Of a DNA stretch of 64,000 nucleotides, positions 1 through 64,000 are shown one piece after another. The stretch is from Paragonimus westermani (taxonomy: Eukaryota; Platyhelminthes; Trematoda; Plagiorchiida; Troglotrematidae), in NCBI GenBank assembly GCA_008508345.1, contig QNGE01000895.1, forward strand, positions 62,001-126,000. Direction: 5' to 3'. Positions within the stretch are counted from its first letter, which is position 1. The number at the start of each line of letters is the position of its first letter. The notes beneath the pieces are model-generated. The model searched no databases, had not been told where the DNA came from, and saw only the letters and a list, made by a program, of their open reading frames with translations. The translations under genes and the position numbers were made by a program.

Positions 1-682
1 CATTTCCAAATTTCTTCGATAACTAATTTCATCTCGATGTAAACTGATTTATTCTTGAAGAGAAGACATCCATAGAAACGCTTCACAACAAATTGCTGCG
101 AAATTTCACAGAATTTGGAGTTGGTTATGAAAAATGATTTCTACCGTACGTGCATCTCGTTTGCACACCCTCTGTTCAAACAATTAACTCGGATCCCTTC
201 TCCAATCCACTTTATATGTGAAACCAATTTCGTGAGCAGTAATTGTTCAGTAAACAATAATAGAGGAACTCTCATAAAAAATAACTCGGAAGTTGGACCG
301 TATTTGTTTTCGGACAGAAAACCTCGATGAATTCGAACAAAATCTGACCCAACGAATGCCTTGATTAGCTTTACGATGATGAATTAAGCGCCGTTTTTAA
401 TGACAGAAAGGCCTAGTTCGCACTTACGTTGTTTGTTTATGTGCCGACAGTCAACTACCAGTTAGTTTTAGCGGTAAAACTAATGGATTAACGTGAACTT
501 TTGCTAAATCATTCTATGAAGTCTGAATTAGAATCCGAACCTTAGAGCTGAAACCGAAAATCAGAAGAATTTGCACGCTTTGACCATTATATATATAAAT
601 AAACCATACGTTCTGGAATTGCTTTGTGATCATTATTAAACATGGTAAATGCAGACAATCCTTCCAACAAAAAACACCGACA
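1..682. other. no gene recognised
   Basis: Non-coding-looking sequence. A short TA-rich run near 588-600 includes an AATAAA, but no exon with good splice signals lies upstream of it. The open stretch at 115-330 has no splice or start context and is probably chance. Confidence 0.4.
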
Positions 683-1090
683 ATCTAAAATACAGCCTAG
701 CATTCTTAATAAGGCCGGAGAGTTCGACTTGTCACTGAAGTCCTAATCGCGGTGTTATCGATTAGAGTGAACAGGACAGTTACTGGGTCTCCTCTCGAGA
801 CGATCGGAAAACCTGATCAATGTTTACACGCGAACGTGGTTGGGCGTTCAGACTCGATAATTCGATCATGCCTGATGTGAGGTGAATGGCGAATTGGCCA
901 ACAGGGTTGCCTCAGGAAGAGCGTGGCCGGAGTTCGGATCTCGGCTCTGACAAGGATATGCATTAGTAACAAGCTATAATGAGAGTGAAACCGGAATCTG
1001 GTGCTTATTTTCGAAAGAGGTAGGCTGGAATGTCTACCTGAGTGCGAAGGCTGCTATTAAATATTGGTGGAGTTTAACTAGAAACGTAAA
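683..1090 (+). mobile_element. family A hammerhead SINE, copy 1 (decayed)
   Basis: This copy aligns by eye with the copies at 1984-2293 and 2294-2707 along its whole length: a 5' block beginning TCTAAAATAC, a middle block, a tRNA-like B box around 930-942 (AGTTCGGATC), a hammerhead-like block at 960-1004, a TTTT run just after it and the conserved GCGAAGGCTGC segment near the 3' end. The hammerhead stems are still recognisable (GCATTA with TGGTGC can pair using G-T wobbles), but the catalytic CTGACGA has become GTAACAA, so it should not self-cleave. Old, mutated copy. Confidence 0.75.
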
Positions 1091-1485
1091 AATAGTCATT
1101 GAGTATCGTCATGCGAATCCCACAACAACAGTTACCATATTGCTTTGTATCCTAACATACAACACTAAGCTTTATCTGATCCATCACTCTGATTTGGTGA
1201 AGTGTGTCGAATGAAAGTGGAAAACAATCAGACTCCAAAAATCATCTTTCGAAGTGGATAACTGAGTCGTTTTGTGATTAGGCGAGCCTCAGTTTTCCAT
1301 TCATCTACACATCATCTAGTTCGTTTCCGTTAATCGTCTGTTCATCCCTTTCCACAGATACTTACAATTGAAGTCACAGGGTTACATTATGTTTCAAAAT
1401 TGTTAAACAGCCCTTCAAAATTTACAGCTCGATCACTTTTGGTGTGAGTTTTGAGAATCCGAATTTTTGTTTGTTCTTCTCTCAG
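1091..1485. other. no gene recognised
   Basis: No coding signal seen, except that the last 25 bases form a very pyrimidine-rich tract ending TTCTCTCAG, a strong splice acceptor for the candidate exon that follows. Confidence 0.35.
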
Positions 1486-1583
1486 TATTTAAATATCAAC
1501 CGTCGGTGATCCCTGGAAAAGAAGACTGCCGAAATATTTCTTGTTCTATCAGCGTGCCCACTTTGTTTCGTACAGTAAAGTAA
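1486..1583 (+). CDS. candidate 3' terminal exon, unknown protein
   Basis: A very strong acceptor (long T-rich tract ending CTCAG at 1485) is followed by a single open frame, entered in phase 1, that reads about 31 residues including EDCRNISCSISV (an N-glycosylation sequon and two cysteines) and stops at TAA 1581-1583. The other two frames stop quickly. An AATAAA poly(A) signal follows 210 bases later. No donor of quality lies inside, so it would be a last exon of a gene whose earlier exons lie left of the window or in an unseen intron. I do not recognise the protein. Open stretches of this length after an acceptor also occur by chance. Confidence 0.3.
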
Positions 1584-1793
1584 TCTGATATGCTTTCAAC
1601 CTAGTTTTACCTTCTAGTTCAAGTCCACGTAAATAGCATTCAGTATTTGGACGAGCCTTTACCATCAGTGCAAGTATTTCACGAATCAGTATTTCTTTCT
1701 GTAGTAATCTCTTGACATTAGTTTCCACTTCTTGGCATCTCTTTTAAAGAACTGAGGGGTACATCCGTAAAAACCTTGTGGGTTCATGAATGA

Positions 1794-1799
1794 AATAAA
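1794..1799 (+). terminator. AATAAA poly(A) signal
   Basis: Canonical hexamer 210 bases downstream of the stop of the candidate terminal exon at 1486-1583, a sensible 3' UTR length. The hexamer alone is common in AT-rich DNA. Confidence 0.3.
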
Positions 1800-1983
1800 C
1801 AGTTGAATCATCTTGAGTGACTTGGATTTTTCAACTCACCCACACTGTCGATCCCGTAATCCTGAAAGTTAGTGCCGAGTAACAGCTGTGGTTCAAGTTT
1901 ACCTAGATGTTAAAGTATAACTGATGAGGTAGGAGCGTAATAATGAAGTAAATGTTGTTTTAACCCTCGACAGTTTAAGGAAC

Positions 1984-2293
1984 TTACTGATGAGTAGTCG
2001 GGGATTTGGTTTACTTTCAAGTTGACCATCACTCACATTTGATCGCAGCCTTCGCATTCAGATAGACTTTCCAGCCGGCCTCTTTCGAAAACAAGCGCTA
2101 GACTCGAGTTTCGCTCTCACTAGAGCTCGTCAGTAGTGCATATCCCTGCCACGGCCAGGATTTGAACTCGGGCCATTCCAATCATGAGGCAACTGTGTTA
2201 ACCACTGCGCCGCCATTGACCTCACATTAGGGACGACCGAATTATCAAATCTAAACCTGAAAATAAACCAAATCCCAGACTACTCATCAGTAA
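1984..2293 (-). mobile_element. family A hammerhead SINE inside 40-bp inverted repeats
   Basis: A minus-strand family A copy. Its tRNA-like B box reads GTTCAAATC (plus positions 2159-2167), the A-box region reads GGCGCAGTGG with a small insertion, and the hammerhead at 2095-2139 is intact in its core. The unit is bounded by an imperfect inverted repeat: 1984-2023 and 2254-2293 match in about 37 of 40 positions, with the outer ends reading TTACTGATGAGTAGTC and its complement. The left arm is the normal 3' tail of the family; the right arm is an extra inverted copy of that tail. This can be read as a foldback element or as rearranged neighbouring monomers. The next copy begins immediately after the right arm. 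Confidence 0.8.
2095..2139 (-). ncRNA. type I hammerhead ribozyme, catalytic core intact
   Basis: On the minus strand the 45 bases fold as a compact type I hammerhead. Stem I pairs GCACTA with TAGCGC (one A-C mismatch). The core CTGACGA is followed by stem II GCTCT/AGAGC with loop AGTG, then GAAA. Stem III is minimal, ACT-CG-AGT, and the cleavage triplet GTC precedes the 3' strand of stem I, so cleavage would fall between plus positions 2101 and 2100. All invariant core bases of the family are present. Very short stem III is known for hammerheads of SM-alpha and Penelope-like retroelements, which often work as dimers. Activity is inferred, not shown. Confidence 0.8.
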
Positions 2294-2498
2294 TCTAAAA
2301 TATCGCCTTACAGGTTTAATGAGTTCAGTGATTTCGACCTGTCTTGGAAGTCCTAAGCGCGCGCGGTTATCGATTGGAGTTAACAGGACAGTTACTGTGT
2401 CTGCTTTCGAGATGATAGGGCAACCTGATCATTGCTCACAAGCGAGAGTGGTTGAGCGTTCACATTTGATCATTCGGTCGTGCCTAATGTGAGGTCAA

Positions 2499-2552
2499 TG
2501 GCGCAGTGGTTAAAACGCTTGCCTCCTGATTGGAATGGTCGCAGTTCAAATC
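2499..2552 (+). promoter_or_regulatory. internal RNA polymerase III promoter (A and B boxes)
   Basis: TGGCGCAGTGG at 2499-2509 fits the tRNA A-box pattern, and GTTCAAATC at 2544-2552 is a perfect B box (GWTCRANNC). Their spacing fits a tRNA gene. The rest of the would-be tRNA does not fold as a cloverleaf and there is no CCA-ready acceptor stem, so this is a SINE promoter head and not a functional tRNA gene. Confidence 0.75.
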
Positions 2553-2571
2553 CCGACCGTGGCAAGGATAT

Positions 2572-2616
2572 ACACTACTGACGAGCTCTAATAAGAGCGA
2601 AACTCGAATCTAGTGC
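2572..2616 (+). ncRNA. type I hammerhead ribozyme, catalytic core intact
   Basis: Stem I pairs ACACTA with TAGTGC (five of six pairs). The core CTGACGA is followed by a perfect five-pair stem II, GCTCT/AGAGC with loop AATA, then GAAA. Stem III is ACT-CG-AAT, with the inner C-G pair lost, and the cleavage position is ATC, immediately before TAGTGC at 2611. The core is complete but the weakened stem III and stem I end pair predict lower activity than the copy at 2095-2139. Confidence 0.75.
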
Positions 2617-2707
2617 TTGTTTTCGAAAGAGGCCGGCTGGAGAATCTATTTGCATGCGAAGGCTGCGATGAAATATGAGAGTGATGATCAACCTGAAAGA
2701 GAAAAAT

Positions 2708-3062
2708 AAAGTTTATGGAAGATCAAAAGATATAACGACAGATACACTGAAAACGTTTCGTAAGACAAGAAGAATATTGACTATCGTCCTCATCATTTGA
2801 GCAAGGTCGTTGATATGAATCTGACTGGTCACACATTTTCATACAATCAGGAAATAGTCCCCATATTTGTAACCGTTCACTTGCCTCGTGGGAATGATTG
2901 GAGGAACGTTTTGTTTGTCTTCATCAAACCAAATAACAGACAATGAACACACAAATAACTCTTACAGGCTGTTAAGAATGTTTGTACCATCCATTAATAT
3001 CCGAACTTTAACTAGATACTAAAAGGCATACAGCAGTAAATAAAATCAGGTTTTATTTCGTT
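2708..3062. other. no gene recognised
   Basis: No coding signal. Two AATAAA hexamers on the plus strand (about 2704 and 3040) are not linked to any exon I can support. Confidence 0.35.
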
Positions 3063-3249
3063 TTATTGACAGTATATCATCGTGCACTTAACCCTTCTGG
3101 ATGTTGTTCCAGTTATTTTAGTAATCGTTACAATTTTTCTGATAATACAAGTGTTAATTTCGGAAATTTTTCCCTCCTGTTCGTGCAACCAATGATTGCT
3201 AGCCACGATAACTTGGTTAATTGTTGTGGTGTATAACTTTCTAATCAAA
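3063..3249 (-). CDS. candidate minus-strand terminal exon, unknown protein
   Basis: On the minus strand an acceptor ending CTGCTCAG is followed by an open frame of about 61 residues (phase 2 entry), with segments such as NHWLHEQEGKISEIN and a TAA stop that overlaps an AATAAA signal; a second AATAAA follows within a dozen bases. A 40-nt minus-strand candidate exon lies upstream at 3402-3441, with a good acceptor and a CCCAG|GTGACT donor, but its exit phase (1) does not fit the entry phase here. The two are therefore not proven to belong together. Unrecognised protein. Confidence 0.22.
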
Positions 3250-3441
3250 CTGAGCAGTTCCTGGAAATACCAATTGCTCAGTCACACACATTTAACCTAA
3301 TTCAAAATTAAGACAACTTAGTGAGTTTGCGTCATATTTTTCACATGCACATTGATCAAATCCTGTTGTACAAATTGCTTCTCTGCTCCACACAAAGTCA
3401 CCTGGGTTCAACCTGAATTTATTTTTAACTGATGGGGAGCA

Positions 3442-4868
3442 CTGTGCCAACACGGAAGAGAAGATTATATGAGCGTACTCATATTTTGCTGGTTTATCCC
3501 CAGATCACTATATATTTATAATGAGAGATGGGTCTGGGTCGACGTACCGATCAGATCAATAACAGAAATTTGGGTTAATCAACAATTAATCAAATGTCAT
3601 CTGAGTTTCCACGATTAGTCCAACCAGTATCTCGATTTGATTGGATAGCCTTTGATTGCGTCAAACCCTATAGAATAATTTTCAAGAACATCTTTTTAAA
3701 TTTACCCGCGTAATTTATTGATGATCGTATTTTGATGTTCATGTATGGAACCCTCTTAAATTTGTTGTCTTTTAGTGTGTTGTTCCGCAACTATTCGTAA
3801 AATGCTGTGGACAAATCTAGTTCAGTGTTAGTTTTCTTCCAATAGGTAAACAAACCAACGGTGTGAACGTTTTTATTTGCAAAATGTAAATGTTTCAATG
3901 GCAAGTTTCTCCACTAGCTAATGAGTTCGGTTTAATCCTTGTTAAATTATTTAAAACCTGCAATTCAGTGTAGGATCAGTTCAGCATGTAAGACTTTACA
4001 ACTGATTAGATCTAAACCTGTTTGTCTGTCAATAATGCAAATACTCCACTAGGAAAGAAAGTGTTCATTTTAATGATACCAGACTTATTCAGGTCAAATT
4101 TTAGTTTTCACCACAACGAACAGTTTCAAGAAAGAATGTCAAGTTAATAGAGAAAGTTAACTAATTGGCTGATATTTGACTATGCTATACGTGTATGTAC
4201 AGAGTGAAATAATAGCTGGTGTTTCATGTTCTTGCAACTCACTATAGTTATTGCTTGGACAGTGCCAGCAGATAGAGATTAGAGGTGTTTAAAACTGGCT
4301 AACAGTGAGTGCAATTTCAAGGAAAATGTTATGATTTCACCTGAGATCACACACGTTGAACAACGTTCAGCCATACGGGCCGTAGCACACCATCAACATG
4401 AGAATGGCAAAATGAGAATACCATACAGTAATCTGGGCACACTATGGGTTTCAACCAATTGACCGTCTAATCATCTTTTTTGTGGCCTCAGAGGCTCCAT
4501 TCTCATAATGATCTACTGTTTATGCCTTCATTTCTATGCTTCTACGTGAATGGTTCTGTAAAACGCTTGTTGAGTCTATAGGAAATCACTAGTCGTCCAA
4601 CTTGATACGACTGAGATTTGTGAAAGAGAGCGCACTCGAAACTAACTAAAACCAAACCGGTTACTTTAGCCAGATCGTGATTGGTCTACAATGAGTTTGA
4701 TCAATTAACTGCAACCACGAATGAAACAACTGCACATTTAGAATAGATAATTCGATGACGAAAGTTCACAGACGAGTAACATCGGATGATAAAAACATAA
4801 CATGGTCAAACCGGTGAATATATTGTGGTTGCAACCCACATTTAACTCCGACTGAACTCATGGTGCCC
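3442..4868. other. no gene recognised
   Basis: Reads as intron or intergenic sequence. No repeat copies, RNA genes or convincing exons found on either strand. Confidence 0.35.
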
Positions 4869-4890
4869 ATTCGGAACGTGTGTTCCGAAT
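4869..4890. repeat. perfect 9-bp palindrome with 4-base loop
   Basis: ATTCGGAAC and GTTCCGAAT are exact complements separated by GTGT. It lies just past the stop of the minus-strand candidate exon at 4893-5079, so on a minus-strand transcript it would form a hairpin in the 3' UTR. Function unknown; it may be chance. Confidence 0.6.
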
Positions 4891-4892
4891 GA

Positions 4893-5079
4893 TCAGAAAA
4901 GGCTGAAGAGATTTGAGAAAAGGGAACATATGTCTCGACGAAATTTGGAACACTTTTCATCATAATCTTTGATCCGTGCGAAAGTGCTGTCCAAAACGGT
5001 ACTTTCGTTTTCGATAAAGCTGCCCATCGCCTCCAGCATGTCGTGACGTAAAACGAGAGCATTCTGGTGCGCCGTCCGA
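4893..5079 (-). CDS. candidate minus-strand exon, charged helical protein
   Basis: After a minus-strand acceptor ending ATTCAG there is an open frame of 61 residues ending in TGA (plus 4893-4895). It is rich in charged residues, for example MLEAMGSFIENES and FARIKDYDEKCSKF, with a helical, coiled-coil-like look. An overlapping minus-strand frame (4766-5062) is also open for 98 codons but has a poorer composition. I cannot decide between them from sequence alone and do not recognise either product. Confidence 0.3.
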
Positions 5080-8000
5080 CTGAATATGATTAAGGTGCAT
5101 AAATGTTTTGGTTATTTTCACTGTCCTTGTCGTTCAAAGTAGTTAGTGATTTTCAGTGTGCAACGTTCCATCGAATGCGAGTCGAAAAATGTGTTATGTT
5201 GCATCAGATGCCTGTTCTGCCTAACCTGGAGGCTTTCGGTATAACCTTTGCAGATGTTGGTCGCATGTCTTGAAACCTTAAAATTTCATCAGTAAGAATA
5301 ATCTTATTTGTCATCATAAATCGTTTTTTCAAGCCATGAAACGTTGAAAACCTAGTGATTAATGAACATTTTAAGTATCTGGAGGAAAATAGTGAGATAC
5401 AAGCTTTCTTGGTTCACTGAATCCCTTTGTGCGCGTGATTGAACAAAGGTCGATTAGTTTGTTTCGAGTGATTGCTCAAGTTTCGACCTTAAAGTTGACA
5501 GTTTTGTTGAAGGAAAAGGTGATGACACCAATTCTGCTAAGAGTTAGCATAAATCAGTCACCTATTAATTAGACAGGGTGTTCAAAATGTCTCATCTCTA
5601 AGAGTTCCGCGAGCAACTCTACATATTCTGTTACGAATGCAATGGCTTTCTTGTACTCAACCCAAAATGGCTAAATTTTGATATCCAGCTGCTCAAATAG
5701 CCACGTACTCTTCATCTTCAGCATGAAAAAACGAAGCATGTTGTGCAAAGTCCGAATTAATTCTCTATCCACAGTTTTTAAACAAACACATCACTGTAGA
5801 ATAGCTGGAGAATACTTTGCCTCAACAAGTTTAATTGCTTCATCGAATCGGTTCCAGAAACGTGTGTTACTCAATAGTTTGTCCTTGATTGACGGCAATC
5901 ATACCGTGCAGAAAAGCAAGTAAACTAATCGAAGGAGACGTAAACGTTACATTTGTAAATCTGAAACTTGATGTGAGCTATCCTTGACAAATGCAGTCAT
6001 GTGAGAAACGTGTGTTTACAGTAAAGTCATCAAGAAAACTATGATGATGGTGAACCGGGTATAATACTCTTTATTCCATTTGATTTGAATATACTGATCA
6101 ACGATCCAGTATCCGTTGATTTAACTGAATGTAGTCGAGTTTCCTGCATGGTATCCCCGTTTTTGTTTTTCACATCAATATTTTTAAGTTAAAATGGTCA
6201 GCTTATTCTAGTGAACTACAATCTCATCAATCATTTAAATTGTGGAAGTTGAAAACGTTAAATTTGTTGGGTATAAAATGGACAGAGATTGGGTGCTCAA
6301 TCGGATTTACAATCGCAAGATACTGATCAGTTATTGGCTCACTTGACAATATATGTCATACCGATTTGATCCATTCTTTTAATTTAATTTTATGTCACAG
6401 TGTGCGTGTTCTATGAAGCACTCACCAATACCTTCTGTAGAGAGTGGAAGCATCGGGCTAGCGGGATTATCTGATTAGAATATGGAAAATTGCTCTAACT
6501 GTCAACTTTGCAGATTATAAACAAATTACGATTGTGCTTCAGTAAACTGCGTAGCATATTTATCCGCATTTATTCGGCTAAATCAATTTATAACAAATAG
6601 CTCTCATCAGGAATTTTAAACGAACGAGAAAATAAAAAGCGTCAGATCCAATGTAATTTTCGTACAAAATGAATTTATCGCTGAATTGTTTGCATCGTCA
6701 AGCAGGTTGTTACTGTAGTCGATGCACAACCTTTTCGAGTTTTGTCGGATACTGGTGTGGTTTAACTCACCAATTATAGGACGGCTGTTAAAATCATACC
6801 TTACTTTCAAGTTCACAGTAATAAGTACAGAAGGACAGTTGACAAAAGAAGTCGTTTGATAGTAAGCTAGATGGCAAAATGTGTCGAGAGCTTTTATAAC
6901 TGTCATGGTCTCCTTTTAAACAATGGTGGTTGGACAGTGACCCACACGGAAAACGACTTTGACTACCGAGAGTGTCATGTATCGGGTGCCGAGATCATTG
7001 CGGTAATTACAAACGATTTCATTGCGCTTCTCGCCCTTGATTGCTGACGACCAGGTCTGGAATAATTTAAGTGTTGGTATTTGTCGCTGAACGACCCAAA
7101 CACGGGATATACCAAAGTGTGTGGACATTATTGAAGTTTTGCCACTTGATGAAAATGGGCAACTTCAGAGCAAACAACCCTGCCCATAACTTTTCCAACT
7201 GTTGCGTTTATGCAGGCTGTCAAGTTTAATAAATCAAGAATAGATTTTGTGCTAACACCAGCAATTAACTGTTGTCTCCACGAGTCAAACACTGTGCGCT
7301 TCTGTTTGACTCTGATGCCCCCAAATCTTTCGTTAGTTCCCACCAGGTTTAAAAACTTCTGCGCAAAATAACCTTATTGAAAAATTTGTTTTTAAAAACT
7401 GCATGCTGTTATAAGATCACGAATGTGAACAACAGAAAGGGGGGCTTTAAGTAACTGAGAATTCTTTATTTAATGATCAAAGGGTTTATGAGATTATAGT
7501 CGTTATTTGAAGCAATGTTGCCACGGCGAATTTAATGTAAATAGTTGATGCCTTCATATGAAGTAAGCTACTTCACATACGTGCAATCAAATGAAACGGT
7601 TTGATGAATAGGATGCGACTGAGGCTGTGTCACTTCGATTGATTATTATGCGGGTAGTGGACCGTGTTAATCACAAAATCCGAACAATGCGTTCATGGTC
7701 AACTGGAGTAGATCAGTAGGCACTCAAAAGAAACTGTCTGGCTATAGTGGTCAGCTCCAGTTAGTTGGGACCAATAGTAAGCTGATCGAGATAACCGCTG
7801 ACACATTTGTGATGCATTTGCTGATTCGAACCACGTCACCGAAAAACCGTTTGTTACTGTTCAATTTACCTAATGAGTAAATTGTACTGAATTCCGTAAG
7901 ATGCCAATTGATGGCCGCAGCTGAGATGATTGGGATTCGACTGAATACTGCGCACTCATAATGGCACAAACACTTTGTATCCACTATGGTCCAAGTCCAA

Positions 8001-8541
8001 ATTGCGACCGATGAAACCTTCATAATTTCTGTCGGCTCACAGCCGGAAAGTCATCTCATTAAAGTGTTGGTTCTGCTTGTAACAACAATTTGGTTGGTTT
8101 TTCTGGTGTATAATTTGCCGCAGCTCAAGGTCTGGCGACGAACAGCCGAAAAAGAGACGATGGGTATGCAATGATGTTGCATCTACGAACAACCGAATTT
8201 GACACACGCAAACATTCACAACGTGTAGAATTTTAGCGTGCTGTAATAGTTTATAGTTTCGTAAGTATTATGCACATATACCGAAATATTCTGATGGACT
8301 GCCTCGTGAGTCAACAGTTCGCAGTATCCTTTGACGTGGACGCAAATCGTTCAGATCTCTCGCATATGGACGATGTGCAATTAATGTTTTCAAGTTGAAT
8401 TCACTTCTAAGTTGAGAGCTGTTCCTTTATTGCACAGTTATGTTTCCATGCATTTAGTAGAATAATACCAAGTGCATAATACAAGAACATTTTAATATTT
8501 TGTCCATGCCTACTTAATTCATTGTGGCGCCCAGTGTACAG
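5080..8541. other. intron or intergenic, with weak exon candidates
   Basis: No repeats or RNA genes recognised. Two acceptors are worth noting. One ends TCATCTTCAG and opens a frame of about 66 codons at 5722-5923, starting MKKRSMLCKV. The other, after a T-rich tract, opens CACSMKHSPIPS at 6401-6478. Both end in a stop without a donor, which is what random sequence after an acceptor also looks like, so I do not call them genes. Minus-strand open stretches at 6616-7343 have no splice support. Confidence 0.3.
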
Positions 8542-8698
8542 CCCAATACAAAATTGAGCAAAATTATTCAAAGAAACTTGAAAACCCTGAGATTTGATCC
8601 ATGTTACATTAGTGCGCGTGAGATATTTTCAAGTCGCTATACAAAACCTAAGTTGAATAGAAATAGTGGTGCTGTTCAATACCAACATCAGTATAAAG
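8542..8698 (+). CDS. candidate internal exon, unknown protein
   Basis: This 157-nt stretch ends in a strong donor, AAAG|GTAAGC, and starts after an acceptor ending GTGTACAG with a moderate pyrimidine tract. It is open in one frame entered in phase 0 and left in phase 1, giving about 52 residues such as RNLKTLRFDPCYISAREIF. The phase agrees with the exon candidate at 13192-13320 (phase 1 entry), so both could belong to one plus-strand gene with a 4.5-kb intron. Not a recognised family. Confidence 0.3.
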
Positions 8699-9039
8699 GT
8701 AAGCATTAATTAAAAAGATTCATATTAATATCTTGTGAAATATCTAAATTACAATTTCTCAACCTTTTCATGAACACGTACACCATGCTGATTTGTTAAA
8801 ACGAAGCCAGTACTTTCAACCTAACTTAGAAGTGTTGATCGTGAGGTTGGAATGAGCAGAGCGGTTCTGGTCATTCTACTGTCGAGAGGATTGCTTGAGC
8901 TGAACACTATCCGCACAAAGTTGTAGTTGACTGTTTGGATATGATCATTCTGTTTTTCCCGTGACCAAGTTACTAGCTTTGAGGTAACCACGCTGGAATT
9001 GCAAATATGAGGGCCCAAAGGCAATTTCTGGTCCGGACG
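8699..9039. other. no gene recognised
   Basis: Possible highly decayed 5' part of the SINE that follows (a TGATCATTCTGT segment near 8942 resembles the family A middle block). Otherwise nothing seen. Confidence 0.3.
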
Positions 9040-9180
9040 ACGACATCCACCAGTGGTGAGCTCTAAAAAGAGCGAAACTCCAGTCTACTGCTTCCTTTTA
9101 GGGTAGATCTGTTGAAGGACATTCCTGAATGCGGGGCTGCTATCAACTGTGTCTGGTGTTGATTTTGCGGTAATCCAAAT
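9040..9180 (+). mobile_element. family A SINE 3' half (decayed)
   Basis: Contains the hammerhead block at about 9045-9091: stem II GCTCT/AGAGC with loop AAAA, GAAA, and minimal stem III ACT-CC-AGT with GTC are intact. The catalytic CTGACGA has become GTGGTGA and stem I no longer pairs, so it should be inactive. The ATGCGGGGCTGCTATC block downstream matches the family 3' end. The tRNA-like head is not recognisable. Confidence 0.6.
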
Positions 9181-11995
9181 TTCCGAGCTTCTCGTAAATA
9201 ACAGTTTTAACTTACAACTAACTACTCGTGTATCAGCAGCGGCACTGAGTCGGCATTTTTAGCATCAGTGTATCAGTATACCAATAGTCTTATCAAGCAC
9301 ACTGACGATAAATTGGCGGCGTGCTCACTTTTTCTGAATATCTATGTCCCATTCAGTCGCCTTAGTTATCTCACTCCTACGTTTGCTTACTCGACAGCAT
9401 TGTTTCATTTGGTTCGACATCGCTAATGACAAGGTCCAGCTTGCATCACCTCATAGCAAAGATAAAAACCTTCGGAAAGAGTTGTCGTGTGAGAAAAAAT
9501 ATGTCAGAACATTTTAATTTTTCCTATGTAACAGCATGATTGGGTAAGTGCACACAAGGAGATAAGCATCCGCGGATCACCGTAGTGCAGTGATCATCCT
9601 ATGTGTTGCTTTTGCCGAGGTTCACCTTGATCGTGACCAACTGCACATGGTGACTGTTCCGCAAACCAATGTAAAATGTGCACTTTCGGGCATAAATTAT
9701 TAAGCCTTTTATTCTATGAAAATACCAAACGTTAACGTAGACTTTCTAACCGGTGTTCCAAAATTTTCCTACCACATTAGGGGCAAACTCAACGGCGCTG
9801 TCGAGGTACCGGTCCGAGAAATCTGTGTATGAAATTATAAAGTTTTTGCCTGGTTTAATGGTTCCTGTGACCCTTCCGTAGCAAGGCAAGAAAAACATTA
9901 GTTTACTTGTCAGTATTTTTTCTTCATTTATCTTTCTACATTTGTTATGTTGATTGATAAACTGATTTCGGACTAATAGGCGAAAAACAATTAATCCACC
10001 GTTACTTAGATCAACTCATACAAACAATTCTAAAATATTAGCATTGTCTTCTGTTCTTTCGGAGGGGGTTTGTATGAATGTGAGAGGTTTTGCGGGTCAA
10101 CGCTAGGCATGCATCAAATGAATCTGTACCTCCGAACCACCAGAATAAAGATAGGTTGATTAGTATTCATTTGGGAAGTGAAGTTCCTCTGTTCATGTTA
10201 ACTTTTCCTTCCAAAGGAAAATCATGGTTCGTCGTTAGTCTCATAAGGGGACAGCATCCACAGTAGAGAGTGGCCGGTCGACATTAAAAAATACCGCGAA
10301 ACGTATTCGTTCAGCAATGATGGCAGCTAACCTAAGAAATAACCTTCATCACCTTTCAAAATATCACTTCTTTAACCACAGATCTATGGATTGGTTAGCA
10401 AACCAATGCTATTTATGTATTTCCAACCAACGCTTCTAATTTCGAAACGGGAACAGTGCTTCTTAGGTTTTGACTTATTTCATGTTCAACATACCATTCA
10501 AATGGATATACATTCGGCAGATGCTGCCATCTACTTAGGGAATCTCTTCAAGATTTCTTCGCATTTGTGTGAGCCATTTCTACGGAACTTCATTCATCTC
10601 TTTATACTGTTGATTTGCTGACAGATGACACCGTATAACGGACGTCTACAGCAAAAGCGCTCGTGGTTAAATGCTTTTTTTGTCAAAACTTACAGACGAG
10701 TTTTTCTGTATACCCTAAGCCGCTCTGCTGCCTTGCTTAGCGTAGTTTTCTGCTCAACCGAATTCGTTTCTTTTCCGACATTGTCACTCTCATCCTTGTC
10801 CATAGTAGAGGATGGTTGGTTGAATATTCCATTCATCATCAGTCTGGTTACATGTTTTATATAGTGGCGGCTGTCAAGCAAACAAAATCAAAGGCGATTT
10901 TTTGCATAATTTTATCATACAGATTTGAAGTGCGGAGCATTTAGCCTACGAAAAGGATCGCTGAGTGTGACAAATTGGTAAATAGAGTCATGTAATCCGT
11001 CGGTATGAGTGGGTTACCTTTGTGTTGCTTTTCGCTTCGTGTAGACGAGTTCCAGTTGCCTCAGCGGTGGTCAGAATTTAGAAGCTGACGGGTTTTGGAT
11101 TGATGATTTGACGTCCGAACTGTCTGTGAGTCTGCGTCTTACCAAAAATAGGAGTTTAACAGCATTCCTTTCCGTCTGATTCAGGTTGTGAGAGGAGTCC
11201 AACCTTTTGCCGTGCGTACCACGCCATGGAGAACAGGATAATTTTCTATCTTGCAGGTGGTTTCACATATTCGTTCGCATCCTAACCAAATGGCCTGACA
11301 ATATGGGGACGATCAGTTAAGCAACAGGTCTGATGCGGCTGTGGGTCGGCTTGGGACAACAAGTCAAAGGCACGCCGATGAATCGTGTCTAACAATCCTC
11401 TTGAGAAGATCAACAATCTGCGGCACCTCTAGCACTACGGTGATTACGATATATTGGATCATATCCTTTGAGGTTTAGGCAAACGATAAGCGGCGATTAG
11501 TACCAGTGCTTGGCTTTGGATTTACTTCCACAACACTTTGACGAAGATGAACCAACAACCTTCAGCACACCGTCCTTTGAGTCAGGAGAAACGGAGCATT
11601 GCAACCGCCTTGTATGAAAGCACTAAAGATGGAAAATGTAAACAGTATTATATTACACTATTAAGCTATACACATCATACATCACGATTTTTATTCCATT
11701 GCAAAGTAATCTATAGATAACACAGTTTTGCTTTTCATTTAACTATGCCTATTACTAAAAAAGGAACCAGGATGTTTAACTAATCCAAGTCAACATCACA
11801 ACAATCATACGCTTATTAGTGCATGCGAAATGATTCGAGACTACAAGGAATGCAAGGCTTGAACGAATTGTTTGGCGAATAAAGCTATGGATGACGTGAC
11901 TGAACTATAAATCTTTCGAACATCGCTAAAACTCGTTATCTTATTGCTCTGAGTTGATTTATTAATACCTTATTCACTACCCACAATGGTTTCAA
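9181..11995. other. intron or intergenic, no gene recognised
   Basis: No supported gene. The stretch 10391-10864 is nearly open on the plus strand after an acceptor-like TTTAACCACAG, but the peptide is hydrophobic and broken by a stop, and there is no donor. An acceptor and a GG|GTAAGT donor only 9 nt apart near 9537-9545 could be a micro-exon but are more likely coincidence. Confidence 0.3.
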
Positions 11996-12165
11996 CAAGT
12001 CTTCTGGGTAGTTGGTCGCGAAAAGATGTGACAGGACTATATTCTTGATTGATTTTTAGACCGAGGTTCCGATCCAGGTTGTGTAATGTTCTTTACAAGC
12101 CACCAGTCGTTCGACCGACATAATCTGCTGTAAGACAGCACCGAGTGAAAGAACACAAGCGTTGA
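11996..12165 (-). pseudogene. possible Penelope-like GIY-YIG endonuclease remnant
   Basis: The minus strand reads FTRCCLTADYVGRTTGGL followed by a stop, then in the same frame a charged stretch ending SFRDQLPRRLVE. A cysteine pair followed by YVGRT is the usual look of the GIY-YIG nuclease at the C-terminus of Penelope-like elements (typically C-x-C then YIGxT). The fragment is short and interrupted and the rest of the domain is not evident. If real it is interesting here because hammerheads of the SM-alpha type are associated with Penelope-like elements. Chance resemblance is possible. Confidence 0.25.
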
Positions 12166-13191
12166 CTGGTCTTGGACAGGTAGCTTATTTTAAGTATTAC
12201 TTCTGAGCACAGTTCCAGAGATGATTCAGCTGTTGCGACGGCAGGGAAAAAACGTTTAGTTCATTTACTGCCGTAAGTGTCGATTTCCCTGTATACATTG
12301 GCTTTTCCTTCAGTGAGAGCGGGTTGAATAAGGTTTCTTTTGAACACTAGGATTGTGGTCCACAGTTAATGAAGCGATCATGCTTTATACAGCCCGTTCT
12401 TCCGGATAAACGTTTTCTGTAGCACACTGATGGCAAAATGAAGTTCGACAATCAACATGTCCTTCGAGCTGATTTTCCTGAAGCAAAAGTTAGTGAGTGA
12501 ACCGAATTCCGGTTTCGTCTAGATGGGACAGAACTGTGAGACCTAGTGGGTTGGCTGGTCCAAGTTTCCCTACGAAACGTACCCAGCTCTGGGCACCTAT
12601 CGAAGTGTCGTTCACGGTCACTTGGAGAAAGCAAAATGATTTATGTTTCCCCAGTTCAACCGTGAACTGAACGGAATGGTGTGCCAATTGAATACAACAA
12701 GGAAACTCCTTAGGTTCATATCGGTTTATCATACAGCAAAGATATCATACACGTTTTGTCAGTATAATCGAAGTGTACGTAAGATGGCACAACGTTGCTT
12801 ACTTTCCGAATTCCCGGTGAAATGTAAGCGGGAATCGGACCCACAAAACGAGCTTGCCACTACGCCCTGAATTGTTGGTAACAATCACTATCACTTTTTA
12901 AATTAACGTCCGAATTGCGATGCAAGAAAAATTCACTACGGACTCCCGTTAGAGATTCCACTTCTACATTCGATTAATCTTTACAATCAAAAATGAAATC
13001 GACCGTTTCTCGTAGTCGTTCCTACCGGTTTTTTCAATATAATTGACGCTGACCATCGAATTACACTGAAAAATACATTTCACAACACTTGAAAGGTCGG
13101 TCAAGTTCATTATAGGTTGATCAGCGTGCGGCTGCCATCGGCAGTTGAGACCATCGTCATCACTCTGAATAACCCATGCTTGTGTACGCAG
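12166..13191. other. no gene recognised
   Basis: Overlapping open stretches on both strands at 12452-12870 lack splice support. Nothing else seen. Confidence 0.3.
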
Positions 13192-13320
13192 AACCGGTTT
13201 GTACAGAACCTACGCTGTTCTCAGTTACTCGTCCCAAAGTCATTCGAAACGCTACATTATATGGGCCAGTTTGCGCTATCAACAACGGCTGTCCTACGTA
13301 CCGCTTACATATATACCTAG
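13192..13320 (+). CDS. candidate internal exon, phase 1-1, cysteine-containing
   Basis: A 129-nt stretch with an ideal donor (CCTAG|GTAAGT) and an acceptor ending TGTACGCAG. One frame is open throughout, entered and left in phase 1, giving 42 complete codons that include PVCTEPTLFSVTRPKV and YGPVCAINNGCPTYRL. Symmetric phase 1-1 exons are typical of extracellular modules, and the three cysteines and an NAT sequon fit a secreted or surface protein. The entry phase matches the exit of the candidate at 8542-8698. No later exon with phase 1 entry was found with confidence. Family not recognised. Confidence 0.38.
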   Translation, partial: NRFVQNLRCSQLLVPKSFETLHYMGQFALSTTAVLRTAYIYT

Positions 13321-14869
13321 GTAAGTTAGGCATATTTCATTTAAATGTAGAAGTCTGCTGAGTGTTAACGATAGCAGCTGTCTGCAAAATACATTTCTTG
13401 TAGATTATATGGCAATCTGGAGAGAAGCCTTTGCACTGCCAACGAACTTCGGGTTATCACTGAGACTGTGGGGACATGTTATGACGAATCGGCTCAAAAT
13501 GAAGAGCTAGCTAACGTGCGGTTATGTGATAAGTTAGCTGTGCACGTCTATAATCGGCATAAGCGGTGCATTCTGCTGATGTACCCAACAAATATAGGAC
13601 AATAGAACCAGTTGTTTCTAGTAAGTCGAACTTATGTTACATTGTCACCTCTGTGTAGTCATTCTAACTAGTGGGTGACCTGGCATTCACAAAATATATT
13701 TTCGTCTTTCTGGTCCTTTGGAATGTGGTTATACCGAGAGATTTTATGTGTACCAGCAAGTTTTTGTTGATTGTAATGTTGATTCTGACCAAACAGACAT
13801 TTACCTTATTTTTTCGACATTTTATATGATTGGATTCACTTGATGACAAAGTTTTTGAAAAATATTTTTCTCACGCCTTTAACGCCGTAACAAAATGGTG
13901 ACCAACAGTCTATTGATGAAAAAATTGCTAATCCTTCATTGGAACTTCAGTATCAGTCTCCCAGACACGAAGTTGTGGATTGAATTCTTGTTTGATTCTA
14001 TTAATCATGGAAGATACCTTACAATACTTTGGAAATTTCTTTGAAGAGGTCATATTCATCAGAGTGACATTTCTGTTGGATGACGGGTACTGAACAAAGT
14101 AGACAACTCCCGCTGAACGTTATCATTCGTTCCCTAGAAAGTTAGTTCCCCGGCAATTGGGCCCAATCAAATGATTACGCAACACCTAAATAAGAAGATA
14201 TAACTACTGTCTGCTTCGTGTGCTACGTTTTGAGGCAGCAATTATGCGGATGTACCGTAAGGTGTATGCTTATGAAGGGAGTTTGTCAAACGAATTAGTC
14301 CTTCCTTCTGATATACTCCTGATTTTGACTTTATCGGTTTACACAAGCCAGATGCGTGTGTGACGTTGACAGAGCTTAGTGATGCAAGGCAGATTTAGCG
14401 ATGCATCACGGTAACAATTTTGTCGTGTATTATAACTCCACAAATTGTAGTTGCACGCAACCCATCCACACTGAATTTCGAGCAGCCCGACTAAGCAACG
14501 CGTTCCGTCTCTGATTTGTATTACTACTTATCCCAGGTGAGTTCATTACCAAAATGACCTTGTGATTTGGCTAAGATCATTTTCGAAAATTTCTGCACCA
14601 GCCCAGTGTGTACAAACGAGTATCAAATTGCCTCTCGGTATTACAACGTGTAATCACTAAAACCATACACTTTTCAAAATTTTCTGGTCCAATTACTTGT
14701 GGTGTATTACTGTTTGACTAATAAGACTCATGGTTGCACTTCTAGAAATCTTAGCAGTGCTCACTTTATGTAAAATAAATTTTGGGACCGTACTAACTAA
14801 ATCAGTCTTAAAATCAATCTGACGGTTGGATACGACCATACTCTCGTGTTATTCATTTAATTGGTGGTT
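13321..14869. other. no gene recognised
   Basis: Intron-like sequence. A perfect donor CCCAG|GTGAGT at 14536 has only a weak upstream open frame, so no exon is called. Confidence 0.3.
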
Positions 14870-15085
14870 GTTCGTTAGTGGTAGGTAGTGGGAGATTTTG
14901 GTTCTTGCAAACAGTTGGTCCGAATGACCACCATCGAAGTGGTGGACAGCTGTTTCGACCTGGTTGGGTCTCACCAACAGCACGCACACCGGAGAACCGA
15001 ACCCACAATCCGCCAATAAGTGGCAGATCGTATTGCAAACACTTACCCACTAGACCACGGGGTCACAACCACCGGGGTCGCAGGA
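14870..15085 (-). mobile_element. family B hammerhead SINE
   Basis: A second, unrelated tRNA-derived SINE on the minus strand. The head carries A box TGGTCTAGTGGGTA (plus 15044-15057) and B box GGTTCGGTTCTCC (plus about 14991-15003), with tRNA-like spacing. About 10 bases past the B box the hammerhead begins (14939-14983), followed by a tail containing CACCACTTCGATGGTGGTC, itself a hairpin, and GTTTGCAAGAACC. Sequence and hammerhead stems differ from family A, so the two families share architecture but not descent of the body. No coding capacity. Confidence 0.75.
14939..14983 (-). ncRNA. type I hammerhead ribozyme, core slightly damaged
   Basis: On the minus strand: stem I GTGCTG with CACCAC (five of six pairs), core TTGGTGA in place of CTGANGA (C3 and A6 changed), perfect stem II GACC/GGTC with loop CAACCA, GAAA, minimal stem III built from ACAGCTGT, and cleavage triplet GTC. 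Total 45 nt, the same size as in family A. The two core substitutions predict loss of cleavage in this copy, but the fold is clear. Confidence 0.7.
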
Positions 15086-15174
15086 AAGTATGCAAATTAT
15101 TTGCTGTAGCTGCCGTGCTCCCTTTCGATCACAGGCTGAAATAGACCAGCTATTTTGTGGTTTGATTTATACTG

Positions 15175-15640
15175 AAGACCACCCATGACTGATCGCAGCT
15201 GTCACATTCCCGTGGAATTTTCATTCGTCGATAATGCATATCCTTGTCACAACTGGGACTAGAAATATTGGCTCGCTTTCACGAGGTAATCTTTTGACAA
15301 CTGCACCATTGACCCCACATTGGGCACAACTGAAATATCAAATCTTAACGCTCAATCACTTTCTCTTGTGGGTAGTGATCAGGCTGTCCGATAGTCTCGA
15401 GAAGAGACACGGTTACTGTCCTGTTAAGTCCAATGGATGATTTCTCGATTGGGAGTTCTCTTCAGGTTGAAATCGTAAAAATCTAGCTGCTGGGCGATAT
15501 TTTGTCCAATGATTAGTAGTTGGGGATACGCACTACTGGCGAACTGTAATGAGAGTAAAACTGGAATCTGGTGCTTCTTTTCGAAAGGGGTGGACTAGGA
15601 AGCTTTTAAGAATGCGACATCTGCGTTCGCCTGTCGGTGA
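15175..15640 (-). mobile_element. family A SINE doublet: minus copy followed by plus 3' half
   Basis: From about 15185 to 15480 a minus-strand family A copy is visible: the 5' and middle blocks are clear, the tRNA head is eroded and the hammerhead region is partly deleted. From about 15505 to 15640 a plus-strand 3' half begins with ATTAGTAGTTGGGGAT, which is the family tail motif inverted, then goes directly into a hammerhead block (15530-15574) and the 3' region. The join contains the GGCGATATTTTGTCC junction sequence seen also in the doublet at 17480-17990. Confidence 0.65.
15530..15574 (+). ncRNA. decayed hammerhead ribozyme
   Basis: Stem I GCACTA/TGGTGC pairs fully with one wobble. The core reads CTGGCGA (A6 changed), stem II has one mismatch and GAAA has become AAAA. 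Same 45-nt layout as the intact copies, but two catalytic positions are lost, so inactive. Confidence 0.55.
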
Positions 15641-17479
15641 TGTTCAATATGTGTCATGTTTATTTGTTATGTAAGTAGCCTTAAAAGGTCATTGGTAGCA
15701 AAGTGATGAATGTTCAGTCAATGCTTGGCCTTTCCTTACCCGTTAATTCGGAATAATATATGCCACTTTAGGTCTACTGACTGCACTGCTTACGGCTTCA
15801 GTAACTTAAAAGTTGTACAGGCCGTTGTTATCTGATCAATTCAGTCATTTACTGAACTGGTCGCAGATTGTCAGTTTGATGACAAACATTATCGTGCATA
15901 CTATAGGCGCATACCTCAGCATCTGCTTGGCATTAACAGCGACTACAAATAGCTCTATAGTGTTAATAAACGTATGATCATAAAATGTTCATCCTTTTGG
16001 TTCACTGAGGTGGTATTGGAGGAGGAGGTGCACAATTATTCTGTAAATCTACTTAGAGGAACTAGAGGTTTTCACATTCCGAAAACGTTGTTTCAAATCT
16101 TTTCACCGTAAGCAACGCTGCAAAAACCTCATTAAGGAGTTGTTCGGTTCCTGAGGTGAATAGATTATATAATTTATTATTTTATAAATTACGGTCATCC
16201 TCTGGAGCACGGTCCGTGATCGAAAGTCAGCCAAATTCTTTGCAAACAGCATAAGCTTCTCAGAAAGCGTTAAACCGTTAAAATGGATAGCGCAGGTTAT
16301 ATTGTGCATGCAATTCTCTGCCTTGTTTGAACAATGAGGTGTGAACCGATTAAAAAATTCCACAGTGAATCTAACTACTATCGGAGGGACTTCGAAAATT
16401 ATTAACTTTCATCCATAAATCAATAGATACAAAAGTGGCCAATGAGTTCCGTGTCAGAACACCAGCAATCATGTCAGAATACAGCACCATGAATGCCCAT
16501 TAAACGTTATCTGGTTAACGTGCATAAGACATTAAAGTAAATCTATATGTGGTTTGCATTAGTTACAAGTCTTCCGTTCACATTTGCCATTGTTGATTAT
16601 GAATAGGATATAACAACAGTGTGAAACAGTTGACTGCGCTCATAAACGTTTTCCCGTTCAATAACGAATAACAACATTTAGATACACATAGATATAACAC
16701 TAGCTTGGCGGACGGTGAGTATATAAAACATCAAATGGAGTGGAAGACAACGGCATAAAACCAACATCCATGAGAGTCTAATGCCCACAAGTAAAAGTTC
16801 TTTGTACACAGTTCTGGCTTGGGGCGGCTAATCATGGCCCTCTGGGCAGAATTCAGGAAACGCGGATTAGCACGGCTTATTATAATCTTGAATGTCGATT
16901 CCAGATTGATCCGATAACTGGTGGCCAGCGTGTATCCAGTGATGGATAAAATCAGAGTTTTGCTCGGTTCACCAGTGATCAAACAATAATGATCAGACGG
17001 TCGTCAATTCCTTTGAGGTAACGCCATGATACCGAAGATTTTCGTAAAAGTCAACAAAGATGCCTACGCAATCGAGATTGAACGTCCGGCGTTGTTCACA
17101 AAAGTTTAGGTCATAATTAGGAGTTCTCCAGAAAAGTCTATGAATCTTACATTCTGTGTCTTGCAGTTTACGTGTACTGAAGATTTGAGCCTAAAGTGCG
17201 GTTATGATATCCGACGCTACAACTCGGAAATAAAAGCGCTTCGTTTGGTTCAGTGCTGCTAAATCTCTCAACATACTTACAACATGAAGTGGAGTTGGTA
17301 TTGGTAGGCTCATAGGCTTAAAACACGCCATACAGATTTACACGACAAGCAAGCTTCAGCAGTGACTTGTTCCACCATTCAGTAGGGGATTTTGGTTAGA
17401 ATTAGTCGGGTATCATTAAAAAGTCGTTGTCAATTTCAGATTTTCATAAAATGTTTAGACAGCTATCTCCAAAAATGCA
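15641..17479. other. no gene recognised
   Basis: Intron or intergenic. An open minus-strand stretch at 16731-16982 lacks splice support. Confidence 0.3.
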
Positions 17480-17990
17480 GGAGATCGGAGTTTCACTCAT
17501 ATTAGGGCTTGCTAACAGTGCACCCCGTTGTAACAACTAGATTTCACACTCCGACCACGCTTTCGCGAGACAAACTTGTTAACCAGTAAGCCGCTGACCT
17601 CGCCTTGGGCAGGGCTAATAAAAATGCTCAACCGTACTAGCTTGTGAGTTGAGTTTATTACTCAACTTCCCCAATGGACACAAAAACAATGATTCTCTGG
17701 TTCACACTAATCGATTACCTCCTCATTGGGACGTATCTTCAAGTCGAAACCACAAAAGTCTTTCAGCTTGAGCGATACTTTCACCACGGATAGTTCATTC
17801 GTGAGGTCAGTAACTTGGCGGTGAACTCAGTTTCTTCAAGAAAGCAGGGCCAGATCAAGAGCTATACCGTCGCATACACATACAATGCCTACAGGCCCTG
17901 GCGAAAGAAAAGCTTACGTCTAGTACTTCTTTTCGGGAGAGGCTGGTGAAGAAGAGAAAGGTAACGCGAAATCTGCGAACAATTGTGAAT
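17480..17990 (-). mobile_element. family A SINE doublet, decayed
   Basis: A minus-strand copy (about 17480-17770) retains GAAACTCCGATC of the hammerhead end and the 5' and middle blocks, including the CCCAATGGACACAA region and the TTGAGCGATACTTTC junction. It is followed at about 17835-17960 by a plus-strand 3' fragment with TCTAGTACTTCTTTTCGGG and GAGAGGCTGGTG, matching the family 3' end. Hammerhead cores in both parts are lost. The order and orientation match the doublet at 15175-15640. Confidence 0.5.
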
Positions 17991-19437
17991 TCTTTTATCA
18001 AGTCTGCTTTAAACGACAACAGAAACAGTGAACACAAAATGTCACGCCAAAAGTGGAATACCGCGACTACTGAAAATATTGCGTTTGTTAGAAATGTCTC
18101 ATTGCGTTGCTTCCTCTTGACCTTGATGTGGACCCCAACTGAACAAACATTCCTGAGTGCATAAAAGAACATTTAATAACAAAGTTAGTCCGACCAAATT
18201 TTTGATATGCTACTCACATTTGTATGAACAGCAGTCTCGTGAGTATACTTTGCTCAAGGTGTCAACTATCGATGTGATTCTTTGTGGCTTATGCGGTTCT
18301 AAAATAATCAAGTTACGATGTTTGGATTAGGTCTCGGTTACTGAAATGCGGTTGTCCTGTCCCAGTGTACACAGCCACTTTGTGTCAGGTTGAATTAAGA
18401 CAACCTGAAATGGAATGTGGTCTCCAGTTTTCACTGCTGCATTTCGTCTAATTCAAGTAACAGCTTGTTGATGACCTTATCTGGTATCATTCAGCTGTAT
18501 TTGGTAAAAATATCGGAATGATGAGCGATGACCTCATGTTGCTCCATATGCTTATGAGAGGACACCTCAAAGTGCCGCAGGAAAGCCCTATTTCGGCATT
18601 TGTTTTGAACCAACCCAGTTCGTGAGTGAACTTAGAATGAGTTTGACGAGCCGAAACAACTGCGTATTAAATTCTTTTTGTTTCCAGTGGTTATTAAGAA
18701 AAATAAAACAGTTGAAAAGCGTTTTCTGAACCTGAATTTGAAGATGAGTTATTCGATTGTCTTTGAGCGGCACATTGCTTATGAAATTAATTAGAAAATT
18801 GCTGGACTATTAACCAATGAATTGAAAGTAGCTTAAGTTTACCAGCGAGCTGTAAAACATTGTCTCTATAGTTTCTAGTACATTGCTTCTGAAATACGTC
18901 ACCCAAGGCGGTGCAAAGAGTGCTTGAACTTATCCGTAGTTTTGTGCTGTTCACAATCCGTTGGTTACAAATGTGTCAATCACAGCACAAAAACTTTACA
19001 CTTAAATTCGTACTGACATAGATACATGTGTTTTACCACATTTGTGCATTGTCTAATTACGGGCAATCGTTCTGAGTATCTTGAAGATTGTAGCGTTTCT
19101 GCTCAGCGGACAGTTCGAGCAAAGTCCAGGGTTACTAGCAGCAGAAAGCCAAGTAATGCAGGTGGTCAGATACAAAGAACCAAAGTACGGTAGGAAAAAA
19201 ACAAATTCTTTTACTGTAGACTTTAGGAAAACGTGAAAGCTGAAAAAGGACAAGATGTTATACCGTCATCCCTCAACTTATATTATGGACTACCCGCAGC
19301 TTTGTGGCGGAAGTCAATCAGCTTTCCTTAAATTGGAACACTACATGTTGTTCACCAAGTATTCACAGCATCTGCTAGCACAGTCGTTACTATTGGCTAT
19401 CCAGCATTGGACACTTATCTCGTTAACGGTTCACTGA
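17991..19437. other. no gene recognised
   Basis: No repeats or supported exons. Open stretches on both strands at 17855-18172 are overlapping shadows within SINE sequence. Confidence 0.3.
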
Positions 19438-19704
19438 ATATATCTGAGTGTACAAGCGTACATTGATGCAAAAATTTGGCCTGAACATAGTTCGAATTTC
19501 AAACCAGATAAAAGCAAGTTGGGTTTATTGATTAGAGAACAGAACAAGAACGAGCGAATTTATCGATCAATTTTGGAGCTGTCAGTGGCTATTCATGAAT
19601 ATTGGCCGGAAATTTCACAACTGCATCTAAAAACACTGAGTAGAGCTTTTAAAAAAACTGAAGACCAAATCTCGTTCTCAGCGGTCGTTTTACATTTTGA
19701 CTAG
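19438..19704 (+). CDS. candidate exon, unknown charged protein
   Basis: Open for 88 codons to TAG, without a needed ATG, with balanced composition: segments such as YIDAKIWPEHSSNFKPDK, REQNKNERIYRSILELSV and SRAFKKTEDQISF. Possible acceptors within the first 20 bases are weak, and no good donor lies inside, so it would be a last exon or a retained ORF fragment. It was noted because its composition is more protein-like than most open stretches here. No family recognised. Confidence 0.25.
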   Translation: MYLSVQAYIDAKIWPEHSSNFKPDKSKLGLLIREQNKNERIYRSILELSVAIHEYWPEISQLHLKTLSRAFKKTEDQISFSAVVLHFD

Positions 19705-21996
19705 ACTTGTCCGCACAACGTTGACACGCCAAATGCTGGACTACCCGAACTACGGTTGACATTATACGTGCGTAGTTATGTATAAGAGAAATGGAACTTC
19801 ATCAGAAACAGCGAAGTTTTCCACCCATTTCACCAAAACTGTTTACTCATTCTAGTTTTCCACTTTCATTGTAAACCCCAGCTTTTGGTGAGCTGGGTTA
19901 GTAAGGATGTACACAGGTCGACTTTGTTGTTGACAATGACGATACCGAAAGTATCGTCCACAAACTTTGTTGCATAAGACAGAGTTAAGTCACTTCTGTT
20001 TGTCTTCTTTGTTCTTCCAAACTTTCGGATGTTGGAGAAGCCACTGGACTTCGACTGTAGAAACAATCCGTGAATGCTGAAGTTATTTGCTCAGGAACTC
20101 ATGGTTTTAAACACTTAAAATAAATGATGCAACACCATACTAAGGTTATCCGCGATCGTCGAACAACAAAAGTTTCACACCACATCAGTGTGCAGGCAAT
20201 TGTTGCATGATGATCAAAGTTTAATGTACCTTTTGTTACATGCAAGTTCAAGTTGACGAGAAAAGCGATTTTGTCCGTCGCCGTTTAACTTCGGACGAGA
20301 TGAAAGATGGCACAGAGTGTTGGTGTTATTTAAATTCTTTAGTCATCAGTACGATGAAGAATAGAACGTGAAATGTATTTCAAAAGCAAAGTAGTGAAGA
20401 AGCTCGATCAAGCTTTTCTAACGTCAGGTGAAGGTTGGTGACTCTAAGGCGGATAAACTATCTAATATGCGGTGGTGTGCATCTATGGGGCCAAACGACG
20501 ATTATTGATTGCCATTCTTCAGAGAAGACTTCTGGATCTTAATATACTGAAACTCATCGGAGTACTTAGCCTCATCGGAAACACAGCTGATTTCATACTG
20601 AACCTGGAGTTGGGTTGAGCAATATTGCTCGACCTTACTAATACTATTGTCGTTAGATTCATTGGGATTTCATTTATTGATGAATGCCTCTCAAAACAAT
20701 TCCTTTATTTCCTGTAAGAAATCATCAGCACATATATCACCGTAGTGAGGGACGTTTCCTTACGTTTGGAGCAAACAACAATGACTGCAAATACGGATGT
20801 ATCTAAGTTGTTTTGCCTAAGCGGCAAACATGTTCTGCTTGGTTAATGATCAATTGGTGGTAAGGTGTTCGTTATAATTCAACACTGTAGTGTGTGCACA
20901 AACGTACACCATTGTTACAGTGAGATTCTGTTGAGCACACTTCGTTTCAACAATTTGCTAGGTGAATACTGAGAGCTGATAAGGTATTTGATGAAACGAA
21001 CAACATAACTGGTCATCCGATTGATACTGTGCACTTGTCAACAACACTTGAGACGCTTGGAGGTGAGATTATGGAGATATGGAAAAACCTAAATTAATGT
21101 AAGGGCGAAAAGTGGGCTTGAATGATCTATTTGATGAGCTCTGAGTAAATTTGATTTTTCAGATCATCAGCTTTGTAAAGATAATTGAAAACTTTTCAGT
21201 GCAATTATTGAGCCTAAAATATTCTCCACATTAATGGGGCGTTTTTATAATTTGGCAGTTGCAGCATGCGTCTGCACGGTTTCTCATTAACTTCTTCAGG
21301 GCGGACAGAGTCAACGCAATCTTATCGCCATAAACCTTTATTGAAGTGAATGCAAAACTTCACGCTCATCAGCATGAAAAAAAATACGCCTTAAGGCTCA
21401 TACTTCACTAGTTCTTAGTTGACCTTTGTGTTTGAAAAACATCCTAAACTACTGACAGTGACATTTTTCAAGTAGCAATGTTGGAAGCACAATTGATGCG
21501 CACAGTTGGCTTTCTAGCGGTGCTTGTTGCTTCCGTTTATTAGGTCTCAAGCTGCGCGTATGACATTGTGCTGCTCTTACTATCACACTACAGTGTTTAC
21601 GTCTTTCACGGTTCACGTAGTTGTTCCTACATAACTGTCTATTCTCGTGAAATATTTTGTGATGTTTTAGAACCGTGCTCAACTAAACTACCGGAATAGT
21701 CTACAAACCAGCACAATTCGACAGATGCATTCTCCGTTTTTAAAGCATTGTTTTGATGCCGAACCCTAGGAACGAGTCTTGCTGACTTAATTATATCGCA
21801 CAAAATGTCAAACATAAAAACACTTTAAATCCTCATTTGTTCTCATATGTTCAGAAGATAACTGACTATAACTCTAGCTTAGTGTAATTTGAAACACACC
21901 TAACTGTGACCTGAAAAAATGAGGGATTCATCAACGCGCTTGCTGTCAGGAAATTAATGTTTACAACATCATCCATCAATATCTTCTTTTCTGCAG
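19705..21996. other. no gene recognised
   Basis: Intron or intergenic. The final bases form a strong acceptor, ATATCTTCTTTTCTGCAG, ending at 21996. Confidence 0.35.
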
Positions 21997-22048
21997 ACAA
22001 AAACGTTTGGACGGTTCTGGTCTCACAAAATCTGGCGACACTGAATGT
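21997..22048 (+). CDS. gene B candidate exon 1 of those seen (52 nt)
   Basis: A textbook micro-exon setting: acceptor TCTTCTTTTCTGCAG, 52 bases, donor TGT|GTAAGT. One frame is open, entered in phase 2 and left in phase 0, reading QKRLDGSGLTKSGDTEC. This is the best pair of splice sites in the window. Upstream exons, including a start codon, were not found. Confidence 0.42.
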
Positions 22049-24946
22049 GTAAGTGCCATCTCAACGAGTATACCCACGCCTTTTTTAAAAAACTTTGCAA
22101 AACTTTATCCCTTCTTCAGGTTATACAGTAAAGCTCAGTGCTACTTTCATAGAATTAATTTTCGACTGGTCTGTTGTGGTTTACCTCAATCATTCACGGT
22201 AAATTTTCAATCCTTTTTTCGTAATTCTAATAGGGCCGAGAATCGCTGGGTGAACTAAAATGTAAACCATCTTTTACCAAGTGTATACAATGGAACCTAA
22301 CCGAAGATGGACAGATTAGTCACAATCTGAAGCGATTATACCTAACCGTCACCTTTGGATGATTTTGGCGATATTTTTCATCCGTACGTGCTTCACCGAT
22401 GTGTGAACCTGGTTTCACGTGTGTGAACAAAAAGGAATATCCATTACTGACGAGCCTTTTTACGTGGTTGATAACTGTATTACAGAAAAGAAATTGCATG
22501 TCACCCCTCTAACGATGTATTTGAGTGACAATCAGATGAATACGTCCATTGTTTTTCGGGCTAAACCACTGACAACCGTTTATGGCGACAGAATAGTTGA
22601 CCACAAGAATAGAGAACACTGTAATGCGACTGCTCTAAAGAAAAAAGTATTCAGAAAGACGATGACGGAAAAAATTATGTAGCAGTCAACCCGCCCTAAA
22701 CTGCAAAACGTTGGCGTAATGATCTTTGTGCAAGACAGCGAGTGAAGCATCAATTCAAAAGTGTACAGGACAGTTAACGAACCAAGAAATGTTTAGTTCC
22801 AGATTGGCATAGCTCACGCGTACAATACACATACCAAATAAGGCCAGTCAAGTGTGACATTTTGACATCTGATTGGTTACGGCCTTCCGCCTTAAGCACA
22901 ACACTCCAGGCATATCATTTTACCGAGGTATCTGGTATTTGAGGAGCAATACAAACAAATAAAAGCGTAGAAAAACGTAAGTTCGCTAACATAAAACCTG
23001 GAAAGCAGTGGTTAACAAACAGCCTGTTTGTCGCTCACCAGGCGGTCTGAGCGTTTTGGTTGGGTTATTTATACACTTGATTAGGATGGTAATATGCTGG
23101 TCATGTAACTACTGAATAAGAAAATTCCAATGTTTGTATTTGGACGTAGTTTCCATTAGCCATTTTTGTGCAGATTTCTGAGTGCCTTCTGTGTAGCAAA
23201 AACAAACGGTTATTTTGTTGAGGAATAAGAAATTCGCCACTGTAAAAAGTCAGAATGCACCGTAAATGACACTGCACAACCGCCCTCAGTAGAGTGAGTT
23301 CAAATTATGCGCATACAAGTCCACTCCGCTGAAACTGTACGTCGGGAAGGATGATGATTGCGTAAGATACTCTGAAGCCAAGGTCTCATTGGGTAAGTGA
23401 CGTAAGGTCGTACACTTTGACTGTGAGGTCGAAGTTCACGGGAACACGTAGTATGCACAGCAGTTGACTCAAGTGTTTAAGACGAAGAAACTGCGCTGGG
23501 AAAACATTATTGAACCTCTCCAGGCGATAAAACAAGTAACTACCGTATGATTGTTTGATAAAACAATATCCGTTTTCTGTTACAGGTGCGAGTGTTCCAG
23601 CCCAGACCCACAGTTATGACGAAATTTATCGAGGCTTATCTTACCAGTCTAAGCGGATGCTTTGTCACTGAATAACTTCTAACCTACCCCAAAACAGTTG
23701 GGTATCAGACATATCCAAACCAGCATGGCTGACTTCTAAATATAACATGAGGAACCGTCCCTTTGCCTAATTTTATCATCACGCCGTACATTCGCACATT
23801 TAGACACAGGTTGTCTGATATGTCAAACGATACGCAGGGCTAATGAATCACTACTAATAGAGTGTAACGGTAATTTCGAGAAAAAACGGCAAGTGATACC
23901 AAGCGAACGTAAGAAAATAATGAGGATCGATTCACAAAAATGAATGTCCAACCGGACTAATGACAAGGGACAATATTCAATTATGTGGAAGGTAAAAGAC
24001 GGACGTTTTCTTACAGCTTCGAAATCACTTATATATTGAGAATAAGTGAGGGTCCGCATCAATATAATTCTCGCCCAACTGGAGAGTACACGGTCTTGTG
24101 TTACCTTTTGTAACCATTATGAGAGACGATAAGAAAACAAGACCAACAGAGGAAAACAGCTGAAAGTAAACCTTTGAAATGCAAGAAATTACGTGCAACT
24201 CAGCAAGAAATCATTAGTAGAGACAACTGAAGGACGAGCTTGTAGGATGGAATGGATGTAGTGAACCGTTGACAACATCATTAAAAAAAGGTAACCGAAA
24301 CTCGCGCGAACGAGAAGTAATGACACTAATTTTTCATTTGAAAACCCACGGAGAGATTTCTAAAAATCAACTAACTGCTTACGATGATATTGTTCAGTTA
24401 TGCAGCATCCGCACCAACTATAGAGTCTAATGTTGCTGCCGGTCTTCGTATACCCGCACAAATTTTTGGAGCAAACGAAACGTTGATGCCAGAAGGGTGG
24501 TAAAATAAACGATACATGACAGCTCTACCTGACAATCTGTGATGCGCAATTTAGTCGCTGTGGTTTAAGAACTGGTTGGAAAATAGTAGCTTAACTTTGA
24601 AAATTGTTTGTCTCTTGGGCAGATGGAACTGGCTTTGTATGTTACGCTGTAGATTTGTTTGAGGTTGATAAGAATATTCCATTGCCCCAACTTGTCATCG
24701 GCCTGTGCAGGAAGAAATTAAAGTTATGCGAGGTGCAATCTTCTGCGTAGCACTCAATATCGTCCGGTTACCAGATGTCGCCTGCAGTGTTTTTCCCTAA
24801 TTTCAAACAATAACTCGGTAGTTGTTTAATGTCACAATACTGAAGCTCACAGAAAAGTTGATTGTTTACTGTCTGCTGTGATAATTACCCATTTTTAAAA
24901 ATCAGTTTTCTGCAAACGTTAGTTTTTCGTGTACCTGTCTACTAAG
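22049..24946. other. putative gene B intron
   Basis: No repeat recognised. An open plus stretch at 22419-22682, about 87 codons with protein-like composition, lacks matching splice sites in phase. Confidence 0.3.
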
Positions 24947-24988
24947 GGTTCCCATGTCCCAGATCACCGCTCCAACAAACATGACCAG
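24947..24988 (+). CDS. gene B candidate exon (42 nt, phase 0-0)
   Basis: Acceptor with a T-rich tract ending CTACTAAG; donor GACCAG|GTAACT is good. The 42 bases read GSHVPDHRSNKHDQ in phase 0, the phase required by the exon at 21997-22048. An alternative acceptor ending TGTCCCAG would shorten it to 26 nt and break the phase. Could alternatively splice to the terminal exon candidate at 25558. Confidence 0.32.
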
Positions 24989-25557
24989 GTAACTTTCATT
25001 ATCGCTGAATCAGAAGAGGTGATAAAACAGCCACATAAACTGTTATTAACTAACTCCTTGTCAATAGCTTCGTTTCAACTAAAGTCGTCTCAAAAATTTA
25101 TTACATTTCTGATGAATGGAACACTGATTCTCGATTTTTAATCGAATTAAATAACAATCTTTCAGTAAACGGTAGACATGTATATTTATTCAGGGTGGTA
25201 TTAATTGTTGAAAACCAGTTTGAATTTCAATGTTCCGGTAGGAATTATTTTTTTGGTGAATGGAAGTGCAGAGTGATTTTGAAGAATTGTGCCTTGAAAA
25301 GCTTCAAACAAATCATTATTTCAGGAAAAAGTTACCCAGGCCTTACTCCCGTGTTATATATTCTTCAATACATTTTGTTCGGTTTGTTTTATTCGTTATT
25401 AATTTAGTGACATCTCGTTAACCGTAACTTACCAGGTTCCTCTATTTTTCAAAAAGAATGTGCGATAACCTTGTTTACAATTCCGTTTCAATGAAAACCA
25501 CCTGAGACAAATGTTACTATCGGTTAGATCAATTTATGAATGGCTCACTTTCTCCAG

Positions 25558-25764
25558 GCAAGGAATCAGTGTGACCATGTGGAGCTAGAAACCTTGAATC
25601 TTTCTCCGCCAATGCAACATCCTGCAGCAGTCTTCAGATCAGCGTCTTACCAACTTAGAAGAAGAATTGCTGTCTACAGAACTTTAGCTTTACACCGGAT
25701 AACTGTGCTCTCAAAGTTGATCTTCAGGGAATCTGAATGGAAACTAAACACTGATGGCGGATAA
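25558..25764 (+). CDS. candidate alternative terminal exon
   Basis: A strong acceptor, CTCACTTTCTCCAG, followed in phase 0 by 68 open codons and a stop (segments RNQCDHVELETLNLSPP, HPAAVFRSASYQLRRRIAV). The phase agrees with the exit of the 24947-24988 exon, so it may be an alternative end of gene B. No donor inside. Not recognised. Confidence 0.3.
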   Translation, partial: ARNQCDHVELETLNLSPPMQHPAAVFRSASYQLRRRIAVYRTLALHRITVLSKLIFRESEWKLNTDGG

Positions 25765-26084
25765 CAGGTGTCAATGGCGTTAATATAGGTTTGATTTCTG
25801 TATCGCCTATAGACCTTTAAGGACCCGTCAATTCAGGCAAATCTACGAGCGGATACCTCTTTCCCGGCGACCGCACTTTGCTTGTTAACTATCTGGAGGA
25901 AATATTTTTGTTTTTAATCTGTTGACATCATTAGAAGCAACGAGTATAACTGTGTACCAGCATATAAAGAACAAACCCTTCATAAGTGGATCGAATTTCA
26001 GTCGTACTATATAACAGCGTCCAATAACGAAAGGTTTCTGTCTAAATTCAATTCAGCCAACCCCTAGACTGAAATTTTTCTCAT
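25765..26084. other. putative gene B intron
   Basis: Nothing recognised. Confidence 0.3.
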
Positions 26085-26400
26085 ATCATAGCTCGTTGCC
26101 TAGACAATGGTTTGAACTTTGGGTTCGTGCTTTTGAGGTGCACGTCAATCACAACGCCACTGAACTCACGTTAGGAGTGACCGAATTACTCACAGTCGAG
26201 TGTGACCAAGTGTAATTAGGATAGGTCGATTGAGCCTTATGTAAGTTCTATAACACACCTGTTAACACGGCTGATTCACAGAAACCTGGGCAGAAGTTCA
26301 AATCCCGGTAGTGATGCAAGCATGTATGAATGGTGGAATATAGACCACACCAAGGAGAGAGGCCCAGTGTTCTCTGAGTAAGAAGGCTGTGAATACCTCA
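26085..26400 (-). mobile_element. family A SINE doublet, decayed
   Basis: About 26085-26200 carries the inverted tRNA-like head of family A: the complement reads ATTCGGTCACTCCTAACG and TTCAGTGGC, with a B-box-like TTCAAACC. About 26255-26400 carries a plus-strand head with B box AGTTCAAATCCCGG (near 26297-26310), then a decayed 3' part without a working hammerhead. Again a minus copy followed by a plus copy. Confidence 0.5.
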
Positions 26401-27031
26401 TGATTAATATTTTGTGAATTCTTTCTACCTGTTAACAAGCAAATACTTTGTTAAATAACTATATGGCGATAACCACTTAGCAACTGCGTTCAACTGTTTC
26501 TCATCAGTGATGCAACTGATTAGAATGATGGTGGTTGTTTGCATCTTTCAGAAATGAATCTGGGGCAGAAATCTTTAGACAGTCGTCTGATTTGAAACCG
26601 ACAACTGCTTTAATCAAACCTTTAGATTACGTTTAGAAAGTACTCCTCTACCTAAACATGTGGCGATCCGTTTTACAGGATTATACTGCTGTTATTCCTG
26701 TCTTGTCTGATCTCAAGGCTTGGAGAAACAGGCCAAGAAGAACATTAGAACTACTCTACGTGTCCGAGCTTCAACCAAGATTGATAATTTTCCAAAATTT
26801 TTCAGCCGAAGGCCTGATTTATTAACAGCCGCTGAGTGTTCAGACCACGTTTAACGATTAACAGATGAGAACGTTGAAGTTTGACAAACTTTCATTCTAA
26901 AAACGACCAGCAGTAAGTTTTCAGAACTAGGCGAACCGAAAGGAGTGAATCAAAGATGCAAACGAAACACAGGAACATAGGATTTTATTTTAACACTCAC
27001 CGTGTTCGACGTCAACCTGAGGGGTCATCAG
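26401..27031. other. putative gene B intron with two acceptor-linked open stretches
   Basis: After acceptors ending GCATCTTTCAG (26551) and CCGTTTTACAG (about 26680), frames open for 27 and 48 codons and stop without donors (for example DYTAVIPVLSDLKAWRN in the second). They may be cryptic or alternative terminal exons; by length alone they are compatible with chance. Confidence 0.25.
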
Positions 27032-27136
27032 GCAATTCTCAGTCGAATTCAAACAGTGCTTCTTAGATCGCAGTCTCATATTGAAAATTGTCTGAAAAAG
27101 CAAATCCAGCCGAATACAGTAGACCAAATTCAACAA
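27032..27136 (+). CDS. gene B candidate exon (105 nt, phase 0-0)
   Basis: The frame is open from 26983 through the donor and reads AILSRIQTVLLRSQSHIEN then CLKKQIQPNTVDQIQQ, a helical sequence. The acceptor (TCATCAG at 27031) is only moderate and the donor CAA|GTATGT has a non-ideal last exon base. Phase 0 on both sides, in agreement with neighbouring gene B exons. Confidence 0.32.
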
Positions 27137-30100
27137 GTATGTGCAGCTACTTGACTTTTCTGCCTGTTCCTGATTCTCTAGTGGGATTTCTGTGTACGAG
27201 CACAGAGGGGAGTAGTTTCGATTGTTTTTGTCCGCGCTTTAGTGCAACCTATGGGAAATAGACATCTACAAGCACATATTACACGACTACTGATTACTTC
27301 CTAACTGGGTTGATGGGTTTGTCGATTCGGTGGACAGAGCTAACACTGGCTGGACAGACATGTGTTGGAATCTGGCTGGTTAGTAAGACAGCATGACAAC
27401 GCTTGTGAAAAAGACAGTTTGGAAGCAACTGGACAACTCAAGTGTTAGTTAGATTAGTATTTAGCAATAAAAATAACCGTACTTGATCAAAACAGCTTAC
27501 AAGTGTTCAGAATTTTGGTCCGTATCAATCCCTTTGATACCGACTAGAGCATACCATTACTCGGTTAGCAAATGCCCCAAACCGACATTTACTCGCAACA
27601 AACAAACTAACAACAAGCAGTATTAGTTTCCAAAAGCTTGCTAACCGATGACAGCAATGATGAACTATTCGCTTCATTTCCTAAAGACCGAATAGAATAT
27701 TGCGTTTCTTGAAATGCATCGATTAGCGATATTCAATCGAGACCATCCTTGCACAGCTTTTGTCTCAGCATATTTTTTGCGACGTTATTCCATGTGTTCA
27801 CCAAAATGGAGACAATGATATAGTGCTTCACTTAACATCGTTTCAATCAAACGGGCGCAAACAAAGTTATTAACCGTGTACTTAAAAGCGAAACGATTAA
27901 CTGACTGTTAGTTTCCCAAATTACCTTGCTACTTTAGTTATTAGTTATTAGTCCCGCCTACGTTTCACAAAAAGTTGTTTTCTGCGGAACTGAAGGAACT
28001 GAAAGTGCTGTTTTCTTGTAGCACAATACGACCATTTGCCTGCATGGAAATAATCAACAAAATTATTCGGAAGGCTTCTAAAAAGTATTTTTTTATTTGT
28101 TTCCCGTCAAATAGAATGTATTTTTAAACGGATCGCTCAAAGTGACTGGCGGAAATATGTGTACAGCTTCTCACTGATTTATTTTAAGCTGAACGACAAT
28201 CTCATGGCGGAGCACTCTTGTTTTCCAGTTGCCGACTTTATACCTCACTGAAGGAGAGCTAGTTGGCTAAAATCGACTGACGAGTTCACCAAACGTCATG
28301 TCCTTATAGACAAACAGCTGGGGATAGCAATAGCTGGAGAAAGAACGGTTACCACATGCAGTATTATCATACCACTATACTAGTGTTACGTAAGGCGATA
28401 ACGGAGAAGCTGATTGAACAATTTATTAGGTTGAGTAACCAAACTTTGAACGAGCATATGACCGCTCGGTACATTATTCACAACGATGTTTTCGCTGTTA
28501 AATCAAATGGAGATCGTTCGATTGATTTCACTGGACAAGTGTTTTGTTCATTCCTTTTTGGTAATGTCTCGCACAAACGTAGTTGTGGTTAACGCTGGCC
28601 ATTTATAATTGTTGAGTTCGTGATACTGGTTATCTGTACAAGTTAATAACCGATGATGTTATCTGCTGGGTTTATCAGAGAATACGTGTGTTCTACTTCT
28701 TATTATCTCCCTATCTGGGTGACCAAACAAAACCGTCGGGAAACACTTCAGTCCCAAACCACATGAGTCGTTTGTCCAACTTGAACACTGTATTAATCAA
28801 ATGGACAATGTGCAGCCGACTCTGTATCCTACGATAGTCATTTCATCTGGCAAGGCGTGCCTACTCACAGTGATTTCCCTGCAGTGAGTGAGCTAGTTAG
28901 CCACAAATACTAAACATTTATCCCTATATTCAGAAAACGCACTACTGGTTTACGTTAAGTACCACCGAGTTTCTTGTACATTACAGTGAAACTGATGTCG
29001 TGAGCGACTGTTATTCATGAAAAAAGTTACTCAGAAGAAACTTGTAGCGAACAGGCTTGTTTTTGGCGATTCACCGGAAACAAGCTATTCACTTTTTTCA
29101 TATGGAAAACGTTTTAAAGACTCCACCGAATGCCAAGAAATCGGTCAGAACGGTGATATCCCTAATATTGACCTTTGCTTAGGGCATTGGTATTGGATTG
29201 TGTACCCCCGAATTCCTCGTTCAGAAGAAGTTCTTGCGGGCATTCTATCTTCTCCGGTCAACAACAATTTAAGCTAACAACCCGGAAGAATGATTGCGTA
29301 ATCACCAAGAAAAGCACAGTCTGAAACCTCTACCGACCAATTTTATAACCCAACCCGGTTATCCTTTCCATAATTGTAGTGTTGTTACTGGTCTGGCGAT
29401 CAGGTGCAAAACAAGCCTTCTTTGCTGCTTTGTCATTCCGACAACGTAGGCGGACATTTTTGAACAAACTGAAAAGGGGAGGGAATTTACCTTACAATAT
29501 TAGTTTACTCGCTCACAAACTGTATTCTTTTCATTATATTGGAAGTGGGATTAAAAATGACAAACTCAATAAAATCCCTTGTTTTCACTACTGTTAACCA
29601 AGGTCACCTTGTCAGTGTGCCGGCCACGATGGCATATTCAGTCTGGGTTACTTTGTCAAAGTAAAATTTTATACTCATGCTATCACTGTGGCCGCACAAT
29701 GGGAACTTGCGTGAACATTTATCCTCATACTCTGGTAAATTGCTATCAGTTTTTATAAGCTGCATTTACGTGTAGAATTGACAGCCAAATTGATAACTTT
29801 GGCTTTTCGAAGGGCCATGCGCATGTAAACATTCCGTTTGCGCTGACTCAGAGAACACGCAGCCTTCTACCAGTCGAATAACACGTGAAGAATAACGAAC
29901 ACGGATTAGTGGCTTGTAATTTAGCGTCGTATAAAAATTCGCCGGTGTTGATTTAAACCGGCAACGTTACAGGATATTCTCAAAATCTTGCCTTCTAACT
30001 TTGATGAGAGATACTCAGCTTATTTCTCTACTTCGTTGCTAATGAAGTGCATGTGGGACGACAGGGTTAGTAAAGCCGGCAGATCTTTTGCGAGATAAAA

Positions 30101-31354
30101 TCTGAGCTCAACATCGATGTGTTATGGGATAATTTTTCTGAGGTATATCAGCGAACATTTCTCAAAATTCAAGCAGTTGAAAATAAGACATCTAAATATA
30201 ATAGATTTTTGCATACAGGACTGGCATTCATTTATTAAGAGTGTGTTGAAAATAACAGACAAAATTACTTGTTTCAAAGTCCAAATATTTTGAGTTTCTT
30301 CATATTGCGTGCCCTGTTTTAGGTTTGTTATCAGGAACATGAAAATAATCTTTGTGAACCGTGTGGAATTTACAATGATGCCTGACGTGTGGTTTCACCA
30401 GATTAACTTATTAAACCCAACCAAACTAATAAATAAATGGGAGAAGATTAATGTCTCCCTACTAGGCTTTGTTTTAAGAAAAGTATTTCCTGGTTGCATC
30501 CAGTGTACCTATTCTTTTGGAAACTGTTTTTGGCAAGTTATATCACTTTATCTCTGACTACCAAGACGACCGAATTATGAGGCACGTGCTGATTACAAAT
30601 GGTTGTTCCAATAGTTTGAGCGTATTTCCCATGCTTTTTACTTTTCTTCTGAATATCGATCCGTTTAAGTTCAAACTCCATTTTTATCCAAAAATACTGC
30701 GACTATTAAAGCGCATAGGTTTTCTTTTAAAGAAAACGGAAGGTCTGTTAAGCTGAACCAATTTTCTTGGAAACATTAGTTTGGATAAAAATTTTATGCT
30801 AAGAATTAACCTCCATCACTGCTTTGTCTACAACTCTTCCGTAATACATTTTATTTAAATGTTTGGAGAAACCGTTTCTTAGTTAGAATAATTTCTGGAC
30901 TTAACATCAAAACATGAAATTAATGTTCAGCCGTTTGCTGGCGTGTATTGATCTGAATTTTAGTTCAAAACCTTTATCGTTAGGTTATCGTTCGAAGTTA
31001 CTCGTTTATTTACTATGTCACACAACCAATGTCAACACACGATTCTGGTAAGATAGTAGGGTTGACCTAAATGCAATGTTTTCTTCAGCGTAATCAATCA
31101 ACAGATCATGTATAGGCTGAGCAAGACTAAACGATTCTGAGGGCTCTAATAGACGGGGAATTTCAAGCTTACTAGCTCGTGCAAGTAGGGCTGGTTATGC
31201 AATTTTGTCTAGTTGGGCATATTGGAAAAATTCGGTGTAATAGAAATTTCCCAAGAAACGGAAATGTTTTCGTGTCTATGATCGCCGACGTAAAAATGTG
31301 TTAATTCATTGCTTCCACTTGAGTGAACGTTTAATGCTTTCCTTTTTTCATCAG
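27137..31354. other. putative gene B intron
   Basis: About 4.2 kb without repeats I recognise. Open stretches at 28356-28592, 29017-29277 and 30309-30756 lack good splice sites. It ends in a strong acceptor, CTTTCCTTTTTTCATCAG (31354). Confidence 0.3.
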
Positions 31355-31408
31355 ATTATGTCTCATGGTGAAAACGCCGCTTCCAAACAAACCAACTTAA
31401 CTCTGCGG
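31355..31408 (+). CDS. gene B candidate exon (54 nt, phase 0-0)
   Basis: A strong polypyrimidine acceptor and a donor CTGCGG|GTAAGC. Only the phase 0 frame is open; it reads IMSHGENAASKQTNLTLR. Length divisible by three, so it could be skipped without breaking the frame. It is followed by a 159-nt intron. Confidence 0.42.
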
Positions 31409-31567
31409 GTAAGCTGATATAATTCCTTCCAGAAATAAAAGCGTATACCGTTATTTTTTGTCAGATACCTATTTGTGATATTTGTCATGTGTAACTTTTG
31501 TTTCCGTAAAGGTTTTGTGTGTGAGATGAGCGACGGCTTTTAGGGTTAATAATATTGATCTTCAAAG

Positions 31568-31636
31568 CTTAAGCGGATGCGTCCTGAAGCAGACAAGAGT
31601 GCAAAAATTATTGAGGAAAATCAAAGCCATAACAAG
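31568..31636 (+). CDS. gene B candidate exon (69 nt, phase 0-0)
   Basis: Reads LKRMRPEADKSAKIIEEN then QSHNK in phase 0, a charged helical segment, with acceptor ATCTTCAAAG and donor AACAAG|GTAGCC (moderate). Another frame is also open, so the assignment rests on phase agreement and composition. Confidence 0.38.
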
Positions 31637-33174
31637 GTAGCCATCTGTCTTCTTCACTGTGCTGCAGCACACACAAATGTTGTTTGGGTTACAAGAAAAT
31701 GGGTACGATACGTAAAATCCTGAACAACACAAGCTAAGCCTCAGTCGTTCTATGAAGCATATCAGCTATGAACGTGATCGAAGTCATTCTGATTCCAGAC
31801 TTTAGTCAATCGCTACATAAGTAATCAAATGAAGCTGTGCTCATGACGGCATAAAAAAGTTTATGCATATAGTTATGTCGCAAATTTCACAATTAACCCA
31901 TAAAGCGAGAAAGTTGGAGTAAAATCGTTTCGTACATCCAGGATTTTAAAAACTTTCAGACGGTTGTCTTTTGATTGATTTTTACTCCGTACGCACTAAG
32001 AAAGAAGTAATTTGTTTTTTCACAAATTTTTCTACGTTTGACATTTCGTGCTTGACACTTGCACACTGCGATAGTTAAAAAACATCAATACTTTTTTAAA
32101 CTGACCTTTTTGATATGGTCCATCCGTTTTGAATATTGGCTATATTTTGGGACCTTCTACTGTAAGGTTTTTCATCTCATTTTTACATATGATGTCAACA
32201 ATTGACACTTACTCTATTGTGCACATGACAATATTTATACTTTAATTCACGACTAATAATGACAGCTTTCTTTGAACATGACTAAATACCTTCCACACAC
32301 ACATTGATATTTCTTAAACTACTTCAGCGTAGATATAACGCATAATTTCAAACAGAATGCTCCGTTAGTGGTGGTAATTAATTTGTCTCGAAACATTGGT
32401 TACGTTTAGTGGAATTGAGTTTTTGATGTGATTGTTGCAATAACCAATAGCTGTACACAAAATCGATAATGATTAACCAGAAATCAGTATCGGTTCACCA
32501 TCAGACTTGGTCCCATTGACGATTTCATGGAATTAGACTGCAGCATTCAAAATTATGAACCCGTTTGACGAGCCGTCGCACCATTGACAATGATTGTATA
32601 CTTACATGAATCATCAATGCGGTATTCACTTGTGTTAAGTACAAAGTGGAAACTTTAGAAAAAGTGTTTTATATTTAACATTGAACTTAAAAGTAAAATA
32701 GTAGTGTGTATTTCTTTTGTCCATCATTCAAACTGCATCGTCAACATTCAAAATGGTGACTGTCCATACGCAGCATAATATGAGGTAAGACCTAAAAATT
32801 CATAGAGTCAAACATGGACGTTAACACTGCATAAGGTTATGATAATGGTCGTGTTGTGTTCAACTGGGTGAGCGTGCTTTACGATTACTGCCGATCAACT
32901 AAACTCCATACCAGTGCATGTATGCTACTCCACAATGTGATAGGTAAATTCAGTTGTATCATACAAGGCTTCTGTTCGCTAGCAAATGCAAACCATACGG
33001 CATTCACCGAACACTGTACTTCGAAAATCTCCGTGTTGGTAGAACTAGCTAAACAAAGCGTCGAAATGTAGATCAGTTATGGATAGTATGATATTATCGT
33101 TCACTTTCGAAAACTTGTTGATTTTGTAATCCTATTTGTAAATCAGTGAACAGGTGACATCTGCTGCTTTCTAG
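31637..33174. other. putative gene B intron
   Basis: No repeats recognised; ends with acceptor CTGCTGCTTTCTAG. Confidence 0.3.
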
Positions 33175-33298
33175 GTTCGGTTTGGCCAAATGGCCCAGAA
33201 TCGGATAAAAAAAGATGAGTTACTGAAGACGGCAAGATGGTTCGCACGACATTATGTCACAGGCAAAGTTCTGGCAGTAAAACTCAAACATTTAAGAG
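33175..33298 (+). CDS. gene B candidate exon (124 nt, phase 0-1)
   Basis: A strong acceptor and a good donor, AAGAG|GTAAAT. Only one of three frames is open: 41 codons including MAQNRIKKDELLKTARWF and HYVTGKVLAVKLKHLR, basic and helical. Entry phase 0 matches the previous exon, exit phase 1. No family recognised. Confidence 0.42.
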
Positions 33299-34184
33299 GT
33301 AAATCGTCGGGCAAGAGCATCGCCTCAATTTTCGTAACGCAGCGTCTGCCAATAACGAACAAGTAACGTGTTAGATCGTTCTATACCTAGGACATAACCT
33401 GGAAACCGGCTCTCATGAACGTACGGCAGAAAACACCGCTTGTGTCGACAAGAACTAACATTAAAAAACCGCACGCCAAAAGACAGCATCAGTTTGGTTC
33501 ACGTTGCGAACTGAGGATCCTGTAGATTGCACAATTCGAAATCGTTGGCAAATGAGCGGAAAAGAGTGGGTGGGCTTCAAAGCAAAGACAGATAGTTTTG
33601 ACAAAAATTATCCAATGAACCTCTTGCACAACAATCCTAACTAAAATCGATGGAGTGGAATACTATTTTTGGTGTATTTTTTTCCGAAAAATATTCATAA
33701 ATGTTCGCTAACACTAATGAACCACGTTTTAGTTACTGTTGTCAGACTGTTCTTTGTGAACGTACCACAGTATTGTCGACGCATTAACACTCGGCATCAA
33801 ATAGCAAAATGAGGAAAGGACTTTCATCCACAAAATGCTCTGACGAAAAACGTGTTTTAATCACATCCAGTGTTTTGAAACACCCAAATTTACAGAATGT
33901 TTTAGCTGACAATAGCCAGGTTGACACAGGAACTGATATTTGCAACTGTCGCAGAAGAAGTGTAACTGGAGATGAGACAAAGAACTGCTTAATGGGTCAG
34001 TACCAATTCATCTCTCGCATTATTTGCAAGTGTTGAGTAAACGACATCATCAGTTCCCAATAGCTGCAATCAAAGTAAAAACGTAGGGTATCTCGAGACA
34101 AAACGAACCTTCTTGCTTCATGTGGCTAGTGTATTATAGGGAACCGGATATCCCGTATACAACAGTAATTCAGTTTTTTTACAG
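33299..34184. other. putative gene B intron
   Basis: The open stretch at 33809-34036 has a fair donor near 33994 but no acceptor in the needed phase. It ends in the acceptor ATTCAGTTTTTTTACAG. Confidence 0.3.
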
Positions 34185-34279
34185 CCATCGTTATTGTGTT
34201 TCTTTTATCGAGCGCGGGAGTAAGGTTACTTATTGGAGCTCCTAATTATTCGTGGGCTGACATCCAGAGATTCCGCTAA
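34185..34279 (+). CDS. gene B candidate last exon with membrane tail
   Basis: A very strong acceptor. In phase 1, as required by 33175-33298, it reads a hydrophobic run IVIVFLLSSAG, then VRLLIGAPNYSW and a stop TAA at 34277-34279. The hydrophobic run close to the C-terminus would suit a tail-anchored or single-pass membrane protein. An internal GGGA|GTAAGG could be an alternative donor. No AATAAA was found within about 1 kb downstream, which weakens the model. Confidence 0.36.
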
Positions 34280-35689
34280 CAGTTGGGAATGACAGTTTCC
34301 TTAGAAACGCATGGGCAAGTTTAATTACTAGGTAGCTTCAGACGAATAGGTCTGCTCATTAGTAAGTCTTTTGCTGAATACTGGTAGACTTCAACTTCGC
34401 AGATAACTTTCGAAAAGCAGTGCTTATGTGTACACGACAAGTGAGCAATCCAGGAAGATTTCTTTTATTAGTGGCTCGTTTTCCTCAAAACGGTCGTGTT
34501 CAGTGTGTATAACCACACTATGTGATAACGTGATAACTTTCAATGTGTGTGCACATCTGTTGGTAAACATCAGTTAAGCAATCATTCACTAAAGTTCAAT
34601 CCGAATGAAGTTCAATTTAACGTACTTTCCGATAAGCTTGGTACTAAAACAGTGTCAAAATTCTGTCACCTTTTGTTTATGCTGATGGTGTGTCATGCAT
34701 TTGTCAACCTGTCAATTGGTTATGAATCGGTTTATGTGAATGAACACTTTTTCCTCAATATAAAAGAATTATTCACAGAAGAATATCGCAACTTTACAAG
34801 TAATACTAGATTCAATATTCAATTTGTGTCTAGTTGGTCCATGTATGGTAACTCGAGTTGGACTAACCTACGAAACGTGAATTGAGCAACGCGATGTTTT
34901 CATGCTTCGAATAGTTCAGTCAGATTTTTTCGAAAGTATGAACCTGACCTGCATTTCCAGTAGAGAGAGCTCATCAGCGGTGTGTATGTTTCCAGCACCT
35001 ATGGTTCGACGTCGATTCGTGTTTATGTAAAGCTGGCTCTAAACCCATCACCAAGTATGTGACAGTAAAGGGATATCAGTCGAGATCGTCCATTATTTAC
35101 CAGTATAATCACGATAAAATCTGAATTCTGATTCACAGTTTTAGGTTGCTAAAAGATCTGAGAGACAAATGCAATAGAAACCGTTTGGATCTGGCTGGGT
35201 GGTTGTGGTCGGCAGATTGACTAAATTCACGCTTTAGAGTCATGCAGATTTTTACGTCAAAGAACGATGTTTTTTCAACGAATATTCACAAAGAGTTCCT
35301 TAACATTCAGTGGACCGTTTTGTCGTGATGTATAACTGGTCCACCAGATCGGATTCAACGGCCGTAATGAATTCACTGAAAGGCTTGAAGCCATTTATCC
35401 TAAGGGTGACACTTTAGGTGTTTTTCTTGTTTGCTGCCAACTCAGTTTGTCTGCATTGGGGCAATGTCGAGAGCAAGCTCGGCGTCCACCGCATACATTC
35501 CAATAATTTACTGCAAGTTCAAAACTTGAAAATGGAATTGATAAAAATGTGCTCTCACTATCTGCTTAGATTCGGGTTCCCAATATTATGCGTGTAAGAC
35601 ACGAACGTACAGCTTTTATTCACATTCCAAATGATTTATTGCACATGAGCTGGTTTGTAACCTCCAGGAATAACTCACTTCCATCACTG
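34280..35689. other. no gene recognised
   Basis: The open stretch at 34547-34885 (112 codons) lacks splice support. Nothing else seen. Confidence 0.3.
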
Positions 35690-37560
35690 GTATTTGAATA
35701 GTGTTTATAAATATGACCCGTTGTTATACTGACCGGCAAGTCGGTGTGAGTGAGAACATATGTGAAAATGATGGTTCAATTATCACCAGCCAGACGCGCC
35801 GACTTGACAGTTGGGCTGAATATTTTGAAAAAACAGTTCAGTCGGCCTCAACCAGATCATGTGCACGACGGGACTCGATTGGTCAGCTATTACATTCTAG
35901 ACGGTCCTTCGTTGAAAGCAGAATTAGTGATGGAGCTCAAGTTATTGGATGGTAATAAGGCTTCTGGACCACACCTCTTCTCTCCTTCTCTTTTCAAAAA
36001 TGGTGGAGTAAGGTTGCTATCAGAACTGACAAAAATTCTCCCGACGGTCTGAGAGACTGAAGAGGTGCCTCGTGATTGGTGTCTGTCAACAAACATTTCC
36101 GATTTAAAGAGGGGCTCGACGTCTACGTGACAACCACAGAGGCATCAGTTTGGTGCCCGTTTTGTCCAAGTTACTCACTGGCCTCATTTTACGTCGGTTC
36201 ACCAAGCCCAGAGAAAGTCAGATACGCGGAGAACAAGCAGGATTCACATCCAGTCGGGGGTGTTTTGGTCACATTTTTACCTTACGACGGATCTTGGAAC
36301 ATCGGCATTCATATAGGCAGCCGACGGTCGTGGTCTTTGTGGACCTGAGGGCTGCTTTCGATTCAGTTGCTCATAACGTTCTCTGGAGCTGTCTCCTTCG
36401 CAAGGGAGTACCAGAGAAATACGTGAACCTATAGGGATCATTGTACGCTAACTCTGCAAGCAAAGTGAGAGTTTATGGACAACTGTCTCGAGCGTTCATC
36501 ACTTCTAGTGGTGTTCGTCAGGGGTGTCCGATTTCCCCCTTCCTGTTCAATTTTGTTATGGACGACATTCTGGAGGGTGCGCTTCGTGAATCCAGTGGGC
36601 TTGGTGTTGAGCTTCTTCCTGGCGCTAGATTGACCGACCTGGAGTACGCGGACGACATTGTCTTACTTAGCCCCTCTGCCGAAGACATGCAGACCATGCT
36701 GAACAAGGTGAGTGACCGGGCTGGTTTGTATGGAATGCGCTTCGCACCTTCAAAGTGCAAAGTGCTGCTTCAAGACTGGGGCATTTCCACCCTTACTTTC
36801 TTCATTGCAGGTAATCCGTTTGAGACTGTGGACAGTTTCACGTACTTAGGTAGCACTATCTCGTCAGCCTGTAATATTGCTGATGAGATATCAGTGTGGA
36901 TAGCCAAGACACGAGTTGCCTTTTCCAAGCTGCGTCATCTGTGGCGTCGAAAAGACGTTCAGTTGTCACTGAAAGGATGGGTCTATAATGCCTGTGTGCG
37001 TTCCATTTTGCTGTATGGTTCTGAATGGTGGCCTGTTCGCAAGCATGGTATCAACAGGCTTGCTGTGTTTGACAATCGTTTTCTCCGCCACTTGGCCCAC
37101 ATTAATTGGACTGATCGCGTGAGCAAGGTGGCAGCTCGCCCGCGCGTATTCCGGAACGTTCGGGATGCGCGATCAATTGGTCAAGTAGTTACGTTGCACA
37201 GCTTGCGATGAGGGGTCACGTTCTCCGTAAGCCAGCTGAGCGTTTACCGTACTGGGCATTATATACTGAGGCTACCAACGTAGTCACGAAACATGAAGAC
37301 CCTGACTGCTCCATTGAACAAAGTGAGCAAGCACCGCCTGACTGAATGGGGTCCTCGTGATCACTCTAACCTCTGGTTAGAGATGCCATCCATTTCCAGT
37401 TCCATACCATCCCCAGTTCTTCCGGCTAGTCTTCTTTCAGTATTTGTCGACCTTCTTTCTAACGTTTCCTTTTAGGATATTCCACGTCGTTGTTGAGGTG
37501 AGCGGTGGCCCGAGCCACAGTAACTTTGGTTAGGCTCACGGCTGTTTTGATGATGATTAT
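35690..37560 (+). mobile_element. 5'-truncated, frame-broken RTE-type non-LTR retrotransposon
   Basis: Reverse transcriptase of a LINE. In order: a linker (RRLDSWAEYF, NKASGP), RT motif GFTSSRGCFGHIFTLRRILE, motif A VVFVDLRAAFDSV with its catalytic aspartate, motif B SSGVRQGCPISPFLFNF, motif C LEYADDIVLL, then FTYLGSTIS, and the C-terminal ILLYGSEWWPV, GHVLRKPAERLPYWAL and EWGPRDHSNLWLE blocks. The endonuclease domain is missing (5' truncation). Breaks: frameshifts near 35830, 36060-36150, 37205 and 37320, and stops at 36050 (TGA), 36432 (TAG) and 37209 (TGA). The longest intact piece is 36441-37211 (256 codons). A dead copy. The C-terminal blocks are those of the RTE-like elements abundant in flatworms; clade assignment is by memory of such motifs. 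Confidence 0.92.
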
Positions 37561-37566
37561 TATGAA
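37548..37566 (+). repeat. TGA/TTA-rich short tandem tail of the LINE
   Basis: TGATGATGATTATTATGAA directly follows the end of the LINE. Short trinucleotide-like tails in place of poly(A) are usual at the 3' ends of RTE elements, so this probably marks the insertion's 3' boundary. Confidence 0.6.
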
Positions 37567-39885
37567 TATGAAAGCAAATGAGCATATCGGAGACAAATCG
37601 TGACATTTCCGCTAAACAGGATTATACTGAAATGCTAGTGATGTTCAAACGACCGGTCTTTTGTTAAAAAATTCCGTGCTGATAAGAAAACTAATGCTCA
37701 CCAGACTGCGAGAATCGTTTTTTGCGCGTTGAGGACATGTTTTTACTTTGCATTCTATTTAGATGGTTATTAACATCAAATATATGACCTAAGCATTCAG
37801 AAAACATGACTGTTTTTCATATATCATCAAAACTCCACCTTCCTTGCTTCATAATCTGACGACAAAACTCAATAAACTTAGTTTGATACAAAGAACGTTG
37901 CACTAAAATTCATTTCAAACTTTGATTAACGTGCAGTTAATCTTCGAAATGGGTGACAAGTTCATGTGCTCCAAGAACAACCAAATATTCGCAAACCTAA
38001 ATCACACTATCATACTTCTGGTCGACCTAGAGGGATGTGAGTTGAAAAGAGAGACTGCAGGCCTTTGAATAGTAACTAAACCATCTGACCTAAATTATTC
38101 ATTCCAGAGATAACTGATTCCATAACATAATGATTCAAGTTTACAGCCATTCACTGAAATTGAAATTGATGTATTAGTATTCCGTACACAATTAGGACAC
38201 GGCGAACTTTGAGTAATTGTGTAATGCGAGCCGAACTCCATGTATTTTCTGGAAGACAACGAAAATCCAACTCACTTTTATTCCGTTCCTCATCAGGAAG
38301 AATCATTGGAATCTGGTTCTGATCCCTTAGTGAACTTGTTCACTGCCCATATTTTTGAGAGACAATTGCAGTCAGTCAAACAGGCCATGCCTGTCATAAA
38401 TGGCACCAAATCATAAAGGAAGCGACTAGGTTATCGTGTTATAACACAGTATTCAACTGCGATAATTTAACTGTGATAATTAGTGAGTTTGCTTGGTCAG
38501 CATGAAGTGAAACACAGTATCTTCCTGAGTATATCTATCGACCTCTTTGATCAGATGTTCCAGTAAAGTCGTTTGAGTTCACTTAAGTAAATTTGTAGAA
38601 CAACGTGCTCAGGGTTTTTAGTAAACAGTCAACACTGAGCAGCTGAGCTTCTGACAATGCCGATTCGATCGTACCTACTGTGTGATCGGTAATATGGTGC
38701 TTAAGTCGATCGCTTCACGGAGTGTCGTAATGTCATAAAACTGCGAAAGTGCTAGGGGTATGTACAGGTAAAGGTAATTCGCTGGTAGATAACTCGGCAC
38801 CACTTATTCCTTTCGAAAGATTTCGGGATGATATACGTTTGGCAGTTGATGTGTTTATTAAAATTATTTACTCTTGTAGGTCCTTTGCGTGTTGAAACTC
38901 TTCATCAAGCTGACAAGTGTATTATTATTATGATGTATTTCTGACATGAATTTGTTGTCTAATCGGAGATTCCTTGGAGAATCAACAATCAATAGGATAT
39001 ATTTATGGAGCGGGTAGGCATGCAAAGGCCCGATTCCTACACACCTGTTAACACTTCTCAGTAAAACGCATTGCATTCAAAGTAAGTGCAAACTAGATGA
39101 ACAGTTAGGATCTGTTAAAATAAGTTGGTTGTCGCATGTACGTTCTTGATAAACAACTCTCTCTTAAAGGTGGATCACCCATTTCTTTAAGTGTTTGTAT
39201 ATATACACGTCTTTAATTTACATTATTCGATTTCTCGAACACTTCTATCACCGGTAGCACTAAGCACAACTTCACTGAGTACTTTAATAGGTAAATTTAA
39301 TATTAAACGTTGTAAATCTCAGCTCGACTAGTCTTTGTTAGCTTACACTCGCCTAGGTTTTTCTTCGAACGAACTTCAGGGTCACTAGTTGAATTATTCC
39401 AGAAACTTCACACAACGCTGTAGAGATAACGAGTCAGTTCATATAACTTGATATTGGTGTTACTTAGAAGAATAAATAAGAGAATGCTTTTGGAAATATT
39501 CCCAACGCAGAGTAACGGGTGACTTTTAGGGGTAAGAATCAGAACTGTGCATACCACAGACGCTCAGTGTGCTTGAATCAAGGGAGTGGATGTGCGATAT
39601 TTCATCGGCAAATATGGTGTGCACATTTTTAATTGTTCTAACTTTTGCTGACATCTCTCAGTTACGGACCTACTTAGAAAAGAAATACTGTTGGCAAATT
39701 GTGGGATAATTTGATTTAAAGGGTTTTTTGAGTCCCTCAAGTTTCCTTGTTGATGTAATCCCAAGTGTATCGCAGACAAATTTTATCGACATTTACCCCT
39801 AGAAAACTCAGGAAGCAATATTGTCCGAGATTTTACTTTCGATAATCAGATTTGTCTGGCTTATAAAAAAATTATATTTTCTCAG
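37567..39885. other. no gene recognised
   Basis: Intron or intergenic upstream of gene C. A donor TACAG|GTAAAG near 38769 follows a very short possible coding start (ATG TAC AG, exit phase 2, matching gene C), too short to support. Confidence 0.3.
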
Positions 39886-40121
39886 TGAATTCAATTTGCC
39901 GCAGCGAATCCACATGACTTTCGGAATGTTGCCTTATGCTCATTGGGCAAAATTAGCCGACCAATCTTTTCAGTCCACTCCAGTGTTTCAAAGTAAATCA
40001 ATTTATCTTGCTCCGGATAAAATACTGTGCGCAAATTCCTCCCAGATTTTAGAGCTTAGACGGTTCTGTCGCTTGCCCTCTGAACGTCGCAAATCAGGTT
40101 ATGATGTAGAAAATATCGAAG
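39886..40121 (+). CDS. gene C candidate internal exon (236 nt)
   Basis: Acceptor TTATATTTTCTCAG, donor CGAAG|GTATCA. One frame, entered in phase 2 and left in phase 1, is open over 78 codons: for example RIHMTFGMLPYAHWAKLADQ, SKSIYLAPDKILCANSSQI and RRFCRLPSERRKSGYDVEN. An open stretch this long between two acceptable splice sites is unusual by chance. The next exon at 41024 continues in phase. Family not recognised. Confidence 0.45.
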
Positions 40122-41023
40122 GTATCATTTATATTTTATTGCATAATAATTTCATCACATACGTATGAATCTGTGTACGTAACTAAAGATGTGAAAGTAA
40201 TTTTTGTGCAGCAACCGTTGTAGTATTAATGCTGTGCATTTACTCTGTGTATAATTTTTGGGCGAGTTAAAAAAAATTTCAATCATGTATCTACTTTACT
40301 GCTATAAAACATCATACTGATATATAGTTGTAAGTTAACAAGTGAGCAGGAAAACCGCTCTAATGAAAGGCAAAAATGCGTCAGACATATTGTCTTCGAG
40401 CATAAAGCTACTAAACATACGAGTGCTCTTCCGTACTGAACATCTCCAGAAGCATCCAGAACTTAATCGCTATCAAGACTGAATATGAAATATCCATGAA
40501 TTTTCTGCTCAACTGTCTGTTGATGAGAATTTGTAATTTGCGAATATTTAGCAGGAAAAGGTTTTTGGACTGCGGTTTGAGTCAGTGATATTCCCTAAGA
40601 TTTACCATTATTTCTCTCGATGTATCGCTTTGATACTTTTTGTCACCGCAGAGTGATCATTCATGCAACATCTGATAAATACTCTGAAATTTCTACTACG
40701 CTAGTTTACCTCAATGAAGCCGAAATAAACAACGATTTCGCCTTTTTTTCGTGTAGAATGTAAAACTCCATTGCACTGTTGCAGGGGCTGTTTCATAATT
40801 TTTGTTGGTTTGTGCACATTAAACGGAGAGAGTGTCTGTCGGAAAATTTAGAACACTACGTCTTTGGTGCCTGGAACTAAATTAAAATTACATTTATATT
40901 TCTTCTGTCACAACAGCGCACGAATTTTTGATATCTTATATTGAGATGAGGAGACATTTTGATACGCTGACTGCTTTCCGTCGAATTATCTACCAAGTAC
41001 ATTGCAAACCTCATTTTTCTAAG
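40122..41023. other. putative gene C intron (902 nt)
   Basis: Starts GTATCA and ends CCTCATTTTTCTAAG. No repeat recognised. Confidence 0.4.
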
Positions 41024-41319
41024 CAATAACAAGGAAGGTGATAGGTTTATCTATAAGGAGCATCCAGAGAAACCAGTCCAAATGCCACGAAGTGTTTCAT
41101 GTTTATTTCAAAGTGGATTGTAAGGTTGACCGGTTTTACCAGGTTTGCATTTTTAGTCGCCTGAATTCAGATGTAGAGGACTGTACTGCACTACACCCTG
41201 AAAGTTTCAAGGGTACAGATTATGCTTTTCTCACTGATTTGGTTAGCGTTATCAGAGTTGCCATTCCCCATTTCAGTGTTTCCTGCAAACTCTGTGGAAG
41301 CTCAGCTAAGAAGTGGTAG
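41024..41319 (+). CDS. gene C candidate last exon (296 nt)
   Basis: After a good acceptor it continues gene C in phase 1 with 97 codons to TAG, including KCHEVFHVYFKVDCKVDRFY, NSDVEDCTALHPESFKGTD and SVSCKLCGSSAKKW. It has several cysteines, among them a C-x2-C at the end. An AATAAA lies 350 bases after the stop. With the previous exon this gives the last ~176 residues of a protein I cannot name. Confidence 0.45.
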
Positions 41320-41668
41320 GCTGACCTAAACAGTTTGTTGTACGCATGTCGCGATAACCATCGGAAGAAATACGGTGTAACTGATAGTTTCCTGTTGGCT
41401 TTCTCCCGTACGACTCAGGTGTTCTCGTTTAGTCCGTCCTTCTTACACATGAAACCGCACTTATTTAATTTTTGCGGTGAATCCAGTTAAGTAAGAGAGG
41501 TTACGTAGTTCGAACACGCTGTTGTATACAGCCTTAAAAGCCTCTGGATCCGCGTGAATGATTTGTTTTATACTATCGGTAACCCAGCTGTGGGGTATTT
41601 CATGCATGACGTATTCTTTTTGTCGGTACTGCGGTGGAGTAGAGTTTCGAAACACCTTGTCTTGCGCT

Positions 41669-41674
41669 AATAAA
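41669..41674 (+). terminator. AATAAA poly(A) signal, gene C
   Basis: Canonical hexamer 350 bases downstream of the gene C stop codon. Confidence 0.35.
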
Positions 41675-42552
41675 AATGGATTACCTTCTTTTGAAACACT
41701 GTGTGTGTAAGTTGTTTGTTGTGAAACCTTCTAAAGTGTGACTAAATTGTCACGTCCTCTAAATAACACACACATTTTGAAGGTGTTCGCTTTGAAACGT
41801 GTTGTACATTACCGGTTCATTAGCCCACAAATATTCTCAATTAACATACTTCCATTATAGATTCATAGGTGTGTTGGGTTTAACTATATTTAGCGGAGAA
41901 CTTTCCTGTCCGTTATCAGTCGAACAATCGTGTACGGTAATTAACATAACTCTTAACAAATATTGAGTTAAGGTGAGTTATAGAATTACTAGCCGGTTTA
42001 GCAGGATAAAGTAGAGATTATTTCCGATGGGTACACGCATGTGGCAACCCGTTAAGATGGAATTATATGGGGGGTTGGAAAGTCATCGTTGGTTTTGTTC
42101 TCTTTATGTGCTAGTCAAGTTCACATGAAATAGCGCGCCAAACTAACTGTGTACGAAAGGTTAGAAAGTGAGTTTTACTGTAAATATCTTTTAGCTGCGA
42201 GAAAAATATTTCTTCACAGTTGTCAGCGTGTTCAGTAATCTGCTTGAAAATACATCTTTGTTTGGTAAGAATGGTTTTAATAATGGGTGAGTTGCACAAT
42301 TTTAATGAAGCCATCGAAACAATGAGTACCTAGGTCAAGTAGCAGATATCTCTGGTGGTTGTATATCATGACCCCCGGTTCTCACTTTAACAATCTGAGA
42401 ATCTTCATCGACGTACGTGGACTGAATAGAAGCACTGGTCCCCTGTTACCCAATTACGCTGCTAAGCATCAGTGAAATCGTTGAAGTAAACAGAACCAAA
42501 ATTACTTTCTGGTATAATTGCTGTCGTTTGCTGTTGCACGAATGTGTAATAT
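41675..42552. other. no gene recognised
   Basis: Would be the intergenic gap between genes C and D. Nothing seen. Confidence 0.3.
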
Positions 42553-42578
42553 ATGCTGAATATATTTGGTTCCACTAG
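42553..42578 (+). CDS. gene D possible first coding exon (26 nt)
   Basis: ATG preceded in frame by a stop, reading MLNIFGST, then donor CTAG|GTAATT leaving phase 2, which is the phase needed by 43293-43408. Short enough that chance is a serious alternative; the real start may be elsewhere. Confidence 0.2.
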
Positions 42579-43292
42579 GTAATTTCGAACCGATGCTAAC
42601 TCCTTCATTTACTCTGCACTATTTATAGTGCTGCAGAGCAATTCGCTTTTACTCGAATAATATTTGAAACTGAAAACGGGTTATTACTCTGCAATCGAAT
42701 AATGTTTCACATTCGACTGAATAGCTGTACCTGTTAGTAGTCTCATTTGAACGAATTAACACTGGTTAGAAAATTTTTACTACTCAATATCCCGTCTTAC
42801 TTTGAGTCATTTCTGCTGGTCATTTTTGTTTAGAGATAATGAACCAGTTAGATGTGTAAAATTGGTACTATTTCGTCAAATGCAAGTTTGTCCAGTCTGT
42901 TGTTGCAATCAACAGGTATTCTTTTTGTTGTAAATATGTACCTTATGATTATTATTTAATATATGTACGTACAATTTTTACGTTGTTATTTGTAAGTAAC
43001 AGGAGAAATATGCTTTGAACGTCAGCACCCTAAACAGATGCATAATTTGAACGCAGTTTGTTTTGGAACATTAATTACGTTGTTGCTCAATCTAACAAGA
43101 AAGTGAAGATTTTGCCCAGCCTAAAAACAAACACGTCAACATTTTGTACTCTGCACGGTGTTAACCGAATCTGAGATGTTTACATAAGTAATCACAACGT
43201 GCCAGTTGCTCCTTTTGAGTGAACTCCATGGCGGTAATTATGTGCGTTGTTGTTCTCAACGAAACTGCGATTTCTGGCTTTCTAACCGTCAG
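42579..43292. other. putative gene D intron
   Basis: Nothing recognised; ends with acceptor TTTCTAACCGTCAG. Confidence 0.3.
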
Positions 43293-43408
43293 TGGAGGGA
43301 ATATTAATAGAAGTGACCCGCTTTTAACCAAAACACACTTGAAAGCAACTGAAGCTTTCCCGTTGCCCGTACTTGATTGTTGTATACTGCTGATTCCTGG
43401 AACGCGAG
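43293..43408 (+). CDS. gene D candidate exon (116 nt)
   Basis: Acceptor GGCTTTCTAACCGTCAG, excellent donor GCGAG|GTACGT. Entered in phase 2, left in phase 1, reading GGNINRSDPLLTKTHLKATE then AFPLPVLDCCILLIPGTR. The phase matches the next candidate at 46512. Function unknown. Confidence 0.36.
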
Positions 43409-46400
43409 GTACGTTACTTTTTCAGAATGAGAGGAAAGTAAATTTGGCAGAAAAATACTGGTCGCTTTTTCGATTTGTTGAAATGTGGATACGAACACAT
43501 CGGGCTAATATTTCTGTTTTAGCAGCGCCTATCAAACGTCACTTTGCATAGAACAAGATTATTTCTACTTTATTTCACTCCAAATCATAGATTCACTGTA
43601 ATTGGAGATTTATGACCTAGTTTGAATTGACTTCTCAAGATATTTCTTTGTTCACCTGTTGAGGTCTGTGGCCATTTCATCAGAGAACTTTTCAGATAGC
43701 TGTTCACACATGACACTTCACAGTACGATGTCTTGTTGAGTATGTCAGTACTTCATGCATTCAGTCGTGAGTATTGTTCACGTTGTTGCAAACCTTGCTT
43801 CCCAATATCCAAGATACTCGGTAGATCATCAACCTGAAGTTATTCCAGTTTCCAACATTTTTTAAATTCAACTTATTTACAACAGTGCGTCGAAATACAT
43901 ATATCAAGTATACGACTGGCCAGCATCTACGGTGATGACAGTTGCTGTTGTGGGTTGCCCGCTTTGAGCAGGATTTCGGAGGAGACTTGAAATTTGTTTA
44001 AAGGGCCCCCTAATATCTTAAGTATCGTGTATGCTTCAGACGCTTTGATACTGACTGTGTATGCGTTTCTTGTCTAACTTACTTCATGGGTTGGTTGGGG
44101 CGACCTTGGGGGGTAAACAGTTTCCAAGAAAATATTATTACATACGCACAAATGAGGTCCAGTTGTTGCCGGCAGTTCGACTGAGCAGGTTCCTGCACAT
44201 ATAATCGAGGGGTGTAGATGCCTGAACTGATATTGTCGGCAAAGTTGCCACGCACAAATGAAATCACTTTTTTGTTTCACATTGATGTGTTTGCTATGTT
44301 TTTAGTAACATTTCAAGCTTATTTTATTCTTGGAACAACAAGTATTCTAGAGAATAACCAGTTTACGCCTTGACGATTATTGACCACATTAAAAACCATC
44401 TTGTTTATCCAGTGAAATCTTAAGTATATCAAAACATTCTGACAACTCTAACGATGGTCCTCTGATTCGGCGGATAATACAATTTTCGGATTCGACACCT
44501 TCATGTTCAACCATAACGGATGAAGACTTCACTAGAGACAACTGCTTTAGTGGAAAAAATTACGTTTATCTACATTTTGCAAACTTAAGACGAAGCAAAA
44601 TACGAAATAAATGACCACCCTCTTGGCAGCAATATACATGGTCCAGTATTTCACGATTAAACACCGAATTCCTCTTAGGGTTCACAAATTTATTGGTGTT
44701 TTTCATCAGTATTAAAGTGCTAATTAGGCAGGATCTGGTGTGATCGCACATCTGCATGCGTAATTACGTTCAACCTTGACTTCCGAATGAGAATATATAA
44801 AAAAGGACAAGAACACAGTTACTTGTAAGAACTTTGTAGTTGAATCACAAGAAAGCCAGCGTAAGATGATATTTCCATTAGTCAATAAGATTGATACAAC
44901 AGATTTTGTACATTACAGTTGTTCCCTGAACGTTAGCAGTAGGTCTGCTATATTTATGACTGTCGTTATTATTGTAGATAACGTAAAAAGAACTCATTCT
45001 ATTTCATTTTTCTCGTACGCATGCCAACTGTAAGTGCGTTTAATACTTCTTTCGTTTTCGGTCTTCTTTGCATCACGTGTTCCATAACAACACGAAAAAT
45101 TTGCACACGGGAACGAATTCATTTTTCTTGGAAAGTTTACCAAGACTTAATTTACCACAAAACACAAGTTAACGGGAGTGTGGTCGATGGGAGGAGCTAA
45201 GTGAATGTTTTTTAACCAACATGGCCAATCATACTGACAACATCGTTTATGTGAATTCAACGTCTTTTTCATACGGTTTGTCCCATCCTTTACAAAAATG
45301 AGCGGCATTCTGTAAAGGGCAACAACAAACCCAATGTGTTATTTGGCGCAAAATAACATTTGTTTATAGTGAACGAACAAGCGTTGTGTTATTAAAAGCG
45401 GATTGTTTGAGTGTGTTAGATATTTTCTTATGTAAGTGACATGTTATAAATTTTGATTGAACAAATGGTAGTTACTTTCTTACGCTTGTCAAATATGCAG
45501 TTATGATGTGTCCTTCAACTATTGCTCATGTGAGTTTTGTCCGATTGTCTGAAAAAACCACGCCTTGATTGTTGGTGGAGCAATAAATTTATTTCGAGAT
45601 GAGTCAGGAACTCCTATAGATGCGGTAATAAATTCATCACCGAGCTGCGGGCGTATCACATTTTTGGCCAGTATGACAGTCGCTTTTTCATGGCAGTCGA
45701 ACGCTATGAGAGAAGCCGACTTTTGCACATGAGTGTAATTATCCTGTGTGCACCATCACTATATATCAACCTAATGTATGCAAATTTTACGCAAATCTCG
45801 GTGCATGTCCAGCGCATATATTTTGGTTCATGATGGTAGTTAACACGCACAATTTGATCAAGCAATATCAAAGTTATTTGACTTCTTCGGCTTAGATCAG
45901 TGTTATTTTGGAGTGACTATGTGGTCAGTGATCGCTTGTGTAAGTAATGCGTTATATTTGAAATAGTTCTCCTGTCTTGTCTGTAAATTCCATCTAGAAG
46001 TTAACTAGATTCTAAGTTAGAAACTTAAGCTTACTGTTAACTTGCCGGTTGCTTATTTCTAAACCCAGTCGTGACACATATCAACCAGCTTAAGATACAA
46101 TTTTCGTTCAACTTTAGATCATTGTCAAAAACACAAAGGTTAAAAAGGTTTGAGTGCACAATAGCTAATTTTCAACATGGTTAAGGTGTCTGAAAAAAAA
46201 ATGCCCGCATTAAGCATATTTACTTCACAACCAGTAAGTTAGGAGAATCGACGAGTACCGGCCTCGTCTGGGTTTACCTGAAATGCTATCATCCCCAATC
46301 AACGCACACAGTAATACCTTCTCCCTCACATGAATTGCACAGGAAGAACTGTAAATCGTCCCCCCACGTAAATATTTGCCAGATTGTCGCTTCAGAAAAT

Positions 46401-46511
46401 TTCCGTTTATCATGCAAACACAAAGATACATCGGCATACTTTCATGAATTGTCGGTTTTCGAAGTGTTTGTAGTTTTCCTTAAGTTAATGCAATTTACTT
46501 TTGTGTAATAG
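43409..46511. other. putative gene D intron
   Basis: About 3.1 kb. A minus-strand open stretch at 45519-45728 (70 codons, protein-like composition) lies antisense within it without clear splice sites. No repeats recognised. Confidence 0.3.
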
Positions 46512-46601
46512 TGGACCCACATATAAAAAACCACGAGGGTCTTTTGCGCTTTTGTTACCAATGTGAAATTGTTTTCACCTCACATGGATCAAAGCTTACA
46601 G
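46512..46601 (+). CDS. gene D candidate exon (90 nt, phase 1-1), zinc-finger-like
   Basis: Acceptor TTTACTTTTGTGTAATAG, good donor TTACAG|GTATGG. Two of three frames are closed; the open one reads DPHIKNHEGLL then RFCYQCEIVFTSHGSKLT. The C-x2-C-x3-F spacing followed by a hydrophobic residue resembles the first half of a C2H2 zinc finger, although the F-to-L distance is one residue long and the histidine pair is not seen in the joined product. Phase 1-1, compatible with both neighbours. Confidence 0.38.
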
Positions 46602-48338
46602 GTATGGTGTGAGAAGTGATATACGGATATTCAGATTATAGCGATAGTCTAAATGGTTAACTGAACCGCAGATGATATAAAATATGTACCTACGCGGTGA
46701 ACATACACATTATAACTTGCCCTACAATAATACCACAACTAGAAATATGAGTCGACTCGATCTAAGAACAAAAATCTGCTTTGAGAAAATAAGATTTGAA
46801 AGAGGTCTTCGATACTGGTGGGTCGAAAGTGGTGTCACCACTGTACAAAAGAATATAAACGATAGTAGATATATTTTTTATTTACAAAACCGATCACATC
46901 TCTGGCTATTAAAAGCTAAGTCCTGTGAACGTGCAATCAGCAAAAGAGGAATTTTTGAAACGAGCGTTCGAACGTTTCGTATAAACTGCTTTCTAGTCTG
47001 CTTAAATGCATATCTGAATATTTTAGGTAAATGTTGTGTTCTCAAACATATCAATATATACACTGGGTATGATTTGCATCGATTGAAGAGAATCAACAGA
47101 ACTCAACTTATGGTTACATTTTTAAACAGTTAGCATCATCATCTATTTCTTAAGCTATAGTTGTAACACAAATAACAGTTGTACATAAACTCAAAGCCTT
47201 ACACTAAGTTTTCAACAGACCATTGACCTTTGGATGCGTACATGGAAGTTGAATGTTACCACGTTTGGTCCAGAGAAATTGAAGTATATACGGATGATTC
47301 TTTATGAGATTCATGGAACATTTACTTTCCGTCATTTTAATGCTGCACTGTAGATAAATGAAGGACTCCTTTTTCAATACGGACGTGTCGTATACATTCA
47401 CTTCATAATAAATATCGTCCCCGGTGAAGCATGCGCCGATAGGCAATTTCACCAAGAAAAACTTGTAGAAATCGAGCAAATTCCCGTCTTCTGCTTTCTA
47501 GCTTTAATGTTTGCATTTGGATAGCTGCAGTTAATTCACCTACAAACAATCGTATCGCATATCATTATCAGTTCTTCAAGCTTCAGTCTACTGGAGCCTC
47601 ATTCAAACAGGTTGGTAATAAATCGGTACAAGGTCTTTTGCAATCAATCAGTAGAATGTACTCGCACTTACAATTGGCATGGATATATACAAACGAACAC
47701 CTGCACGTTTCTCAGGCCTGAGAAAACATAGGTGGAAATGATTAAGTTTAACTGAAGACCGCCACCACTGTAAGTGATGAGTTCAGCGCATAGTTAATGT
47801 TTGATTGGTGGTCTGAGAAGGTCGTCAAAGGCAACGTTGATTTTTCGGTGTTTTGTTGCGGTTGGTAGTGGGGAGTTCTTGTGGTAGATTTTCCCTGTTA
47901 GGTTTTTGCAACACTTTGACCTGCTTGAAAAATCCGTTGATGTCATTCTTGCTCCTCCGCACATTTGGCAAATGAAGTTACAATTCCATCAATGCTAATT
48001 TGCATTTAATTAAACCGCCCCTCCTAGTAGTTGTTTTGTTGCCAAGTTCTCTCTGCAGTTTTTGAGGTCATTTAATACCGCAGAAATCAATCGTTCGTGT
48101 ATACCTTCCTCTAACGTCACACACATTAATGCGGTGAAACAGAACTCTGCACGTAATGTGTCAAACCAACTAACTTCAACTAGCATTTCTTACGCGTATC
48201 ATTCGAAATAAAGGGGTAAACTAAACAGCTTGATTGAATAATCGTAGGCAATCATCCTGTACTTTTCTTGACAGTTTAGATCTCTCGGTCAATACTGATG
48301 GGCCGGTTTGGATTAATTGTCTCATGCTCACGATTCAG
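46602..48338. other. putative gene D intron
   Basis: Open stretches at 46684-47133 (plus, 149 codons) and 47204-47479 (minus, 91 codons) lie here. Neither has convincing paired splice sites or a recognisable domain, so neither is called. Confidence 0.3.
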
Positions 48339-48565
48339 CGTACACCTGTGAAGAAGCACAACCTATTCAGAATAAGAAACCGCAGCTCCTTTCGGCTCTT
48401 CCAAAGAGACGGTTGCCCAAACTGTATTACTGTTGGGAGGGATGTTTCAGAGTGTCAGTTAATTTTCCTTCGGAAACTCGCTGTTTTCAAGTGCGCCAGT
48501 CTGTGGGGCAGATTTTTCTAACGAAATTTTGTCACTTTTCTGCATTTATATGTAATTTACTTTGA
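48339..48565 (+). CDS. gene D candidate last exon (227 nt)
   Basis: Acceptor GCTCACGATTCAG; entered in phase 1 as required, it reads 74 codons to TGA: YTCEEAQPIQNKKPQLLSAL, KLYYCWEGCFRVSVNFPSE and TRCFQVRQSVGQIF among them, with several cysteines. An alternative acceptor ending CTTGACAG at about 48275 opens a different frame of similar length, so the choice rests on phase. An AATAAA follows 270 bases after the stop. With the other three exons the model gives a protein of about 152 residues, total length divisible by three. Confidence 0.35.
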
Positions 48566-48833
48566 AAGTACATACTTCTCTGAGTGGAGGCATTTGCTTC
48601 CACTAAAACCTTATGTGAATCATAATTTGATTCACTAAATTCCAATAAATATTTTTTACACAAAGTGAAGGGGTTATTCATCATAATGTGCTCAAATATG
48701 AGTTGCTTATTTTGCACTTCTCTCGTACGTCTATTCGGATCTGATTCGTTTAAAAATAGGGTGTGTAATACTTCCATCCATTTCCACTGCAGTTAAAGTA
48801 ACATATTAGATGTTTGGAACCTAAACTACAGAG

Positions 48834-48839
48834 AATAAA
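48834..48839 (+). terminator. AATAAA poly(A) signal, gene D
   Basis: Canonical hexamer 270 bases after the gene D stop codon. Confidence 0.32.
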
Positions 48840-51800
48840 GGCCACTTGGAGAAATGCTTTCTTGTGTAGGGCTATCTGCCGAAATTGAAATACGGCGGAT
48901 TTGGACACCCACTTGAATTTTACTTGCAAATAACAGTTAAATATTGTTCAGTCATTTCACAAACATGTCAACATAAAATTGATGAAACATCTTCAGAAGG
49001 ACATGAGTTGACACCTGTAATAGTAACCTGACTGCTAGGAATTCGAACTACATGAGACATGTAGTTATTTATTCGTAGTTGAGAAACACTGGTGTGTTCG
49101 TGTTCATATCTGTACAGTATTGATTAAAAGCGAACGAAAGTTCTGTGCAATGTTAGTTGTTTCGACTCGGAGAATATAAAAGTGAGCTTGGCCCATTCTG
49201 TCGTGCATTATATGTGAATGCTTGTTTGAAACTCCTTCAGTCAACTTTGACTTTGACTTTTCCAAAAGTTCTCGGTGAAACCCAGGGGTTGATTTTATTC
49301 TAATTGGCGTACGTTTCCCAGTGATAAGCTTTATAATTAAATGCTTTATTCATTGAATGAAAATGCAATCAACTCTCTGGATTATGATAATACGACAGTC
49401 TATTTGTGAGCTAAAGTTTATAAGTGTGGATACACTTGACTGTTATGTTTTTATGGAGGAGGAAATTGTGGCAGTCATCAATTATTGAAATGTTTTGTCC
49501 CAGAACAATTTAAAACACTGAAATGATGAGAGTGTTATGAAAATGGGCGCATTTGGATTCGGAGACTAACTGACATGCTCAGCAATGTATTCATTCATGT
49601 TACTGATTATTCATTGTAAATTAATCTCCATTTCTAGAGTATTTTCTTCCAATTTTGACTTATCCGTGTTTATGAACAGTAACATTTCCTAGCAGGTGTG
49701 TTTTTTAAAAGGCCACTAGCGATGGATTTGAAATTCGATCACACTTTCATCAACCAGCTGAGTCCAATACTGCTCAACTGATCCCATAAATCACTGAATT
49801 AGCTAACTGTATTCTGCTTATCGATGAGCATTAGGAAAACTTAGTTGATGGTAGTTGGCCATTACTCGGAAACTTGCAGTTTGGGCGGGATGTAACGAGG
49901 ACGAGAACAGATTCTTGTGCCGTTCTGCTGCTTGTTGCATGTGTCATACACGACCACACCCCTTCGTTTTCTTTTTAAAGAAAAAACGCGCTTTTTATCC
50001 ACATCACTTCCACGCAACATGATCCAGGTTCTTAGTACGTCGTTCACCGAGCATTCAGTCACCCGGACATTATAACTCCCAGTACTTTTCATCTGGGCTC
50101 TTTTCTGTAAACGATCTGTCAACCCCCTATTAGTTTATCCAGTACTCTCCAAGGTGCCTTGATTTTAACTGCAATCATTGATGTCTATCATGAACAACTG
50201 TCTAGTTTTGTAAATTCTACATGAGGTGTACACCTTCCCGGTTATAAGTTCACTTTTTTTTTATAATACTTTCCACAAACTTCAATGAGGACACTGAACG
50301 GAACATTAATCTCTTCGGACGACGTTCGTTGCTTTCACTCTTGCTACTGACTATACATACCGCAAAAACCTCAGTTTGTTTAGCGTTTACCAGTTATATT
50401 TCCCCATATCTAAGGAAAGAATAGTAAACCAGTTTGATTGTGACTAAACTAGAATCAGAAAGCTCCTGAGAATTCTACATTGACTCTCATGAAACCGCGA
50501 ATTACTGTACAAGGGCCTGGGCTTAGTGAAAGTTTAACAGTTTCGGATGTACGATAAAAACCGATGGTCTGGTGTAACGTTGATTTGGCAAATTAATGTT
50601 TCAAATAAATTTGTTCCATTTTATCGTGCCGAACGAAAAGCTGGTTTTCCTCAGCAAACTCAAAAAACTTTCAGCTAACGGAAAATGGACTCCGTTAATG
50701 CAAGGCCGACGATGTCAGTACTATTACGTAGTTACTTACGTTTTTCAACTGCTAGTAAGATTTTATACCACATCTGGAAAACTCCCAAGCCTGGTTTTCA
50801 TAGTTGGTTCGTGTGTGTAGCTATTATCGGATTGTATTCGCAATTTGCCTAATGGTATGTTAGCTCGGAAATAACTATCATATCCAGTTGTTTTTCCGCT
50901 CAATAAAACTTATTGTTCACTATGTCCATCTACTATTTCTTGTCAGTTGCTTTCAAAGGATTGTTTCTAAAAGGTCTTTGAAGCAATGATTATTTCAGCA
51001 TCCACTTGACTGAGATGAGTTTTACTTGTTAAGTAATTTGACCTACATAATGTTATTAGATCTCATGATGAAACCTTGCGTGTTAGAGATTATTAAGTTG
51101 AATTATGAAAAAACGTCTGCTTAGCAAGCACGAAACTGAGTTTAATCATTATTTCGAAACTGATATTTTGTGCCAGATCTAGCCGGAAATTAGCGTAGTG
51201 AAATAACGAATTTCATTGTATATCTTCCAAAATACGGAGTCAATAAATAAAATTCGTGAAAAGGCTTTCGTTTACGTAGATAAAACTGTGAAAGATGAGC
51301 TTAGCAAAACCCAATGAAAGGCAACCCACCCAAGATAGGGAGTGCAAAACAGTAGGCCCAGTTGTTGCGTGTTACTCATCTGCATTAGGACTCTGAAAGA
51401 ATATGGAATCTCGGTCCAAACAAACGTGGTCCCATCTTTTTTGTTTTTACTCATGGGAGAAAAATCGAAAAAAATTAGGACGCTTGTTTCTTGGCGAACA
51501 AACTGTTGATGAGTTTCGTAATGCGTTGTTCCTTTTGCAACAGATCTAAGGGAAACAACCAACCACCTGAAAAGTTGGAAACAGAATGTCCGAGCCCTTA
51601 CTGATTCACTAAATCTTAATATGGAAACTAAATTCGTGCGGCGTTCTTCAAGATGCTCAAGGAGGGTACAGAATCAATCAGTAATACCTGTAGGGCTTTT
51701 AAAGGCCGGTGTGATTACAAAACAATGTTGCCAGCCAACCTGAACTAAAACGTAGGATGCAGCGAGGAGTTCATGTTGCATAAGGCCGGTGTCAACTTGA

Positions 51801-54800
51801 CGAAAGGTTTTATTATCCATCTTGTAACGTTGTTTTGTGTTCCAGATATCATTTGGTAAAGTTAACTCAGTATCTACTGAGCTGCAGAATAGTCTAGCGC
51901 TGAGACCCTGATTCCCCCTTGGTCTCTGAAGAGGTACATTTAATGTGAGGGATTTTCATTAAAAATCCTTTCATTCCACTCATAGTTTCAGTTTGATGAT
52001 TTTGTTTCTAAAACTTTTTCTTGCTGGTCATGTTTAGAATAATTTGGGTGAAGTTTACTCAGCCCCGTGTTCAACTGTGCAATGTGATACATTTTACTGA
52101 GAGATTAAACGAGTCCTCATGTGGACTGATATGCGAAGTAAAGTCAGTCAACTACAATAGTTGTTGAAAGAAACGGCTGAGACAGCTGATCGCTTTTGAA
52201 ACCATTAACTAGAACAAATACTTAGAATATATTTGCAAATGTTCACCCATGGAATTCGCGAACATCAGCCGTTTTCACGGAGAAAAACATATTTTTTCCA
52301 GTTAATTTAATGCTATGTTGACTTTTCTTCGAAAAAAATTGAGTATGGGCTTAGCAAGTTACACGTTTTTGGTTAATGTGGGTTGCGTTGCTTGAGCCTG
52401 ATACTGTAATCTGTCGGTATAACATCCCCATTTCACAATAGGTTAAAACTCGCGGTTATTTTTGGTTATCTTATAAAAACGTTCACCCTTCCCATGAACA
52501 ATTTACTGGGAAATGACAGCTGATGTTTTTCTTTCGAGTGAATTACTCAGACAGCTATTCGTGCATTCAAAGTTGTCTGAAAAATTCAGCTATTTTCAAT
52601 TCGCTACTGATAGTCAATACATGACATTTGTCTCATGAGGAAGACTCTGAAAAGCATTTTAATGGTGACCTACCGTCGGGTGTATAACAAGGCATTATTG
52701 CAATTCATAGATAGGCATAATGTTGAAATGTGTTAGTCATGACAACGGAAGGCGCACAATTCGCCTTCGGCGTAACTGTGGAACTGTTGGGGATCCCCGA
52801 GAAACGACCTAATCACCTAAATATAACTTAAAATGCACGGTGTCAAGAAATTCCTTTCTACCTAAGCTAGTTGTAGCGTTATGTTATGTCCAGTTAAATA
52901 TGATTATAATCTAAGATGATTGGTAATAAAACAACTCCTAGTTTGGCCGTCTGCTATCTGTTGCCCCCCACAAGAAATTTGGTGAAGTTGGCCTCCTCCG
53001 ACATGTACGGAATAGTCGAGGATTTCTAAAGATGACGAATGTTTCCGCGTTTTTTGGATGAGTAGTTTTCATCTGCTGATGTCCGTTCAACTTGGTAACA
53101 AATCTACTACCATTGTCTGTGCTTCAGTTGTTAACATACTTGTTGTATGCATTCGTGTTCTACTGTTTCATGGTGTACGTCATTTTTGCATTTAAAAACC
53201 CACGTTCCGTGCGTGCTTGACAAATTTTGGTCGGCGAATACACAGTGAATTACAGCATCGTTTGCTTATGTTTTTGAAGCGGTCGTCACTGCAACCGTTA
53301 ACTTAGTGTACATGTAACTCAAAGTGTCATGGTCGCCCATGTTCTAGCTTTAACTTCCAAAGTATAAAAGCAAAACAACTAATCTCAGATTGTACAGACT
53401 GGTGCAGTTGAAATATGTGAGCCCAACTGTCTCATTTATTGTTTGTGAAAATTGAATGTAAAAATTTGCCCTCGTAAAGTATTACAGTCAATCTAGGTTA
53501 CGTTAAAGTGAAAACGCTGACCTAACGTTTAGTTTATTAGACCTCAGATCTCTTGAGAACCCGATGGTTTATACTGTACTTGTCCTGCTATAACTCACTT
53601 TTCTGTGTTGCACAGTTTAGAATTGAGTAAGTTTATACACTTAGTAGTTTTCTTTTGGTTTGCACTCATAATGAAGGGCATCAGGCTACGCATTGACCAA
53701 TGCAGAGTGGGAATATGGCTACGTCATAATGAATGTTGAACAATAGTTTGCAACTGGTAGTCTCCAGCAGAATTATCTTCCAGTAACGTTTACTTGTTCA
53801 CTGTAGAAAGCAATTATTAAGCTGTGTATCACAAAGTCTCAAATTCTTTTGATTGGGTCACAAACACAGGTACCTTTTTCTAAGGAAGGCTTGATCGCGG
53901 CCGCTGTAACGTAACATTGCGGCCATTTTACATCTTTCGGTACATAGCTTCATGCCATGGCTTGAGCAGTATAGACGCGAAATGCGGTGCTAGTCACTTA
54001 AGATTATACAAGTAACTGTTTGGTCAAGTGCAGTCTCAATCGCACTACGGTCTGGAAAGTACGCCATAGTACAAAATACCAGTAGCAGCTTTGATCGACC
54101 CGAAGTATGGGTTCATGGCCAAGGAAGGTTCAATGTTTTGACCAAATATTTTTGGACGCTCAATGAGGGTGAACTCAAGTGAATTGCAATAGCTTCTGCA
54201 GCTTTTAGTAAAAGATCTACAACCCGTTCCATTTATACCATTACACACTCCATAAATCAGCTTGGAGGAAACGGTGGGGTTGATCGGGTGATCTGATATG
54301 TATCAACCAAAAATTAGAAAGTCTTTGCCGATCCTCAAGTTAGCCATACCAAACGATCTTCCCAAGCGCATTTAGATAATCGCTGCGTTGACCTGTTTAA
54401 TTGTTCCAAACGACAAGCGTTCTAACAGATAAGCCACGCTCGGAGCCCAGGACCCTCACATTTAGATTCACCTACCAACCGGAGTCACTGTGGCAAGAAA
54501 CCCACCAGAGGACGCAGAAGATCGAATGTTATTCATATTTCTTGAACAACTCATGACAGAATCCACCAACGTGGCTGGCTAGCTGTGAAACTGAGACAGA
54601 AACCGAATACTGACGCCCATTCTGTTCTCAAAGCGTCTCAGGCGTAAGTAATCAGATAACGTTGGGTCAGGGTCTTCGTGTAAAAATATTATCCTTACTG
54701 AGGTTGGCGTTATAAATTTATCGGGCGACTAATACAGTGTCATTTCACTTTGAGCTATATTTATATTGTTTGAGGAAATTCAGATTTTTTCGGGATGTAC

Positions 54801-55559
54801 CCTTTAGTAAGTATTCCTGGGAAGCACACATGCTGGCATCGAAAATACCTGTACCCCGGACCTCCAAGATTAGTTGCTATCGTTACTGTCTGTTATAAAC
54901 AGATCCAACTTGTGTACCACCATGAAATCACCATATTTTCGAGACAATTTGCGATTGCGTTCACTTAAAGCTTACATTGTGTACTTGTTACAAATTCTAT
55001 GGATTATTTATGAAACGGAATGCCAACGAGACCGAAGTGCTTACCAATAAAAGGTTGACTTCAGAGCATGGTGCATGTAACCTAACATCCTGTCAAGACA
55101 TTAACTTATTAATTATACTGAGGCTATCCGTGTCAACAGAAGATTCAAACACTGGCGCACCAAATCTGCTGCCGACAAAACTGCAGAATATTAGTTGTTT
55201 CTCAACTGTTTTCAAGCATGGCTTCGTTCTACTGTCCCACCCTTTCATCATCTTAGTTCAGTAGCGTCTTTACCGCAAAATACTTATCATCTGATAGATT
55301 ATTTCACGGGTGCTTTCAGCTGTTAAACAGATTGTTTCTAACTACGTCCACTAGCTTTAATTTTGTAATGCACAAGTGACCGAACTAAGTTCTGCAAACC
55401 TGAATGAATATTCTACTAATTCGTTTTGTGTGCATGTCTTTCAAATTTGATACTGTATGTTCATTCACGTGCCATATTGTGATTCTAGACATACAAATGT
55501 GGTTTGTCAGATTGGTTAAGTGAATAGAGCTAAGACGACAAAACTGAGATTGGAATATT
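48840..55559. other. no gene recognised
   Basis: 6.7 kb that reads as intron or intergenic. The longest protein-like stretch is on the minus strand at 54045-54300 (about 85 codons with several cysteines, e.g. CNGINGTGCRSFTKSC), without a clear acceptor and donor pair. No SINE, LINE or hammerhead copies were seen. Confidence 0.3.
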
Positions 55560-55880
55560 ATGGGGGGAAATTATGGTTATGGTGTTTCGAGACATCGCTG
55601 GTCCATTCGCAATTTCACTTTGTGTGATAAGCAAGTCAGCTATGGTTCCGGGGCATAGCAGTAAACCGGTAAGTGTGGCAGAACGTGTAGGATAGTCACG
55701 GGAGTAATTATTTTTCGGACGGAGAACACAGCATGAGGCGGCCGACGCAATCGTCAAGCGGTGTGTACTCGGCATTACAAAGAAATGGTGTGGCAGTTGG
55801 ATCCCTGCTGAGTCCACTGTTTACAGACATCTCCGAGACAAAATTAGGGACCTACCGTTCGAATACAGCTTACAGTGAAT
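55560..55880 (+). pseudogene. Ty3/gypsy-type integrase core remnant
   Basis: In broken plus-strand frames the region reads VMVFRDIAGPFAIS, then after two stops LFFGRRTQHEAADAIVKRCV, then AESTVYRHLRDKI and, in another frame, SPLFTDISETKLGTYRSNTA. These match in order the integrase core of gypsy-type LTR retrotransposons: the segment before the first catalytic aspartate (D-x-x-GP), the helix after it (RTQ...AADAIV) and the segment after the second aspartate (the usual D-Q-G-x-x-F-E-S...F...L). The catalytic aspartates themselves are lost or shifted out of frame. No LTRs or other domains were found nearby, so this is an isolated, old fragment. Confidence 0.55.
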
Positions 55881-58164
55881 GCAAATTATATGACGGGTAA
55901 GTGGCTGACATTTAATATGTGGTGGCCTGGGTTATACGTCTGAATAGCACATAATCCGTTACCACTTGACCCGCAGAAATAGTTTTGCACAATGTTGTCC
56001 TTATAGTTCGGACCTGTGTGGCTGAATCATCTGCTATCATGAACAGTAGTGATGGAGTCATACCTCCTCAAGTGATGTCCGTCTTCTTCGGCTTTAATAA
56101 TGAAAAAATGGGAGATTACTTAATAGAGGTGTTTTTTACCAAACGCGACTAGGTGTTATTTACATACTTCAGGCAGCTGATGTTTTCCAGCACCAGGCCT
56201 ACTGTCGTAAATCGCATGCTGCCGTTTTACTTTGACTACTTAGAAAATAATCACAAATGGCAGAAAGCGTGAGGGTGCATAGATAAAGTAGGTTGTTACT
56301 TGAGTGGCATCATACTTTGCTGTCAAAATTCAGATTTTGGCAAGATGTCTGCTTACGGTCAGCTGAATAAAAACAAACAGCCTATGTTGTGGTTTAGGTG
56401 ACCTTAATTTGCAAGGCTCGTCCCCAGGACTTGGAAGTGAACAGCCTTGTGAGAATGAGAACTAATGTTCAAATGACTATAAGAAAACATGCACCATCAA
56501 AATTCCGTGAATAATACACGGTGAATGTTTTTGTCGAGGTTTTGTGTTTCAGTTCGATTTTGACGAGAATCAACAATAGTCAATCGTATTTCATGAAATT
56601 TGGCAACACGTATAATGCTCTCCACCGGCGTGTGTGTGCGTGAAACTAGAATTGTTTGTAAAGTGTAATTTCGCAATTAAGACATGGTGACTCCGCAAGA
56701 TTATCCGCGATTCGGCATTCGATTATAACTGACAAAATTCCATGCAACAGAAAGTTAAATGCTTAGTAGTGATACCAAGTACACGAATAAACAGGGATTT
56801 GCGGTGTCTGCTTCTGAAAGTGTAAAACTGAAAGCATGTATCATCTAGTCACACTAAAACGCATATCCCAAAATCACGTAAGAAACCAACGAACTATTCA
56901 TAATATATGGCCCACATAGGACACATGTTCACTTTTTTCACTGTGCAATGCTTGTTTTTGCATTCTCTGTCAAAATTAGATTTGAATTATTTTCTATTTA
57001 AGGTAGTGAACTTTACGTGAAAATTTATGATATCCTTAACGTTTAGGTAAGTACCGTATAAATCATTGTTCAACCTCATCCTAAAGTTTAAAACGAGACC
57101 GTAGGAAATAGATATGTAGATAGATAAATAGGTCAAGACTGGCCATAATCACTTGCTCATGTACAATTACGTAGATGTTTATTTATTTGGTGAGTAACTC
57201 ACCATGCATTATCCGCACACATATGTAACCACATGAGAAACACGTTTAGAAGGTTTAGCATTTCAGTGGGGACATGGTGTGATAGTACTCAGAAATTATA
57301 TAGTCGATACTGAACATGACAGAAGTGTACCTGATGTGATGAGGTGGTATCCGATGGGGCAATGACCGCACGATATACTACCACTAGCCTGTCCTTCTCA
57401 GGTTACTTCAGAAAAAGCTTGTTTCAACATGAAGTTTATCAACATTTGGTCTTCTTCAGCGATGAGGATGACATGCTCTGCGAAAAAGTGTAACGTGTAA
57501 AGTAAGTGGAGATCAGATAGTAGTTATCAGACAGAGAATAGGGTAGGCATTATTTAATTTTATCCGTACCAACACGAATACTTGCGCCTCCTATCGTTTA
57601 TGCAAATATACGGATGTCGTATTGATGATTGGTTCGTACTATTTTGGGGTAATCAGCACTATAGTGGTCATTATTTTACCCATAAGCAGGCTGTTGTGTT
57701 TTGATAAGTTAGGAAGTTTTGATGGAATCCAGGGTTATATGAACACTAACGGTCACTGCTATCCCATACTTTGCTTGATTGTTTCGCACAGAAAACTTTC
57801 TCAGGCGCTATCGAATGGATAAGATGTTCTTAAGTGTTACAAAAGCCAACTAGAGTTCCATAACCCGAAAAATGCTTCTGTATTATCTACGTTTTTGGAA
57901 GCGACAACTTCATCTAAACTTGCCCTCTTACATTTCTCCCCATGTCTCTTATTTAATCAAAAATTTCAATTTACGATATAGCACAGGGGAAAAAATGCCG
58001 GAGCTTTTGTTTAAAAGAAGATCTCGTAAGTGCAAAATCTACACACATTCTCGCACTATCACACACCACCGTCCAGATTATAATGGCGCATGAACGAAAG
58101 GGTCACATATGTAGGTTAAGTGGTGTTGATTCAGTATTTTCCTGCGCTTCCCTTTGTATCTCAG
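55881..58164. other. no gene recognised
   Basis: Mostly featureless. A perfect donor at 58027 (AGATCTC|GTAAGT) follows a stretch reading KMPELLFKRRS, but its phase does not join the next acceptor without a stop, so no exon is called. Another perfect donor, TTTAG|GTAAGT near 57044, follows only a very short open frame. Confidence 0.3.
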
Positions 58165-58356
58165 ATTGATGCCGACCGAAATCATAGCCTTTATGACTAC
58201 ATTTTCGCTTTTAGAGAAGCGGGAAAAAAAGATAAGGACAAGGATGTTTTGTTTGTTATACAGGCAAATGTGTTCATGCACATTTATCATTTTTACATTT
58301 ACGTTGGCATGCTGATATTAAACGTAACAATTCTTCAGTTGGAAGTGGAGCGGTGA
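58165..58356 (+). CDS. candidate terminal exon, unknown protein
   Basis: An outstanding acceptor (TTTTCCTGCGCTTCCCTTTGTATCTCAG) is followed in phase 0 by 63 codons to TGA: IDADRNHSLYDYIFAFREAG, then a lysine/aspartate repeat KKDKDKD, then a hydrophobic end FMHIYHFYIYVGMLIL that could span a membrane. The partner upstream exon is not identified. Not recognised. Confidence 0.3.
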   Translation: MDADRNHSLYDYIFAFREAGKKDKDKDVLFVIQANVFMHIYHFYIYVGMLILNVTILQLEVER

Positions 58357-59559
58357 ATATAATACAGTGTGCAACAGAAGTCGGTAAACTGCGTCTATTT
58401 TGAGCCCGTTAATAGGCGTTACAAATGGTATTTATTTTTAATAGCTGGCTGTCACCGGAAGGCAGTACGTCGCGTTAAACATATCCACATTAGTACCGAT
58501 ACTGTGATCATGGGGAGCATTGGAAGGTTCACCATGCAAGCATAAAGCACACATGTTCGCAACAGGTAGTATGAGTTAATTACATACTCATTTAAAATAG
58601 CTGCTACGTAGTTATATCAACGCGATTCATAATCGATCGGTTGCACAGTTCTCTTTGGTTTTCAAGCTACATTCTCATTTTCACATCAATAGGCAACATA
58701 ATTATCCCGTATTTAAATGCAAATCCTTACCACAGGTTTCTTGAGGCTTTCTTACCGTTGACTCACCGATAAGCATTAAAAGCGTTTACTGTAACTCAGC
58801 CCGGGAACAATGGGAAGCCTGGGTACTATTCGAAAGCGAAAGTGACCAAAAGTGTTGACGTAATACTTGGAACAGGCCTAGCCGGAACCAACTAGACTGT
58901 AATTACAGAAACAAAAATTATGATTACAACCGTGGGAGATTGCATACTGAATGTTAGCAGTAAAGTGAGCGAAGACCAAATGCCATCATTTTACGGAAAC
59001 CGGTTGAAACAGTCTGACAGTAAATGAAAGATGCAATCCAATAGGAGTTAAGTTCAAGATATAATTCAAATTACCATCTGTTACCTATTTGTATTTGTTG
59101 GAGGACGAAACTTGAAATTAATCGCAGACGCAACAACAGATAAGCGAGCACCTATAACAATTTCCGTTTCAGCTAATTACGTTTGATTATTTACAATATA
59201 ATCAACCGTTATGTTTGTTTGAGTGGATACACCATGTGCACAAACCGCACGGGACAGAGCAACTATATCGACTGTACCCTGAACAATCATTACACATTGA
59301 ATACGAACAAATATTTGTGTTCTACAATTTACCCTCAAAAGTGATGTCTTCAGTTAATTTGTCTCTTGGTTGACTAAGCTATTGGTGTAGTTTGTGAATC
59401 AAGTAGACAGGCATTGGTTTGCTTCGACCTGCAAAAGATTTATCCATTATAAGCCTGTTTTATTAAAGTTTTTAGGCATGAACAAACATTTTTTTCGTTA
59501 TTTTGGTTCCTCTCAATATGTCATGGCTTGGTTGTCAGGCTTTTATTCAGCCAATCTCA
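58357..59559. other. no gene recognised
   Basis: Nothing supported. An open plus stretch from 59394 overlaps the DSL-like frame that follows in a different frame. Confidence 0.3.
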
Positions 59560-59709
59560 AGGAGCCACACCGATTGGAGTCTCCGTTTTTTCCTGCTCAC
59601 ATATTGCGACCACAACGAAAGACAGTGCTTACAGGGCGACTCTTGTACCACTTACTGCGAGTTAAGGACGTATCCACTGGGACACTATTTCGAAATTCCA
59701 AACTGAAAT
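59560..59709 (+). pseudogene. DSL (Delta/Serrate/LAG-2)-like domain remnant
   Basis: The plus frame reads TYCDHNERQCLQ then GDSCTTYCELRTYPLGHYFE and a stop at 59707. The spacing reproduces the DSL signature of Notch ligands: CD..., G-x-x-C-x-x-Y-C-x-x-R-x4-G-H-Y. Differences are a four-residue expansion in place of the usual YY before the glycine, and loss of the cysteine two residues after GHY, with a stop shortly after. Ten signature positions match, so chance is unlikely if the indel is accepted. It may be a pseudogene fragment or a diverged exon. A protein-like plus stretch at 59809-60093 (PNPRYQEAVFHESTAPAFEQ) follows but is in no shown relation. Confidence 0.42.
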
Positions 59710-62700
59710 AGTTTTTACACTAAAGCATCTTCAACCTTCTAGATTAAGAAAGATACGTGAAAGGAGAGGAAGAACAGTGCAACTGTCAATGGTTTACTAC
59801 GTTCAATAGTGTATTGTTCACCATGGCTGAAACTAGCAGTGCTATCACGAAACGTCAGGTTTCTAAGCATACTTAGCACAACAGTGACCAGACACTATCA
59901 GGCTTACCCAAATCCTAGGTATCAAGAAGCGGTGTTTCATGAATCAACAGCTCCGGCTTTTGAGCAGATGCATGAATACTCTGTCCTACTTCGTCTTACA
60001 GATCAGGCTGTTACCTTAAACGTTCACCATAAGACTCCTTTTCCCTCTCACCCCCAGCCTACAGTGTACAACGGTAGGAAGTGGTCTGCGTGATAACTGA
60101 TCTCTCGCATTAGCTCAGTCATTGTTACCTGCATTCCCTATTCATTTATGAAGTGAATTTTTACGCCGGCCGATGGTACGTGGAGTGCTTCCGGACAATT
60201 AAGTCCATCAGTTAAGCTAGCGAACAAACCATCGAAACCAGAGTTAGGTGTAGGCTGTGTCAATAAGGCCCACCCCTAAAGATGGTGCGTTTTCTACTTG
60301 AAAAAAGTGGGAACAACGTCAACCCTTGTAATTACTTGAATAAAACCGAGTAGGGTGAACAGTGGCAGTGAAACATATTCTGTCGAAGTGTTTGCCATCA
60401 GAAACCAAAATTACACTGGACCTAACGTCGTACAGACATATTGTATGTGGTGTCTATCACAAATTCATATGCAGCAATGTTAGTTAATACTACGTTCTCA
60501 AGCATAAGGTTTATTTTGGGTGATTAAATCGACCTGTTCAATGATTCATACGGTGTTCCTAATTGAGGATGTTCTAACACAACCGATTTCAAAACATTGC
60601 GGGGTAGGATAATGAAGTCCAAATCTGTAAAATAAATTTTCAGACTAGCTGACTGCAGCCTAAAAAGCACCACTGTGCTTGGAAACAAACTTTATCCAGA
60701 AGATAGAAGGCAACACTCCGTTTCCAGCTGGGAAGATAACTTCTGTCAGCTCGAGTTGTAACAGTGAAGTCACAGGTTGACTGAAGCCATTCTACGAACT
60801 GTAAAGATTGTGGATGTCAACAACCAGGCTCCTGAAACTATGAGATTTCATTCGCACCTAACACTTGTCTCACTCACTAAACAATTGGCTCGCGATATTT
60901 TGTTGATAACTTGACAGTTTTGTAATCAACAGAACGCGATCACAATGTATCAACCTAATTTCTTGCACACGTAACTCCTGACTAACCCGTTGTCTATAAA
61001 ACTAATCAGACGGTGTTGAGTTTGTCCATGAATGCTGAGACTAGTAACGAAATTATGCTCGGACAAAACCACAGTTTCAATGTATCCAAACTAAATATCA
61101 CTAAATACACTTACTCAATTATATTACTTTCTGTTTACTAGGCCGGAGGACTTGCCACAGACGCAGTATGCGGTCCCGTGTGTAATTATATATGAGGTAT
61201 TGACACTGAGATGCAGAGGATACGTTTTTACCCGGGAAATTGTATTAATCAACAAAGCATGACAACATGATTCAAAACGGCCAAAAGGTGCGGAAATTTC
61301 CGTCACGCATGTGGCTACTGCGTTTCTGGTTCAATTAGGTTATTTCGTTATCTGAATCTGCATTGAATGACAACAAATCCCCACAGTTGATGAACAAACG
61401 GTCACAGCAAAACACGAGCACAAATTTGCTCGCGTGGTTTGCATCATTCATCTTTGTACCGGTCACGTTTCCTGCTATTCTTATGCTGACGCTAGAAAAT
61501 AGCGCAACTTCATTCACTTTTTTATTATGTTGTTGGGAGGGCATAACGATGTAGTAGAGAAAATGATGTAGTATCGAGTATATCGTGCGATAACATCTAG
61601 ATGATGAAGACTCATTTCGCATGGTCAAACCTACGGTGGAAGATTTTATTATCCACCTTATTCTGATGGAACAAACGAGAAGTTTTGCATATAGAGAAAA
61701 AAGGGAAGGTTGTTTCTAGCTGATAACTTCGCTGTGAATCGGGGCTCAAAGTTCCTTGCTTCTGAATAACATGCTACAGTCCCTTGTGCAATAAATTTGC
61801 CAAATGTCAAGCATGTGCATACAGAAGGATGAGGTTGGCTTAGTAATTTTACAGAGGAAACTGTGTTGATGTTGTCCCCGTAGAAAAGCAGTTATTCTAA
61901 ACTGCACTGAATTTGGGTTCTCGGTTTGGTGCTTATCGCAGTAGAATAGCCTATGTTAGACCAATTAAGTTGTTATAATAATGTTTCAATCTTTCTCTCT
62001 AACAAGGAACAGAAGCAACATTTGGCGTTATGCTTTACGCTCTTAGGACGCGCATTAGGTTCTACATTGGTAGACGAGTAAACTAAGGTTTAGTCGTTTG
62101 TAATCTGACCCCAGGTGACTACAGGGTTCAGCCAGTAACCTTGGCGACAAGTAATTTTCATACGTATTTGTCAGATGAAACCTATTTGTAATGCACCGGC
62201 TATGACCCGAGGAGGGCTGGAGTAGTAAATGCCTGCGATCAACGCGTCTTTGAAAAGCACCATGGAATAATCCAACTTCTATCTCACGTCAACAACTAAA
62301 ACAAAGAGAACTCTATACCAACCCTTTTTACTCAGCATACTTTTGTACACGAACGAGTGTGAAAAATCAGAAAGGTCATCTGATCGCATTCTATACCAGC
62401 AACTGTGTCAGATTTTTCGTCAAATCGTTGAAAAAAGGCCCAAATAAATAGTTGTGCGTGTAACGGTTTATACAGATATGCTTACCATAACTGGGGAGTG
62501 TAATCCAAATGAAATATAACCGGAACCTACTAAATTAGTCGGCGGTAGGTTGACTAATCTCTCCCAACCCAACTAAAGACCATTGGTTTGCCAGGAAAAT
62601 GCGTTTGTATGTTGTACAAGGAAGGGCAACTTTAGGAATGTAGTTGTTATGTTGAGATAGCAAAGTTGCAGAGAGATCTGAATTTAGTTGAGCTCAAGAT

Positions 62701-63577
62701 AGGTTAAGATAGTTTAACTGAGGACACGAAAAAATGTCAAGCTTTGTAAGCCAACAACGAAAAAACAATGATCAGAACTGTTCTTTAATGAAGTAGGCGC
62801 AGTTGATTGAGCTTCCGCAAGGTCACATCTCACAGTCTGTAACAAGAAATGTGTGCTCGTTTCAAAGTCTCCATACTCCGATGACTCTTGAGACAGAAAA
62901 CGCTTTCAACAACACTTATTGAAAAACTCGTTAGTTTTAAGTGAAGTTTCCAGACTAATCGTCTTCATTGCGATGCCCAATTTCCCCCCTTATCCAATCA
63001 AGATATCGCTTTTTGGCAGTTAGGAAAGTAGACTTGTTCCATGCGTTATGAGTGAAGGCCGTATTATTATTTGCGATGTAAATATGCACAGACCCACGGG
63101 GTACGATTCAATAGACTGTGTGCATTATACTGAACGAAAGAAACTCCCGAGAGTACATGAAACTGTAGTATCCATATGGAAAATCATGCGTGACTACTAG
63201 AATCTAGCGATATTGCTTCATGTTTGCAAACACACTGAGCACGATGCATTTTTAAGCCTACTTGGTATATACAAAAATGAAAATTCAACATATATTTAAC
63301 CTACAAAACCATCAAAATGTCTCTTACTGCTTTTCGACCATCAGTGCAAATTTCCATATCTCTTTCCATTTTAGAAACAAGATTTTCCATTGTGTGCTAA
63401 AGCAAATCACTTTGGTGCATTAGAATTTCAACCTTAGATTCTTGGACATGACAGCAAAACGCGATTGACCCAACCAACCGTAAGGGACGACCAATCTTAA
63501 TTAGAGTGCTTCGCATTGGCTACTTTGGTAGAGTAAGTCGTTTAGGTTATTTCAGGGGTGTCAACGAATTCGCTCAA
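59710..63577. other. no gene recognised
   Basis: Includes an open plus stretch at 59809-60093 (94 codons, protein-like, ending near a possible donor ACAACG|GTAGGA) and overlapping open stretches on both strands at 61335-61628. Otherwise nothing seen. Confidence 0.3.
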
Positions 63578-63631
63578 TAAGAACGGGGTTAGCGGCCAAA
63601 GTGGAACACAGATCACCTGACCCTGTTCTTA
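63578..63631. repeat. 15-bp imperfect inverted repeat
   Basis: TAAGAACGGGGTTAG (63578-63592) and CTGACCCTGTTCTTA (63617-63631) match as inverted repeats in 13 of 15 positions with a 24-base spacer. It lies about 160 bases before the transposase start. A second smaller palindrome, CTCACG...CGTGAG, lies near 63691-63711. These may belong to the transposon end or to promoter structure; no terminal inverted repeat can be confirmed because the element runs out of the window. Confidence 0.45.
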
Positions 63632-63793
63632 CTAATTCATCAAACCGCTGGCCGTATTGGTTTCTTTGACAGGTAAAGGGTTACGTGAATCTCACGTCCA
63701 ATAGGCGTGAGCTTTTGGGTCGTGATAGACTTCGACCTGTGATGTGACAGTGAACCAGTTTGTGAGAACATTTTCATTAGTACTCTCACATAC

Positions 63794-64000
63794 ATGGCTG
63801 GCGGACGCAAGTACACTTGCATCAGTCCCGAAACACGCAGACGTATTATCGAAGCAATTGAAAGGGGCGATGACTGGTGCACGGTTGCCCTTCTGAACGG
63901 AGTCAAGTGTAATACCGCTTACAAGTGGCTACAGGTGGATTGCATCAGTTATGAAACTCAGCCTCGTAAAGGAGACAGAAGCAAGATTCTGACAGAATCA
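63794..64000 (+). CDS. N-terminus of a DDE transposase, Tc1/mariner (IS630-like) type, cut by window end
   Basis: Open for 69 codons from ATG to the last base. The start MAGGRKYTCISPETRRRI leads into a helix-turn-helix: a first helix RRRIIEAIERGDD, a second WCTVALLNG, and a recognition helix KCNTAYKWL. Such an N-terminal DNA-binding HTH with a following basic linker (RKGDRSK) is the layout of IS630/Tc1/mariner transposases, which bind the terminal inverted repeats. The catalytic DDE domain would lie to the right of the window. No stop or frameshift is seen in this part, so the copy could be fairly young. A domesticated HTH protein or another transposase superfamily is possible. Confidence 0.55.
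   Translation, partial: MAGGRKYTCISPETRRRIIEAIERGDDWCTVALLNGVKCNTAYKWLQVDCISYETQPRKGDRSKILTES

Follow-up and report, generated by a model that had tools for sequence, protein, structure and literature searches.

In the 64-kb stretch of DNA analysed here (the window) we have identified a repeat that carries tRNA-like boxes, keeps two intact type I hammerhead cores and recurs in a mirrored layout. On balance we consider it probable that the repeat is a non-autonomous element of Pol III type, akin in kind to Sm-alpha with its type I hammerhead, and that in this window it chiefly takes the form of an inverted composite, two head-to-head arms with a tail-like piece X and then segment U between them. 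Each arm taken by itself is best read as a Pol III-type repeat that resembles Sm-alpha and carries a type I hammerhead, and to that extent the original prediction of a Sm-alpha-like family stands. The recurrence of the opposed layout, in four pairs, had been missed.

The arm repeat and its head-to-head pairs

The arms are about 240 bp long, and their shared features are a head resembling a tRNA, the ribozyme and a 3' portion. A profile built from eight arms (D among them) finds ten arms in the window at E<1e-7, the next match standing at E=0.011, and a profile made from A, B and D alone refinds the other seven at E values from 1.1e-6 to 8.9e-21. Reversed and shuffled windows served as decoys, with a best E over both profiles of 0.0025. 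All copy counts and layouts of the family rest on this one 64-kb window. The features are as follows.

684-1089, plus: single copy A, mutated ribozyme core; U at 684-848 (U profile), arm A at 846-1089 (arm profile)
1972-1982, plus: candidate target-site duplication, left, AGTTTAAGGAA
1983-2709: candidate composite inverted-repeat unit D/B, made of left arm (minus), X, U and right arm (plus)
1984-2023, minus: 3' tail of arm D, the outer left end
2011-2256, minus: arm D, the left arm, with tRNA-like head and hammerhead (profile E=1.5e-74)
2095-2139, minus: type I hammerhead of arm D, predicted cut 2101/2100 (Rfam Hammerhead_1, 26.8 bits)
2254-2293, plus: X, which repeats the 3' tail of the arm ahead of U and is 93% complementary to 1984-2023
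2294-2460, plus: segment U (U profile E=3e-49), joined to the 5' end of plus arm B
2458-2697, plus: arm B, the right arm, structured like D and 0.89 identical to it (arm profile)
2572-2616, plus: type I hammerhead of arm B, predicted cut 2610/2611 (Rfam HH9, 26.5 bits at 2560-2633)
2710-2720, plus: candidate target-site duplication, right, AGTTTATGGAA
8799-9173, plus: single copy E, mutated core (Rfam HH9, 22.3 bits); U at 8799-8936 (U profile), arm E at 8934-9173 (arm profile)
15169-15651: head-to-head pair C/F; arm C at 15169-15349 (minus), ribozyme mostly deleted; U at 15347-15503 (U profile), joined to C; arm F at 15522-15651 (plus), core mutated (both arms by arm profile)
17436-17988: head-to-head pair G/G'; arm G at 17436-17620 (minus); U at 17621-17781 (U profile), joined to G; arm G' at 17789-17988 (plus); both cores mutated (both arms by arm profile)
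26050-26321: head-to-head pair H/H', fragments; arm H at 26050-26188 (minus), ribozyme decayed; arm H' at 26220-26321 (plus), ribozyme not reached (both arms by arm profile)

Eight of the ten arms sit in four head-to-head pairs, of which D/B is the best kept. All four neighbour pairs within 210 bp are head-to-head, none being tail-to-tail or head-to-tail; random placement gave four such pairs in 0 and three in 11 of 100,000 trials, under a null that presumes independent placement and that an insertion preference would break. Segment U, about 165 bp long, separates the arms of three pairs (D/B, C/F and G/G'); its profile found it at five sites, each time on the 5' side of one arm (B, C, G, A and E). 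The U profile found none in the H/H' pair, where lax blastn aligned approximately 27 bases from the end of U. One further match of the U profile (58761-58844, plus, E=0.0043), weak and with no arm nearby, is at decoy level.

Two other sources of the layout were rejected. An assembly palindrome was set aside on the ground that the arms are 0.89 identical or less. A general trait of the repeats of the window was rejected as well: five of the seven inverted pairs of at least 24 nt within 1.5 kb belong to the arm family, and the two others reach 72-73% over 26-32 nt.

The ribozyme region is kept in eight of the ten arms (in H only in part); in C it is mostly deleted, and H' ends before it. Its core is intact in D and B and mutated in the remaining six. 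TTTT follows 3' of the ribozyme in seven of these eight arms, H being the exception, and in D and B it starts nine bases past the expected cut. The A and B boxes that had been proposed for both best copies were recovered as a strict B box in each and a strict A box in B, but D has no strict A-box match, three bases being inserted there. Strict A and B boxes thus occur together in arm B only; D, H and H' have the strict B box alone, and C has an A-box match alone.

A plasmid search with the arm repeat gave no match, the repeat pattern had 0 matches in viral contigs and the ribozyme pattern 0 in prokaryote genomes. Frame translations of the repeat yielded 464 candidates against proteins, none at E<=0.01. 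The D/B pair has no ORF of at least 120 aa within 34 kb of it, and no array was reported in the window by Tandem Repeats Finder (default score, 50). A Pfam scan of two ORFs of the window identified one of them (36441-37211, plus) as a reverse transcriptase, RVT_1. Among the best 120 of its 169 protein matches, the top one is a metagenome protein (66% over 100% of the query), the best named relatives are two Paragonimus westermani proteins (83% over 83% and 69% over 91% of the query), and Schistosoma proteins covering at least 90% of the query show 48-56% identity. Judged by this one ORF of a mobile element, the window belongs to a trematode, probably Paragonimus or a relative.

Hammerhead motifs, folding and predicted transcripts

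The placement of two copies of one repeat on opposed strands, with hammerheads at 2095-2139 (minus) and 2572-2616 (plus), was confirmed in coordinates and strands. Both follow the order stem I, CTGACGA, stem II, GAAA, short stem III, triplet, stem I; the CUGANGA and GAAA core is exact in each, and the perfect 5-bp stem II that had been reported is present in both (5/5 pairs in D, 5/5 in B). Counting to C17 places the predicted cuts, as before, at 2101/2100 (minus) and 2610/2611 (plus). The window holds two exact matches to the core pattern, against a maximum of 0 in 100 dinucleotide shuffles; a chance motif was rejected on this count.

The cores and stem II stood up, but the word 'complete', as originally applied to these hammerheads, is too strong, because stem I has 5/6 pairs in each and stem III of B contains a C.A mismatch. 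The stem I defect is an A.C mismatch, which in D, on the minus strand, lies within the helix and in B, on the plus strand, at its outer end. Stem III is whole in D and broken in B (ACTCGAAT, with the C.A adjoining an A-U pair and the triplet ATC); its octamer is self-complementary at 8/8 positions in D (ACTCGAGT) and at 6/8 in B. A hammerhead descriptor demanding four consecutive stem I pairs and an unbroken stem III had no match, and neither D nor B satisfies both.

The proposed Rfam search returned both motifs, but below the gathering score: D matches Hammerhead_1 with 26.8 bits (E=0.027 over 64 kb; gathering 34) and B matches HH9 with 26.5 bits (E=0.024 over 64 kb; gathering 52), two matches that are non-independent, as both are copies of one repeat. 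At the gathering score there was no match in the whole window. At E<=1 over 64 kb we found four, all of them hammerheads: 14939-14983 (minus), 30.9 bits; 2095-2139 (minus), 26.8 bits; 2560-2633 (plus), 26.5 bits; and 9035-9123 (plus), 22.3 bits.

The match at 14939-14983 (minus; E=0.0011) is a degenerate type I hammerhead with the core TTGGTGA and the octamer ACAGCTGT. It belongs to a second tRNA-like repeat (14800-15080, minus), which has a strict A box and is not alignable to the first. Blastn found no other copy of this repeat in the window, and the ORF over it gave one candidate against proteins and none at E<=0.01.

A looser ribozyme pattern is carried by ten viral contigs (L001-L010) in the form CTGANGAGCTCT...AGAGCGAAAC. 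Several of them (e.g. L001, L005, L006 and L009) have, by eye, plausible hammerheads with a longer stem III. Blastn of the arm repeat against the ten aligned at most 28 bases, the best alignment being the motif itself.

The folding program, which ignores tertiary contacts, gives the hammerhead fold -4.9 kcal/mol versus an energy minimum of -9.8 kcal/mol in the 45-mer of D, and -3.6 versus -11.0 kcal/mol in that of B. Neither in an idealised 45-mer nor in two model outward transcripts is the hammerhead the energy minimum, so that its fold would have to be helped by dimerisation or flanking contacts. The long hairpin RNA that had been suggested was borne out by folding, which would leave the ribozyme blocked: the RNA of 1983-2709 folds at -417 kcal/mol into a structure that joins the arms, in which arm D pairs with 40 of the 45 bases of B's ribozyme. 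As the ribozyme is buried in the two-arm hairpin, only single-arm outward transcripts could cleave. Judging from this fold, read-through RNA over both arms should be a non-cleaving duplex.

From these elements a mode of action can be proposed. The internal promoter of an arm would start a short outward transcript that holds a single sense ribozyme and ends at TTTT, and whose U-rich 3' end the ribozyme, with its predicted activity, would trim. Trimming would probably proceed better in a dimer formed through the self-complementary stem III octamer. Dimer action as reported, however, requires a single RNA that carries both copies in tandem, and opposed arms offer no such RNA. Unit-length circles would need two cuts on one strand, as direct tandem copies would give; the copies in D and B are opposed. 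RNA of both arms would form a long duplex with the ribozyme blocked and could feed small-RNA silencing. New copies may arise by target-primed reverse transcription, for which an enzyme would be borrowed; the mirrored form would either go in whole, as a single unit, or be generated by copying back during insertion.

A bolder version, which we think rather unlikely to hold, is a mirrored retroelement with one hammerhead per polarity. Its outward single-arm transcripts would be catalytic and its read-through RNA a ribozyme-dead duplex, which would amount to a switch between self-trimming RNA and silencing dsRNA, and every insertion would regenerate the mirror arm, using a circular or multimeric template of which the tail-U junction would be the trace.

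Origin of the pairs

The two ends of the D/B unit differ: the right end is without the tail of about 30 nt found at the left end. A second, tail-like copy precedes U in B (X) and likewise in C; by eye, A, E and G have no such piece before U. The tail-U junction shared by B and C hints at a circular or multimeric/tandem template. Read on the opposite strand, the tail (1984-2023, 2254-2293) is TTACTGATGAGTAGTC, in which CTGATGAG resembles a hammerhead core; Rfam at E<=1 gave no hammerhead at either place.

The unit is flanked by a candidate target-site duplication, AGTTTAAGGAA and AGTTTATGGAA being identical at 10 of 11 positions. In a broad test of 50-base flanks 8.8% of random pairs (0.088) match as well as this one; in a test anchored at the end of the tail, and chosen after the match had been seen, 0.21% do (42/20,000; 0.0021). 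No target duplication was found in the flanks of the other three pairs or of the two single copies, A and E. D and B are 0.89 identical, each being 0.74-0.76 identical to A, and they are sisters with a support of 0.90; C and F group weakly (0.455), and G/G' and H/H' do not group. The D/B pair may be one insertion of 727 bp, and the pairs need not all share one mode of origin, since only D and B are clearly sisters.

For the composite we count the ten arms, the four head-to-head pairs, U in three of them, the candidate duplication, the D and B cores, TTTT and the hairpin. Against it count the lack of an Rfam match at gathering score, the mutated cores in six of eight arms, strict A and B boxes in arm B only, a hammerhead that is not the energy minimum, a duplication that is weak by the broad test and missing around the other three pairs and both single copies, a clear sister grouping in D/B only, the tandem copies that reported dimer action requires and the asymmetric D/B ends.

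The likeliest alternative, a real though minor possibility, is that the pairs arose by repeated independent insertions and that no composite exists: the full element would be U plus arm, at whose 5' end a shorter, U-less copy tends to insert head-to-head. The single arms A and E, each with U, fit this account, as do the pairs G/G' and H/H', in which neither mate is nearer to its partner than to other arms, and the missing duplication around three of the four pairs. It would require a very exact target preference, however, to produce both one orientation in four of four pairs and the tail-U junction common to B and C, and the sister relationship of D and B speaks against it. Ordinary decay, with Sm-alpha-like or retrozyme-like copies whose ribozyme is inactive and whose mirrored layout stems from local rearrangement, would account for the six mutated cores among the eight kept ribozyme regions and for the helix defects in both best copies; four separate loci with one layout, and two intact cores with a perfect stem II, make it improbable. 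Finally, a DNA transposon with terminal inverted repeats, of Mutator-like, fold-back or MITE type, whose ends gained the hammerhead-bearing tRNA-like repeat would agree with arms of about 240 bp in inverted order and with the 11-bp candidate duplication, a length that would suit Mutator-like elements, but is highly improbable given the asymmetric ends of D/B and arms that also occur singly with U. Symmetric ends and duplications of fixed length mark this class; a candidate duplication was seen at one of the four pairs.

Comparison with known hammerhead-bearing elements

We return to the composite of Pol III-type repeats as the preferred reading in setting the family beside known systems. The primary papers on the Sm-alpha and Sj-alpha ribozymes are reportedly those of Ferbeyre in 1998 and Laha in 2000. 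Long terminal-inverted-repeat DNA transposons have long inverted arms, as does the D/B unit, which differs from them by its asymmetric ends and by the Pol III boxes and ribozyme in its arms.

A search of the open-licence literature found no paper with both 'hammerhead ribozyme' and 'Paragonimus', and no account of a recurrent mirrored layout. Passages on the P. westermani genome give SINEs as 0.96% of that genome, with families unnamed there, and a GC content of 43.3% (PMC6329441); that of the window is 39.4%.

Hammerhead-bearing repeats in flukes are already known from schistosomes. Sm-alpha and Sj-alpha of Schistosoma are described as SINE-like elements that carry type I hammerheads along with Pol III A and B boxes (PMC2576457, PMC2770079, PMC8490949); one of these sources counts more than 38,000 hammerhead candidates in S. 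mansoni and more than 5,000 in S. japonicum (PMC2770079). The present repeat likewise unites a type I hammerhead and Pol III A and B boxes (both strict in B), a likeness of architecture; ten of its arms lie in the 64 kb. It differs in probably coming from another fluke family, in its recurrent mirrored pairs and in segment U.

Animal non-LTR retrozymes are portrayed as small non-autonomous units of a few hundred bases with type I hammerheads, arranged as direct tandem repeats in many phyla including platyhelminths (PMC7229834). The fluke repeat resembles them as a small non-autonomous unit that bears a type I hammerhead; unlike theirs, its copies are opposed, with no tandem array in the window (Tandem Repeats Finder, score 50). 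Penelope-like elements bear minimal type I hammerheads, said in passages of two papers to cleave as dimers, and have a tandem or partial tandem organisation (PMC7761336, PMC11167929); the wider statement that type I hammerheads with short stems function as dimers, two copies standing in tandem on the same RNA, appears in PMC6155905 and PMC7761336. The minimal type I hammerhead is shared with these elements, but the fluke repeat has a tRNA-like promoter and no ORF of at least 120 aa within 34 kb of the D/B pair. A reverse transcriptase with a GIY-YIG nuclease marks Penelope-like elements; of the two ORFs scanned with Pfam, the one at 36441-37211 has RVT_1.

If this is a lung-fluke genome, as is probable, the range for which such hammerhead repeats have been named becomes wider, and the mirrored pairs may constitute a new form of hammerhead-bearing mobile element. 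As opposed arms predict which transcripts can cleave, the role of the ribozyme for the element becomes testable.
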